Origin: a virus
Length of the DNA: 40,352 bases
Direction: 5' to 3' (one strand)
IMG/VR virus record: IMGVR_UViG_3300028393_000142
Coordinates: 1-40,352 of that record
Shown here: piece by piece, positions 1 through 40,352 of the stretch
Layout of the letters: every line of letters starts with the position of its first letter
How positions within the stretch are numbered: position 1 is the first letter of the stretch
Program-made: the position numbers and the translations under genes
Notes under the pieces: generated by a model
Database searches by the model: none
The model's input: only the letters and a program-made list of their open reading frames with translations
What the model was told of the DNA's origin: nothing

Positions 1-28
1 CTACATGCAATAGTTATAAGAATACTTA
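1..28. repeat. Imperfect terminal repeat (contig-end overlap), left copy
   Basis: These bases match positions 40325-40352 at 26 of 28 positions; the differences are G versus A at the 13th and 20th base. When the ends are merged, a small leftward membrane-protein frame runs through the junction (144 nt from TTG at 50 to TAG at 40231, an exact multiple of three). This supports a circular or terminally redundant map rather than a chance match. The two mismatches look like population variants. Confidence 0.75.
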
Positions 29-50
29 CAAGCTCAATTAATATTATCAA
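1..50 (-). CDS. Small single-pass membrane protein, 5' part (continues at the other end of the window)
   Basis: This is the N-terminal part of a 47-aa protein whose remainder lies at 40231-40352. From a TTG at 50 (another in-frame TTG is at 56) it reads about 16 residues, almost all Ile, Leu, Val, Thr or Ala, forming a membrane helix. It overlaps the stop of the upstream leftward gene at 34-36, which suggests translational coupling. There is no clear ribosome-binding site and the start is uncertain. It is supported mainly by the reading frame staying open across the joined ends. Function unknown. Confidence 0.45.
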   Translation of the reverse strand, partial: MIILIELVSILITIAC

Positions 51-276
51 AGTCAAGCCTATCTAAAGGAGTTGGAGCCGTAAGTTTTGCACCGCAAGAA
101 TGACATTTAACGGTAGTGGAATATAAAACAATTTCATAATCTTCAAATACGGCAAGTAGCTCAAAAGTTTTTTCGCCACATGGACAGGCATGAGTAGGCA
201 TACCAGTATAATCTGGTACACTTATGCTTTGCTTAGCTCGGCTTAAAAGCCTCGCCAATACACCCTTGCTGAACAC
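34..276 (-). CDS. Small CxC/CxxC zinc-binding-like protein
   Basis: An 80-aa protein of unknown function. It carries a Cys-Pro-Cys pair near residue 31 and a CHSC pair near residue 58, four cysteines spaced like a small zinc ribbon. The GTG start at 276 lacks a Shine-Dalgarno sequence. However, a leftward promoter (TTGACA, 17-bp spacer, TAGACT) ends seven bases upstream, so the transcript would begin at or next to the GTG. Leaderless translation is common in Actinobacteria and supports this start over the internal ATG near 203. It is transcribed divergently from the early operon and precedes a tiny membrane protein, so it may belong to an early leftward unit. Confidence 0.6.
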   Translation of the reverse strand: MFSKGVLARLLSRAKQSISVPDYTGMPTHACPCGEKTFELLAVFEDYEIVLYSTTVKCHSCGAKLTAPTPLDRLDFDNIN

Positions 277-283
277 GAACAGG

Positions 284-312
284 AGTCTAATTCTGTTTTT
301 TTATTTTGTCAA
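284..312 (-). promoter_or_regulatory. Leftward sigma70-type promoter giving a leaderless transcript
   Basis: On the minus strand TTGACA (312-307), a 17-bp spacer and TAGACT (289-284) form a good sigma70-like promoter. The GTG of the 34-276 gene begins seven bases after the -10 box, at the expected transcription start. The promoter overlaps the rightward early promoter, so the two may compete. Confidence 0.6.
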
Positions 313-313
313 A

Positions 314-343
314 TTGTAAATTTATCGGCGTGTCGCATACAAT
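314..343 (+). promoter_or_regulatory. Rightward early promoter
   Basis: TTGTAA (314-319), an 18-bp spacer and TACAAT (338-343) match a sigma70-type promoter (4/6 and 5/6). It lies about 45 bp before the first gene of the rightward early operon. That gene has its own ribosome-binding site (AAAGGAG, six bases before the ATG at 388). Confidence 0.5.
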
Positions 344-387
344 AGAGCAGACATTGTGTAGTAATCTCCCCTATTGAAAGGAGAAAC

Positions 388-1242
388 ATGACACTAGAAC
401 AAGTAACAGGTAAGGACTATGTTAGCCACTCTGCCCTAAATACATGGCTCAGTTGTGGTTGGCAGTTTTACCTATCTCGTATACAACACGTTCCTGAACA
501 GCCTTCATATTGGTTAGCAGGCGGTAAAGCAGTTCATGAAACTACAGAACTGTATGACCGTTTATACTTTAACTCTGACAAAGAGCCAAGCTTTTCCTCT
601 ACTTTTGCTTTCACAGAAGCATGGGAAAGAAACTACAAAGAATCTGATAATGGTATGGAGTGGCGTGCAGGTGGCAGAGCTACCAAAGCTAATCCTAACA
701 AAGAAGATAAATCTTGGTGGTTGTCAGAGGGTCCACGTATGGTTGACCTATGGGTACAATTTAGAAACGACAGTGGTTTCAAAATGTTTAAACTTCCTGA
801 TGGAAGTGAAGCTATTGAAACAGAACTTAATCAAGATATTAAGGGCGTAAAGTTAAAAGCGTTCCTTGATAGGCTTATGGTTGCCCCAACGGGTGAGTTA
901 ATCGTAGTTGATATTAAGACAAGTTCGCAAGAACCTGCAGCTCTTACTCAGCTTGGCATTTACTCTATTCTTGTTGAGAAAACTTTTGGTATTAGACCTT
1001 CACTTGGCTCATACTTTATGGCTCGCACAGGGGAGTTAACAACCCCTAAATCTTTAGACCGATACACAGAAGAACGTATTGGTTCATGGGCAAAAGGTTT
1101 TGAAATTGCCATAGAAAATAAAATCTTTATTCCACAAGTAAGTTTTATGTGTGGCACTTGTTCAGTAAATGCAGCGTGCTATGCAGTTGGCGGTAAAGAT
1201 TCTCACCTCTACCCAGAAATAACTATAGGAGAAAATAAATGA
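388..1242 (+). CDS. PD-(D/E)XK exonuclease, Cas4/RecB-like
   Basis: A 284-aa nuclease predicted to resect DNA ends or process recombination intermediates. Visible motifs are a conserved Gly-x-x-x-His near residues 46-50, an LDRL acidic motif (D161), the VDIKT core (D175, K177) and a QLGIYS helix (Q188), the standard RecB/Cas4 order. One early cysteine (C23) and a C-terminal trio (C255, C258, C264) have the spacing of a [4Fe-4S] cluster, as in Cas4 and AddB. It is the first gene of the early operon and has a strong Shine-Dalgarno sequence. It overlaps the next gene by ATGA, so the two are probably coupled. In many actinophages a Cas4-like nuclease sits with replication genes; it is not a CRISPR sign here. 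Confidence 0.85.
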   Translation: MTLEQVTGKDYVSHSALNTWLSCGWQFYLSRIQHVPEQPSYWLAGGKAVHETTELYDRLYFNSDKEPSFSSTFAFTEAWERNYKESDNGMEWRAGGRATKANPNKEDKSWWLSEGPRMVDLWVQFRNDSGFKMFKLPDGSEAIETELNQDIKGVKLKAFLDRLMVAPTGELIVVDIKTSSQEPAALTQLGIYSILVEKTFGIRPSLGSYFMARTGELTTPKSLDRYTEERIGSWAKGFEIAIENKIFIPQVSFMCGTCSVNAACYAVGGKDSHLYPEITIGENK

Positions 1243-1697
1243 GTACTACAGAAGCAGCAATTCAAATTAATTTTAAGACTAAGCGTGATGGAATGTTGAT
1301 TAACCTACGCGCTAACGATGCCATTGAACTTGATGGTTTACTCAATGCAATCACTGAGCGTTTAGCTACATTGGTTGATTTGGAAACAACAGTTGAATCG
1401 TTTGCATCAAATGCACAGGTTGCACCACAATCTATTCCTTCGGTAATTACTGATGCGTTTCCTTCTACAAAGGTTGTTTCTGAAACACAATTTGTTTCTC
1501 ATCCACCAGCGATGCAGAATAACCCTCAAGTACAGGGTTATACTCCACAAAAGCCTGCACCATTTTGCACCTGCGGTGCCGGTGCAATGCGTTTGGTACC
1601 AGCAGGTATTGCTAAAGCAACTGGTCGCCCATACAAGGGTTTCTATGCTTGCCCACAGCCACAAGGACAAGCCTGCCCTAACAAAATACCTGCATAA
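1239..1697 (+). CDS. Early protein with C-terminal zinc ribbon
   Basis: A 152-aa protein. The N-terminal 70 residues look like a compact alpha/beta domain. A Pro/Gln-rich linker follows (about residues 75-105). The last 45 residues carry CTCG...C...C cysteines arranged like the zinc ribbons of topoisomerase C-termini or GRF proteins, so single-stranded DNA binding is plausible. It overlaps the Cas4-like gene by ATGA and lies just before the RecA-fold ATPase, which fits a nuclease or annealing accessory role. The function is inferred from context only. Confidence 0.7.
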   Translation: MSTTEAAIQINFKTKRDGMLINLRANDAIELDGLLNAITERLATLVDLETTVESFASNAQVAPQSIPSVITDAFPSTKVVSETQFVSHPPAMQNNPQVQGYTPQKPAPFCTCGAGAMRLVPAGIAKATGRPYKGFYACPQPQGQACPNKIPA

Positions 1698-1700
1698 CTC

Positions 1701-2498
1701 ATGCACTTACTTAGCCGTGCTATTAAAACAGCATCTCAAGGGGGTGCAATACTTCCTACAGTATGGCAATCCCTTGCTGCTCAACAAATAGCGATTCGCT
1801 ACGGTGAAGTAAGCATGATTGCTGGACCGCCAGGGGCAGGTAAGTCAACACTTGCCTTGTCCTTGGCAGTCAAAGCAAAGGTGCCTACTCTATACATTTC
1901 TGCGGATACACATTCCCACACAATGAGCTTACGTCTGCTTGCTTTACTAACAGGAAAGCATCAATCAGAGGTTGAGCCTATGATGGAACTTGACAGGCAA
2001 TGGGCAGCACAAATGCTTAAACCTGCAGACCATATTATGTGGGAGTTTGATTCGTCACCTACGCTAAAAGATATTGAAGATGCAGTACTTGCATCACGCG
2101 AGCGCTTGGGTGAAGATGTACGTTTAATCGTATTGGACAATGCCGTTGATGTAACCATGGATTCGCAAGATGAATGGGGCGGTTTGCGTACACTTATGAA
2201 AGAACTTAAATGGTGGGCTAGGGAAACAGGTGCAGCAGTTGTTGTGTGTCACCACACTAGCGAAGCAGTACAAGGCAACCCATGCCCACCACAAAAATCA
2301 TTGCACGGAAAAGTTGCACAGACACCTAGCCTTATTCTTACTGTTCATAATCAAGTAACAACGATGGGTGTATGTGCAGTTAAAAATCGGTATGGACCAG
2401 CAGATGCAACTGGTGGTAGCCCAGTGTGGTTATCCTACGAGCCAGCTTCCATGCAGATACAAGATGTAATTTTATACGAATCAACACCAATGTTCTAA
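1701..2498 (+). CDS. RecA/DnaB-fold P-loop ATPase (AAA_25/RepA- or Sak4-like)
   Basis: A 265-aa ATPase with Walker A GPPGAGKST (residues 42-50), a Walker B strand ending VLDN (144-147), and a VCHHT segment (183-187) typical of RecA/RepA-type sensors. The length fits a single RecA core. Candidate roles are a replicative helicase of the RepA/DnaB type or a Sak4-type recombination ATPase. The surrounding nuclease, Hjc-like and primase genes fit either. No separate DnaB-like helicase is seen in the window, which slightly favours the helicase role. The start is three bases after the previous stop. Confidence 0.8.
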   Translation: MHLLSRAIKTASQGGAILPTVWQSLAAQQIAIRYGEVSMIAGPPGAGKSTLALSLAVKAKVPTLYISADTHSHTMSLRLLALLTGKHQSEVEPMMELDRQWAAQMLKPADHIMWEFDSSPTLKDIEDAVLASRERLGEDVRLIVLDNAVDVTMDSQDEWGGLRTLMKELKWWARETGAAVVVCHHTSEAVQGNPCPPQKSLHGKVAQTPSLILTVHNQVTTMGVCAVKNRYGPADATGGSPVWLSYEPASMQIQDVILYESTPMF

Positions 2499-2500
2499 GG

Positions 2501-2839
2501 ATGAATATGACTAAGAGAAGTTCTGATTGGGAATTAAGAGTAGCTGAGAATAGTGGAGAAGTTTCAGTTGCATCAGTACCTGATGGAGTAATTAAAGTTC
2601 CAGTAGCTCCACTTAATATAGATGTTAAGGCTCAACTATTAATTGCTGCACCTAAAACACTTACATACACCGTTGGTTGGAGGGCACTTGTTTGGCAAAA
2701 TAAAGAAACTAATCAGTTTCAAGACTTATCGGATGAAGAATACGCCGAATGGCTCACATCTGGAGATATTAAAGACATCCCAGATAACGAAAGCGTTGAA
2801 CAAATTGAATCTTCCACAGGAAATGAAGGACAAGATTAG
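2501..2839 (+). CDS. Hypothetical early protein
   Basis: A 112-aa acidic, soluble protein of unknown function. The start at 2501 (or the ATG at 2507) follows a TAAGG sequence directly after the ATPase stop; longer in-frame extensions would overlap the ATPase. A central Trp/Val-rich stretch looks like beta strands and the last 40 residues are acidic. It overlaps the next gene by 17 nt. No diagnostic motif was seen. Confidence 0.6.
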   Translation: MNMTKRSSDWELRVAENSGEVSVASVPDGVIKVPVAPLNIDVKAQLLIAAPKTLTYTVGWRALVWQNKETNQFQDLSDEEYAEWLTSGDIKDIPDNESVEQIESSTGNEGQD

Positions 2840-3098
2840 TTCTGAATTACCAATACTGATTGATGCAATTAATGATTTAAACGAAAAGGTGTATAACCCT
2901 AATCAAATATGGTTAGAGTCAATACAGTTTGCCGATTACGTTGGTCAACTAGCAGGGCACATGAATGAGTGTGGTGCAGAAGATTGCAATGCAGAACTTA
3001 CATCACAGCTATTAGAAATGAGCCACGCATTTAAACAAATGGGAGAGAACGCATTGAACGTTCTTGATGAAATGGATGGTAATGATTGTGGCGCGTAG
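2823..3098 (+). CDS. Hypothetical early helical protein
   Basis: A 91-aa mostly helical, acidic protein with three cysteines near its middle and end. The ATG at 2823 lies inside the end of the previous gene and is preceded by a weak CAGGA site. The 3' end overlaps the start of the glycosyltransferase gene. Unknown function; the frame is kept as a gene because it bridges its neighbours with the same overlap style as the rest of the operon. Confidence 0.5.
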   Translation: MKDKISSELPILIDAINDLNEKVYNPNQIWLESIQFADYVGQLAGHMNECGAEDCNAELTSQLLEMSHAFKQMGENALNVLDEMDGNDCGA

Positions 3099-3867
3099 CA
3101 AAGAAACTCTATCTATTGGTTGGTGCGACAACGGTATGACTGATGGCAAGTTTACAGAAGGTTTGCTTTATAGCACGCTGACTGGCCCATCTAAGGGTGT
3201 CTATGTACATAATGCTATCCGTGTTGCAGGCAACCAAATAGGTCGCCAACGTCAAGCCCTGCTTGATATGTGGTATGACAATATAAAAACTGATTGGTTG
3301 CTTTGGGTTGACTCTGACATTGTGCTAACTGCAGATGTTCTTGCTTTATTATGGAAAACAGTTGATAAAGATACTAAACCAATTCTTTGTGGTACTTACT
3401 TTATTTCTAAAGAATCGGAAAAAACTTTAATGCAACCTTTTCCTGCTCTTTTTAATGAGGCAGAAGGTGGGCGCAGTTTAAACAAAATTCAATTCTTGCA
3501 CCCAGTTCCTAAGAATCAAGTAGTAAAGATAGATGTTGCTGGCTTAGGTTTGTGCATGATGCACCGAAGCGTAGTTAAAAAGTTACGCGATAAGTTTGGC
3601 AATCAATCTATGTTTGCTGAGGTTGAAGGCATCGGTGATGAGTTCATTGGTGAAGATGTTGTTTTCTTTAGAAAAGTTAAAGATGCTGGCATCCAACTCT
3701 ATGCTCATACGGGCGCTCTTGTAAAACACATGAAGCGCTTTGCCTTTGACGAAAATTATTATGGTATGTATTGGGAAACAGCAACACGTGTAGCAGCAGA
3801 AGAAGCTGCGGAAGCAGCAGAAGCGGAGGCTAAAGATGCCAACACAGCAAGCGAGCAACAAGCGTAG
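3082..3867 (+). CDS. GT-A family glycosyltransferase-like protein
   Basis: A protein of about 261 aa with a GT-A nucleotide-sugar fold. It shows a beta strand ending WVDSD, the metal-binding DxD motif (about residues 72-74). A GLGLCMMHRS segment and an acceptor-side GEDVVFFRK motif (acidic E-D) follow, typical of family 2-like transferases. The C-terminal 30 residues are an Ala/Glu helix. Several starts are possible (TTG 3064; ATG 3067, 3076, 3082); 3082 is chosen because GGATGG precedes it. Sitting among nucleases and primase, it may modify phage DNA or another intracellular target, but no base-hydroxylating enzyme is visible. Virion or host-surface glycosylation is equally possible. Confidence 0.75.
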   Translation: MIVARSKETLSIGWCDNGMTDGKFTEGLLYSTLTGPSKGVYVHNAIRVAGNQIGRQRQALLDMWYDNIKTDWLLWVDSDIVLTADVLALLWKTVDKDTKPILCGTYFISKESEKTLMQPFPALFNEAEGGRSLNKIQFLHPVPKNQVVKIDVAGLGLCMMHRSVVKKLRDKFGNQSMFAEVEGIGDEFIGEDVVFFRKVKDAGIQLYAHTGALVKHMKRFAFDENYYGMYWETATRVAAEEAAEAAEAEAKDANTASEQQA

Positions 3868-4201
3868 AGGTGCAGCGTTTGAAATTGAACTTGCCGATTG
3901 GTTTATCAATCAAGGTTTAAACGCACAACGCCTACCCCGTGCTGGTAGAAATGACATCGGTGATGTATTTCTACCAGCTAACAATGACATTTATGTTATC
4001 GAAGCCAAGGCACCACGGCGTGATGGCAAGATTGATTTATCAGGATGGCTACGTGAAGCTGACCTTGAAGCTGATAACTATAAGAAAGCTAAGAACCTAG
4101 CATCAACACCTACTCCATTGGTAATTATCAAGGCACCAAACAAGGGAATTGAGGATGCTTATGTAGTGCAAAGGCTGAGTGATGTTATCGCCAAACTCTA
4201 A
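3836..4201 (+). CDS. Hjc/VRR-NUC-like PD-(D/E)XK nuclease
   Basis: A 121-aa small nuclease resembling archaeal-type Holliday junction resolvases. The N-terminus has the basic RRGAAFE helix (E16). A GDVF strand supplies D43 and an IEAK strand supplies E56 and K58. This is the compact Hjc arrangement. It would cleave branched recombination or replication intermediates before packaging. It overlaps the glycosyltransferase by 32 nt and the primase zinc-finger gene by 20 nt, so it is translated within the same operon. Confidence 0.75.
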   Translation: MPTQQASNKRRGAAFEIELADWFINQGLNAQRLPRAGRNDIGDVFLPANNDIYVIEAKAPRRDGKIDLSGWLREADLEADNYKKAKNLASTPTPLVIIKAPNKGIEDAYVVQRLSDVIAKL

Positions 4202-4559
4202 ACATGACATTGTGAAAGTACTGGAGCACTATGGATTTGATATACCCCATGACAAGCGTGGTTGGTTTACGTTGCGTTGTGCTTTTCATGGGGATAGAGT
4301 TAAGTCTGCACGTTTAAACATTAGTAATGGGGGCTTTCGTTGTTTCGGTTGCGAAATGTCAGGCGATGTGTATTCACTTATTATGAAAAAAGAAGGAGTC
4401 AATTTCAATGAGGCTAAGCAAATCGCAGAGGGAATTACTGGAGAAAGCAACGGAGAATTACGAAACAAATCTAACAGAAATACTTCCGTATCTGGAGAGC
4501 AGAGGTATCACGGAACAGACAGCACGTATGTTTCGCCTCGGCTACGTAAAGGAACCTGA
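4182..4559 (+). CDS. Primase zinc-finger (CHC2-type) subunit
   Basis: A 125-aa protein with a CHC2 zinc finger: C33, H36, C54 and C57, followed by GDVYSLI as in DnaG N-termini. It lacks the TOPRIM catalytic domain, which is encoded by the next gene in a different frame starting at 4408. The last 50 residues are polar and low-complexity and overlap the TOPRIM gene by 152 nt. A +1 shift inside the overlap would create a single DnaG-like primase. Whether two proteins or a fusion is made cannot be told from sequence. Confidence 0.75.
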   Translation: MLSPNSKHDIVKVLEHYGFDIPHDKRGWFTLRCAFHGDRVKSARLNISNGGFRCFGCEMSGDVYSLIMKKEGVNFNEAKQIAEGITGESNGELRNKSNRNTSVSGEQRYHGTDSTYVSPRLRKGT

Positions 4560-5025
4560 GATTGGACATGAGCCTTACCTTGGCAAGTTGGCAATCCCAT
4601 ACCTTACGCCGTCAGGAGTCATTGACATACGTTTTCGTAGTTTAAACAGCGACGGTGGGCCTAAGTATATGTCTAGACCAGGAGCTACTACTCATATCTT
4701 TAATGTTGATGCACTAAATAATGATTCGGATTTCCTTGCAATATGTGAAGGTGAATTAGATACAGTAATTGCTACACAAGCTGGCTTCAATGCAGTTGGT
4801 TTGCCTGGAGCTAATAACTGGAAAGGCTTTTACGCACGTGTGCTTGCTGACTACACAAAGATAATCTTGCTATGTGATGGTGACAATGCAGGGCGTGAGA
4901 TGGCAAAGAACTTGAGTAAAGAACTAGAGAATGTATTCCCAGTGTTCATGCCTGAGGGTCAAGATGTAAATGATATTTACCTTGCCGAAGGTGCGGATGG
5001 TTTACGCAAACGAGCTGGTGTTTAA
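4408..5025 (+). CDS. Primase TOPRIM catalytic subunit
   Basis: A 205-aa protein with a DnaG-like core. An N-terminal helical segment with YLESRGIT (28-35) precedes a beta-rich part ending in KYMSRPGA. The TOPRIM motifs follow: ICEGE (E114, E116) and LLCDGDNAG (D157, D159). It would synthesise RNA primers together with the upstream zinc-finger protein. ATG 4408 is preceded by AAGAAGGAG, a good Shine-Dalgarno sequence about 14 bases away, so independent initiation is possible. The stop codon is embedded in a GTTTAAAC palindrome that abuts the next start. Confidence 0.8.
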   Translation: MRLSKSQRELLEKATENYETNLTEILPYLESRGITEQTARMFRLGYVKEPEIGHEPYLGKLAIPYLTPSGVIDIRFRSLNSDGGPKYMSRPGATTHIFNVDALNNDSDFLAICEGELDTVIATQAGFNAVGLPGANNWKGFYARVLADYTKIILLCDGDNAGREMAKNLSKELENVFPVFMPEGQDVNDIYLAEGADGLRKRAGV

Positions 5026-5027
5026 AC

Positions 5028-5423
5028 ATGGTTAAACACTCAGCGTTCGATTTAGATTTTGGATACGGGCGCAAAGGCGAAAAGCTAGTTGAGGAATTAT
5101 TAACCGAAGGTAAGACTGTTGAAGTTAAGCGAGATAGAAAATGGTGGGTAACTAATAACCTATACATTGAAGTTGAGTGTTGGTTTATGAAGTCGAAGTC
5201 TTGGGAACCGTCAGGAATTATGGTAACTGAGGCTTCATATTGGGCGTTTGTACTAGAAAAGGGTGTACTTATGGTACCCACTACGCACGTAATGTATGCC
5301 ATTAAAGAGTTTGGTCGTGAGATTACTTGCGATATTCCTCCAAATAAAAGCAAGGGTTATTTAATTACTGTAGATGATTTACTTATGGCTATGAGAAAGT
5401 TAAAAAGTGAACCAGTTAATTGA
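5028..5423 (+). CDS. Small PD-(D/E)XK-like protein
   Basis: A 131-aa protein with an RKGEKLVEELL helix and a VEVKRD strand, followed by NNLYIEVEC. This resembles the acid-x-Lys core of restriction-type or resolvase-type nucleases. Two further strands and a C-terminal helix complete a small alpha/beta fold. The catalytic set is less certain than in the Hjc-like gene upstream, so the nuclease call is moderate. It starts three bases after the TOPRIM stop. Confidence 0.6.
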   Translation: MVKHSAFDLDFGYGRKGEKLVEELLTEGKTVEVKRDRKWWVTNNLYIEVECWFMKSKSWEPSGIMVTEASYWAFVLEKGVLMVPTTHVMYAIKEFGREITCDIPPNKSKGYLITVDDLLMAMRKLKSEPVN

Positions 5424-6081
5424 TGATAAAGAACCTATGTGGGAAACTGTTTATACAGTGGCTCGCTTAGCTGCTGTACGTTGTGTACGTATCCATCGCA
5501 ATCTTGTATCTGTGGATGATGTGTTCCAACACTTGAACCTATGGGCGCTGGAACACTGGCACAAAATAGAAGAATGGCAACACCAGGATTCATTAGTGTT
5601 TAAACTTAAACGTACATTCAATAATGAATCTCAGAAGTTTGTTGCTAAGGAGCGTGCTTACAGAACCAAGTCAGTTCCATCTGATGCTTTCTATTACACC
5701 CATGAAATCTTGCAGGAGTTACTTAAAGATGTATGGGTATACGAACAATGGGTACAAAGTTCATCACCAAATGATGCTGAATTTATTAGCAAATCAAGCA
5801 AGCCAAGTGAGGGCATGAATCGTGAGGCTATGTTATCTGATGTAAGTGTTGCACTTAATCGTTTAAACGAACAAGATAGATTGTTGTTGCATCGTAGGTT
5901 TGCAAATGGTGGAACAGATATTGATGCTTTGGCTATTGAGTATTCCATTAGTGATGAAGCTGTTCGCAAAAGAATTAGCCGTTCGCTAGGGAAATTGCAA
6001 GATAGATTAGGTGGCGAACAGCCACAATGGAATAACCGTAGATACAATAAACCAGATAAGGAAACAAATAACAATGATTAA
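5407..6081 (+). CDS. Sigma-factor-like protein (region-4-type HTH)
   Basis: A 224-aa protein. Residues 145-202 resemble sigma70 region 4: LNEQDRLLLHRRF, then DIDALAIEY, then a recognition helix around EAVRKRISRSL. The N-terminal part is helical with several Trp residues and could be a degenerate region 2, but no clear -10 recognition motif is visible. The GTG at 5407 overlaps the previous gene; ATG 5437 is an alternative. It is the obvious candidate for redirecting host RNA polymerase, for example to late transcription. A DNA-binding regulator without sigma activity is the alternative. Confidence 0.65.
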   Translation: MNQLIDDKEPMWETVYTVARLAAVRCVRIHRNLVSVDDVFQHLNLWALEHWHKIEEWQHQDSLVFKLKRTFNNESQKFVAKERAYRTKSVPSDAFYYTHEILQELLKDVWVYEQWVQSSSPNDAEFISKSSKPSEGMNREAMLSDVSVALNRLNEQDRLLLHRRFANGGTDIDALAIEYSISDEAVRKRISRSLGKLQDRLGGEQPQWNNRRYNKPDKETNNND

Positions 6082-6208
6082 ACACCAACCAATGAAACCT
6101 TGGAACTGGTTAGGGTTGCCTCTGTATTACTTTGGATTATATTTAAACGATATTGGTTATTACATTCACCTGGCAGGCGATAAGATTATATGGTTTAAAC
6201 GTAAATGA
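6074..6208 (+). CDS. Tiny membrane-associated protein
   Basis: A 44-aa peptide rich in Trp, Tyr, Leu and Ile (PWNWLGLPLYYFGLYL) with a basic C-terminus, likely to lie on or in the membrane. It overlaps the sigma-like gene by 8 nt and the next gene by ATGA, which supports its reality. A GTTTAAAC palindrome lies at its 3' end. Function unknown. Confidence 0.5.
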   Translation: MIKHQPMKPWNWLGLPLYYFGLYLNDIGYYIHLAGDKIIWFKRK

Positions 6209-6477
6209 GTGGGCAAAATAATACCCAAATAGGTATAACAGTACCCATTGACATGACACACGATGAATTGTTGGCAAAGTTACTTGTAACAGATAAAACC
6301 AATATGAATTTGGAAGTAATAAAATGGCAATTAGCGTTATATGCAGTAGTGGAGTTGCATAAGCCAGAGACACATGACCCTGAAACAGTTGGTTTATATT
6401 GCGACCATTGCAGTTATGCAATTACTGAACCGTACCCCTGCCCTACCATTCAAGCCATAGAGAAGGAGTTAAAATGA
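6205..6477 (+). CDS. Hypothetical early protein with Cys pair
   Basis: A 90-aa protein of unknown function. It has a Thr/Asp-rich N-terminal helix and a C-terminal CDHC motif plus a later Cys, which could bind zinc. It overlaps the genes on both sides by four bases, as expected for translational coupling inside the operon. Confidence 0.6.
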   Translation: MSGQNNTQIGITVPIDMTHDELLAKLLVTDKTNMNLEVIKWQLALYAVVELHKPETHDPETVGLYCDHCSYAITEPYPCPTIQAIEKELK

Positions 6478-7028
6478 TTATCGGATTAAGTGGATACGCA
6501 CAATCAGGTAAAGATACAGTAGCTGAATTGTTGTGCGTTGATTATAAGTTTCACCGTCGCTCTTTTGCTGACCCAATTCGTGAGGCTATCTACCGTTTAA
6601 ATCCTTACATAATTAACGATGGTTTAAACGATGGCAGTTGGCGTGTAGCTGATGATGTTGATGAGCATGGGTGGGAGATGGCTAAGCAACACCCCGAAGT
6701 GCGTAGATTGATGCAAGTATTTGGCACCGAGATTGGTCGCAAAATGTTTGGTGAAAACTTTTGGGTTGATATTGCTTTAGCTGGTTTAAACAGTAACCAA
6801 CGTGTTGTTATAGCTGATGTTCGTTTTCCTAATGAAGCTGATGCAATTAAAAATTTAGGTGGTCAAGTCTGGCGCATAAATAGATTAGGTAATAGTGCAG
6901 TTAATAATCATTCATCTGAACACGCTATGGATAACTACTTGTTTAATCATGTTATTTATAACAACGAAACCATAGAAGAATTAAGTGTTGATGTATTTAT
7001 GTTGGCTAATAAACTTAACTTAAATTAG
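6474..7028 (+). CDS. Deoxynucleoside monophosphate kinase-like P-loop kinase
   Basis: A 184-aa kinase with the P-loop GYAQSGKDT (residues 7-15) and the downstream SFADPIREA segment. A VIADVRFPNEAD motif near residues 113-124 is characteristic of phage dNMP kinases (T4 gp1-like) and adenylate-kinase relatives. It would phosphorylate dNMPs from degraded host DNA to feed replication. It is the last gene of the early operon. Its start is preceded by GAAGGAG and overlaps the previous stop, and a strong terminator follows 14 bp after its stop. Confidence 0.8.
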   Translation: MIIGLSGYAQSGKDTVAELLCVDYKFHRRSFADPIREAIYRLNPYIINDGLNDGSWRVADDVDEHGWEMAKQHPEVRRLMQVFGTEIGRKMFGENFWVDIALAGLNSNQRVVIADVRFPNEADAIKNLGGQVWRINRLGNSAVNNHSSEHAMDNYLFNHVIYNNETIEELSVDVFMLANKLNLN

Positions 7029-7042
7029 TTATGAAAATAAGG

Positions 7043-7074
7043 AAGCCCCTCAAGGACTGGAACTTGAGGGGCTT
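7043..7074. terminator. Bidirectional rho-independent terminator
   Basis: Perfect 12-bp stem AAGCCCCTCAAG / CTTGAGGGGCTT with an 8-nt loop. It lies between the end of the rightward early operon and the end of the leftward WhiB operon. A T-rich tail is weak on both sides, but the stem is strong and the convergent position is typical. Confidence 0.85.
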
Positions 7075-7141
7075 TCGTATGGGCACCTACTCTACGCTTC
7101 CCCTTCATAAAGGAGATGCCCAATAGATAAATCATACCATA

Positions 7142-7525
7142 CTATTCTCGCATTTTGTCATATCTCATGCCAGTTTGTGGGTCAATGGCTACCCAACCTC
7201 TCTTGGTGCGCTCTATTGCCCTGCGACTGGGTGTTAAACCGCCCCAAATACCGAAGCGTTCGTGGGCTAAGCCCCATTCTAGGCACATGAGCATGACTGG
7301 ACACTCCACGCACATAGAGGCAAATACTTTTTCCTCTGATGGCGTAAAGATATTCTTATCAGGATAAAATAACTCAGTGTCTAAACCTTTACATAAGGCT
7401 TGGTTAGTTATTTTAAAATTCCATTTAAGTTTAAACGCTTTAAGGATTTTCTTACCGTGTAATGGCACGTCCTTTTCAAATTCAATCTTATGCCATTCGG
7501 GTCTAGTGTATTTCTGTTCTGACAT
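7142..7525 (-). CDS. whiB: WhiB-like [4Fe-4S] transcription regulator
   Basis: A 127-aa Wbl protein. C45, C72, C75 and C81 follow the Wbl cluster pattern (C-x26-C-x2-C-x5-C). The G-I-W-G-G turn (92-96) and basic TPSRRAIERTKRG tail are the family's other hallmarks. WhiB proteins bind sigma-A region 4 and alter promoter choice. Phage copies such as mycobacteriophage TM4 WhiB can inhibit the host protein and affect septation. ATG 7525 is chosen because GGAGAAGG precedes it. The first 23 nt overlap the upstream gene. The N-terminal 40 residues are a longer, Lys-rich extension than in many Wbl proteins. This gene is the main evidence for an actinobacterial host. Confidence 0.9.
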   Translation of the reverse strand: MSEQKYTRPEWHKIEFEKDVPLHGKKILKAFKLKWNFKITNQALCKGLDTELFYPDKNIFTPSEEKVFASMCVECPVMLMCLEWGLAHERFGIWGGLTPSRRAIERTKRGWVAIDPQTGMRYDKMRE

Positions 7526-7676
7526 AACCTTCTCCAATCATATAGTTAAGTAAACATTCAAGTAACGCTTCAACCTTTACAGGTCTTAACGTTGGTGGTT
7601 GCATATCCTCTGTTGAGAATGTCATGTGTGAATTTATAAGATGAATAGTTAATTCTTCAATCAAATAGGGATTCAT
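7503..7676 (-). CDS. Small protein between transglycosylase and WhiB
   Basis: A 57-aa protein of unknown function, predicted largely helical. Its ATG overlaps the stop of the upstream gene as TAATG and is preceded by AAAGGATGG. It ends inside the WhiB coding region. The stop/start overlaps on both sides indicate a coupled three-gene unit. No motif was recognised. Confidence 0.6.
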   Translation of the reverse strand: MNPYLIEELTIHLINSHMTFSTEDMQPPTLRPVKVEALLECLLNYMIGEGYVRTEIH

Positions 7677-8131
7677 TAGTACCATCCTTTGGCTAGGTGG
7701 TGGGCGTATGCTCTACATATTCCCCCAATTTTTCCGTAATGTCTATCAATATATTTCAAGCCAGCATTTACCTGTTTAAACCCATTCTTGGTGGGTTTAA
7801 TCTTTAAAATTTTCCACGTGCTAGGTAACAGTTGCGCTATGCCTGAGGCGTTTGACAATTTGTTCGTAGCGTTAGGTTGCCAACGAGATTCACGCATCCA
7901 CAATTCATAGAGACATGAGTACTGCTCCAGCTCATTATCTTTAATCAATTCTCCAATGGCATAGTGTTGGTATTCGTTGTTATAGTAGGCAATCACTTCA
8001 AATTTTGGTGGCTGTATCACTGGCGCAGGTTGGTGTGTTATTACCAATGCAGCACCTAATGCTGCTGACGTTGCGAACCATGTACACGCACTCAAATTTA
8101 TTCGGCTGCCATACGTAGTATTTTTTTTCAT
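7676..8131 (-). CDS. Membrane-anchored lytic transglycosylase (SLT/goose-lysozyme-like)
   Basis: A 151-aa cell-wall hydrolase. The N-terminus has a membrane or signal segment (about residues 12-31, Ala/Val/Leu-rich after a basic start). The domain then shows WMRESRW with catalytic E81, GIAQLLPSTW (97-106), an AGLKYIDRHYG helix and a CRAYAHHL end, the Slt-type order. It would cut glycan strands from outside the membrane. It is transcribed leftward with WhiB, away from the late lysis genes. It may therefore act at a different stage or as a secreted accessory, unlike the CHAP endolysin at 39512. The start has AAGGACTGG upstream. Confidence 0.8.
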   Translation of the reverse strand: MKKNTTYGSRINLSACTWFATSAALGAALVITHQPAPVIQPPKFEVIAYYNNEYQHYAIGELIKDNELEQYSCLYELWMRESRWQPNATNKLSNASGIAQLLPSTWKILKIKPTKNGFKQVNAGLKYIDRHYGKIGGICRAYAHHLAKGWY

Positions 8132-8180
8132 AGTAAACCAGTCCTTAAGTTAAGTTAATAACGGTTGGCGTTACTGTTTT

Positions 8181-8209
8181 AGTGTGCCATAGTTAATAAA
8201 TAATGTCAA
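8181..8209 (-). promoter_or_regulatory. Leftward promoter of the transglycosylase-WhiB unit
   Basis: On the minus strand a perfect TTGACA (8209-8204) is followed by a 17-bp spacer and CACACT (8186-8181, a weak -10). It sits about 50 bp before the transglycosylase start and just beyond a 13-A tract. The -35 is excellent and the -10 is poor, which could mean dependence on an activator. Confidence 0.45.
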
Positions 8210-8235
8210 GAAAATTTTACAAAAAAAAAAAAATG

Positions 8236-8296
8236 TAGCAATCTGTACTAGGCGTTGGTTTAAAAAATTTATAGCAATCTGTACTAGGCGTTGGTT
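8236..8296. repeat. Two 25-bp direct repeats, 36-bp period
   Basis: The 25-bp unit beginning TAGCAATCTGTACTAGGCG is exactly repeated at 8236-8260 and 8272-8296 with an AT-only spacer of 11 bp. The centre-to-centre spacing is 36 bp, close to 3.5 helical turns. It is too few copies for a CRISPR. It may be an iteron pair or an operator pair. Confidence 0.8.
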
Positions 8297-8426
8297 CAAT
8301 ACCAAATTCAAAAATTGAACTTTTAAAATTGTTGCTGCAAAATTTTTGTTTAAACAGTTATGACATCCGGCCTGGCGCGTTACTGTTTAAACAGTTGCAA
8401 CCTTAAGCCCATCTGGTTGAAATTAA

Positions 8427-8458
8427 AATAGCCTCAAGCGCTAAGGCTTGAGGCTATT
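8427..8458 (-). terminator. Terminator of the glutamine amidotransferase gene
   Basis: A 13-bp stem AATAGCCTCAAGC / GCTTGAGGCTATT with a 6-nt loop lies 10 bp downstream of the gene's stop on the minus strand. It is followed by TTTAATTT, giving a reasonable intrinsic terminator. Confidence 0.8.
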
Positions 8459-8468
8459 AGTTAAGCGT

Positions 8469-9320
8469 TTAGAATAGGTGAGTGTCATAATAGCCAGAGT
8501 GTTCTGTCTTGCTATCCCACTCACCATTATCCCACTGCTGCCACATGTCGCCCGTCTCAGTGTATAGAGGCGAGTACTTGCGCCAGTTATATTTAATCGC
8601 TGGTGTTCTATGAGGCGTGAATTTTAGGTAATCTAGAATCTTTCCGTTACGTACCTTAAAATACTCTCCCTCATCTGCCGAATGTTCCCAGTCTAGGGAA
8701 GTATCAAGCATGACGGCAGCGTTTAAAATAGTTTCACGGGTTGAGCCATAGACTAGCGAGCCTGTTCGTGTCTGCCCTATCCATAACGGGGAAGAATTGA
8801 CACGCGCTAGGTGTAGCGTGTTACTCCTGCCCTGTTCTATCCACGCGAGCGCTGCCGTGCCCTGTAAGCGTGGCAGCAGCTCGACAATAGGTGCATCACC
8901 GAACGCGATTAGGGCAGCGATAGCCTCGCTGTCTACTTGCGCGTGACGTTTAACCTTAAGCTCCTTGAATAGTTCCCTGTCATTATTCACGTGTCCATTA
9001 TGCGTTAGCACAATTTTACCGCGTGGGATAGGGTGGTTATTCTGGTTCACTTGAGGCGTGCCCTTAGTGGCGAAACGAGTGTGCAAGATAGCTGTGGTTG
9101 CATCTAAGCACGCACGCCGACCCGTTTCTGTTTTAATGAATTTAGAGGCAGACATAGCAGCCTTACTGATAACTCTGTTACCTGTTGCCGCGTTAATCCA
9201 TGCCGCGCCCGTGGCGTGCTGTCCTCGATGTTCAATATCGAGCAGCATCTGAGCTGTTAAGCCTGTCTGGTTGCTGTTATGTTCTTTACTGTTTAGGCAG
9301 TATCCTGCAATTCCACACAT
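8469..9320 (-). CDS. Class II glutamine amidotransferase (stand-alone glutaminase domain)
   Basis: A 283-aa N-terminal-nucleophile amidotransferase. Cys2 becomes the nucleophile after Met removal. HTRFAT (R82) and NGH (N108, G109) form the glutamine site, and DSEA (D130) completes it, as in PurF, GlmS and AsnB. It is only the glutaminase domain plus a short tail (those enzymes run about 500-600 aa), so the released ammonia must go to a separate acceptor enzyme. The amidoligase in the same leftward cluster is the obvious partner. G+C is higher than in the phage backbone. GACAGGAGA precedes the start. An alternative role is hydrolysis of a glutamyl compound without transfer. Confidence 0.85.
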   Translation of the reverse strand: MCGIAGYCLNSKEHNSNQTGLTAQMLLDIEHRGQHATGAAWINAATGNRVISKAAMSASKFIKTETGRRACLDATTAILHTRFATKGTPQVNQNNHPIPRGKIVLTHNGHVNNDRELFKELKVKRHAQVDSEAIAALIAFGDAPIVELLPRLQGTAALAWIEQGRSNTLHLARVNSSPLWIGQTRTGSLVYGSTRETILNAAVMLDTSLDWEHSADEGEYFKVRNGKILDYLKFTPHRTPAIKYNWRKYSPLYTETGDMWQQWDNGEWDSKTEHSGYYDTHLF

Positions 9321-9384
9321 AATATAAGTCTCCTGTCTATTTAGTTAAGCGCTAATTTTAGCACGCTTGAGCGTGAAAGTGAAA

Positions 9385-9412
9385 CAGCCTAAGCACTTAA
9401 GCGCTTAGGCTG
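9385..9412 (-). terminator. Hairpin downstream of the small membrane-protein gene
   Basis: A 10-bp perfect stem CAGCCTAAGC / GCTTAGGCTG with an 8-nt loop, followed on the minus strand by a T-rich stretch (TTTCACTTTC). It lies 17 bp past the stop at 9429 and separates that gene from the amidotransferase. Confidence 0.65.
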
Positions 9413-9428
9413 TAACTGTTTAAACGTG

Positions 9429-9569
9429 TTACCGATAGCACTCTGTCATAGTTCCCCAACAGTAGCCAGCATCCGTGAACCATAGATGAACAGCAACCTG
9501 GAACAGACACCATAGCGCGAGCGCTGCAACCATCCCCAACGCGAACCATCCCCTATTAGTGAGTTTCAT
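9429..9569 (-). CDS. 46-aa single-pass membrane protein
   Basis: An open frame starting MKLTNRGWFALGMVAALALW with one strong hydrophobic helix (about residues 9-30) and a short C-terminal loop, DAGYCWGTMTECYR, with two cysteines that could form a disulfide outside the cell. The ribosome-binding site GACTGGAGAA is strong and spaced well before the ATG. Small membrane proteins of this form are frequent in actinophages. It lies between the amidoligase and glutamine amidotransferase genes, so it could bring their product to the envelope; that is inference. It also has its own terminator-like hairpin. Confidence 0.7.
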   Translation of the reverse strand: MKLTNRGWFALGMVAALALWCLFQVAVHLWFTDAGYCWGTMTECYR

Positions 9570-9595
9570 TTAGTTATTCTCCAGTCATTTAAACA

Positions 9596-9616
9596 GGTTA
9601 GGGAGTTTCCCTAACC
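9596..9616 (-). terminator. Hairpin immediately 3' of the tRNA-like element
   Basis: An 8-bp perfect inverted repeat GGTTAGGG / CCCTAACC with a 5-nt loop, four bases beyond the tRNA-like element on the minus strand. The tail is only weakly T-rich, so it may be a terminator, an RNA-stabilising end or a processing signal. Confidence 0.55.
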
Positions 9617-9620
9617 TAGT

Positions 9621-9665
9621 GCGTGCCGTGGGAATCGCACCCACGCTAACCCACTAGGGGCACGC
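9621..9665 (-). ncRNA. tRNA-like minihelix (acceptor stem plus T arm, no anticodon arm)
   Basis: On the minus strand the 45-nt sequence folds as GCGTGCC, 14-nt linker, GTGGG, TGCGATT, CCCAC, GGCACGC. This gives a perfect 7-bp acceptor-like stem stacked directly on a perfect 5-bp T stem with a 7-nt loop. The loop matches the T-loop consensus except for G at position 55. The linker can form a 3-bp CTA/TAG mini-arm. There is no room for an anticodon arm and no encoded CCA; an A in the discriminator position follows. It lies six bases after the amidoligase stop. It could be a decayed tRNA, a tRNA-mimic or simply a stable 3' hairpin. Confidence 0.5.
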
Positions 9666-9671
9666 TGCCAC

Positions 9672-10388
9672 TTAGCCGTTTAGCTCAGTAGCTCGCTGCT
9701 TGAGATATTCTGCCGTAGGCGTGTCTAGCGTGTTCGCTGCCGTCAGTGTTTCGAGTATCTCGAAACAGTCTAGTAACTTGCTGCCAGTACCTGCCGATAG
9801 CGTGCCTCCATTAAGTGAGAAACTCGCTAGAGACTCGCAGAATTTCGCCCATGCCTCAATTTTCTTGCCGTTGAGGGTGCCGTGATGGAGTCGAAATTCT
9901 ATAGTGCCGTGCCTATCGTAGCTGTTCAAGTTTAAGGACATGAACCGCCCAGTTGAGACAGCGTTGTTGTTGATGTGATTATTTCTAATCGTTTCTCCCC
10001 AGTAATCTATGTCTCGCTCACTTAGTGAGTGGAGACAGTAGCGATTACTTAGGCGAGACTTAGCAACCAGCGCACCTATTCCATTAGCTGCCGTGTACCA
10101 GTTATGCACCAGTGCAGCGATAGCGTTTACGCCATAGTAATCGGCTCCTAAGTGGACATGATAGCCAGTCTGTTTATTTACAGTTGCACCAGCACGGGCG
10201 AGCGCACGGGCTGCCGTGAGTGTTTCGTTTAGTGTTCCATCGTTGAGGATGGGAGACACTGCCTCTGCATCCACTCCATTAGTACCATCTGGCTTACACT
10301 CCCACGCTAAGCCTGCCCTATCAAGGGCAGCTTGAGCCGTGCCAATACCTATGCTCGATGTTTCAAGCTCGATGCCGTAAGTTTTCAT
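9672..10388 (-). CDS. Amidoligase (COOH-NH2 ligase, Amidoligase_2-like)
   Basis: A 238-aa enzyme with the amidoligase motif order. It has YGIELE at the N-terminus (E7, E9), KPDGTNGVDAEAVSPIL (32-48), GYHVHLG (75-81), RFMSLN (148-153) and TIEFRLHHGT (162-171). These are the ATP/Mg and substrate residues of the glutamine-synthetase/ATP-grasp-like amidoligase family, which joins a carboxylate to an amine or ammonia. Comparative genomics has linked this family to glutamine amidotransferases, matching the neighbour at 8469. The TAATG overlap with the upstream zincin-like gene indicates coupled translation. The substrate is unknown; a peptidoglycan or peptide carboxylate is a reasonable guess. Confidence 0.8.
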   Translation of the reverse strand: MKTYGIELETSSIGIGTAQAALDRAGLAWECKPDGTNGVDAEAVSPILNDGTLNETLTAARALARAGATVNKQTGYHVHLGADYYGVNAIAALVHNWYTAANGIGALVAKSRLSNRYCLHSLSERDIDYWGETIRNNHINNNAVSTGRFMSLNLNSYDRHGTIEFRLHHGTLNGKKIEAWAKFCESLASFSLNGGTLSAGTGSKLLDCFEILETLTAANTLDTPTAEYLKQRATELNG

Positions 10389-10945
10389 TAGTTCTCCAGT
10401 CTAAGTGTTGCGTGACATACAGGGCAGCATGGGCAGCCATACGAATTAGCTGTCCTGCTTGATATTCTGACAATATAGGCAGCGTGAGCGTTTCCGTTCA
10501 TGCTGTCTCCGTAGCATACAGCCTTAAGGAGTCGCGTACTCTGCTTAGTGGCACTATCTAGTACCTCTAACCTAGCGTGCGGATACTCCCCGACACTATC
10601 TAGGGCAGCTAGTGCCCATGATGGCAGCCTGTCCAGTGGCTTAGCCACTGCTGGCGCGTTATCTCGCCAGTCTCCCACGTGAGCGAGCTTCAACAGTGGC
10701 AGCAGCAGTGCTGCCACTGTCTCTCCTCCCTCGATGGTAGGGGAAATGAATATCTCTGCCGTGAAGTCCTCAGAGGCTGTTGGAGGGATAACGGCAGCAG
10801 GGATGACCTTGCGACCGCTATACGGAGGGAATCCGCATGATAGGCGAATAGTTGCCTCCTCTGCTCCTCCATGTCCTCCTATGCTGCTCAGAATTTCATC
10901 CTTAACAGTGCTAGCGAATTTCGCCAGCCATGTTTCTCTGTTCAT
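10388..10945 (-). CDS. SprT/zincin-like protein with lost HExxH motif
   Basis: A 185-aa protein resembling the SprT-like phage metallopeptidases by its EIFISP strand (residues 64-69) and its KQSTRLLKAVC segment (135-144). Its C-terminal Cys cluster (C171, C173, C174, C177) may form a zinc ribbon with C144. Where the family has HELVH, this protein reads P83, L84, L85, K86, L87, so both metal-binding His and the catalytic Glu are gone while flanking residues keep register. It is likely a pseudo-enzyme with a binding or scaffolding role. ATG 10945 is chosen because AAGGACTGG precedes it; longer forms would start inside the repeat region. It is coupled to the amidoligase by TAATG. Confidence 0.65.
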   Translation of the reverse strand: MNRETWLAKFASTVKDEILSSIGGHGGAEEATIRLSCGFPPYSGRKVIPAAVIPPTASEDFTAEIFISPTIEGGETVAALLLPLLKLAHVGDWRDNAPAVAKPLDRLPSWALAALDSVGEYPHARLEVLDSATKQSTRLLKAVCYGDSMNGNAHAAYIVRISSRTANSYGCPCCPVCHATLRLEN

Positions 10946-11044
10946 GTTTACCAGTCCTTCTAATCGTTTAAACAGCTTGAAAGTCTCAAGCTGCAAGAGG
11001 CATCTAACCAGTTACGCATGAACAGAAGGTGAATACCAAATAAA

Positions 11045-11108
11045 CAGTTGGTGAACAGTTGGTGAATAATTAAACAGCAGCGTTTAAACAGTTGCGTTTA
11101 AACAGTTG
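11045..11108. repeat. Tandem AACAGTTG-type repeats with double GTTTAAAC
   Basis: Successive copies of AACAGTTG occur, ending in a perfect 14-bp tandem duplication CGTTTAAACAGTTG (11081-11094 and 11095-11108). The 14-bp period and palindromic core suggest adjacent protein-binding sites. Confidence 0.7.
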
Positions 11109-11282
11109 GGATGGCGTGGCGTGGGGTTGCGTTGCTTGCCGTTTAAACAGAGTAGCAGCCTCAACAGCAGCCAGCAGCAGCAGCACGCTTAGCACTCCTA
11201 GCACGCTCATCCCATGCCTAGCGTTTAAACAGCTCATGCAAGTTGGGGAGCAAACGCGAGTGAAGCGACCCAGGGTTTTTAA

Positions 11283-11310
11283 ATGTGCGTGTGTGTATGT
11301 GTGTGTGTCT
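11283..11310. repeat. GT microsatellite
   Basis: A short run of alternating GT with a few interruptions, 40 bp before the late promoter. It could vary in length by replication slippage. No gene is affected. Confidence 0.6.
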
Positions 11311-11351
11311 CTACCTACATAACTTTGATAGGTATGGGGTCAATATGCACT

Positions 11352-11380
11352 CTGACCTGCACTTATACCTACGCTATAAA
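11352..11380 (+). promoter_or_regulatory. Candidate late rightward promoter
   Basis: CTGACC (11352-11357), a 17-bp spacer and TATAAA (11375-11380) form a good sigma70-like promoter. The predicted start near 11387 would give a leader of about 230 nt before the terminase gene. It is the only clear rightward promoter before the long structural operon. Confidence 0.55.
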
Positions 11381-11416
11381 ATGTGTTGCATATCACAAAA
11401 ATAAATAGCAATAAAA

Positions 11417-11568
11417 TGTCCAATAGCAACCTTCTGGACACCTAATAGTATATGTAGGGCAAAATAATGGTCGCCCTACAGCAAAGCATTAGGAACGCTT
11501 GAAAAGCGTTCCCCTAGTAATTGCCCTAACCTACGGTTTTCGCCTTAGGGCTTCAACCTACGGTTAGG
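11417..11568 (+). ncRNA. Structured leader RNA with alternative hairpins
   Basis: Four consecutive hairpins can form: TGTCC/GGACA (11417-11440), TGTAGGGC/GCCCTACA (11453-11480), GGAACGCTT/AAGCGTTCC (11492-11512) and GCCCTAA/TTAGGGC (11523-11551). A competing pairing, CCTAACC (11525-11531) with GGTTAGG (11562-11568), uses the same 5' bases as the last stem and would mask part of the ribosome-binding site of a leader peptide. The 11-bp word AACCTACGGTT is repeated at 11528 and 11555. This looks like a switchable 5' UTR; no known riboswitch class was recognised. Confidence 0.5.
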
Positions 11569-11582
11569 AAAGGAAAACTGCA

Positions 11583-11609
11583 ATGCTCTACATATTGTCG
11601 CATTGCTAG
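11583..11609 (+). CDS. Leader peptide MLYILSHC upstream of terminase
   Basis: An eight-codon open frame with the best ribosome-binding site in the leader (AGGAAAGG) ends seven bases before the terminase ATG. The terminase has no Shine-Dalgarno sequence of its own. Termination of the leader followed by re-initiation would couple the two. It is too short for any homology support. Confidence 0.4.
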   Translation: MLYILSHC

Positions 11610-11616
11610 TACGCCT

Positions 11617-13479
11617 ATGGAAAGAAAAAGAGCTACAGCAGCATCACAAAAATCTGATGCTATTAAAAAGCAAGTTATTGAATTACTTATGCAAGGTAAG
11701 TCTGTTCAACAGGCTATGGATACCGTTGGCAGAAGTGTTAAGACTTATGAGTACTACCGCAAGACTGATGCTCATTTTGCTTTAAACATAGACAAGCTAA
11801 GAGCATTGACCGCCCGTGGTGAAATAGGCGGTCCGACCGAAGCCGTACCGCCATTTGAAATTTTTTCGCAAAAGTATTTAGGGGTAGATGTATTTGAACA
11901 TCAACGCCACTGGATTGATTTATTAGAATCTAGAACGCCTACGGACATTCATCCTTCTATTATTTACGAACCTGGGGATAAAGATTTACTTATTGTAAAC
12001 ACCCCACCAGAACACGCAAAGTCTACGACCATTACGGTTAACTATGCTGTATACCGGATTTGCCAAAACCCTAACATCCGCATAATGGTTGTTTCTAAAA
12101 CACAGGCTATGGCGCAAAAGTTCCTGCTCTCCATAAAGAACAGACTCACCCATCCTCGTTATCAGGATTTACACCTCGCCTTTGGACCTCCAGGCGGTTT
12201 TGAAAAAAACTCTGATTCGTGGAAGCAGGACTTAATTTACCTATCGTCAGAGTCACGCGACTCAGGCGAAAAAGACCCCACCGTACAGGCTGTTGGTATA
12301 CGGGGTCATATTTATGGTGCACGTGCCGACTTAATCATAATGGATGACTGTGTTGACCACACCAACGCCCATGAGTATGAAAAACAAATTGACTGGATTC
12401 AATCAGAAGTTATGTCACGTATTGACTACGATGGCGGTAAGTTATTGGTTGTAGGCACTCGCCTACGTCCAAAAGATTTATATTCAGAACTACGCGACCC
12501 AATGCGTTACCCAGATGAAACTTCCCCTTGGACTTATTTTGCTCAGCCAGCCGTTCTTGAGTTTGCTGAAGAAAACAAAGACTGGGTAACGCTGTGGCCC
12601 AAAACCAATATGGCTCCCGTTTCTGGTAACGGTACACCAGATGAAAATGGTTTATACGATAAATGGAACGGTGAGGCATTAGCCAAAAAACGTGGTCGTA
12701 TGTCACCTAACCTGTGGGCAATGGTATACCAACAACAACAGGTACATGAAGATTCTGCTTTCCCTACAGAAGCAATTAAGGGCGTTATCAATGGTGCTCG
12801 CAACATTGGTTTAATACCTAAAGGCAAAGCAGGAAACAGATACAACGGTATGGAAGGTCTTATTGTAGTTGCAGGGCTTGACCCAGCAATGGCTGGTCAT
12901 ACCGCAGCAGTTTGCATAGCTGTAGACATCAATACTCAAAAGCGATACTTGCTCGATGTGTCTAACCAGCAAGGCATGAAGCCAGATGCAATCCGTCAGT
13001 TGATTAAAGACTGGACAGATAAGTACTTGATTTCTGAGTGGCGCGTTGAAAAAAATGCATTTCAAGCGATGTTGACTCAGGACCGTGAGGTACGTGAATA
13101 CCTGCAAACAAGAGGTGCAATACTTAAAGAACACCATACTGGACAAAATAAATGGGATACAGACTTTGGTGTTGCATCTCTTACTACTCTTTTTCATGGG
13201 TGGGAAGATGGCAATGCGCTATTAGAACTTCCATCAACCCATGCATCAGAAGGTTTAAAGGCGTTAATTGAACAACTAGTTACTTGGTATCCAGATTCAC
13301 CTAAATCGCAAAAAACTGACTGCGTAATGGCATTTTGGTTTACAGAGTTAGCAATACGTGACCGTATTAACAATGCTACATCTCATGCACGAAACCATTC
13401 ACGCAATTCAATGTTCTATACCAAGTATGACAAATCAACACAAATGATGGTTAATCTATCAGATTTAATTTCAATTTAA
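11617..13479 (+). CDS. terL: Terminase large subunit (fused N-terminal HTH)
   Basis: A 620-aa DNA-packaging motor. The first 60 residues resemble a helix-turn-helix domain (KSVQQAMDTVGRSVKTYEYY), perhaps taking the place of a separate small terminase, which is not visible. The ATPase has Walker A TPPEHAKST (129-137) and Walker B LIIMDD (239-244). The C-terminal RNase-H-like nuclease begins around GLDPAMAG (near residue 420) and includes later acidic residues. It cuts and translocates DNA into the prohead through the portal encoded next. It lacks a ribosome-binding site and sits just after the leader peptide. Confidence 0.9.
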   Translation: MERKRATAASQKSDAIKKQVIELLMQGKSVQQAMDTVGRSVKTYEYYRKTDAHFALNIDKLRALTARGEIGGPTEAVPPFEIFSQKYLGVDVFEHQRHWIDLLESRTPTDIHPSIIYEPGDKDLLIVNTPPEHAKSTTITVNYAVYRICQNPNIRIMVVSKTQAMAQKFLLSIKNRLTHPRYQDLHLAFGPPGGFEKNSDSWKQDLIYLSSESRDSGEKDPTVQAVGIRGHIYGARADLIIMDDCVDHTNAHEYEKQIDWIQSEVMSRIDYDGGKLLVVGTRLRPKDLYSELRDPMRYPDETSPWTYFAQPAVLEFAEENKDWVTLWPKTNMAPVSGNGTPDENGLYDKWNGEALAKKRGRMSPNLWAMVYQQQQVHEDSAFPTEAIKGVINGARNIGLIPKGKAGNRYNGMEGLIVVAGLDPAMAGHTAAVCIAVDINTQKRYLLDVSNQQGMKPDAIRQLIKDWTDKYLISEWRVEKNAFQAMLTQDREVREYLQTRGAILKEHHTGQNKWDTDFGVASLTTLFHGWEDGNALLELPSTHASEGLKALIEQLVTWYPDSPKSQKTDCVMAFWFTELAIRDRINNATSHARNHSRNSMFYTKYDKSTQMMVNLSDLISI

Positions 13480-13493
13480 AGTAGGAGGTGAAC

Positions 13494-15341
13494 ATGGCAC
13501 TATCCATTGACGATGTTAAAGATTTATACGACAGAACTCGCCGTATGTTTGATGAACGCGATACTCGCATGAATCAGGTTCTATTAGTTCGTCAAGGTAG
13601 GATGCGAGATGTTTACCCAGATTTATTTCCAGATGGACCATTTGAAAACCCTATTGTTGCCAATATGGTTGATATTGCAGCACGCGATTTAGCAGAAGTT
13701 ATTGCACCTTTGCCTGCGTTTAACTGCAACTCAACATCTATGGTATCGGAAACTGCTCGCAAGAAAGCTGATAAACGCGAAGAAATTGTTAATGGCATTG
13801 TTGACTTTTCAGATTTGCAAACACAAATGTTTAATGCTGCAGATAGATATGTTACCTATGGATTTTGCGTAGCACAAGTTGAAATTGATGAAGTAGAAAA
13901 GATGCCACGCATCCGTTTCTTAGATTCAATTGGAACCTACCCAATCATTGACCGTTACAATAGGGTTACTGGTTTGTTTCAAAGAATTAACAAACCAACG
14001 CAAGAGTTAATGGCACAGTATCCTGAAATTGCACATCTTATTTATGACAAAAATAATCAATCAACTATGTCAGAGGTAGTTCGTTACCATGACAAAGACC
14101 AAGATGTTTTGTTTTTACCTCAACGTAGTTATCTTATTTTAGATAAAGCAGTTAATCCAGTTGGCAAAGTTTTAGTCCGTGCTGTACGTAGACCATCTAT
14201 TGATGACCAATCACGCGGTCAATTTGATGATGTACTTGCTATTCAAGTAGCAAAAGCACGTTATGCATTACTTTCATTAGAAGCAGCAACCAAAGCGGTT
14301 CAAGCACCGATTGCTATGCCACAAGACGTACAGGAGATTGCCCTTGGACCAGATGCAATTATGCGTTCATCAAAGCCTAACGAAATTCGCAGAGTCCCGC
14401 TTGAAATACCTGCAAGTACTTTCCAACAGCAACACGTTCTTGAAAGCGAATTGCGATTAGGTTCACGTTTTCCTGAAACACGTACTGGTAATTCTGATGC
14501 TTCTATCATTACTGGTCGTGGTGTTCAAGCACTTATGGGTGGATTTGATACACAAATTAAAACAGCACACTCTATGTTTGCCCGTGCATTTACTGAACTT
14601 CTTGCATTATGCCTTGAAGTTGATGAGATGCTTTTTCCAAATGAACAAAAAGAACTTAAAGGTATCTTTAATGGTACGCCTTATGACATTACATATAAAC
14701 CATCAAAAGATATTGCTGGCGATTATACAGTAGATGTTCAATATGGATTGATGGCAGGACTTGACCCAAACCGTGCTTTGGTATTTGGATTACAAGCACG
14801 TGGTGATAAGTTAATTTCACGCGATTTCTTACGTCGTCAAATGCCATTTAACTTTAATGCTACGCAAGAAGAAGAAAAAGTTGAAACAGAAGAACTTCGT
14901 GATGCTATGAAACAAGCAATTGCTTCGTATGCACAAGCGATTCCGGCTCTTGTCACACAAGGTCAAGACCCTGCAAATATTTTAAGACAACTATCTACAG
15001 TAATTAGCGAACGCCAAAAAGGAACAGCCATTGAAGTTGCAATTCAAAAAGCTTTTGCACCACAAGTTCCCCCACCTGGCGGTGCCCCTGCAGAAGTAAG
15101 TCCCGATATGACAGGGCAACCAGGTGCGGCTATGCCAGGTGAGGGGCAACCTCAACCAGAACAAGGGCAACCTGGGCAACTTCCTCAAGGGTTAAACCCA
15201 ACTGGTCGTATGCAAGGCGTAGCAGCAGGACAAATAGCTCCAGGTGGTCGTCCAGATGTTCAAACGTTGCTTGCTGGTCTTAACTCTAGCGGTCAAGCTA
15301 ACCTTCAATCATCCATTCTTAGACGACAACCCACTGGATAA
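13494..15341 (+). CDS. Portal protein
   Basis: A 615-aa protein directly after the terminase, with the size and position of a dodecameric portal. It has an N-terminal alpha-rich region, a central domain with repeated Arg/Asp-rich segments, and a long C-terminal Pro/Gln/Gly-rich tail (about residues 525-600). ATG 13494 is chosen because AGGAGG lies five bases upstream; GTG 13488 is in frame but overlaps that site. It should form the vertex channel used by the packaging motor and the connector. The identification rests on order, size and overall sequence character. Confidence 0.75.
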   Translation: MALSIDDVKDLYDRTRRMFDERDTRMNQVLLVRQGRMRDVYPDLFPDGPFENPIVANMVDIAARDLAEVIAPLPAFNCNSTSMVSETARKKADKREEIVNGIVDFSDLQTQMFNAADRYVTYGFCVAQVEIDEVEKMPRIRFLDSIGTYPIIDRYNRVTGLFQRINKPTQELMAQYPEIAHLIYDKNNQSTMSEVVRYHDKDQDVLFLPQRSYLILDKAVNPVGKVLVRAVRRPSIDDQSRGQFDDVLAIQVAKARYALLSLEAATKAVQAPIAMPQDVQEIALGPDAIMRSSKPNEIRRVPLEIPASTFQQQHVLESELRLGSRFPETRTGNSDASIITGRGVQALMGGFDTQIKTAHSMFARAFTELLALCLEVDEMLFPNEQKELKGIFNGTPYDITYKPSKDIAGDYTVDVQYGLMAGLDPNRALVFGLQARGDKLISRDFLRRQMPFNFNATQEEEKVETEELRDAMKQAIASYAQAIPALVTQGQDPANILRQLSTVISERQKGTAIEVAIQKAFAPQVPPPGGAPAEVSPDMTGQPGAAMPGEGQPQPEQGQPGQLPQGLNPTGRMQGVAAGQIAPGGRPDVQTLLAGLNSSGQANLQSSILRRQPTG

Positions 15342-15357
15342 GGAAAGGAGAAAAACC

Positions 15358-15549
15358 ATGGCAAACACAAGCAAAGCAACCTATCCAAAGAACCAACCAG
15401 GAAAAGCAAGCAAGCCTGCTAATCAGGGTTCTGCAGGTAAAGTCTTTACCCAGCAACCTACAAAAACAGGTGTGCCTAAGGGCGGTAAGCCTGGCGCAAC
15501 AGTAACAATGTTTACAAAGTTGAAGTCAGGTATACGCGGTTCAAAGTAA
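15358..15549 (+). CDS. Small basic protein
   Basis: A 63-aa Lys/Gly/Thr-rich, disordered basic protein with a strong ribosome-binding site (AGGAAAGGAG). It lies between portal and putative internal-protein genes. It resembles the other small basic proteins at 28048-28944 in composition. It may bind DNA or be a minor virion component. No domain was recognised. Confidence 0.6.
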   Translation: MANTSKATYPKNQPGKASKPANQGSAGKVFTQQPTKTGVPKGGKPGATVTMFTKLKSGIRGSK

Positions 15550-15615
15550 TTATTAAACCTGAGCATGTTTAAAAACTGCTCATTATAAATTAGCGCTCTT
15601 ATAGCGGAGGTAGAC

Positions 15616-16074
15616 ATGGCACAGCCAGCATCAAAAAACTTTAAAGTTTCAGCCACAGGTGGCGCAGGTAGCGCAGGACAACCAGCACAATATGTAGCAG
15701 GTATTGACAGCGCACAAGATTTTCAAGAATTAGAATCATCAGCAAAGATGAATAAATCAGGTCCAACGCTCCCTCAGGGTCGTAGCGGTGGTGCACCTGT
15801 AATGCCAATGCAAGAAATTACTCAAATGAACGCGCCTACTGAACGCCCAGATGAGCACCCAGCAACTGGTGCAGCAATGGGGCCAGGTGCAGGACCAGAA
15901 GTTTTGCCATCTACAATGATGATGGCTGCACAAAATAATCAAGATATTGCAAAACTTGCAGCGCTTTTACCTACTTATCAAAGAATTGCAGAATCTCCAC
16001 AGGCAACAAATTCAACTCGCAATTATGTACGTTGGCTTGAATCACAAGTATTACAAGCTGGAGTAACTAAATGA
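15616..16074 (+). CDS. Hypothetical head-region protein
   Basis: A 152-aa protein with a long Gly/Ala/Pro/Met-rich disordered N-terminal region (about residues 1-95). A C-terminal helical part contains LAALLPTYQRIAES. GGAGG precedes the start, and ATGA overlaps the giant gene that follows. Position suggests a small scaffold or internal virion component associated with that protein. Confidence 0.6.
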   Translation: MAQPASKNFKVSATGGAGSAGQPAQYVAGIDSAQDFQELESSAKMNKSGPTLPQGRSGGAPVMPMQEITQMNAPTERPDEHPATGAAMGPGAGPEVLPSTMMMAAQNNQDIAKLAALLPTYQRIAESPQATNSTRNYVRWLESQVLQAGVTK

Positions 16075-19000
16075 GTTGGACAGATACACTAGGCAAAATA
16101 GCCAAAAGTGTTGGTGACTTTACTGGCATAACTGGTTTAGTACATGATGTATCTTCATCATTATCAAATACTGACCCATGGTACATTGATGGTTTAAACG
16201 TTATTAAAGATATAGGAAAAATTGCTACCACGTTACCACGTGGTGCAATCTCTGAATTAGGTTACGTTGGTCAAAAATCTTATGAAGCTGGTGGTTGGGT
16301 TCGCCAAAAAATTGAAGAAGGTGTTCTTGACACACCATTTATGTACAATAAATTTAAAAATCAAGATGAAACATACGACCAATATCGTGAACGTGTAAAC
16401 CAAAACAAATCTCAAATTTCTTTAGGTCAAGCTACGCTTTCACTTTTTTCTCCAGGCAAAAATTCTGGTGATAGAAGCGGATGGTTTCAAGACTGGACTG
16501 AACATAATTTAAAGTTTATGTCTGCTGGGTTTGATTTGTTTAATCCTAATGACCGCAAAGAAGCTTTTCAAAATCAATACACAGGAAAAATTATTTCTGG
16601 TATGGAAGATGTTGTTGCTTCTACAATTATTGACCCACTTACTTTTACTGGATTTTTGGGCAAAGGTGCAGTAATTGTAAGTAAAGGTTTACGTTATGAA
16701 AACATTAATGGCAAATTAGCACGTGCAGTATTTGGTCATTTTGCTGCAACTAACGAGTCAATGGATAATATTATAACCAAAGCACTTGTTGATAAAAAAG
16801 GTCAAGCTTGGAAAGATATTAATTTTCTTGCTGAATCAAATGCATCAGGACAAGCTGGTTATTGGGCTAATAAAAAAGTAACTAACCCAGATGCTATGGC
16901 ATACCTATTTGGTCGTGCAAATACACCAGAAGAAGTTGTGCAAACTTTTAAAGCTGTGCTTGGTAAAGATACTAATGCCATGGCTACTATAGCAGAAAAA
17001 GACCCAGAAGCTGCTTTAGTTTTTAATAATATGAATGAAGTGCCCCATGAATATAAAGAATTTCTTAATGGCAATTTAGATGGAGATTTATTAATATCTC
17101 CTGAATATGCTAAATCTATGAGTTCATATGTTTCAGATTTAGCAACTAATGACACTCGTTATAGAGCTGCACTTAATCAAGTTGCCACTGGTGGAACACA
17201 ATTTAAATATGGATTTGAACGTGGATTTGCTAAAGGTGGCGCAATTAAAGCTGCAAAAAAAGAAGTAGCACGTACTTTTGGTGAACCAGTAGAAACTATT
17301 TTTCAAAAAACTTCATTACATCCAGCAATTCGTGTAGTTAATTATTTTAGTGAAGAACGCCCAAGCGGTATTTTTCATGTTAACGATGGTAATTCTTACC
17401 GTGAATTTAATACATTTCTTCGTGAAGCTAATGATTTGTCAAAAGGAACTTTTGGTCCTAAAGCACGTGAATTTGCAGATTCTTACCTTGCTGCACAAAC
17501 AGAAGGTGAACGTTTAGACGTTATTGCTTTAGCAGAAAATGAAGCCATAACACATTTGTTTCCAGGTTATGACAAAGATACAATTAATAAAATTTATGCT
17601 ATTTACGATACACGCCGTGCTAAAGCAATTCAACAACATAAAGACAAAGGTTTTGTTTCATATTTTGAAGGCGATAGCATACAACATTCAGTTAGCTTAC
17701 CAGTGCTTCAAAGTGAATCAGCAAACATTGTTATTATTGCAGACCTTCGCAAACTTAAGCGTGGCATAGATGCACATAGTGGGGTTTTGCCAGGGTTGCT
17801 TAGTGGCATAGATGTTGAAGGCGCTGCTATACGTGGAAAACGTGCAGTAGCAGCACTTGATACTGTTAATGATATATTTAAAACTTCTGTACTAATGCGC
17901 CTTGGTTATACAACTCGTAACCTTGCAGAAGGACAATTATCTATGATGGCTAAAGGTTTTGCATTGCCATCAATAGTTGCCACTGGTGGAACAAAAGCAG
18001 TTGCACGTTTTTTTCATAACCGCAAAATTGGTTTTGATAGACTTTCTGACCAAGTTCTTGTTGCAACTGGTCATAGGGATGACTTTGGTGTTTTGCAAAA
18101 TGAATTTGCATTAGAAACAGATAAGTTACGTTCTATTGATGCATCACGTCAAAATCTTGCAAAAGAAGTATCAAAACGTATTGCAGAAATTGAAGGAAGT
18201 ACTGTTGGTCCAACTGTTAGAGAAATTACAAATGCAATTACTTCTGACATAAGTAGTGAACATGCAGTTCCAACAGAATTGGCGCAAAGATATGCTTTTG
18301 AAGATGAACTTAAACGTCTCAAAGGCGTGCTTTCAGATTTAGAATCACAAACACTTTATCATGGGTCAGCAGAAGGAATTGAACTTGACTCAAACCGTGG
18401 CTTAGCTTTATCTGCATCTCCTGGCATTGCTCGCCGTTATGCAGATGGTGGAACTATTCACAATGCTGAACAATACATAAAAACACCATCAGGTCGTCCT
18501 GGTAAATTAACTCAAAAACCTGAGGCAATGACAGCCGTAAAAGTTGCACAAAATAAACTTAATGAAAAACAAAGACAACTTGTTCAAGCGCAAAAAGATA
18601 TGGCTTCTGCTGGAAGAACCCAATGGGATATTTCTTTATTAGAAAAATCTATTTTAGATTTAAAAGCTGAAGTTAAAAAAGCTAGCTCTGCTGCCAAGAA
18701 CGCTGAAAAACGTGCTGTTACTACCGATGAAGCAACTCATTTACTCCGCACAGATATGATTGATGCAGTCAATAAAGGTAGAAAAGTTGAAATTGATTAT
18801 AACGGTAAATGGCGACGTGTATCAGCTATAGATTACAATACACTTACACTTGCTGCCGAAGAAGGCGAAGTTAACCGCATACCATTTACTTCTCAAGGAA
18901 TGGAACGTGCAGTATTTCGTGTTAATGCAGGCGGTGGACAAGTTGAACCATTCCGTGTATATGGGCCAGCAGTACATTTAACTCGTTGGTCAGATGTACC

Positions 19001-21992
19001 ACTTGAATTGCGTGATTCTGCTTTTGGTGGAAAAGCTGCAAACTTTAAACAGTGGATAGCATCAAAAGGTTGGAGCAATCCAGATGACCCAGTGTTTAAA
19101 TATATGCGTGATAATGGATTTGGTCGTGCAGTTGTAGCAGATGACCGCCGTGCCGGTGGAATTTCACATATTGCTTTGCCAGAAGCAATTGGAGCGCCAG
19201 GTAGAGATAGAGCAGTTAATTCTAAAATTTCCAACATGATGCAAAATTCTAATGTTGAATATTTGGATGAAGAACAAAGATTAACAACAAGTGCTGAACG
19301 CCGTCGTGCTCGCAAAAACTTTATTAAAAAACAACGCAGTGGCGTAAATGATATACCAGTTTCTCCTTATTACAATAAGGAAAATTTGCAAGCAATAATT
19401 AACAATGGTATTGAAGATGCTGCAGAAAATCTTATTAGAGCATACGCTCGTTCCCATGCACACCTTGATGATATGTCAAACCGTATTGGTGCCCGTATTG
19501 ATGCTACAGAGTCCATGGCGGTCAAACAACGCCTTGGGTATGGTACCTCTACAATAGATGCCAATGGTCACTCCTATACCCTTCCTAAAGTCTTTGAAGG
19601 GGCTTCATGGCTCCTTAGTAGAACATCTGGTGAACAAACATGGAACGCCCAAGTTGCCGCTCAAGAGATGGCTTTTACGGCTGGTATTGGTGCTAAGCGT
19701 GTTAGCCTTATTCAGCCAAATGACCCACGTTATTATGAGGGTTGGGCAAATATTCTTAATATGCATTTTCGTAACCCTGAAACTGGCAAATTAGACCCAG
19801 TTGTTGAAAAAATTATTGATGGTCAAGATGATGAAACCATTCTTGGATGGTTTAAATTACATGAGGGTAGCCTTTATGCAAATAATACCTACACTCGCGT
19901 AGGACAAGGCTACGGTTTTACAAAAATTAAAGGTGGCGAACTTGATGAAGAACTTATCAAAAAGATTCGTACTACCCGTGGGGCTGTTAAAGCCTATATC
20001 CCAGATGATGAAACAGCTACCCTTCTTAAATCTCTTAAAGATAATGGCAAGCCAGAAACTGGCGGTGCAATTCAAAAGTTTTTAGTTGACCGTTTTGGTA
20101 GTAACCCAGAAAATCTTACACCTCTTAATGGTTTGCTTGTAACAACCTCAAAAGAATATAAAGACCAAGAACGTTTAATTGATACAATTAATCGTCGTGT
20201 TATGCGTTTTCTTGGTTCATTGCCAGAAGATGTATTTGCACGCCATCCATTGGCGAGCGCAGTTTATGATGACCAGCTTCGTAAAAATATTGCAGCAATG
20301 TCTGCATTTGCTGGTGTAGATGGTTTAACTGCAGAAGAACTTAATCGTGCAGTTAGAGCAGCACGTGAAAAATCTAGACAAGAAGTTGAAAAAACTTTGT
20401 TTACGATTATTCGCAGAACTGGTGCATCATCTAGCCAAACAATGAAATTGTTATTTCCATTTTATGGAGCATTTGAAAATACGCTTCAACGTTGGGGTGG
20501 AATGGTTGCAGAAAATCCTGCAATTGTTGCAAATACTGCACGTACCGTTGCACAAGTTATTAATGGTCAAATGGTTGTAGACCAAAATGGAAATCAAATA
20601 AAAGATTTAACACAATTAACTAAAAATGCAAATTTGGTTATTCGTGTTCCACAAGGATTTATTGATTCATTACCCAAAGGCTGGCGTGATGTAGTACAAG
20701 ATTCATTTAAAAATATTCGTATACCATTATCAAGTCTTGATGTAATTACCCAAGGTCAACCTGGCAATCCAGGTGTTGGGCCTTATGCAGTGCTTCCAGC
20801 ATATGTAATTCTTAAAGATAAACCTGAATTAGAAAATGCTTTTTCAGTATTTTTTCCAGCAGGTATACCTCAAAGTGCAACAGATTTATTTGAACCACCT
20901 GTCCTTAAGCGTTTAATGACCATGTGGAAAAAAGATGATTTGTATGTACGTACATTTAATCAGATGCTTCGTTATGAAACATACCGATATAATACTGGAA
21001 AACGTACAGATGCTCCAACTATAAAAGAAGTTACATCTCGTACTAACAAATTTTATATGTTACGTGCATTAACTTCTATATCTATGCCATTTTCTGTAGC
21101 ACCTGAGGTTGATTTTTACCGTCAACAATACTTACAGTTGCAACAAAAGTATGCAAACTATGTTGACCCAACAACTGGCAAGCCAGAATATGGTAAAGCA
21201 GATGCTGAGTTTTTATCAATGTATCCAGACTTTTTTGAAGCAACAGTAAGTCTATCAAAAAATGTTGGCGGTATTGAACCAAGCATAGCTACAGTAAGCA
21301 ACCTTAAAAAGTTTGATAACTTAATGGCTATTTCACAACAAGCAGGCGACCCAGAACTTATTGGTTTTCTTGCTAACGATGGCGATAATAAATATACATT
21401 TAGCCAAGCTGCATACCAATGGTTATATGGACATGGTGCTGCACCAGGTTCTGGTTCTAGCTACTTACAAAATCGTAGTGCTGGCGACATTATTAAAGAA
21501 GCAAACATCAAAAAAGGTTGGACTGAATATCAAGCTTTAACAAAACAAATTGATGTTATTAAAATTCAAAATGGCATTACTTCCGATAGGGACCCACAAT
21601 TAAAAGTAATAAATGATGCAAAAAAATTGTGGTTAAGGTGGCAAGCTAAAAATAATCTTGAATGGTATTCAGCTTATGCTGCTCCAGATAAAGCCAAATA
21701 TGAACGTCGTGCTCAAATTCTTAACACTGCACTTCATGATAAAGCATGGATGGACCAAAATGGAAAACGTACAGTAGTTAAAAATATGGCTTTATATCTT
21801 GATGTACGTTCCCAAATGGCAAAATTATTAGACCAACGTGAAAAAGATGGTGGTTCACGTAACCTTAATGCTAAAAGCAATGCAGATTTAAATTCAGCTT
21901 ACGACCAATTTAGAACACAATTAATTGCTGAATCACCTGAAACAGAAAGTTTTCTTAATCGCTACTTCGCTAATGATACGGTGGTAATCTAA
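16071..21992 (+). CDS. Giant virion protein (1973 aa), probable internal/ejection protein with ART-like segment
   Basis: The largest gene, between portal and capsid genes where podoviruses encode internal or ejection proteins. The N-terminal third is helical with short hydrophobic stretches (about residues 180-215). A central segment reads YHGS (763-766), GLALSASP (777-784) then ARRYA (787-791), recalling the H-Y part of ADP-ribosyltransferase-like folds (H764, Y790). A Lys/Glu coiled coil (about 815-890) follows, then FKYMRDNGFGRAVV near 1009-1022, like the closing strands of that fold. The last 900 residues are mostly helical. No protease or polymerase motif was recognised. It may be ejected with DNA and act on the host, which is inference. 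Confidence 0.65.
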   Translation: MSWTDTLGKIAKSVGDFTGITGLVHDVSSSLSNTDPWYIDGLNVIKDIGKIATTLPRGAISELGYVGQKSYEAGGWVRQKIEEGVLDTPFMYNKFKNQDETYDQYRERVNQNKSQISLGQATLSLFSPGKNSGDRSGWFQDWTEHNLKFMSAGFDLFNPNDRKEAFQNQYTGKIISGMEDVVASTIIDPLTFTGFLGKGAVIVSKGLRYENINGKLARAVFGHFAATNESMDNIITKALVDKKGQAWKDINFLAESNASGQAGYWANKKVTNPDAMAYLFGRANTPEEVVQTFKAVLGKDTNAMATIAEKDPEAALVFNNMNEVPHEYKEFLNGNLDGDLLISPEYAKSMSSYVSDLATNDTRYRAALNQVATGGTQFKYGFERGFAKGGAIKAAKKEVARTFGEPVETIFQKTSLHPAIRVVNYFSEERPSGIFHVNDGNSYREFNTFLREANDLSKGTFGPKAREFADSYLAAQTEGERLDVIALAENEAITHLFPGYDKDTINKIYAIYDTRRAKAIQQHKDKGFVSYFEGDSIQHSVSLPVLQSESANIVIIADLRKLKRGIDAHSGVLPGLLSGIDVEGAAIRGKRAVAALDTVNDIFKTSVLMRLGYTTRNLAEGQLSMMAKGFALPSIVATGGTKAVARFFHNRKIGFDRLSDQVLVATGHRDDFGVLQNEFALETDKLRSIDASRQNLAKEVSKRIAEIEGSTVGPTVREITNAITSDISSEHAVPTELAQRYAFEDELKRLKGVLSDLESQTLYHGSAEGIELDSNRGLALSASPGIARRYADGGTIHNAEQYIKTPSGRPGKLTQKPEAMTAVKVAQNKLNEKQRQLVQAQKDMASAGRTQWDISLLEKSILDLKAEVKKASSAAKNAEKRAVTTDEATHLLRTDMIDAVNKGRKVEIDYNGKWRRVSAIDYNTLTLAAEEGEVNRIPFTSQGMERAVFRVNAGGGQVEPFRVYGPAVHLTRWSDVPLELRDSAFGGKAANFKQWIASKGWSNPDDPVFKYMRDNGFGRAVVADDRRAGGISHIALPEAIGAPGRDRAVNSKISNMMQNSNVEYLDEEQRLTTSAERRRARKNFIKKQRSGVNDIPVSPYYNKENLQAIINNGIEDAAENLIRAYARSHAHLDDMSNRIGARIDATESMAVKQRLGYGTSTIDANGHSYTLPKVFEGASWLLSRTSGEQTWNAQVAAQEMAFTAGIGAKRVSLIQPNDPRYYEGWANILNMHFRNPETGKLDPVVEKIIDGQDDETILGWFKLHEGSLYANNTYTRVGQGYGFTKIKGGELDEELIKKIRTTRGAVKAYIPDDETATLLKSLKDNGKPETGGAIQKFLVDRFGSNPENLTPLNGLLVTTSKEYKDQERLIDTINRRVMRFLGSLPEDVFARHPLASAVYDDQLRKNIAAMSAFAGVDGLTAEELNRAVRAAREKSRQEVEKTLFTIIRRTGASSSQTMKLLFPFYGAFENTLQRWGGMVAENPAIVANTARTVAQVINGQMVVDQNGNQIKDLTQLTKNANLVIRVPQGFIDSLPKGWRDVVQDSFKNIRIPLSSLDVITQGQPGNPGVGPYAVLPAYVILKDKPELENAFSVFFPAGIPQSATDLFEPPVLKRLMTMWKKDDLYVRTFNQMLRYETYRYNTGKRTDAPTIKEVTSRTNKFYMLRALTSISMPFSVAPEVDFYRQQYLQLQQKYANYVDPTTGKPEYGKADAEFLSMYPDFFEATVSLSKNVGGIEPSIATVSNLKKFDNLMAISQQAGDPELIGFLANDGDNKYTFSQAAYQWLYGHGAAPGSGSSYLQNRSAGDIIKEANIKKGWTEYQALTKQIDVIKIQNGITSDRDPQLKVINDAKKLWLRWQAKNNLEWYSAYAAPDKAKYERRAQILNTALHDKAWMDQNGKRTVVKNMALYLDVRSQMAKLLDQREKDGGSRNLNAKSNADLNSAYDQFRTQLIAESPETESFLNRYFANDTVVI

Positions 21993-21993
21993 T

Positions 21994-22368
21994 ATGACAG
22001 CAGCTCCTGATTTTGGTGCATTATTAAAAGCTGCTATTGCTGCTTCTGGCAAAACTACTGGTGGTAGTACTAGTAAAAGTTCTGTCAGTTCTGTTAGCAC
22101 AGGTGTAGTTTTTACTCCAGCAGAAGCTAATAGTGCGGTTCAAAGTGTTTATCAACAATTGCTTGGGCGTAATGCTTCTGGTAATGATTATGCTAAAGCT
22201 TATTCTATTGCCATGGCTCAATCAAAAGATACAAGTACTTATGGTAGACAACAAGCAATTATGAATGAAGTAATGGCATCACCTGAATACAAAGCTCGTC
22301 AAGACAATAAATATTTAGATGCTATTTATAATGCTATATCTGCGGATGTTAGGAGAACCCGTCAATGA
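21994..22368 (+). CDS. Small putative internal virion protein
   Basis: A 124-aa protein with a Ser/Thr/Gly-rich N-terminal linker and a helical C-terminal half (VYQQLLGRNASGNDYAKAY) that resembles a repeat motif seen in larger phage structural proteins. It starts two bases after the giant gene stop and overlaps the next gene by ATGA. It probably belongs to the same internal complex. Confidence 0.55.
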   Translation: MTAAPDFGALLKAAIAASGKTTGGSTSKSSVSSVSTGVVFTPAEANSAVQSVYQQLLGRNASGNDYAKAYSIAMAQSKDTSTYGRQQAIMNEVMASPEYKARQDNKYLDAIYNAISADVRRTRQ

Positions 22369-23849
22369 GTGTTGGTGCGGTTAGCAATCCACATTTAGTA
22401 AATCAAACTCCTTATTCTAGTGATATTAATGCTTCGTCTAATGCTCTTGATGAACTTAAAGCTAAACTTAGAGAAATAAAAAATACTTCTTCTGCTGAAT
22501 ATATTTCAACTAAAAAGAAATTTGTTGAAGAACAAACAAAATATAATGATTTAAAAAAGAAAGATTCTGATTATAGAATACAACAACAAAAATCTAGTGA
22601 TAAATCTAAGGGTGATAAAAAACAAGTTGAATTAGATATTGCTCTTACCGAAGGCAATACTGAAAAAGCTAATCAAATTGCAAGAGATATGAAAGCACTT
22701 GGCTCCGTTCCAATGCAAGACGGAAAGCCAATGGTTGGCTTTGAACTTAAACCGAAAGTAGACCAAGCTGCTCTTGATAAAGCAGCAGCAGCTAAGGCTG
22801 CAGCAGAACAAGCAGCAAAAGATAAAGCAGCAGCAGCTCTTGCTGCAAAAAATAAAGCAGCAGCAGCAGCAGCTCTTGCTGCAAAAAACAAAATCAAAGG
22901 CACTGGTACTGGCAATGGTGCTGGCACGGGTAATCCACCACCAGCTCCTGGTAAAGATGATGGAAAAACAATTTGGGTAGATGCTTTAAAAGCAACTTTT
23001 GCTCATGGTCTTGATGGAGCACAACAAAAAGAAATAACAGGCATCCTTCAAAAAGCCAAAGATAATTCTTGGACAGAATCAACATTTATGGAAGCCCTTA
23101 AAGCCACATCATGGTGGCATGATACTGCTCCAACATTACGTGATTACTTTATTCAAACCCATGACCCACGCAATGCTGCTACATTTAAACAAACATTAAC
23201 CAATAAAATTGATACTATCAATGCTTCAATGGCAAAACTTGGTATTACTATTGATGGTATAGATGCAGCTACTGGTAAGGTTATTGACAATAAAGGAAAA
23301 ATTAAAGAACTTGCATCTCTTGCTTTACAAAATGGTTGGGATGATAACCAACTTGACCAATACCTTGCAAAAAAATCTGATTTAATTTTTACTGGTGGCG
23401 GTGCCATTGGTAGTTATGTAGACCAAATTAAACGTCAAGGACTTCTCTATGGCATATCATACGATAACAATTCTCTTGCTGCAATGCAGCGTGATTTGCT
23501 TGACCTAAAATCTGGAAAAGATGCACAATGGTATTTAAACAATATTAAACAAAAATCTATTGATGCTAACCCAGCTTTTGCTGCTTCTCTTAAAGAAGGT
23601 CGTACTTTGTATGATATAACAAGTTCATATAGAGATAAAATGTCACAACTTCTTGAAGTTGACCCAAGTAATATTACTTGGAATGACCTTATGAATAAAG
23701 TTAATAAACCAGATGGAACAGTTAGCACTCTTGCTGATTTTACTAAAACTGTTAAAACAGACCCAATGTGGCAGTATACCAAAAACGCTAAAGAAACTTA
23801 CAGCAATATGGCTGTAGATTTGATGAAGCAGTTTGGATTTACAGGATAA
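22365..23849 (+). CDS. Putative internal virion protein with Ala/Lys helix repeat
   Basis: A 494-aa, highly helical protein. Residues 20-75 are Lys/Glu-rich coiled coil. Residues 134-175 are a near-pure Ala/Lys helix repeat (LAAKNKAAAA type) encoded by repeated GCA codons. A Gly/Pro hinge follows, then a helical C-terminal domain with several Trp. It overlaps its neighbours by ATGA and TAATG. Assigned to an internal or ejection complex by position; no enzymatic motif is visible. Confidence 0.6.
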   Translation: MSVGAVSNPHLVNQTPYSSDINASSNALDELKAKLREIKNTSSAEYISTKKKFVEEQTKYNDLKKKDSDYRIQQQKSSDKSKGDKKQVELDIALTEGNTEKANQIARDMKALGSVPMQDGKPMVGFELKPKVDQAALDKAAAAKAAAEQAAKDKAAAALAAKNKAAAAAALAAKNKIKGTGTGNGAGTGNPPPAPGKDDGKTIWVDALKATFAHGLDGAQQKEITGILQKAKDNSWTESTFMEALKATSWWHDTAPTLRDYFIQTHDPRNAATFKQTLTNKIDTINASMAKLGITIDGIDAATGKVIDNKGKIKELASLALQNGWDDNQLDQYLAKKSDLIFTGGGAIGSYVDQIKRQGLLYGISYDNNSLAAMQRDLLDLKSGKDAQWYLNNIKQKSIDANPAFAASLKEGRTLYDITSSYRDKMSQLLEVDPSNITWNDLMNKVNKPDGTVSTLADFTKTVKTDPMWQYTKNAKETYSNMAVDLMKQFGFTG

Positions 23850-25081
23850 TGGCAAGATATAATGAACAAGATGACTTGATGTATGAAACAGATTATGGCA
23901 ACCGCGGAAAAGAAACATCAACAACCGATGCATCTCAAGAAGAAACAACACCTTCACCATTTGTAGCTACAACAGGAAATGGCAAATTAAATGGACCATT
24001 TGTAACTACAACAGAAGATGGCGATGATGAACCACCCGATGAACCACTTCCAGGTCCTAAAGATGCTAAAGTTTATACAGCATCAGATGGCACAACTTTT
24101 ACAGATGAAAATGCTTTTGCAACTTACGCTGCAAGTTTAATTGCTTCTGCTGCAAGTGGAAAAGCTAGTGATGCTGCAGCAGCATTGTTAGATGAACAAG
24201 ACAAAATTTATCAACGTAGACAAGCAGAAGCAGATGAACAAAGAAAAAATGACAAACGTTTAGCAAATACTACTGCACTTGAAGATTTCAAAGCTAATCT
24301 TAAATTTGCTGGTCTTGATTCTTTGGCTGATGTAATGGATGAGTATATTAAACAAGATTTAACTGCTTCGCAAATAAAAATTAACATTCTTAAAACACCA
24401 GAATATGCACAACGTTTTCCTGGTATGAAAGCTTTACAAGATAAGAACATGGCTATCAATGAAGCTACATATATTTCAATGGAACGCGGTTATCAGCAGA
24501 CATTGCGTGCCTATGGTTTAAACAATGATGTTCTTGGAACACGTGAAAGACTTGGTGGGCTTATTGCTAACCAAGTGTCACCTTCGGAGTTTGAAAGTCG
24601 TGTGTCTACAGCAGCAGATAGAGTAAGTAAAAATACTGATGTAATGGCTGCTCTCCAAAATTACTATCAAATTAGTCCAAGCACAGCGATTACTTGGTTG
24701 CTTGACCCTAAGGTTGGCATAGAACTTGTTAACAAAGAAGTTCGTGCAGCCGAAATTGGTGCTGCAGCAGACCAAGCAGGATTTAAAAATGTTGGTGCCG
24801 GAGTTGCCGAGTCATTTATCAATGCCTCTGGCAAACAAGATTTGACTGCTCTTAAAGCAGAATTTGGTAAAGCATTTAACTTTGCACAACAACAAGGTCG
24901 CCTTGAAGATATTGAAGGAACAGATAAGAGTGGCAATGATATATCTGCCATTAAAACAATTCTTGAACAAAATCAATCAGAGATGCTTCAATCTCAACTA
25001 CGTGCTCAACGCGAAATATCACGCTTTAGTGGTAATTCTGGCTTAGGCACCATGTCACTTCGCAGCGAAAGCGGAGTATAA
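23849..25081 (+). CDS. Putative internal virion protein
   Basis: A 410-aa protein with an acidic, Thr/Pro-rich N-terminus (residues 1-60) followed by about 330 mainly helical residues. The central YISMERGYQQTLRAYGL and LGGLIANQVSP segments look like packed helices. The C-terminus is Ser/Gly-rich. It is the last of four overlapping genes between the giant protein and the scaffold. Probable minor head or ejection protein by context. Confidence 0.55.
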   Translation: MARYNEQDDLMYETDYGNRGKETSTTDASQEETTPSPFVATTGNGKLNGPFVTTTEDGDDEPPDEPLPGPKDAKVYTASDGTTFTDENAFATYAASLIASAASGKASDAAAALLDEQDKIYQRRQAEADEQRKNDKRLANTTALEDFKANLKFAGLDSLADVMDEYIKQDLTASQIKINILKTPEYAQRFPGMKALQDKNMAINEATYISMERGYQQTLRAYGLNNDVLGTRERLGGLIANQVSPSEFESRVSTAADRVSKNTDVMAALQNYYQISPSTAITWLLDPKVGIELVNKEVRAAEIGAAADQAGFKNVGAGVAESFINASGKQDLTALKAEFGKAFNFAQQQGRLEDIEGTDKSGNDISAIKTILEQNQSEMLQSQLRAQREISRFSGNSGLGTMSLRSESGV

Positions 25082-25203
25082 AAGAATCCCCACCCTGACC
25101 GACCAGCCCAGGGGGGAGTAAGAGTCTGGTAGCAATAGCCAATGTGGTTTCCCCAAATCATATTTGTGGATTGTGAATACAACTAACTAAGGGAGATAGG
25201 TAG
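25082..25203. other. Short intergenic segment before the scaffold gene
   Basis: A 122-bp non-coding stretch with a G-run and CCCC...GGGG complementarity near 25088-25116 that could form an imperfect hairpin. The scaffold gene's ribosome-binding site is GGGAGAT. I saw no convincing promoter. It may adjust expression of the capsid genes. Confidence 0.4.
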
Positions 25204-25674
25204 ATGGCTACCAATTACGAATACGATGACGAAGATGATTTCACAGAAGAATCTGGAGATGTCGTAAAGCAACTACGCAAGGTTAATCGAACATTAGAAA
25301 AACGTTTGAAAGACCTTGAACAAGAAGCAAATACGTTCAGAGTTCAAGCTCGTCAACGTACCGTCAAGGATGTTTTATCAGCAAAGGGTATCAATCCAAA
25401 AGTCGCAGCATTTATACCTCAGGACATTGATATGACAGAGGAAGCCGTGTCAGCATGGCTTGAAGAATACGGCGATGTATTTGGTGCAAAGCCAGCAGAA
25501 CCTGACGATGTTCAGGAAAAAAATGTACCTGATGCAAGTGCACAATCAAGAATTAACAATGTTATTTCTTCGGGAACACCACCAAGTGTTGATGAAGATT
25601 CACTTTCCAAAATTCTTAATGCTGCAAGTGCTGCTGATTTAAGTAAAATCCTTGGTATAACAACTTATAACTAA
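25204..25674 (+). CDS. Scaffolding protein
   Basis: A 156-aa acidic protein just before the capsid gene. It has an acidic N-terminus (YEYDDEDDF), a Lys/Glu coiled coil (about residues 20-60), a middle alpha segment and a Ser/Ala-rich C-terminal helix ending near the capsid start. This is the usual build of capsid assembly scaffolds. Its expected job is to direct procapsid assembly and then leave. No protease domain is present within it. Confidence 0.7.
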   Translation: MATNYEYDDEDDFTEESGDVVKQLRKVNRTLEKRLKDLEQEANTFRVQARQRTVKDVLSAKGINPKVAAFIPQDIDMTEEAVSAWLEEYGDVFGAKPAEPDDVQEKNVPDASAQSRINNVISSGTPPSVDEDSLSKILNAASAADLSKILGITTYN

Positions 25675-25702
25675 CAACTACCAATCACCAAGGAGGTGAA
25701 CT

Positions 25703-26881
25703 ATGGCTACAGTTTATACAGATACATCCGCTATTGCGGGTTTAATCAAAACTGCTTATGACCGCTATGTAGAGTTCGCGCTTCGTGCTCAACCATTGAT
25801 TCGTTCAGTGGCAGACAAGCGCCCAGCTCAACAGGCGATGCCAGGTTCAAGCGTTGTATTCTCACTCTACAACGATTTGTCACCTGTTACATCGTCTTTA
25901 TCATCAGAATCAACTGACCCAGATGCTGTTGCTCTGCCAGATGTTTCTACCGTTTCTGTTTCACTTGCTGAATATGGAAACGCTTCACTTGTAACTCGCA
26001 AGTTGCAGTTGTTCTCACTCTCAGATGTTGACCCAGCAGTTGCTGACATCATCGCGTTCAACATGGCAGACTCGCTAGACAAGATTGCAATGGAATCATT
26101 GCGCCAAGGAACCAACGTAATTTACGGTGGAAGCCGTACATCAACTGCAACAATTACAGCAACTGACACAATCACTGCTGCAAACATCCGTAAGGCTGTT
26201 GCTAAGTTGCGTTCAAACAAAGCTGTACCACGTGAAGGTGCACTTTATTGGTGCGGTATCCACCCAGAAGTTTCACACGACCTTCGTGCTGAAACTGGTG
26301 TTGGTGGATGGAATGACATGCACAAGTATGCAGAAACAGGTACAGGTCAGTTCTGGCCTGGAACCATTGGAACATTTGAAGGTGCCTACTTTGTAGAAAC
26401 CCCTCGTATGTACCGTGGCGTAGATGGTGCTGACCAGTCAGCACTTGCTACAACTGCAGTAACTGTTGCTGCAGCATCTGCTGCATACACATTTGGTGTG
26501 GCTTCATCATCTGTTATCGCTACTTCTGCAGAAGCAGGAGATAAGGTTTCAGGTACAGGTATTGCATCTGGTGCAAAGATTACATCTTTGGTTACATCAG
26601 GTTCAACAACAACCATCACAGTTGACACAGCACACTCTGGTGCTGTTACAGCGACAACCACTATAACCGTAACTCCAGTGGCTGCTAACTACCGCACAAT
26701 CCTTGCTGGAAAGCAAGCACTTGCTGAGGCAGTAGCGCAGGAACCAAACGTTGTTATCGGACCAGTCGTTGACCGTTTGATGCGTTTCCGTCCTATCGGA
26801 TGGTATGGCGTACTTGGCTTCGCTCGTTATCGTGAAGCTGCTCTTTACCGCATTGAAACTGGTTCATCCATTTCTGCATAA
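25703..26881 (+). CDS. Major capsid protein (HK97 fold, N4-gp56-like) with inserted beta domain
   Basis: A 392-aa protein preceded by an excellent ribosome-binding site (AAGGAGGTGA). The order of an N-terminal arm, SVADKRPAQQAMPGSSV, a central IRKAVAKLRSNKA helix, WCGIHPEV and a FVETPRMYR strand fits HK97-type shells of the N4-gp56-like group. Residues about 250-327 are a Ser/Thr/Val-rich beta segment (VASSSVIATSAEAGDKVSG...) resembling repeats in the 1009-aa tail protein. They are probably a surface loop insertion, and the capsid fold resumes at YRTILAGKQALAEA. A terminator-like hairpin follows the gene. Confidence 0.85.
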   Translation: MATVYTDTSAIAGLIKTAYDRYVEFALRAQPLIRSVADKRPAQQAMPGSSVVFSLYNDLSPVTSSLSSESTDPDAVALPDVSTVSVSLAEYGNASLVTRKLQLFSLSDVDPAVADIIAFNMADSLDKIAMESLRQGTNVIYGGSRTSTATITATDTITAANIRKAVAKLRSNKAVPREGALYWCGIHPEVSHDLRAETGVGGWNDMHKYAETGTGQFWPGTIGTFEGAYFVETPRMYRGVDGADQSALATTAVTVAAASAAYTFGVASSSVIATSAEAGDKVSGTGIASGAKITSLVTSGSTTTITVDTAHSGAVTATTTITVTPVAANYRTILAGKQALAEAVAQEPNVVIGPVVDRLMRFRPIGWYGVLGFARYREAALYRIETGSSISA

Positions 26882-26894
26882 AGAAACAGTAGTT

Positions 26895-26920
26895 GAGGGG
26901 GTGGGGCAACTTGCCCCCTC
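26895..26920 (+). terminator. G/C-rich hairpin after the capsid gene
   Basis: GAGGGGG / CCCCCTC flanks an inner GGGGCAA / TTGCCCC palindrome, giving a strong hairpin 14 bp after the capsid stop. The following bases (TCTATATT) are only partly T-rich. It probably causes partial termination or protects the capsid mRNA 3' end, since the operon continues. Confidence 0.6.
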
Positions 26921-26942
26921 TCTATATTAATAAGGAGAAACC

Positions 26943-27215
26943 ATGGCGCAGTACAGATTTGTACCACCTACAGTATTTGAAACACCTATGGGTTGGGATA
27001 GATTATTTATTCGTTATGGTATTCATCGTGGGGTTACTGTCATGATGATTGATGGACAGTATTCATCTTACCGCTTTCCTAGTCAAACTGAAATGGCTAC
27101 AGCTTCAGAAGTTTATCTTGGTGGGCATGAATATATTATAGATGAAAAAACAAAAACAAGACTTACCGATTCAAATATTGGTGGCAACTACGGAAGTAAT
27201 ATAACAACAATATGA
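26943..27215 (+). CDS. Hypothetical late protein after capsid
   Basis: A 90-aa beta-rich protein (YRFVPPTVFETP at the N-terminus) with AAGGAG before its start and a four-base overlap with the next gene. Similar short proteins occur near actinophage head genes, but the function is not recognised here. A head-completion or connector role is possible by position. Confidence 0.55.
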   Translation: MAQYRFVPPTVFETPMGWDRLFIRYGIHRGVTVMMIDGQYSSYRFPSQTEMATASEVYLGGHEYIIDEKTKTRLTDSNIGGNYGSNITTI

Positions 27216-27484
27216 GTTTGCATAGAATACAAAAACATCCAGAGTTTGTTGAAGGATGTTTTGGGTGCAAAATAAGTACACTTGAATTAGGAACAGGCGA
27301 TGCTGGGCGTGCTGATTCTATGTCACAAAAAAAATGGAATAGAGAACTAGACCTTTATAAGTCTGCCCGTAGGCAAGGAATACAACCAGCAGGAACTTCT
27401 AGCAAACAAATTCAAAAAGCAATAGATGATTCCAATAAAGTTGGCAAAGCTTTTGATGCCAACACTAATAGTTTTAAAGGATAG
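27212..27484 (+). CDS. Hypothetical late protein with CFGCK motif
   Basis: A 90-aa basic protein beginning near HPEFVEGCFGCK, with a CxxC pair near residue 17, then a Lys/Arg-rich helix and polar tail. Proteins with this opening are seen in actinophages. Function unknown. It overlaps the upstream gene and precedes the Ntn hydrolase by two bases. Confidence 0.55.
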   Translation: MSLHRIQKHPEFVEGCFGCKISTLELGTGDAGRADSMSQKKWNRELDLYKSARRQGIQPAGTSSKQIQKAIDDSNKVGKAFDANTNSFKG

Positions 27485-27486
27485 AT

Positions 27487-28185
27487 ATGACTGCCATTGT
27501 AGGTATTCAGGGAAAAGGTTGGGCTGTAATAGCTGCAGATTCCATGACTACGTATAATGACAAACCATATTATTCAAAAGATATTAATAAAGTTGTACGC
27601 AAAGGTGAGTATGTATTTGCTTTTGCTGGTGATGCTATTGCTGGAAATATAGCAGAGTTTTTATGGAATCCACCAAAGTTAATTAAAACAATGTCACTTA
27701 ACGCTTTTGTACAATCCAAGGTATTGCCATCGCTTAGGTGGACAATGCTTGAGCAAGGTTATTCCCCAGATAAAACAAAAGATTCTGATTTTGGGTTTGA
27801 TGCTCTTTTGTGTTTAAACGGAATTATTTATGAAATTGATGAAAGTTTTATGTGGTCACGTGATGACCGTGGATTATATTCAGTAGGTAGTGGAGGCGAT
27901 ATAGCCCTTGGTGCATTAGCCACTGGTTTTAATAGAACTTCTATAAAGTCAGCAGAATCTGCTGCACGTAAGGCAATAAGAATTTCTGCCGATTACACAA
28001 TTAGTGTAGGTGGAAACATCAAAGTAATCACACAAAAGGGGAATAACATGGCAATGGCAAAAAAGAAAATTACACCAGCAATGAAGAAGAAGGCTTATGC
28101 AATGCAGGAAAAAGCTGAACCAAAAGCTACAAAAGCTAAAGAAATGAAAGCTGGTTTAGCAATGATGATGAAGAAAGGCAAGTAA
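27487..28185 (+). CDS. Proteasome-beta/HslV-like Ntn hydrolase with Lys-rich tail
   Basis: A 232-aa protein. M1-T2 lets Met removal expose a catalytic Thr1. AADS places Asp at mature position 17 and NKVV a Lys near 34, close to the Thr1/Asp17/Lys33 set of proteasome beta and HslV. FAFAGD and the VGSGGDIALGALATG segment match the later conserved strands. The fold ends near residue 180. The final 45 residues are Lys/Ala/Met-rich, and an internal ATG at 28048 with GGGG upstream could make this tail as a separate protein. In the head module it could serve as a prohead or virion protease; a role against host proteins is the alternative. Confidence 0.75.
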   Translation: MTAIVGIQGKGWAVIAADSMTTYNDKPYYSKDINKVVRKGEYVFAFAGDAIAGNIAEFLWNPPKLIKTMSLNAFVQSKVLPSLRWTMLEQGYSPDKTKDSDFGFDALLCLNGIIYEIDESFMWSRDDRGLYSVGSGGDIALGALATGFNRTSIKSAESAARKAIRISADYTISVGGNIKVITQKGNNMAMAKKKITPAMKKKAYAMQEKAEPKATKAKEMKAGLAMMMKKGK

Positions 28186-28187
28186 TC

Positions 28188-28310
28188 ATGTGCACAACAT
28201 GCGGATGCGGAAGTCCTCAAACAAATCAAGATGATAATTTTGGAACAGTAAATCCTTACGGAATCATGGGTTCAGAAGTTTATAAGCCAACAACCCTTGG
28301 TCAAAAGTAA
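28188..28310 (+). CDS. Tiny Cys-rich protein
   Basis: A 40-aa protein beginning MCTTCGCG, with three closely spaced Cys and a polar rest. Its stop overlaps the next start (TAATG), and the start lies two bases after the Ntn-hydrolase stop. The Cys cluster could bind metal. Function unknown. Confidence 0.5.
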   Translation: MCTTCGCGSPQTNQDDNFGTVNPYGIMGSEVYKPTTLGQK

Positions 28311-28486
28311 TGGCAGTTAAAAAGGGAATGGGTTTTGCTGCTGCTCAAAAAAACATTAGCAAAAAACAAGGAATCCCAATGAAAAATGCAGGAGCAATTC
28401 TTGCAGCAGGTGCACGTAATGCATCCACTTCTGCAAAAAAAGCAAATCCAAATCTTAAAAAAGTATTAGGAAAAAAGGGTAAGTAA
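28310..28486 (+). CDS. Tiny Lys/Ala-rich basic protein
   Basis: A 58-aa strongly basic protein, coupled by TAATG to the Cys-rich gene, ending LGKKGK. Composition resembles small DNA-condensing or internal head proteins. The KKGK end is shared with its neighbours. Confidence 0.55.
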   Translation: MAVKKGMGFAAAQKNISKKQGIPMKNAGAILAAGARNASTSAKKANPNLKKVLGKKGK

Positions 28487-28789
28487 ATGGCAAAATCCCC
28501 AGCTTGGCAACGTAAAGAGGGCAAGTCACCTACTGGTGGATTAAATGCTAAGGGCAGAGCTTCTGCCAAAGCAGAAGGTCATAATCTTAAAGCTCCTGTT
28601 AAATCTGGAGATAACCCACGCAGAGCATCTTTTCTAGCCCGTATGGGCGGTATGCCTGGGCCTGAACGCAAACCTAATGGAGAACCTACACGCTTATTGC
28701 TATCGCTTCAAGCTTGGGGTGCATCATCAAAAGCAGATGCTAAATCAAAAGCTGCTGCTATTTCCAAAAGAAATAAAGGAAATAAATGA
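28487..28789 (+). CDS. Small basic protein (DUF6321-like)
   Basis: A 100-aa basic protein with SPAWQRKEGKSPTGGLNAKGRAS at its start and DNPRRASFLARMGG plus GEPTRLLLSLQAWGA later. This is an ordered, recognisable arrangement seen in aquatic phage proteins; I recall it as DUF6321-like, from memory. Its start follows the previous stop directly and its stop overlaps the next start by ATGA. A virion or DNA-binding role is inferred from charge and position. Confidence 0.6.
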   Translation: MAKSPAWQRKEGKSPTGGLNAKGRASAKAEGHNLKAPVKSGDNPRRASFLARMGGMPGPERKPNGEPTRLLLSLQAWGASSKADAKSKAAAISKRNKGNK

Positions 28790-28944
28790 AAAAAGAAGTG
28801 TGGGATACAAAAAATCCTAATAAAAAATCTACACCATTATCACCTGCTGCTAAAGCATCAGCTAAAGCTGCTGCTAAAAAAGCTGGTAGAAAATATCCTA
28901 ATCTTGTAGATAATATGAGAGCAGCACAAAAGAAAGGCAAGTAA
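28786..28944 (+). CDS. Tiny Lys/Ala-rich basic protein
   Basis: A 52-aa, very basic protein with an Ala/Lys helix (AAKASAKAAAKKAGRK) ending AQKKGK, overlapping the previous gene by ATGA. Histone-H1-like composition suggests nucleic-acid binding. It is the last of the run of small basic genes before the tail module. Confidence 0.5.
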   Translation: MKKEVWDTKNPNKKSTPLSPAAKASAKAAAKKAGRKYPNLVDNMRAAQKKGK

Positions 28945-28946
28945 TT

Positions 28947-29675
28947 ATGGCAACTGGATATGTAGGAAGCACGCTTGTAGCTGAGTTAAATAGGCTTGGT
29001 AATGCTGGTACATATCCAGCCCGTACTGCTTTTCTTGAAGAAGCTGGTGCTGCTAATCAATGGCTTAATATAAATTGGCATACAACAGTTCATGCTGTAG
29101 TTAGTTCTCCAACCACTGGTGTTTATGCACCAGGAACAACAGGTGCCGATGGTGGTACTGGTGTTGGTGCAACTATTACTGCAGCAACAAATGGAGCTGG
29201 TTACACAGTAGATGGACACGCCATGGCATTAGGTGAACGTGTTGCATATATTGCTAATACAGATTCTAAGACTAATGGAATTTACATAGTAACAAGTCTT
29301 GGTAGCGCATCAACTAAATGGGTAGTAACTCGTTCAACAGATTACGACAATGGAACACGTGCTGCAATGGTTTCTATTGGTGATTACTTTGGTCCAATTC
29401 AAGCAGGAACTGTAAACATTGGAAAGTATTTTCGTATGAACGCCACCGGAACTGGAGTTAATGGTTCCATTGTTATTGGAACAGACAACATTACTTTTGG
29501 AGAAATATCTCAACCAGTTTTTCCAGCACAACTTGAAACAGTACATGCCCTTAATTTAAAAGCAGACCCACTTCGTACTCCAGCAAACTTCAAAGGGTTT
29601 AATGCAATTTGCAATGAACTTGCTGGCACCGTTAACACTGCACCAACAGCAGCATTAAGGAGCATAAATATATGA
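28947..29675 (+). CDS. Structural protein with phage-type beta domain
   Basis: A 242-aa Gly/Thr-rich protein. Residues 70-150 carry a repeat-like beta segment (VDGHAMALGERVAYIANTDSKTNGIYIV) that recurs in phage tail and fibre proteins. The rest is likely beta sandwich, with a short helical tail. It lies just before the connector and overlaps it by ATGA. A collar, neck or short-fibre component is likely. Confidence 0.6.
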   Translation: MATGYVGSTLVAELNRLGNAGTYPARTAFLEEAGAANQWLNINWHTTVHAVVSSPTTGVYAPGTTGADGGTGVGATITAATNGAGYTVDGHAMALGERVAYIANTDSKTNGIYIVTSLGSASTKWVVTRSTDYDNGTRAAMVSIGDYFGPIQAGTVNIGKYFRMNATGTGVNGSIVIGTDNITFGEISQPVFPAQLETVHALNLKADPLRTPANFKGFNAICNELAGTVNTAPTAALRSINI

Positions 29676-30595
29676 GTACGCTTGAACAACTTACTGACCG
29701 TGTTGAAACATTGCTTCATGGTTTTACTATGAATACAGAATCAACAACTTGGCTTACTGGTGCTGTTACAAATGCAACAACAACTACATTATCTTTATCT
29801 GATGCAACAGTAGTAAGCCGTGGTTTTTTGCAAATTGATGAAGAAATTGTTTATGTATCTTCAATTAGCAGTGCTGATAACACAGCAACACTTGCCCCAT
29901 GGGGCAGAGGACAACGTGGAACAAATGCCACAACACATGCAAATTTATCTAAGGTAACAGTTTCTCCACTTTACCCACGTTATGAAATTAAAAAAGCTAT
30001 TAACAACACTATTGATGCTATGTATCCACAAGTATTTGGTGTAGGTGCATATTCATTTTCATACGTTGCAGCAAAAACAACTTACTCTTTACCAGTGGCT
30101 GCTGAACAAATTCTTTCTGTAACACATTCCGTTATTGGTCCATCTAAAGAATGGCTGCCAGTACGTGCATGGCAAATTGATAGAACTGCTAATCCAACAG
30201 CATTTGGAGATGGAACAGCATTTGGTCATAGCCTTAGCGTTTACTCACCAATTGTTCCTGGACGTACAGTTAACGTTGCCTATGCAAAGCGCCCAACTTT
30301 ATTTGATATTAGTACTACAGCATCTACGTCACAAGAATTATCAACTGTAACTGGTATGCCATCGTATGCAGAAGATGTTGTTCTTTATGGTGCAGCTTTT
30401 CGTATGGTATCCATGATTGACCCAGCACGTATGGGTCCACTTTCTGCAGAAGCAGATTTAGTTGATAATCAACGTGGTTCAAAAACAGGAGAAAATTCTG
30501 CTCGATTTCTTTTCAATATTTATCAAACCCGTTTGGGCGAAGTTGCTGACAATTTACGCCGTCAGTACCCAATTCGTTCCCACTACCAAAGATAG
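29672..30595 (+). CDS. Head-tail connector/adaptor-like protein
   Basis: A 307-aa protein. An N-terminal beta part with DEEIVYVSSI is followed by AINNTIDAMYPQVF, a helix typical of adaptor proteins that bind the portal (P22 gp4 or T7 gp11 type). The C-terminal half is beta with a helical end containing LGEVADNLRRQYP. Position after the head module and before the fibres fits the collar. Identification is by pattern and order. Confidence 0.6.
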   Translation: MSTLEQLTDRVETLLHGFTMNTESTTWLTGAVTNATTTTLSLSDATVVSRGFLQIDEEIVYVSSISSADNTATLAPWGRGQRGTNATTHANLSKVTVSPLYPRYEIKKAINNTIDAMYPQVFGVGAYSFSYVAAKTTYSLPVAAEQILSVTHSVIGPSKEWLPVRAWQIDRTANPTAFGDGTAFGHSLSVYSPIVPGRTVNVAYAKRPTLFDISTTASTSQELSTVTGMPSYAEDVVLYGAAFRMVSMIDPARMGPLSAEADLVDNQRGSKTGENSARFLFNIYQTRLGEVADNLRRQYPIRSHYQR

Positions 30596-30602
30596 GTAAA
30601 CC

Positions 30603-32015
30603 ATGGCAGCAGGCGACCCAGGCACACGAAAGCGGAATTATTCCGCTACTGCAGTTCAGACTACACTCAATGGCTCAATGTCGGCAGCTTCAACTGGCGA
30701 TGTAACAACAAGCGTATCTGTTTTATCCATTAGCGGTTTTCCAGGAACATATCCGTACACACTTATTATTGCTCCAGATACTTCTAAAGAAGAAGTAGTT
30801 ACTGTTACTGGAGGTGTTGGAACAGCACTTAACATGGTGCGTGGTCAAGATAATACTCCTGCAGTAGCACACGCTGCTGGTGTATCTGTTCGCCATGGTG
30901 TATCTGCCCGTGAGTTTAAAGAATTACAAACACATATATCTGCTCGCGGTGTTGATACCGATACTGCTTTACTTAACAATGTTGATAGCCATGTACACGG
31001 AATTGTTACTGGCGAAGGCGATGTAGTTGGAACATTAAAAAATCAAACTCTTAGTAATAAAACTTTTACTGGTTCATTTACAGCCAGTACTGCTACATTT
31101 GTAAGCCCAACACTTACTACGCCAACAATTAATGGCGGTACTATTACTAGCATTTCTGCCCTTACTGGTCTTGTAAGTTCTGGACTTACCCTTACATCTG
31201 CTACACCTAAATCATACGTAGATGCAAAAGTTGCATCTGCTACTGGATTTAACGCTGTATATCTTGGAGCCTATGCATCTGCACCTACAACAGATAATGC
31301 TGGTGGCACGCTTGTAGTTGGAACTCTCTACTTTGACACCGTTGCTGTATTGATGAAAGTATGGAGTGGTACATCATGGGGCAATATTGTAACTGGAGCG
31401 CAAATATTTCGTTACAAATATACAGCAACCAGTGGTCAAACAACTATATCTGGTACAGATTTAAACGGACAAACATTATCTTATGTAGCAGGTTTTGAAT
31501 TATTTTATTTAAACGGTGTGCTTCTTGTCCGTGGTACAGATTACACAGCAACTAATGGAACAAGTATTACTGGTATTGCACCAATGCTTGTTAATGACAT
31601 TATTGAAGTAATGGTACTTTCTCAATTTAATCTTTCTAATGGTTTAACTACATCATCATTTACTGCCAAAGGCGACATGATTATTGGTACTGGTACCAAT
31701 ACACAAAGCACTCTTATTGTTGGTGCCGATGGTTATTATTTAAAAGCTGATTCAACAACAAGTACTGGACTTCGTTGGGCACCAGTTATTCCTTATTCAC
31801 TTCCATCACAAACTGCAAACACTAATAAATTTTTATCAACAAATGGAACTATTGAATCATGGTCAAGCATTACTCTTGGTTCAACAACAGTTGGTACATC
31901 TGCTGTAACAACTATTGTTGGATTAACAAAACTTCAATCAGTTGCTTATACGCAACTTGATGCAGATAGTAAAGAACTAGATATATCCCTTATGTGTCTT
32001 ATGGGCGCTTACTAA
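30603..32015 (+). CDS. Tail fibre-like protein
   Basis: A 470-aa Ser/Thr-rich beta protein. Its N-terminal 120 residues (EEVVTVTGGVGTALNMVRGQ, then HGVSAREFKE) resemble the attachment domain of many phage fibres. A middle section with SPTLTTPTINGGTI repeats follows, then a YTATSGQTTISGTDLNGQTL beta stretch, then the receptor-facing part. It probably forms a trimeric fibre. It ends 18 bases before the small beta protein at 32034. Confidence 0.7.
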   Translation: MAAGDPGTRKRNYSATAVQTTLNGSMSAASTGDVTTSVSVLSISGFPGTYPYTLIIAPDTSKEEVVTVTGGVGTALNMVRGQDNTPAVAHAAGVSVRHGVSAREFKELQTHISARGVDTDTALLNNVDSHVHGIVTGEGDVVGTLKNQTLSNKTFTGSFTASTATFVSPTLTTPTINGGTITSISALTGLVSSGLTLTSATPKSYVDAKVASATGFNAVYLGAYASAPTTDNAGGTLVVGTLYFDTVAVLMKVWSGTSWGNIVTGAQIFRYKYTATSGQTTISGTDLNGQTLSYVAGFELFYLNGVLLVRGTDYTATNGTSITGIAPMLVNDIIEVMVLSQFNLSNGLTTSSFTAKGDMIIGTGTNTQSTLIVGADGYYLKADSTTSTGLRWAPVIPYSLPSQTANTNKFLSTNGTIESWSSITLGSTTVGTSAVTTIVGLTKLQSVAYTQLDADSKELDISLMCLMGAY

Positions 32016-32033
32016 TAGAAAAGGTAGTAATTA

Positions 32034-32351
32034 ATGGCTACAACAACTAGGGCGCTGTTCCGTGGAGCAGCAACCACATCAACATCAACAACACTTTATA
32101 CAGTACCAACTATTGCAACATCAACTGTTGTTACAAATATAGTAGTTTCTAATACAGCAGCATCTACTTCTACAGTAACCATTGCTATTGATGGTGTTAA
32201 TTTATTACCTACAGTAAACATTGCTGCTAACTCTGTAGCAACTTTTGATATGAAACAAGTTATTCCTGCAAATAACCCAGTAAAGATAATTACTGGTGGA
32301 GCTTCAACAACTGCAGTAACAATTCACATTAGTGGGGTGGAGATAGTCTAA
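32034..32351 (+). CDS. Small beta-sandwich tail protein
   Basis: A 105-aa Thr/Val-rich protein containing TTLYTVP and a GVEIV C-terminus. It is clearly related to the protein at 33861-34193 in layout and opening. Likely a small virion-surface or fibre-associated subunit. It overlaps the polyglycine gene by TAATG. Confidence 0.6.
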   Translation: MATTTRALFRGAATTSTSTTLYTVPTIATSTVVTNIVVSNTAASTSTVTIAIDGVNLLPTVNIAANSVATFDMKQVIPANNPVKIITGGASTTAVTIHISGVEIV

Positions 32352-33502
32352 TGGCATCAACAACATTTCCTTTAGCAGCTTCTAGCGTAGTTGCGCCACG
32401 CGATTTAACTTTACAGCAAACTATTACATCTGGAACCTCTGTAACAATTCCTGCTGGTATAACTTGGGTATACGCAGTTGTTATAGGTGGTGGAGGTAGC
32501 GGTGGCGGTGGAGCAGGCGGTGGAGGAGTTAACTCTGGTAATACTAACGTTGGGTGTGGAGGTGGTGGAGGTGGTGGAGGTGGTGGAGGTGGAGCCATAG
32601 TTTATGGTTGGGTTCCTGCATCTGCAACTTGTTCTATTGGAGCAGGTGGTTCATCTGTTGCAGGTGGAGCAGGTGGTTTGTTTGCTAATAATGGAAGTTC
32701 TGGAACCGTAGGAAATACTGGTGGTACTACTCGTTATTCAACTCTTATAGCAGGCGGTGGAGGCGGTGGAAGCGGTGGAACAGGTGGTGGAGCAGGCGGT
32801 AACAATGGTGTAAACGCTTCCCATCCTGAAGGAGCTGGAACTTTAGGTGGAGCTGCTGGTGGTGGTGTTGGTCTTGGCGGTGGTAGTCAATCAGGAACTG
32901 GTGGAATAATTGGTGGTGGAACTAGCCCAACAACTATAGCAAATATGTTTAATTACTCTACTACTGCTTGGAATCCAACTTCAAACGCTGGTACACAAGG
33001 TGGAGCAGGTTCAACAAGTACTTCTGGTTCTCCTGGGCCTGCTGCAATTGCTTCAAGTTTATCTATTGGTGCATCTTCTGGCGCTTCTGGTGCAGGCGGT
33101 GGTGGTGGAAGTACATCGGGGTCCGCGGCTGGAGCAGGTGGTGCAGCAAGTCAAACAGGTGCAGCACCAATTCCAGGTGGAGCAGGTGGTGCAGGCGGTG
33201 GTGGTGGAAGTGGTGGAGCTACTCCTGGCGCTGGCGGCACAGGCGGTGCTGGTGTTGGAACACAAACAGGTTTATTTGGTTCTGTAGGTGGTCTTGCAAA
33301 TGCTGGTAGTGCTGGAGTAAATAGCAATACAACACCAACTACTGGCGGTAATGGTGGAGCTGGAACAAATGGAGGCGGTGGGGGTGGTGGTTCAGGTGGT
33401 GGAGGAACTGGAGCACCTGCTGCTGGTACAAGTGTTGCTAATGGTGGAACTGGTGGAAGCGGTGGAGCTGGTGGCAATGGGGTTATTCTTCTTTATTACT
33501 AA
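32351..33502 (+). CDS. Polyglycine-rich tail-tip adhesin
   Basis: A 383-aa protein. The first 30 residues are a normal beta strand segment. Almost all the rest is Gly with Ser, Ala, Thr and Asn, in runs of up to 12 Gly (about residues 70-81). This matches the polyglycine-sandwich design of T-even-type gp38 adhesins, where loops between Gly helices contact the host receptor. The DNA has perfect 9-bp tandem GGTGGTGGA units (32558-32590) that can slip, so it may vary among strains. Assigned as receptor-binding by composition and position. Confidence 0.65.
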   Translation: MASTTFPLAASSVVAPRDLTLQQTITSGTSVTIPAGITWVYAVVIGGGGSGGGGAGGGGVNSGNTNVGCGGGGGGGGGGGGAIVYGWVPASATCSIGAGGSSVAGGAGGLFANNGSSGTVGNTGGTTRYSTLIAGGGGGGSGGTGGGAGGNNGVNASHPEGAGTLGGAAGGGVGLGGGSQSGTGGIIGGGTSPTTIANMFNYSTTAWNPTSNAGTQGGAGSTSTSGSPGPAAIASSLSIGASSGASGAGGGGGSTSGSAAGAGGAASQTGAAPIPGGAGGAGGGGGSGGATPGAGGTGGAGVGTQTGLFGSVGGLANAGSAGVNSNTTPTTGGNGGAGTNGGGGGGGSGGGGTGAPAAGTSVANGGTGGSGGAGGNGVILLYY

Positions 33503-33517
33503 TAGTTAGGAAAAATA

Positions 33518-33745
33518 ATGACAATTAAATTTGAATATAAATCTATTTGTTGTGGACATGAATATATTGAACAACGTGAAAAAAATAGACCAATGATATT
33601 TTCTATTTGCAATAAATGTGGAAATGATAATTATGAATTAATTAAAGAAACAATTCTTGCTAATGAAATAGAAGTAGTGCCTCATGAAGAAATAATTGAA
33701 GTTAATGAAATAAATACATTTGCATTAACAGCACCAAAAGAATAG
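33518..33745 (+). CDS. Small zinc-ribbon-like protein
   Basis: A 75-aa acidic protein with a CCGH pair near residue 11 and an SICNKCGN pair near residue 32, spaced like a four-Cys/His zinc ribbon. TTAGGAAAAATA precedes the start. It sits between adhesin and tail genes; function unknown. Confidence 0.55.
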   Translation: MTIKFEYKSICCGHEYIEQREKNRPMIFSICNKCGNDNYELIKETILANEIEVVPHEEIIEVNEINTFALTAPKE

Positions 33746-33755
33746 GGGATAAGTA

Positions 33756-33857
33756 ATGTCAAGAGCAAGAGATTTGGCAGATTATGCAAGGTCTGCAGCA
33801 AACGTAACCACAGACGATAAAGTTTTGGTTGAAATTTTATTAACAATGGGAGTATAA
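33756..33857 (+). CDS. 33-aa peptide of the SRARDLADYA type
   Basis: A very short frame starting MSRARDLADYARSAANV, with GGGGAT upstream. The opening words match tail peptides often found at the ends of phage fibre proteins. It may be a detached trimerisation or attachment peptide. It is supported only by codon structure and spacing. Confidence 0.45.
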   Translation: MSRARDLADYARSAANVTTDDKVLVEILLTMGV

Positions 33858-33860
33858 CAA

Positions 33861-34193
33861 ATGGCAACTACGCTTTATAAAGTACTTGGACAAGTGGCAC
33901 CTTCTGCTGCTACAGCTACAACTTTGTATACAGTTCCTGCTGCTACACAAACTGTTATATCTACTCTATCTGTTGCTAACCGTGGAACTAATAGTGCTAC
34001 TTATCGCATAGCTATTCGCCCTGCAGGTGCAACTCTTGCCGACAAACATTACATTACCTATGAAACACCAATTATTGGTAGTGACTCAACAATGTTTACT
34101 ATTGGCATAACACTTGGTGCCACTGACGTAATTACTGTATATGCATCAAATGCAAACTTAACCTTTGGAGTGTTTGGAAGTGAGATTTCCTAA
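33861..34193 (+). CDS. Small beta-sandwich tail protein, second copy
   Basis: A 110-aa Thr/Ala-rich protein with TTLYTVPAATQTVIST, strongly echoing the 105-aa protein at 32034. It overlaps the large tail gene by TAATG. The paired copies flank the polyglycine adhesin, suggesting duplication of a structural subunit. Confidence 0.6.
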   Translation: MATTLYKVLGQVAPSAATATTLYTVPAATQTVISTLSVANRGTNSATYRIAIRPAGATLADKHYITYETPIIGSDSTMFTIGITLGATDVITVYASNANLTFGVFGSEIS

Positions 34194-37100
34194 TGGCAAT
34201 TAATAGAGTAAATACCAGTGGTTCTGTCTTTACCCCAAATGAGGTACTGTATGACCCAACTAATAAGTTGCGTACATCAAGCCCTCAAGCATTGATTGAT
34301 ACTGACTTTGAGTATGGTATTCAAAATTCTAAATGGGAGTCGCTTGGTCTTATTAGCAACCGCCCATTTGCATACCAATACCCAGTAGCCCTTACTAACA
34401 TTTCTACTATTACACAAAATACAAACTCTCGTACAGTTACAGTTGCGCTTACTACACCTGCTGCTTCTACCCCAAATGCTATTGCTGCTTCTACTCCTGC
34501 TACTGGTTTCTTTACTGTAACTACTGCTGCTAACCATGGATTACAAGCTGGTCAATATGTAACTATTGCAGGTGTATTAACTACTCCTGCATACAATGGA
34601 ACATTTCTTATTTACTCAGTTCCATCAGTAACAACATTTGTTATTCAAAGTATTGTTACTGGTACTGCTACATTTTCATCACCTACTGCTACTGGCGGTG
34701 TAGCCCCAATTAATGGTACACCTATTGTAATGCAAGATTCATTTCTTACCATTGCCAATGGTAACTTTATTGTTGAATCAGGTGGCGGTACTGGTTCATT
34801 TACATACACAGCACGTGCTACCAACTCAACATCATTAACATCTTTGTACGATACAAACAAGACAAACTTATTTGCTGGTGCTTTGTATACTGGTGCATCT
34901 ATTGGTGCAACTGGTACTGCTACATTTACCCCATCGGGTAATAAAATTACTGTTGTCACTGGCGTACCTCATGGGTTATCCGTAGGTAATGAAGTTGCAA
35001 TTACTGGTGTAACTAATACTGGTCAAACTGCTAATGGTTCATTCCTTGTATCACAAGTTACCAATCCTACAACATTTGCTTATTGGGTTATTGGTGGTAC
35101 TCCACCATCTGGTTTAAACGTAAGTGCTGCAAACGTTTACGTTCGCCCACAAGCCCAGTTCTTGCACCGCCCATTTGATGGCGGTGTTATTTTTTCAGCT
35201 AACGCAGGTTCTAACTATGAACAAGCTATTCGTCAGACTCGCCGTTACTTCCGTTATCAGTCAGGTAAAGGTATCCAGATGTCATCTGGAACAATCCTTA
35301 AACCTAATTTTCAAGTTGACTCACTTACTTGTTCAGCCTCTGGCGGTATTGTAACTGTTCAAACAAAAGAAAAACATAACATCCAACCTAATACAACTAT
35401 TACTGTATTTGGTGCAAATGAAACAGCATACAACGGTACATTTACCGTAGCATCTGTAACTGGGTTTAACACATTTACTTATGTAACTGCTGGTTCCGTT
35501 ACACCTTCTGCCCTTATTGCATCTGGTTTATATTACGTTGCAATTACTGGTTGGTATGGAGCAGCAAGCCGACTTGGTTTATTTGATAATCAAAACGGTG
35601 TATTTTGGCAATTTGATGGACAAACATTATCCGTTGTAAGGCGCAGTTCTACTTACCAAATTGCAGGTAGAGCAAGCGTAACAAATGGTGGTAATACTAT
35701 TACACAAACAAGTTCATCATTTCCAACAAGTTTTTCTAAACAACTTTCAGTAAATGATTTCATTGTAATCCGTGGACAATCTTACCGTGTAATTGATATT
35801 GCTTCTGATACAAGCATGACAATTAGCCCATCTTACCGTGGCGCTACTGCAACTAACGTTATTATGTCCAAGACTGTTGATACAGTAATTCCTCAATCAC
35901 AGTTTAACCTTGACAAAATAGATGGCACCGGCCCATCAGGTTACAACATTGACCTCAGTAAAATGCAAATGTTTTATATTGACTACACATGGTATGGCGC
36001 TGGCTTTATTCGTTGGGGTCTACGTGGTCCAGATGGAAACGTTTTCTATGTCCATAAGTTAGCTAACAATAACGTTAATACCGAAGCATACATGCGCTCA
36101 GGTAACTTGCCTGGTCGTTATGAATCATCAATTATCCCACCATATACACAAGCTACTGCAGCTATTGGCGCATCTGATACAACTCTTACTGTTAGTTCAA
36201 CAACTGGTTTTCCAACATCAGGAACATTACTTTTGCGCCGTGCATCAGAAGGTCATGAGTTTGTTCAATACACAGGAACAACATCAACAACTTTTACTGG
36301 CGTAACTCGTTCTCCTGCAGGAACAACATCAGTTGCATTAACAGTGGCATCAGGTTCAAACTCGGCAACTGCTGCATCAACTTCTGGTTTAGCCGTTGGT
36401 ATGCGTGTGCTTGATACTACTACTGGTTACGTTCCAGATGGAACATTTATTTCTGCAATTAGTGGAACAACATTAACGCTTAGCCAAGCAGTCACTGGTG
36501 CTAACCCAACTGTAGTTATTCCACCTATGGGCAATAACGCTGGTACTGCATATTCATTATCTACAACTAACCCAGTATCTATTGAATTGGCATATCCAAC
36601 ATTCTCACCATCAATATCTCACTGGGGTACATCGGTAATTATGGATGGTCGTTTTGATGATGATAAGTCACTTCTTTTCACCTACGGTCAAAATGCTTAT
36701 ACAACTATTGCAGCAGGTGCATCGGCTGCGCTAATGACAATTCGCGTAGCACCATCTGTTGATAATGGTAAGCCAGGACCTTTTGGTAGCCGTGAAGTTA
36801 TTAACCGTATGCAGTTAGTTTTACGTGCACTTGATATTACAACTAGCACTGCATCTGCACAGCTACTTGTTACTGCTGTACTTAACGGTATTCCTAGCAC
36901 AGCAACTACATACACCAACGCAGTGCGTGACTCGCTTGCTGCTAACAACTCAAGCCTTGCACAAATTGCAGATTATGCTGCAGGTTCTACCCGTGTTTAT
37001 GGTGGTGAAGTAACAGGTGGTTTCTTCGTAGCAACTACAGGTTCTATTGATTTATCTTTGGTTAGAGATTTAGGTAACTCTATCCTTGGCGGTGGCGCAG

Positions 37101-37222
37101 CAACTGCTGATTTAAACGCTTATCCAGATGGGCCAGATACATTAACCATTGTTGTTACCAATCTTGGTGGTGCTCCAATATCTGCACTTGGTCGTCTGTC
37201 TTGGTCAGAAGCTCAAGCTTAA
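34193..37222 (+). CDS. Large tail protein (1009 aa)
   Basis: A beta-rich tail protein. Three copies of an HGL-x-x-G...YNGTF-x-V...TF module occur near residues 112-155, 258-298 and 393-431. Around residues 719-780 a different module (ATAASTSGLAVGMRV...FISAISGTTLTL) resembles the insertion in the capsid protein. Between them a Tyr/Gly-rich middle (IDYTWYGAGFIRWGLRG) looks like the core of a tail nozzle or hub protein. Likely part of the tail stem or baseplate; the exact counterpart is not known. Confidence 0.6.
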   Translation: MAINRVNTSGSVFTPNEVLYDPTNKLRTSSPQALIDTDFEYGIQNSKWESLGLISNRPFAYQYPVALTNISTITQNTNSRTVTVALTTPAASTPNAIAASTPATGFFTVTTAANHGLQAGQYVTIAGVLTTPAYNGTFLIYSVPSVTTFVIQSIVTGTATFSSPTATGGVAPINGTPIVMQDSFLTIANGNFIVESGGGTGSFTYTARATNSTSLTSLYDTNKTNLFAGALYTGASIGATGTATFTPSGNKITVVTGVPHGLSVGNEVAITGVTNTGQTANGSFLVSQVTNPTTFAYWVIGGTPPSGLNVSAANVYVRPQAQFLHRPFDGGVIFSANAGSNYEQAIRQTRRYFRYQSGKGIQMSSGTILKPNFQVDSLTCSASGGIVTVQTKEKHNIQPNTTITVFGANETAYNGTFTVASVTGFNTFTYVTAGSVTPSALIASGLYYVAITGWYGAASRLGLFDNQNGVFWQFDGQTLSVVRRSSTYQIAGRASVTNGGNTITQTSSSFPTSFSKQLSVNDFIVIRGQSYRVIDIASDTSMTISPSYRGATATNVIMSKTVDTVIPQSQFNLDKIDGTGPSGYNIDLSKMQMFYIDYTWYGAGFIRWGLRGPDGNVFYVHKLANNNVNTEAYMRSGNLPGRYESSIIPPYTQATAAIGASDTTLTVSSTTGFPTSGTLLLRRASEGHEFVQYTGTTSTTFTGVTRSPAGTTSVALTVASGSNSATAASTSGLAVGMRVLDTTTGYVPDGTFISAISGTTLTLSQAVTGANPTVVIPPMGNNAGTAYSLSTTNPVSIELAYPTFSPSISHWGTSVIMDGRFDDDKSLLFTYGQNAYTTIAAGASAALMTIRVAPSVDNGKPGPFGSREVINRMQLVLRALDITTSTASAQLLVTAVLNGIPSTATTYTNAVRDSLAANNSSLAQIADYAAGSTRVYGGEVTGGFFVATTGSIDLSLVRDLGNSILGGGAATADLNAYPDGPDTLTIVVTNLGGAPISALGRLSWSEAQA

Positions 37223-37242
37223 TAAACTAAGGGGGTAAGAAC

Positions 37243-39249
37243 GTGGCATCGTTACCACCAGACATTACCGAGCGCACGATAATTGATTTATCGGGGCGCA
37301 CAGCAGCAAATTATGATTTAAGCGGTAATGCATTTGATATTGCTATCGGAGGGTTGCCATTCATTATGGCAATCACCGATAGCACTCCATATAAACGTCA
37401 GACTGCAGAGTTCAGAGCGCAACGTGTTGACCAGATGCGTGACCCAGGAGAACACACTCTTGCTGGGTCAGGCTACTGGACACGTAGCCAATCATCTTGG
37501 CACTATGGGCAAGGTATTCAATTTACTGAGCCAATGGAAGGCAACGACCATGAAGTTCGTTTTCGCTTTCGTGACTCATACGGCATTGATATTTGGACAC
37601 CTGGACAAATCAGTTTACTTAAAAGTACAAATTTAGTTCAAGCTTTTAGCGGAGCAAGTAAGATTGTTACTGGTAATGATGGAGCAAATACCGTCATAAT
37701 TGCTGCAGATTTAAGCACAACTCCAACTACTGCACTTTATAAAATTACTTCTGGTGGCACATCTACTGCTTGGATTGCTGGTTCAGCTATTGGTTCAGGA
37801 ACAATTCTTGATATAACCTCAGATGGTACATACGTTTATGTTGCTACTGCTACAAAAATATATGACATCAATATTACTACTGGCACAGTTCATGACCAAT
37901 ATACATTTAACACAACTAATGCTTCTAATATAACAATGAGCTATGTTAAGTCACGTGTAATTGCTGGTGTTACTTATACAGATAATACAAAGGCAGCACT
38001 TGAACTTGCATTTCCTGGCAAGTTAACTGCTGGTGCAACAGTTAATATATCTACCCTTACAGCAATCAATGGTTCAACAACATTGCCTCAGGGTTGGAAA
38101 TTTACTGCAGTTGAAGAAGGCAGAAATGCTATTTACCTTGCTGGTTCTGCTGGAGATTATTCAGGTATTTTAAAGTTAACTGTAGATGGTGCTGCTGTTT
38201 TATCTGCTTTAAGCATGAACGCAACTTTACCCAAAGGCGAAATGATTACTGGTTTATACAGCTATCTTGGTACATACCTAGCCATTGGTACAACTAAAGG
38301 TGTGCGTGTAGCAACAAGTGATACCTCTGGTGATTTAACTTATGGTCCACTTAATTTACATACAGATTACCCAATATATTGTTTCGATGCTAGAGATTCA
38401 TACATTTGGTGTGGGTTACAAAATGCAATAAATGGTTACTCCGGCACATTTCGTTTAAACTTAGCCCAACCAATTACATTGTCTGGTTATGCTCAGCCAA
38501 TTTCTACTGGAGTATATGCCAGTGCATCTGATGTTTATGCCGATGGTATCTACGGATTGGTGCGCTCGCTAAGAACAGTGGGTGCAAACCTTGTTGCTTT
38601 TAGTATTGATGGCTCAGGGGTATGGCTACAACATCCATACAATTTAGTTAGTAGTGGTGTCATACGCCATGGGCGTATTCGTTATGACACCATGGAACCT
38701 AAGGCATGGAAACGTATACGTGTAAGAACTAAGAATGATGTTTCTACAGGTGATGTTATCATGTCCAAAATTGATGCAGTACTTGGCGACCAAATAATTA
38801 CAACTATTGCAGAAGGACAGAGCAGTGGTTTTGATTATGATTTATCTGCCGCATATCCAGAGGTATCATCGGATGCATCGTTTAAACTAGAGTTACTACG
38901 CAGTGCAACTGATGCTTCAACTGGAGCAGTTGTTATTAGTTTATCTGTTAAAGCCTTACCTACTCCAACTCGTACTCGCGTACTACAAATTCCAATATTT
39001 TGTTATGATAAAGAAACAGATAAAACAGGAAATATAGTTGGTTATGAGGGTTACGCAAGAGATAGATTGAACGCTCTTGAATCAGTAGAAAGCACAGGAG
39101 CAACTTTAATATTGCAAGACTTTACTGCAGGTGGAGAACCATTTGAAGTAATCATTGAACAAGTTTCGTTTACTCGCTCTACCCCATCTGCACGTAACTA
39201 CTCAGGCTTTGGTGGAATTATCCAACTTGTAGCCCGAACGATTGCATAA
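37243..39249 (+). CDS. Tail protein, probable propeller-type
   Basis: A 668-aa protein starting at a GTG with a GGGGG Shine-Dalgarno sequence. The first 120 residues are polar with FRFRDSYGIDIW. A run of strands and Gly turns (DGTYVYVATATKIYDINI, DGAAVLSALS, DSYIWCGLQNAI) follows, like the blades of a beta-propeller. A C-terminal domain with VISLSVKALPTPTRTRVLQIP follows. Likely a distal tail or receptor-related component. It is followed by the lysis genes. Confidence 0.6.
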   Translation: MASLPPDITERTIIDLSGRTAANYDLSGNAFDIAIGGLPFIMAITDSTPYKRQTAEFRAQRVDQMRDPGEHTLAGSGYWTRSQSSWHYGQGIQFTEPMEGNDHEVRFRFRDSYGIDIWTPGQISLLKSTNLVQAFSGASKIVTGNDGANTVIIAADLSTTPTTALYKITSGGTSTAWIAGSAIGSGTILDITSDGTYVYVATATKIYDINITTGTVHDQYTFNTTNASNITMSYVKSRVIAGVTYTDNTKAALELAFPGKLTAGATVNISTLTAINGSTTLPQGWKFTAVEEGRNAIYLAGSAGDYSGILKLTVDGAAVLSALSMNATLPKGEMITGLYSYLGTYLAIGTTKGVRVATSDTSGDLTYGPLNLHTDYPIYCFDARDSYIWCGLQNAINGYSGTFRLNLAQPITLSGYAQPISTGVYASASDVYADGIYGLVRSLRTVGANLVAFSIDGSGVWLQHPYNLVSSGVIRHGRIRYDTMEPKAWKRIRVRTKNDVSTGDVIMSKIDAVLGDQIITTIAEGQSSGFDYDLSAAYPEVSSDASFKLELLRSATDASTGAVVISLSVKALPTPTRTRVLQIPIFCYDKETDKTGNIVGYEGYARDRLNALESVESTGATLILQDFTAGGEPFEVIIEQVSFTRSTPSARNYSGFGGIIQLVARTIA

Positions 39250-39260
39250 AGGAATCTATT

Positions 39261-39524
39261 ATGTCATCTGATACAGCAACAATTGTTTATTCTTATTTCT
39301 TCGTAGCAGCAGCTTTGTTTGGTGGACTTGCTTTGATTGCTAAACACACCATTACTAAACATACAGAAGAACTTAAGGATAAATTAAATCGTATTGAGTA
39401 TGCGCTGTATAACGATGGCAAGACTGGGCTTATTAATAAAGTTGAAGAACTATTAGAAAATCAACAGCTAATTAAAATTGACGTAGAAATAATGAAATCA
39501 AAGGACAACTCATGCAACAAGTAG
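39261..39524 (+). CDS. Single-TM membrane protein (lysis cassette)
   Basis: An 87-aa protein with one hydrophobic helix at residues 9-27 followed by a charged coiled coil (HTEELKDKLNRIEYAL). It overlaps the endolysin start by 13 nt. Candidates are a holin-like or antiholin/spanin-type regulator of lysis. The N-out, C-in layout is inferred. Confidence 0.55.
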   Translation: MSSDTATIVYSYFFVAAALFGGLALIAKHTITKHTEELKDKLNRIEYALYNDGKTGLINKVEELLENQQLIKIDVEIMKSKDNSCNK

Positions 39525-39985
39525 ACAAAGTAATTGAAGTAGCTCTAGCTGAAGTAGGCACTCTTGAGCACCCCGTTAATAAAACAAAGTACGGAAAATG
39601 GTATGGTCTTGATGGTCAACCATGGTGTGCAATGTTTGTCAGTTGGTGTTTTGCAGAGGCAAATGCCACAAACCTTATAGCCCAATCCCCTAAGGGATAT
39701 GCAGGTTGTGAGTCATTTGAGGCGTGGGCTAAAGCTAAAGGTTTGACAGTGCCAGTTGCACAAGTGCAAGCTGGTGACATTCTTCTCTTTGACTTTAGCC
39801 ATGCCAATAAATCTGAACATACAGGAATAGCCCTGGGTTACAATAAAAATACTCACCTGATAGATACCGTTGAAGGAAACACTAGCGGTGGCAACGGAAG
39901 TCAATCCAATGGTGATGGCGTTTATTTAAAGCACCGTGCACCAACCACAGTTCGTTTAGTTGTTAGACCGAAATGGAGCAAGTAA
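39512..39985 (+). CDS. CHAP-domain endolysin
   Basis: A 157-aa peptidase-type endolysin. QPWCAMFVSWCF contains catalytic C39. SEHTGIALG has H103, and VEGNT (E122, N124) completes the CHAP site. It would cut peptide bonds of peptidoglycan. No separate wall-binding domain or signal peptide is visible, so export depends on a holin. It starts with AAGGAC inside the preceding gene and its stop overlaps the next start by TAATG. Confidence 0.85.
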   Translation: MQQVDKVIEVALAEVGTLEHPVNKTKYGKWYGLDGQPWCAMFVSWCFAEANATNLIAQSPKGYAGCESFEAWAKAKGLTVPVAQVQAGDILLFDFSHANKSEHTGIALGYNKNTHLIDTVEGNTSGGNGSQSNGDGVYLKHRAPTTVRLVVRPKWSK

Positions 39986-40179
39986 TGAATAAAAAATATC
40001 AAGAACATATCACAACCATTGCTGGTACATACTTTCGTGCTTTCATTGCTGGCGCAGTTACAGCATATACGCTAGGTAAGACACAGCCAAAAGATTTTAT
40101 TACTGCAGGTATAGTTGCAGTACTCCCAATAATTATGCGTTGGGCAAATCCAAAAGATTCATTTCCAAAAAAAGGATAA
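39985..40179 (+). CDS. Holin-like small membrane protein
   Basis: A 64-aa protein with two hydrophobic segments (FRAFIAGAVTAYTL and AGIVAVLPIIMRW) separated by a short polar turn and a basic C-terminus (KKG). The size, two-helix layout and position right after the endolysin fit a holin. It is the last gene before the operon terminator. Confidence 0.65.
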   Translation: MNKKYQEHITTIAGTYFRAFIAGAVTAYTLGKTQPKDFITAGIVAVLPIIMRWANPKDSFPKKG

Positions 40180-40190
40180 CAGTTTAAACA

Positions 40191-40225
40191 AAAAAGCCCC
40201 TCGCTTTATGCGGGGGGCTTTTTTG
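40191..40225. terminator. Strong bidirectional terminator closing the late operon
   Basis: AAAAAGCCCCTCGC pairs with GCGGGGGGCTTTTTT over a 5-nt loop, with one G-T pair, and has poly-A/poly-T flanks on both sides. It therefore works in both directions between the holin gene and the leftward membrane-protein gene. A GTTTAAAC palindrome lies directly before it (40182-40189). Confidence 0.9.
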
Positions 40226-40230
40226 CTTTT

Positions 40231-40352
40231 CTATTCGCGTGTTGAAAGCATTTTCTTTAATGCATTTAAACGGCGTAGCCGTTCTATTTGTTCTACACGC
40301 TTTCCATAAAAATAAAAAAATGTACTACATGCAATAATTATAAAAATACTTA
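40231..40352 (-). CDS. Small single-pass membrane protein, 3' part (continues at window start)
   Basis: Reading leftward, a frame with a TM segment and the tail FYGKRVEQIERLRRLN stops at 40231. It has a membrane helix followed by a basic coiled coil. Its N-terminus is at 1-50, and the joined gene encodes 47 aa. A strong terminator lies just beyond. Function unknown; it could be a small envelope or lysis-related peptide. Confidence 0.5.
   Translation of the reverse strand, partial: SIFIIIACSTFFYFYGKRVEQIERLRRLNALKKMLSTRE
40325..40352. repeat. Imperfect terminal repeat, right copy
   Basis: Matches 1-28 with two G/A differences. See the left copy: the overlap closes the map to about 40,324 bp. 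Reads crossing the join would settle the true end. Confidence 0.75.

Follow-up and report, generated by a model that had tools for sequence, protein, structure and literature searches.

The pRNA of phage phi29 is a structured RNA of DNA packaging. Phage HK022 carries put RNAs (putL and putR) that make RNA polymerase resistant to terminators, and putL consists of stem-loops just downstream of its promoter (PMC9378689). In phage T4, a hairpin shortens the spacing between the Shine-Dalgarno (SD) sequence and the AUG of genes 38 and 25 from 22 to 5 nt and from 27 to 11 nt, respectively (PMC3014915). In staphylococcal phages, the CBASS-activating RNA (cabRNA) is defined by activation of a CD-NTase of CBASS. 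It derives from the coding sequence of terS-terL and shows no sequence homology from one phage to the next (PMC10686824). Here, we describe a chain of hairpins directly upstream of terL, the gene for the terminase large subunit, in a 40,352-base IMG/VR virus record, which is referred to as the window. It represents a structured-RNA (or DNA) family that is strongly supported, has no Rfam match, and heads the packaging and structural genes.

Results

The terL gene (11617..13479, + strand; phrog_38) is the first gene of a rightward block that extends almost to the window end, and leftward genes occupy ~7.0–11.0 kb. The helix-turn-helix match at the N-terminus of TerL (HTH_23; window 11617-11880) is weak (E 0.0013 for the fragment) and does not reach the curated cutoff, and a separate terS was not seen beside terL. 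The window also encodes a WhiB-like factor (7142-7537, − strand; PF02467, E 3.6e-14) and a sigma-70 region 4 protein (5407-6081, + strand), which are candidate late-promoter regulators. WhiB-like factors are regarded as an actinophage mark (PMC10202952), and the presence of one in this genome thus points to an actinobacterial host. The phages that carry the element form a large environmental group, probably actinobacterial; in a host search of GTDB genomes, a TerL relative was encoded on no genome contig. A glutamine amidotransferase-like protein and an amidoligase are encoded close to one another on the − strand (8469-9320 and 9672-10388). The motif TTTAAACAG, allowing at most one mismatch, occurs 55 times in the window vs 25 expected. 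The region of note is 7772-11232, mainly 10967-11232; a cluster 0.4–0.65 kb upstream of terL may be an operator, an iteron, or a packaging repeat. A GC-rich hairpin with a weak T tail lies directly 3′ of the capsid gene (26895-26920), and a strong terminator-like hairpin lies close to the window end (40189-40225).

The element (window 11454-11606), a hairpin chain of ~165 bases, precedes terL directly in 117 distinct upstream regions, most of them from metagenomic sequences. The relatives were gathered by TerL searches, which returned loci at 82–90% TerL identity as well as further ones. A covariance model (R1), built from seven close relatives (alignment A2), found the element in all 100 relatives searched, always on the coding strand and ending at the terL ATG, with scores of 53–198 bits; its opposite-strand matches are weak and represent a palindromic shadow of the hairpins. 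Two sequence patterns of the P4 helix described below were further scanned against all viral contigs, and 67 of 68 new loci (pattern 1) and 69 of 71 (pattern 2) precede terL. All 136 testable matches do so, the remaining three being truncated by a contig end. Position and copy number are shown by such comparison, and the element is single-copy in 23/23 near-genome-length records (37–43 kb). The contig ends of these 23 records are scattered, ~0.9 to 39 kb from the element, as expected for circularly permuted genomes or for assembly from circles. At the gathering threshold, Rfam gave no match in the window, pRNA and riboswitch families included, and the best sub-threshold matches at relaxed thresholds were unrelated (E 1.2–4.7). 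A literature search that covered subscription papers thinly turned up no account of the element, so an earlier description is possible.

Evolution has clearly preserved a structured element upstream of terL, judging from the alignments. In the window, 11417-11640 folds at −72.1 kcal/mol vs −52.9 ± 4.5 kcal/mol for 200 dinucleotide shuffles (z −4.27), none of which folds as well. A preliminary description made from this sequence had proposed four hairpins in 11417-11616; the first of them (11417-11440) is better read as a promoter DNA dyad, and the conserved helices are P2, P3, P4, and P5. Helix P2 (11454..11479, + strand; GTAGGGC/GCCCTAC with a 12-nt loop) lies at the predicted 5′ end of the transcript. 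Double changes occur at four of its pairs, the terminal one being unpaired in 20 sequences, and three pairs are invariant. Helix P3 (11492..11512, + strand; GGAACGCTT/AAGCGTTCC) covaries, with 52 Watson-Crick switches on the tree. The P4 rod (11525..11568, + strand) reads CCTAACC-TAC-GGTT-TTC-GCC-TTAG-GGC-TTC-AACC-TAC-GGTTAGG, in which CCUAACC/GGUUAGG is followed by shorter helices split by symmetric 3x3 internal loops of the form U-N-C. Its outer helix is invariant except for the terminal pair, and the inner helices covary: the GGUU/AACC of the window is GGCU/AGCC, GCC/GGC, or GGGC/GCCC in relatives, and one clade has a shorter rod. Helix P5 (11580..11606, + strand; GCAATGC/GCATTGC) sits between the SD and the terL ATG; it shows double changes at all seven pairs, and 100% of its cells are paired.

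Pairing is conserved throughout the relatives. In alignment A4, which was fitted to the structure by the model, 98.7% of 3357 cells are paired, with double changes in 603 cells and at 21 of 35 pairs, and the covariation score is 0.442 vs 0.131 ± 0.005 for shuffled and ≤0.062 for slid alignments. RNAalifold predicted the same helices from A4 and recovered P2, the outer stem of P4, and P5 from an unfitted MAFFT alignment. Because the sequences are related, events were also counted by parsimony on a TerL nucleotide tree, giving 116 switches from one Watson-Crick pair to another, 13 with a mismatch, and none with G-U. A pseudoknot between the CCCTA after P3 and TAGG was considered and rejected by eye, as CCCTA varies and its partner is unchanged.

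The near-total absence of wobble pairs despite many pair switches is unusual. G-U occupies one of 3345 cells and none of the 2285 cells inside helices and away from their ends; the first count omitted the apical pair of P4, which is U-G in one clade and may belong to the loop there. As a small control, six E. coli tRNAs contain 6 G-U among 127 pairs. The pair switches comprise 61 of transition type and 55 of transversion type. The P4 internal loops follow the rule U-N-C/U-N-C in 445 of 450 loop strands, with the middle base free. G-N-A/G-N-A is the signature of two sheared G-A pairs, in RNA and in DNA mismatches alike, and the U-N-C/U-N-C loops read as G-N-A/G-N-A on the minus strand only. The minus strand also folds better in 33/33 representatives, and P4 does likewise with both RNA and DNA parameters. 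Together, the lack of wobble, the loop rule, and the strand energies favor a structure at the DNA level or in the minus strand. Alternatively, very strong selection in very large populations, purging intermediates, could account for the lack of wobble.

A conserved promoter plan precedes the element. Its dyad TGTCC-N14-GGACA (P1; 11417..11440) has a spacing of exactly 14 in 117/117 upstream regions, and a −10-like box, TAGTAT in the window (11446..11451, + strand), has the form TANNNT in 108 of 117. Farther upstream, a CRP/GlxR-like palindrome with at most two mismatches occurs in 51/116 upstream regions vs 0.8 expected, 42 of these sites being placed exactly 29 nt 5′ of GGACACC. The site of the window itself, TGTGTTGCATATCACA (11382..11397; two mismatches to TGTGANNTANNTCACA), is not above chance alone and is displaced upstream by ~9 nt compared with most relatives. 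P1 was rejected as an RNA part, since the arms do not vary and are rigidly spaced, A/G stands opposite C in the outer pair, and the plan of dyad and box recurs in distant relatives. P1 with its A-rich flank as a leftward terminator was also rejected as not general, the run being absent in relatives with the CRP-like site or high GC. Because of the conserved dyad, the −10-like box, and their recurrence in Streptomyces-phage types, the start of the plus-strand transcript is placed, as a prediction, at ~11454, where it probably lies. The promoter would accordingly sit upstream of P2, not downstream of the leader.

The SD-like sequence AGGAAAGGA (11566..11574, + strand) overlaps the 3′ end of the P4 rod, at the margin of the stem of CCTAACC (11525-11531) and GGTTAGG (11562-11568), as the preliminary description had noted. 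In the window, a purine-rich SD is absent from the bases just 5′ of the terL ATG (11617). In 75 of 117 relatives, P4 carries the sole SD at its 3′ edge, and P5 separates this SD from the AUG; the other 42 have an SD near the AUG, 21 of them together with one at P4. The distance from the end of P5 to the ATG is 6–13 nt in every sequence. In 67 of the 100 A4 sequences, looping out of P5 would reduce the median distance between SD and ATG from 42 to 16 nt; the other 33 have a near SD.

The switch-like control read earlier into these letters did not extend to the relatives. An open reading frame for an eight-codon leader peptide, MLYILSHC, can be read in the window (ATG..TAG, 11583-11609). Among 117 distinct relatives, 20 have an SD, ATG, and stop together, and a frame of eight codons is peculiar to the window. 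The codons coincide with the arms of P5 (GCAATGC/GCATTGC), a stem absent from the preliminary list, and their bases change in compensating pairs. The segments said to swap partners are likewise present, TAGGGC at 11455-11460 and 11546-11551 and GCCCTA at 11473-11478 and 11523-11528; both copies of each occur together in 17/117 relatives. The apical TTAGGGC is kept in 29/117, and the P2 arms of relatives have changed to GAGAGGC, GAAAGGC, and other sequences that are unable to pair with P4. The supposedly competing CCTAACC/GGTTAG stem, a static helix, is present in 117/117. An attenuator would call for a terminator-like hairpin with a T run, and 10900-11900 holds none. Folded singly, all 117 sequences form P2 and P5 and 86 form the P4 outer stem, and 64 are predicted to have some long-range pairing of the P2 region with P4 or beyond. 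Thermodynamic competition may thus occur, but it is no conserved alternative. What stands of the earlier proposal is a structured leader directly 5′ of terL and downstream of a promoter, which may set the amount of terminase; the peptide, swap, and attenuator parts fall away.

Distant relatives share the promoter plan with a different set of hairpins. The covariance model did not find the element in 70 Streptomyces-phage-type loci (TerL ~50% identical), and a search for TerLs of intermediate identity between the two groups gave none. In these phage types, GTGAN6TCAC occurs in 43/54 upstream regions vs 0.5 expected, and the dyad with a TATA box in 21/54 vs 0.2 expected, mostly 10–11 nt apart. 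The order and spacing of the promoter are as in the window relatives, and other GC-rich hairpins follow. TGTGAN6TCACA lies upstream of terL in L252, L259, L267, L284, L286, L300, and other loci of this type, and is followed by TGTCC-N13/14-GGAC or another dyad, TATATA, and GTGAG, and then by several hairpins that make up a different leader, whose conserved motifs include CGGGATCATTCCTCC and GCCGCACGGCGTTTGAGTTGC. These leaders are probably a second structured leader family. That Streptomyces phages combine this promoter plan with hairpins of another kind suggests that actinophages in general place a hairpin leader before terL.

Discussion

The element is tentatively interpreted as the structured 5′ untranslated leader of a late transcript that begins with terL, a cis-acting RNA on terL translation. 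Transcription would begin near P2, just past the conserved CRP-like site, TGTCC-N14-GGACA dyad, and −10 box, and the nascent RNA, the presumed actor, would fold into P2, P3, the P4 rod, and P5. Its most likely function would be setting the initiation of terL translation. P4 would terminate in the SD, and P5 would loop out the gap between SD and AUG in most relatives or take up the 3′ portion of the SD into one of its arms in the others; P2 and P3 may serve as docking or stability elements. However, G-U pairs are almost absent, unlike in ordinary RNA helices, the loop rule reads as sheared G-A on the minus strand only, and that strand folds better. The bridged spacing of 16 nt is also long for an SD, and P2 and P3 are unaccounted for by translation alone. 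Confidence in the mechanism is kept no higher than moderate because the lack of wobble, the loop rule, and the minus-strand energies are unexplained.

Antitermination, which we rate as having a limited chance of being right, is a close rival to this translational control. As in put, RNA polymerase would be bound by the nascent hairpins, unaided or together with Nus or phage factors, and would read through terminators in the ~28-kb late operon. Such a leader would be expected where the element appears to lie, immediately 3′ of a long operon's promoter, as putL is just downstream of its own, and the element is single-copy with several hairpins. The weak-tailed hairpin after the capsid gene (26895-26920) and the strong one at 40189-40225 might be the terminators to be passed, but late-operon terminators are only putative here. 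Antitermination would also not require P5 to be so closely tied to the terL ATG; a second copy at another operon is absent from the 23 records of 37–43 kb, and no sequence test ties the element to put. As for the preliminary model, in which switching between two folds governs a leader peptide of eight codons that is coupled to terL, it is hardly credible: every letter of it is found in the window, but its peptide and swap partners are unconserved, and the competing static helices are conserved.

The missing wobble pairs, absent across the 61 transition-type and 55 transversion-type switches, bear on readings in which the DNA itself is folded. It is unlikely, less probable still than antitermination, that the element acts as (minus-strand) DNA hairpins, e.g., a pac/cos-type packaging or replication structure seen by the terminase. 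The G-N-A/G-N-A mismatches of the minus strand and the better fold of its P4 with DNA parameters agree with this, as do the lack of a terS seen beside terL and the weak helix-turn-helix match at the TerL N-terminus. In near-genome-length records, the contig ends fall at scattered distances from the element, which circular permutation would produce but assembly may as well. Against DNA hairpins, linker and loop lengths vary while the mismatched 3x3 loops of P4 are kept, the element lies exactly between promoter and ATG with its 3′ part overlapping the SD, and the genome end of Streptomyces-type relatives is ~620–680 nt away. Somewhat less probable again is a combined role, in which perfectly Watson-Crick hairpins with G-N-A/G-N-A loops, arrayed beside the terminase gene as a DNA or minus-strand structure, would mark the starting point for a TerL that has its own DNA-binding domain and would double as the late 5′ leader. 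We consider it improbable that the molecule that folds is antisense, either a minus-strand RNA or a 5′ leader on a leftward transcript. Its loops would be compatible with sheared G-A pairs, its energies are lower, and the genes at ~7.0–11.0 kb are leftward; however, a leftward promoter was not identified, conservation seemingly stops at the terL ATG (by eye), and Streptomyces-type relatives lack leftward genes there.

Compared with known systems, the translational leader that we tentatively prefer would resemble the T4 gene 38 and 25 hairpins, each of which brings a remote SD effectively closer to its AUG. Unlike those, P5 is part of a larger conserved element, its residual spacing is longer, and the SD of some clades has shifted across the hairpin. 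The put RNA of HK022 is similarly a multi-hairpin RNA just 3′ of a phage promoter at an operon start. It comprises ~70 nt with two stem-loops before early genes (PMC9378689), whereas the element heads the terL operon and has four helices in ~165 nt. Like staphylococcal cabRNA, the element would be a structured phage RNA from the terminase region (PMC10686824); unlike it, the element is a conserved non-coding stretch 5′ of terL. The leaders of Streptomyces Beephvirinae (FlowerPower, HaugeAnator) share with the window the succession of CRP-like site, dyad, TATA box, GC-rich hairpins, and terL, but have other hairpins and conserved motifs and are missed by the covariance model. The pRNA of phi29 is similar in length; unlike it, the element has no Rfam match and is encoded directly 5′ of the terminase gene.

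Follow-up and report, generated by a model that had tools for sequence, protein, structure and literature searches.

The window, that is, the whole stretch of DNA analysed here (40,352 nucleotides), is from a virus of freshwater actinobacteria. Its capsid protein and terminase have homologs in Streptomyces phages such as FlowerPower (51% and 52% identity, respectively), and its capsid protein is 66% identical to that of Planktophila phage LanE43-AprE7 (E7; OX376640), which is described together with phage F5 (OX376641) as cultured (PMC10202952). Positions 27487-28185 of the plus strand form a single open frame that starts with ATG, encodes 232 amino acids beginning with Met-Thr, and has the major capsid gene on one side and the connector-side genes on the other. 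The HslV-like domain at its beginning is followed in the same frame by a small basic protein, referred to as the tail (Table 1).

Table 1. Features of the head module around the HslV-like gene
Feature	Position	Strand	Basis or remark
Scaffolding-like protein	25204..25674	+	phrog_7813 E 1.6e-40; weak scaffold matches
Major capsid protein	25703..26881	+	phrog_1357 E 7.7e-76; Phage_capsid_3 46.8 bits
Conserved head-module gene, 90 aa	26943..27215	+	phrog_8987; synteny
g27212, conserved head-module gene, 90 aa, directly upstream of HslV	27212..27484	+	phrog_24600; synteny
HslV/proteasome-like domain, residues 1-187	27487..28047	+	PHROG, Pfam, alignment, model, structure comparison
Shine-Dalgarno-like AAGGGG	28036..28041	+	inside the last HslV codons, 6 nt ahead of ATG 28048
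Lys/Met-rich basic small gene, 45 aa	28048..28185	+	in frame with HslV here; free-standing in sister phages
Small Cys-containing ORF, 40 aa	28188..28310	+	sequence reading; stop overlaps next start
Second small basic gene P0002, 58 aa	28310..28486	+	similar ORFs in several relatives
DUF6321 basic protein	28487..28789	+	PF19846 75.9 bits

The region downstream of the HslV-like gene (28188-28789) is a run of small ORFs, and relatives carry other small basic genes there. The scaffolding-like protein scores 21.6 bits against DUF4355 (Gp46-type scaffold), under the cut-off of 25.4. The larger ORFs of the window, other than the Gly-rich frame at 32351-33502, and part of the small ones were scanned against PHROGs and Pfam, and no classical prohead protease came up, in line with the preliminary description. 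This absence is not odd, because a scaffold-like gene precedes the capsid gene, whose product shows no N-terminal extension: it aligns with the FlowerPower capsid protein from residue 1, so that no propeptide is visible by that comparison. Other products of the window include WhiB, a sigma factor, and a glycosyltransferase. Two adjoining genes on the minus strand (8469-9320 and 9672-10388) encode a class II glutamine amidotransferase (GATase; 74.1 bits in Pfam), which we take to be an Ntn-type enzyme itself, and an amidoligase (PF12224, 78.4 bits); a conserved partner gene lies beside them (10388-10996), and the trio is kept in the related genome G026. The frame at 32351-33502, in the tail-side region, encodes a 383-aa glycine-rich repeat protein; the long frames that face it on the other strand are spurious. 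A match of 28947-29675 to an enterotoxin B-subunit Pfam model (15.9 bits, cut-off 25) was taken as chance.

A proteasome/HslV-like protein had been proposed for the 232-aa frame from its letters alone, and family searches agree. The frame matches phrog_1040, "peptidase HslV family" (E 1.7e-22), and scores 31.5 bits against Pfam PF00227 (Proteasome), above the cut-off of 22.4. Its score against the HslV equivalog model TIGR03692 is 22.9 bits (cut-off 157.75), which rules out an HslV equivalog, and no partner HslU was among the PHROGs and Pfam family matches of the scanned window proteins. A profile built from 11 relatives matched PDB chains of HslV, the beta-proteobacterial proteasome homolog BPH, and proteasome beta chains. 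Relatives were picked by similarity, as the best 80 per scan from at least 591 and at least 548 matches, and the proportions among them given below are therefore not census figures. Among 28 stretches matched in a scan of genome contigs, one was a relative, a distant HslV-like gene (L162; 29% identity) on a contig of a Gammaproteobacteria MAG.

In the active-site region, every one of the 158 relatives in the alignment (148 different sequences; L161, whose end is incomplete, was left out) has Thr2, Asp18, Ser19, Lys35, and Gly48, and a GSGG motif lies at residues 134-137. Thr2, Asp18, Lys35, and Gly48 are the equivalents of Thr/Ser1, Asp17, Lys33, and Gly47, whose roles in proteasome-like Ntn hydrolases are set out in section 3.3 of PMC8665760. 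The assignment of Thr2, Asp18, and Lys35 to an Ntn site in the preliminary description holds, with Thr directly behind the start codon. A start codon position immediately precedes this Thr in 153 of 153 checked rows, i.e., a propeptide is absent; the codons are 135 ATG, 12 GTG, four ATC, and two ATA. The ATC or ATA of the last six copies (L169, L171, L172, L190, L192, and L229) suggests either rare start codons or sequence errors. Judged by a median dN/dS of 0.12 across 948 pairs of head-module HslV rows, the gene is under purifying selection.

The predicted structure of the 232-aa protein has a mean pLDDT of 85.0, mostly above 90 across residues 1-180; the linker at 188-195 is disordered in the model (pLDDT below 50), and the tail behind it is modelled as low-confidence helices. 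The modelled helices of the domain span residues 50-59, 71-89, 137-145, and 153-170, with both helix pairs there. BPH is the top Foldseek match (E 1.6e-10), and a VIA-align comparison with BPH 5ovt gives Z 19.9 over 169 aligned residues (rmsd 2.4), tied with proteasome beta chains; in this superposition residue 2 of the model falls on residue 1 of the BPH chain. In the model, then, the product combines the fold of BPH with an N-terminal Thr that needs no propeptide. The invariant Thr, Asp, Lys, and Gly, together with the modelled placement of Thr2 on Thr1 of BPH, make it very likely that the product is an active N-terminal-threonine hydrolase of the known phage family phrog_1040, and a place on the HslV/BPH side of the proteasome family is the best explanation of the sequence and model comparisons.

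The position of the gene varies among relatives. Of the 158 rows, 79 have it in the head module behind g27212 (two of these, L011 and L017, were labelled from downstream genes only), 71 between lysis-side genes and WhiB/helicase, three between helicase and primase, two behind the portal gene, one behind the primase gene, and two elsewhere; the label "early" was also given to rows flanked by a marker gene on one side only. The neighbourhood set comprised 72 of 80 loci, identical or partial loci being dropped. At least seven position changes are needed on a quick tree in which 57 of 145 inner branches are weakly supported and some branches are long. Five annotated copies from isolates lie outside head modules, near nucleotide-metabolism or small non-structural genes. 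Presence and absence were followed in twelve records chosen by their portal gene rather than by HslV, five of which carry HslV. The informative record is G026, which is closed: its ends overlap by about 130 nt, the first approximately 125 bases recurring near the end while the last few bases differ. Its head proteins are close to those of the window (TerL 81%, portal 71%, scaffold 58%, and MCP 76% identity), and no HslV was found in it: even the most sensitive profile search, run on its frames, gave no hit better than E 2.7. The slot behind g27212 is filled in G026 by an 85-aa gene of another kind and by small basic genes. Thus, the same capsid set works without HslV, barring an unrecognised substitute in G026. 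Six further records (G022, G023, and G028-G031) gave no HslV match and are either fragments or of unproven closure, so that they were not counted as absences; an exact end repeat was found neither in G023 nor in the window. No match was obtained in FlowerPower, in a search that had no positive control of its own, and none was among the listed matches of two single-sequence tblastn searches for the 49 phage records that remain when the two Planktophila phages are taken from the 51 with a homologous capsid; this is a weak test, with 25 of the 51 listed by name. On these genome comparisons the HslV-like gene is an accessory gene that relocates in related genomes and often stands near replication genes.

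The junction between the HslV-like domain and the tail is equally variable. The tail contains 14 Lys and three Asp or Glu among its 45 residues and has no Pfam or PHROG match. In ten sister loci (L042-L051) it is a gene of its own with no HslV in front of it, and HslV is free-standing in L037-L039, L053, L082, and L083; a tail that stands alone in sister phages is not an HslV-specific domain. The ten loci are not evidence of phages that have the tail and lack HslV: two of them with records near 40 kb (G004 and G006) have a divergent copy elsewhere, and in the other eight records, which are fragments of 4-21 kb, no HslV was found. In L045/L046 the basic tail gene (6007-6144) lies upstream of the portal gene and is 88% identical over 32 aa, as against 52% for the portal, as for a small gene changing place. 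Among 79 head-module HslV genes, the basic gene is fused in frame in 45, overlaps in the +1 frame in 12, adjoins at the stop in six, and is missing in 16. Junction sequences were read from a set in which identical genes were pooled and from which L035, L036, L040, and L041 were left out for their incomplete start. At least nine changes of state among the 63 genes with a basic gene are required by the quick tree, with its weakly supported and long branches, and at least two kinds of basic gene, the AYAM type and the EYAYTAKG type, fill the slot in frame.

The start of the tail is kept across these states. Wherever the slot holds a basic gene, a Shine-Dalgarno-like motif stands at the proper distance before its start, in 63 of 63 relatives (60 by the rule of taking the first ATG and three in which this rule had chosen a chance earlier ATG), as compared with 52 of 1267 other ATGs within HslV. 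Rows that read QKGN are always written AAG GGG (26/26), although GGG makes up 5.7% of the Gly codons there. The compared rows are kin, and neither count therefore represents independent events. The comparison indicates that the tail start is kept whatever its frame, and that the junction shifts, the fused form in the window being one of its states. A Lys-rich tail with a start of its own at ATG 28048, and hence two products from one gene, had been suggested in the preliminary description; since motif and ATG are retained in every relative with a basic gene, two products are likely from the frame in the window. That the tail start is unused and the fusion is the only product is hardly to be expected: the frame is indeed open throughout from 27487 to 28185, but the motif and ATG are conserved in any frame, and elsewhere the tail stands as a gene by itself (in sister phages) or overlaps HslV in another frame (in some relatives). 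The fusion itself may have followed from the loss of the stop as a neutral side effect; it could equally be useful where it is kept, in 45 of the 79 head-module relatives. The charge of the tail suggests, by inference from composition, a nucleic acid or another acidic partner.

Taken together, the gene probably encodes an accessory proteasome-like peptidase that acts in the infected cell, is dispensable for the capsid, and is made in the lineage of the window as an HslV-tail fusion alongside a free basic protein; we hold this with moderate confidence. For the activity, the ring, the substrates, the making of both products, and any role of the fused tail, we infer the following course. Removal of the initiator Met by the host would turn Thr2 into the catalytic N-terminal nucleophile, assisted by Asp18 and Lys35, with Gly48 as the oxyanion hole. 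If BPH is a guide, the subunits would form a closed double ring without a propeptide and perhaps without an unfoldase, and the peptidase would act inside the infected cell, probably on host or unfolded proteins. In the lineage of the window, HslV sits immediately ahead of a small basic gene of the head module and its stop has been lost, so that translation would yield the HslV-tail fusion, while the Shine-Dalgarno motif and ATG of the tail gene in the last HslV codons would also yield the free basic protein.

The place of the gene in the head module invites another explanation, a prohead maturation protease that enters the prohead and cuts scaffold or capsid protein while its basic tail targets the shell or DNA. 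Half of the compared rows (79/158) do sit behind the capsid gene, a classical prohead protease is missing from the scans of the window, and lambda C/Nu3 offers a parallel. A gene with that function should accompany this capsid set in every phage that builds it, and G026, with its MCP at 76% and scaffold at 58% identity, has none; FlowerPower has a homologous capsid and no HslV match (in the search without a positive control), against which no capsid propeptide is visible. The 71 rows between lysis-side genes and WhiB/helicase, the three between helicase and primase, and the five isolate copies outside head modules also speak against it. The known prohead proteases have folds of the assemblin, ClpP/S49, or S80 type, and the product of this frame has a predicted proteasome fold. 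The absence of HslV from G026 and the shifting position of the gene are the grounds on which the unusual maturation protease of the preliminary description was rejected; we regard it as very unlikely. Only slightly less improbable is that in the fused lineage the enzyme carries a polycationic tail directed to the virion or DNA and travels in or on the head. If so, each double ring would expose the tails of about a dozen subunits, a self-compartmentalised protease would either be packaged or be bound to phage DNA and so reach the next host, the free tail product would compete for the same sites, and a proteasome-type protease would have been recruited to the virion by fusion with a neighbouring gene.

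A narrower role inside the cell is also conceivable, in which the enzyme, as a counter-defence or host-takeover protease, would eliminate a single host protein or very few of them at an early stage of infection; an anti-host protease was also named in the preliminary description. The accessory nature of the gene, its variable position, its purifying selection, and its neighbourhood to replication and WhiB genes in many relatives are compatible with such a role, but its late-module position in the lineage of the window is not what would be expected; it is unlikely, if a possibility to be kept in mind. The proteasome-like family also includes a ligase (PMC8665760), and the window encodes both an amidoligase and a GATase, so that a specific Ntn amidase or connectase-like peptide ligase, possibly working with these two enzymes, can be envisaged. 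Yet G026 has amidoligase and GATase without HslV; these are therefore separable from HslV, and the link was dropped on that evidence. Residues 2-187, moreover, fit BPH and proteasome beta chains best, and such an activity appears quite improbable. An accessory peptidase of the infected cell thus remains the preferred reading.

Aquatic viruses carry many members of this family, one scan having matched at least 591 stretches. Two phages in culture that infect Planktophila LanE-43, a host that is itself cultured, also have members. Relatives with and without the gene occur naturally and share one capsid set. The junction is a clear case of a gene boundary that passes among fused, overlapping, and separate arrangements with no loss of the downstream start.

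The closest known proteins are the other phage copies of PHROG 1040, which belong to the same family and have the same Thr, Asp, and Lys: Actinomycetia phage DSL-LC01 (39% identity to HslV of the window), E7 and F5 (34-35%), and Arthrobacter phages Hum25 and Pitbull (28-29%). They differ in the place of the gene, which is directly behind the portal gene in E7 and outside the head module in DSL-LC01 and Hum25, and in the tail, which E7 and Hum25 lack and for which DSL-LC01 has a different basic C-terminus. BPH (5ovs/5ovt) is the best structural match and likewise has an N-terminal Thr; it is described as having no propeptide and no known partner unfoldase (PMC5777263). It differs in being encoded by a bacterial gene, in its low identity (approximately 22%), and in having no such basic tail. 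HslV of HslVU shares the fold, the active site, and a recognisable GSGG region, whereas the phage protein scores far under the TIGR03692 cut-off, and HslU was not found in the scanned proteins. Proteasome homologs of tailed phages were named PPH and AAH by Fuchs, Alva and Lupas (2021; PMC8665760); that article describes PPH as having about 140 residues and no helix H2, and reports that no Actinobacteria-specific phage carrying AAH was found. The domain of about 187 residues and both helix pairs in the model exclude PPH. HslV genes without HslU are described in Salmonella phage pSal-SNUABM-04 (PMC7823757) and a "proteasome-like" gene in Alteromonas phage V22 (PMC7289586). In the literature searched, no paper was found that tests any phage proteasome homolog experimentally. 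In lambda C/Nu3, too, a further product of the head module starts in frame within a protease gene. The lambda protease is unrelated, the scaffold of the window is a separate gene, and the internal product here would be a 45-aa basic protein. Phage proteasome homologs are known, as described from sequence; what is new is the lineage-specific gene fusion with its putative dual start.
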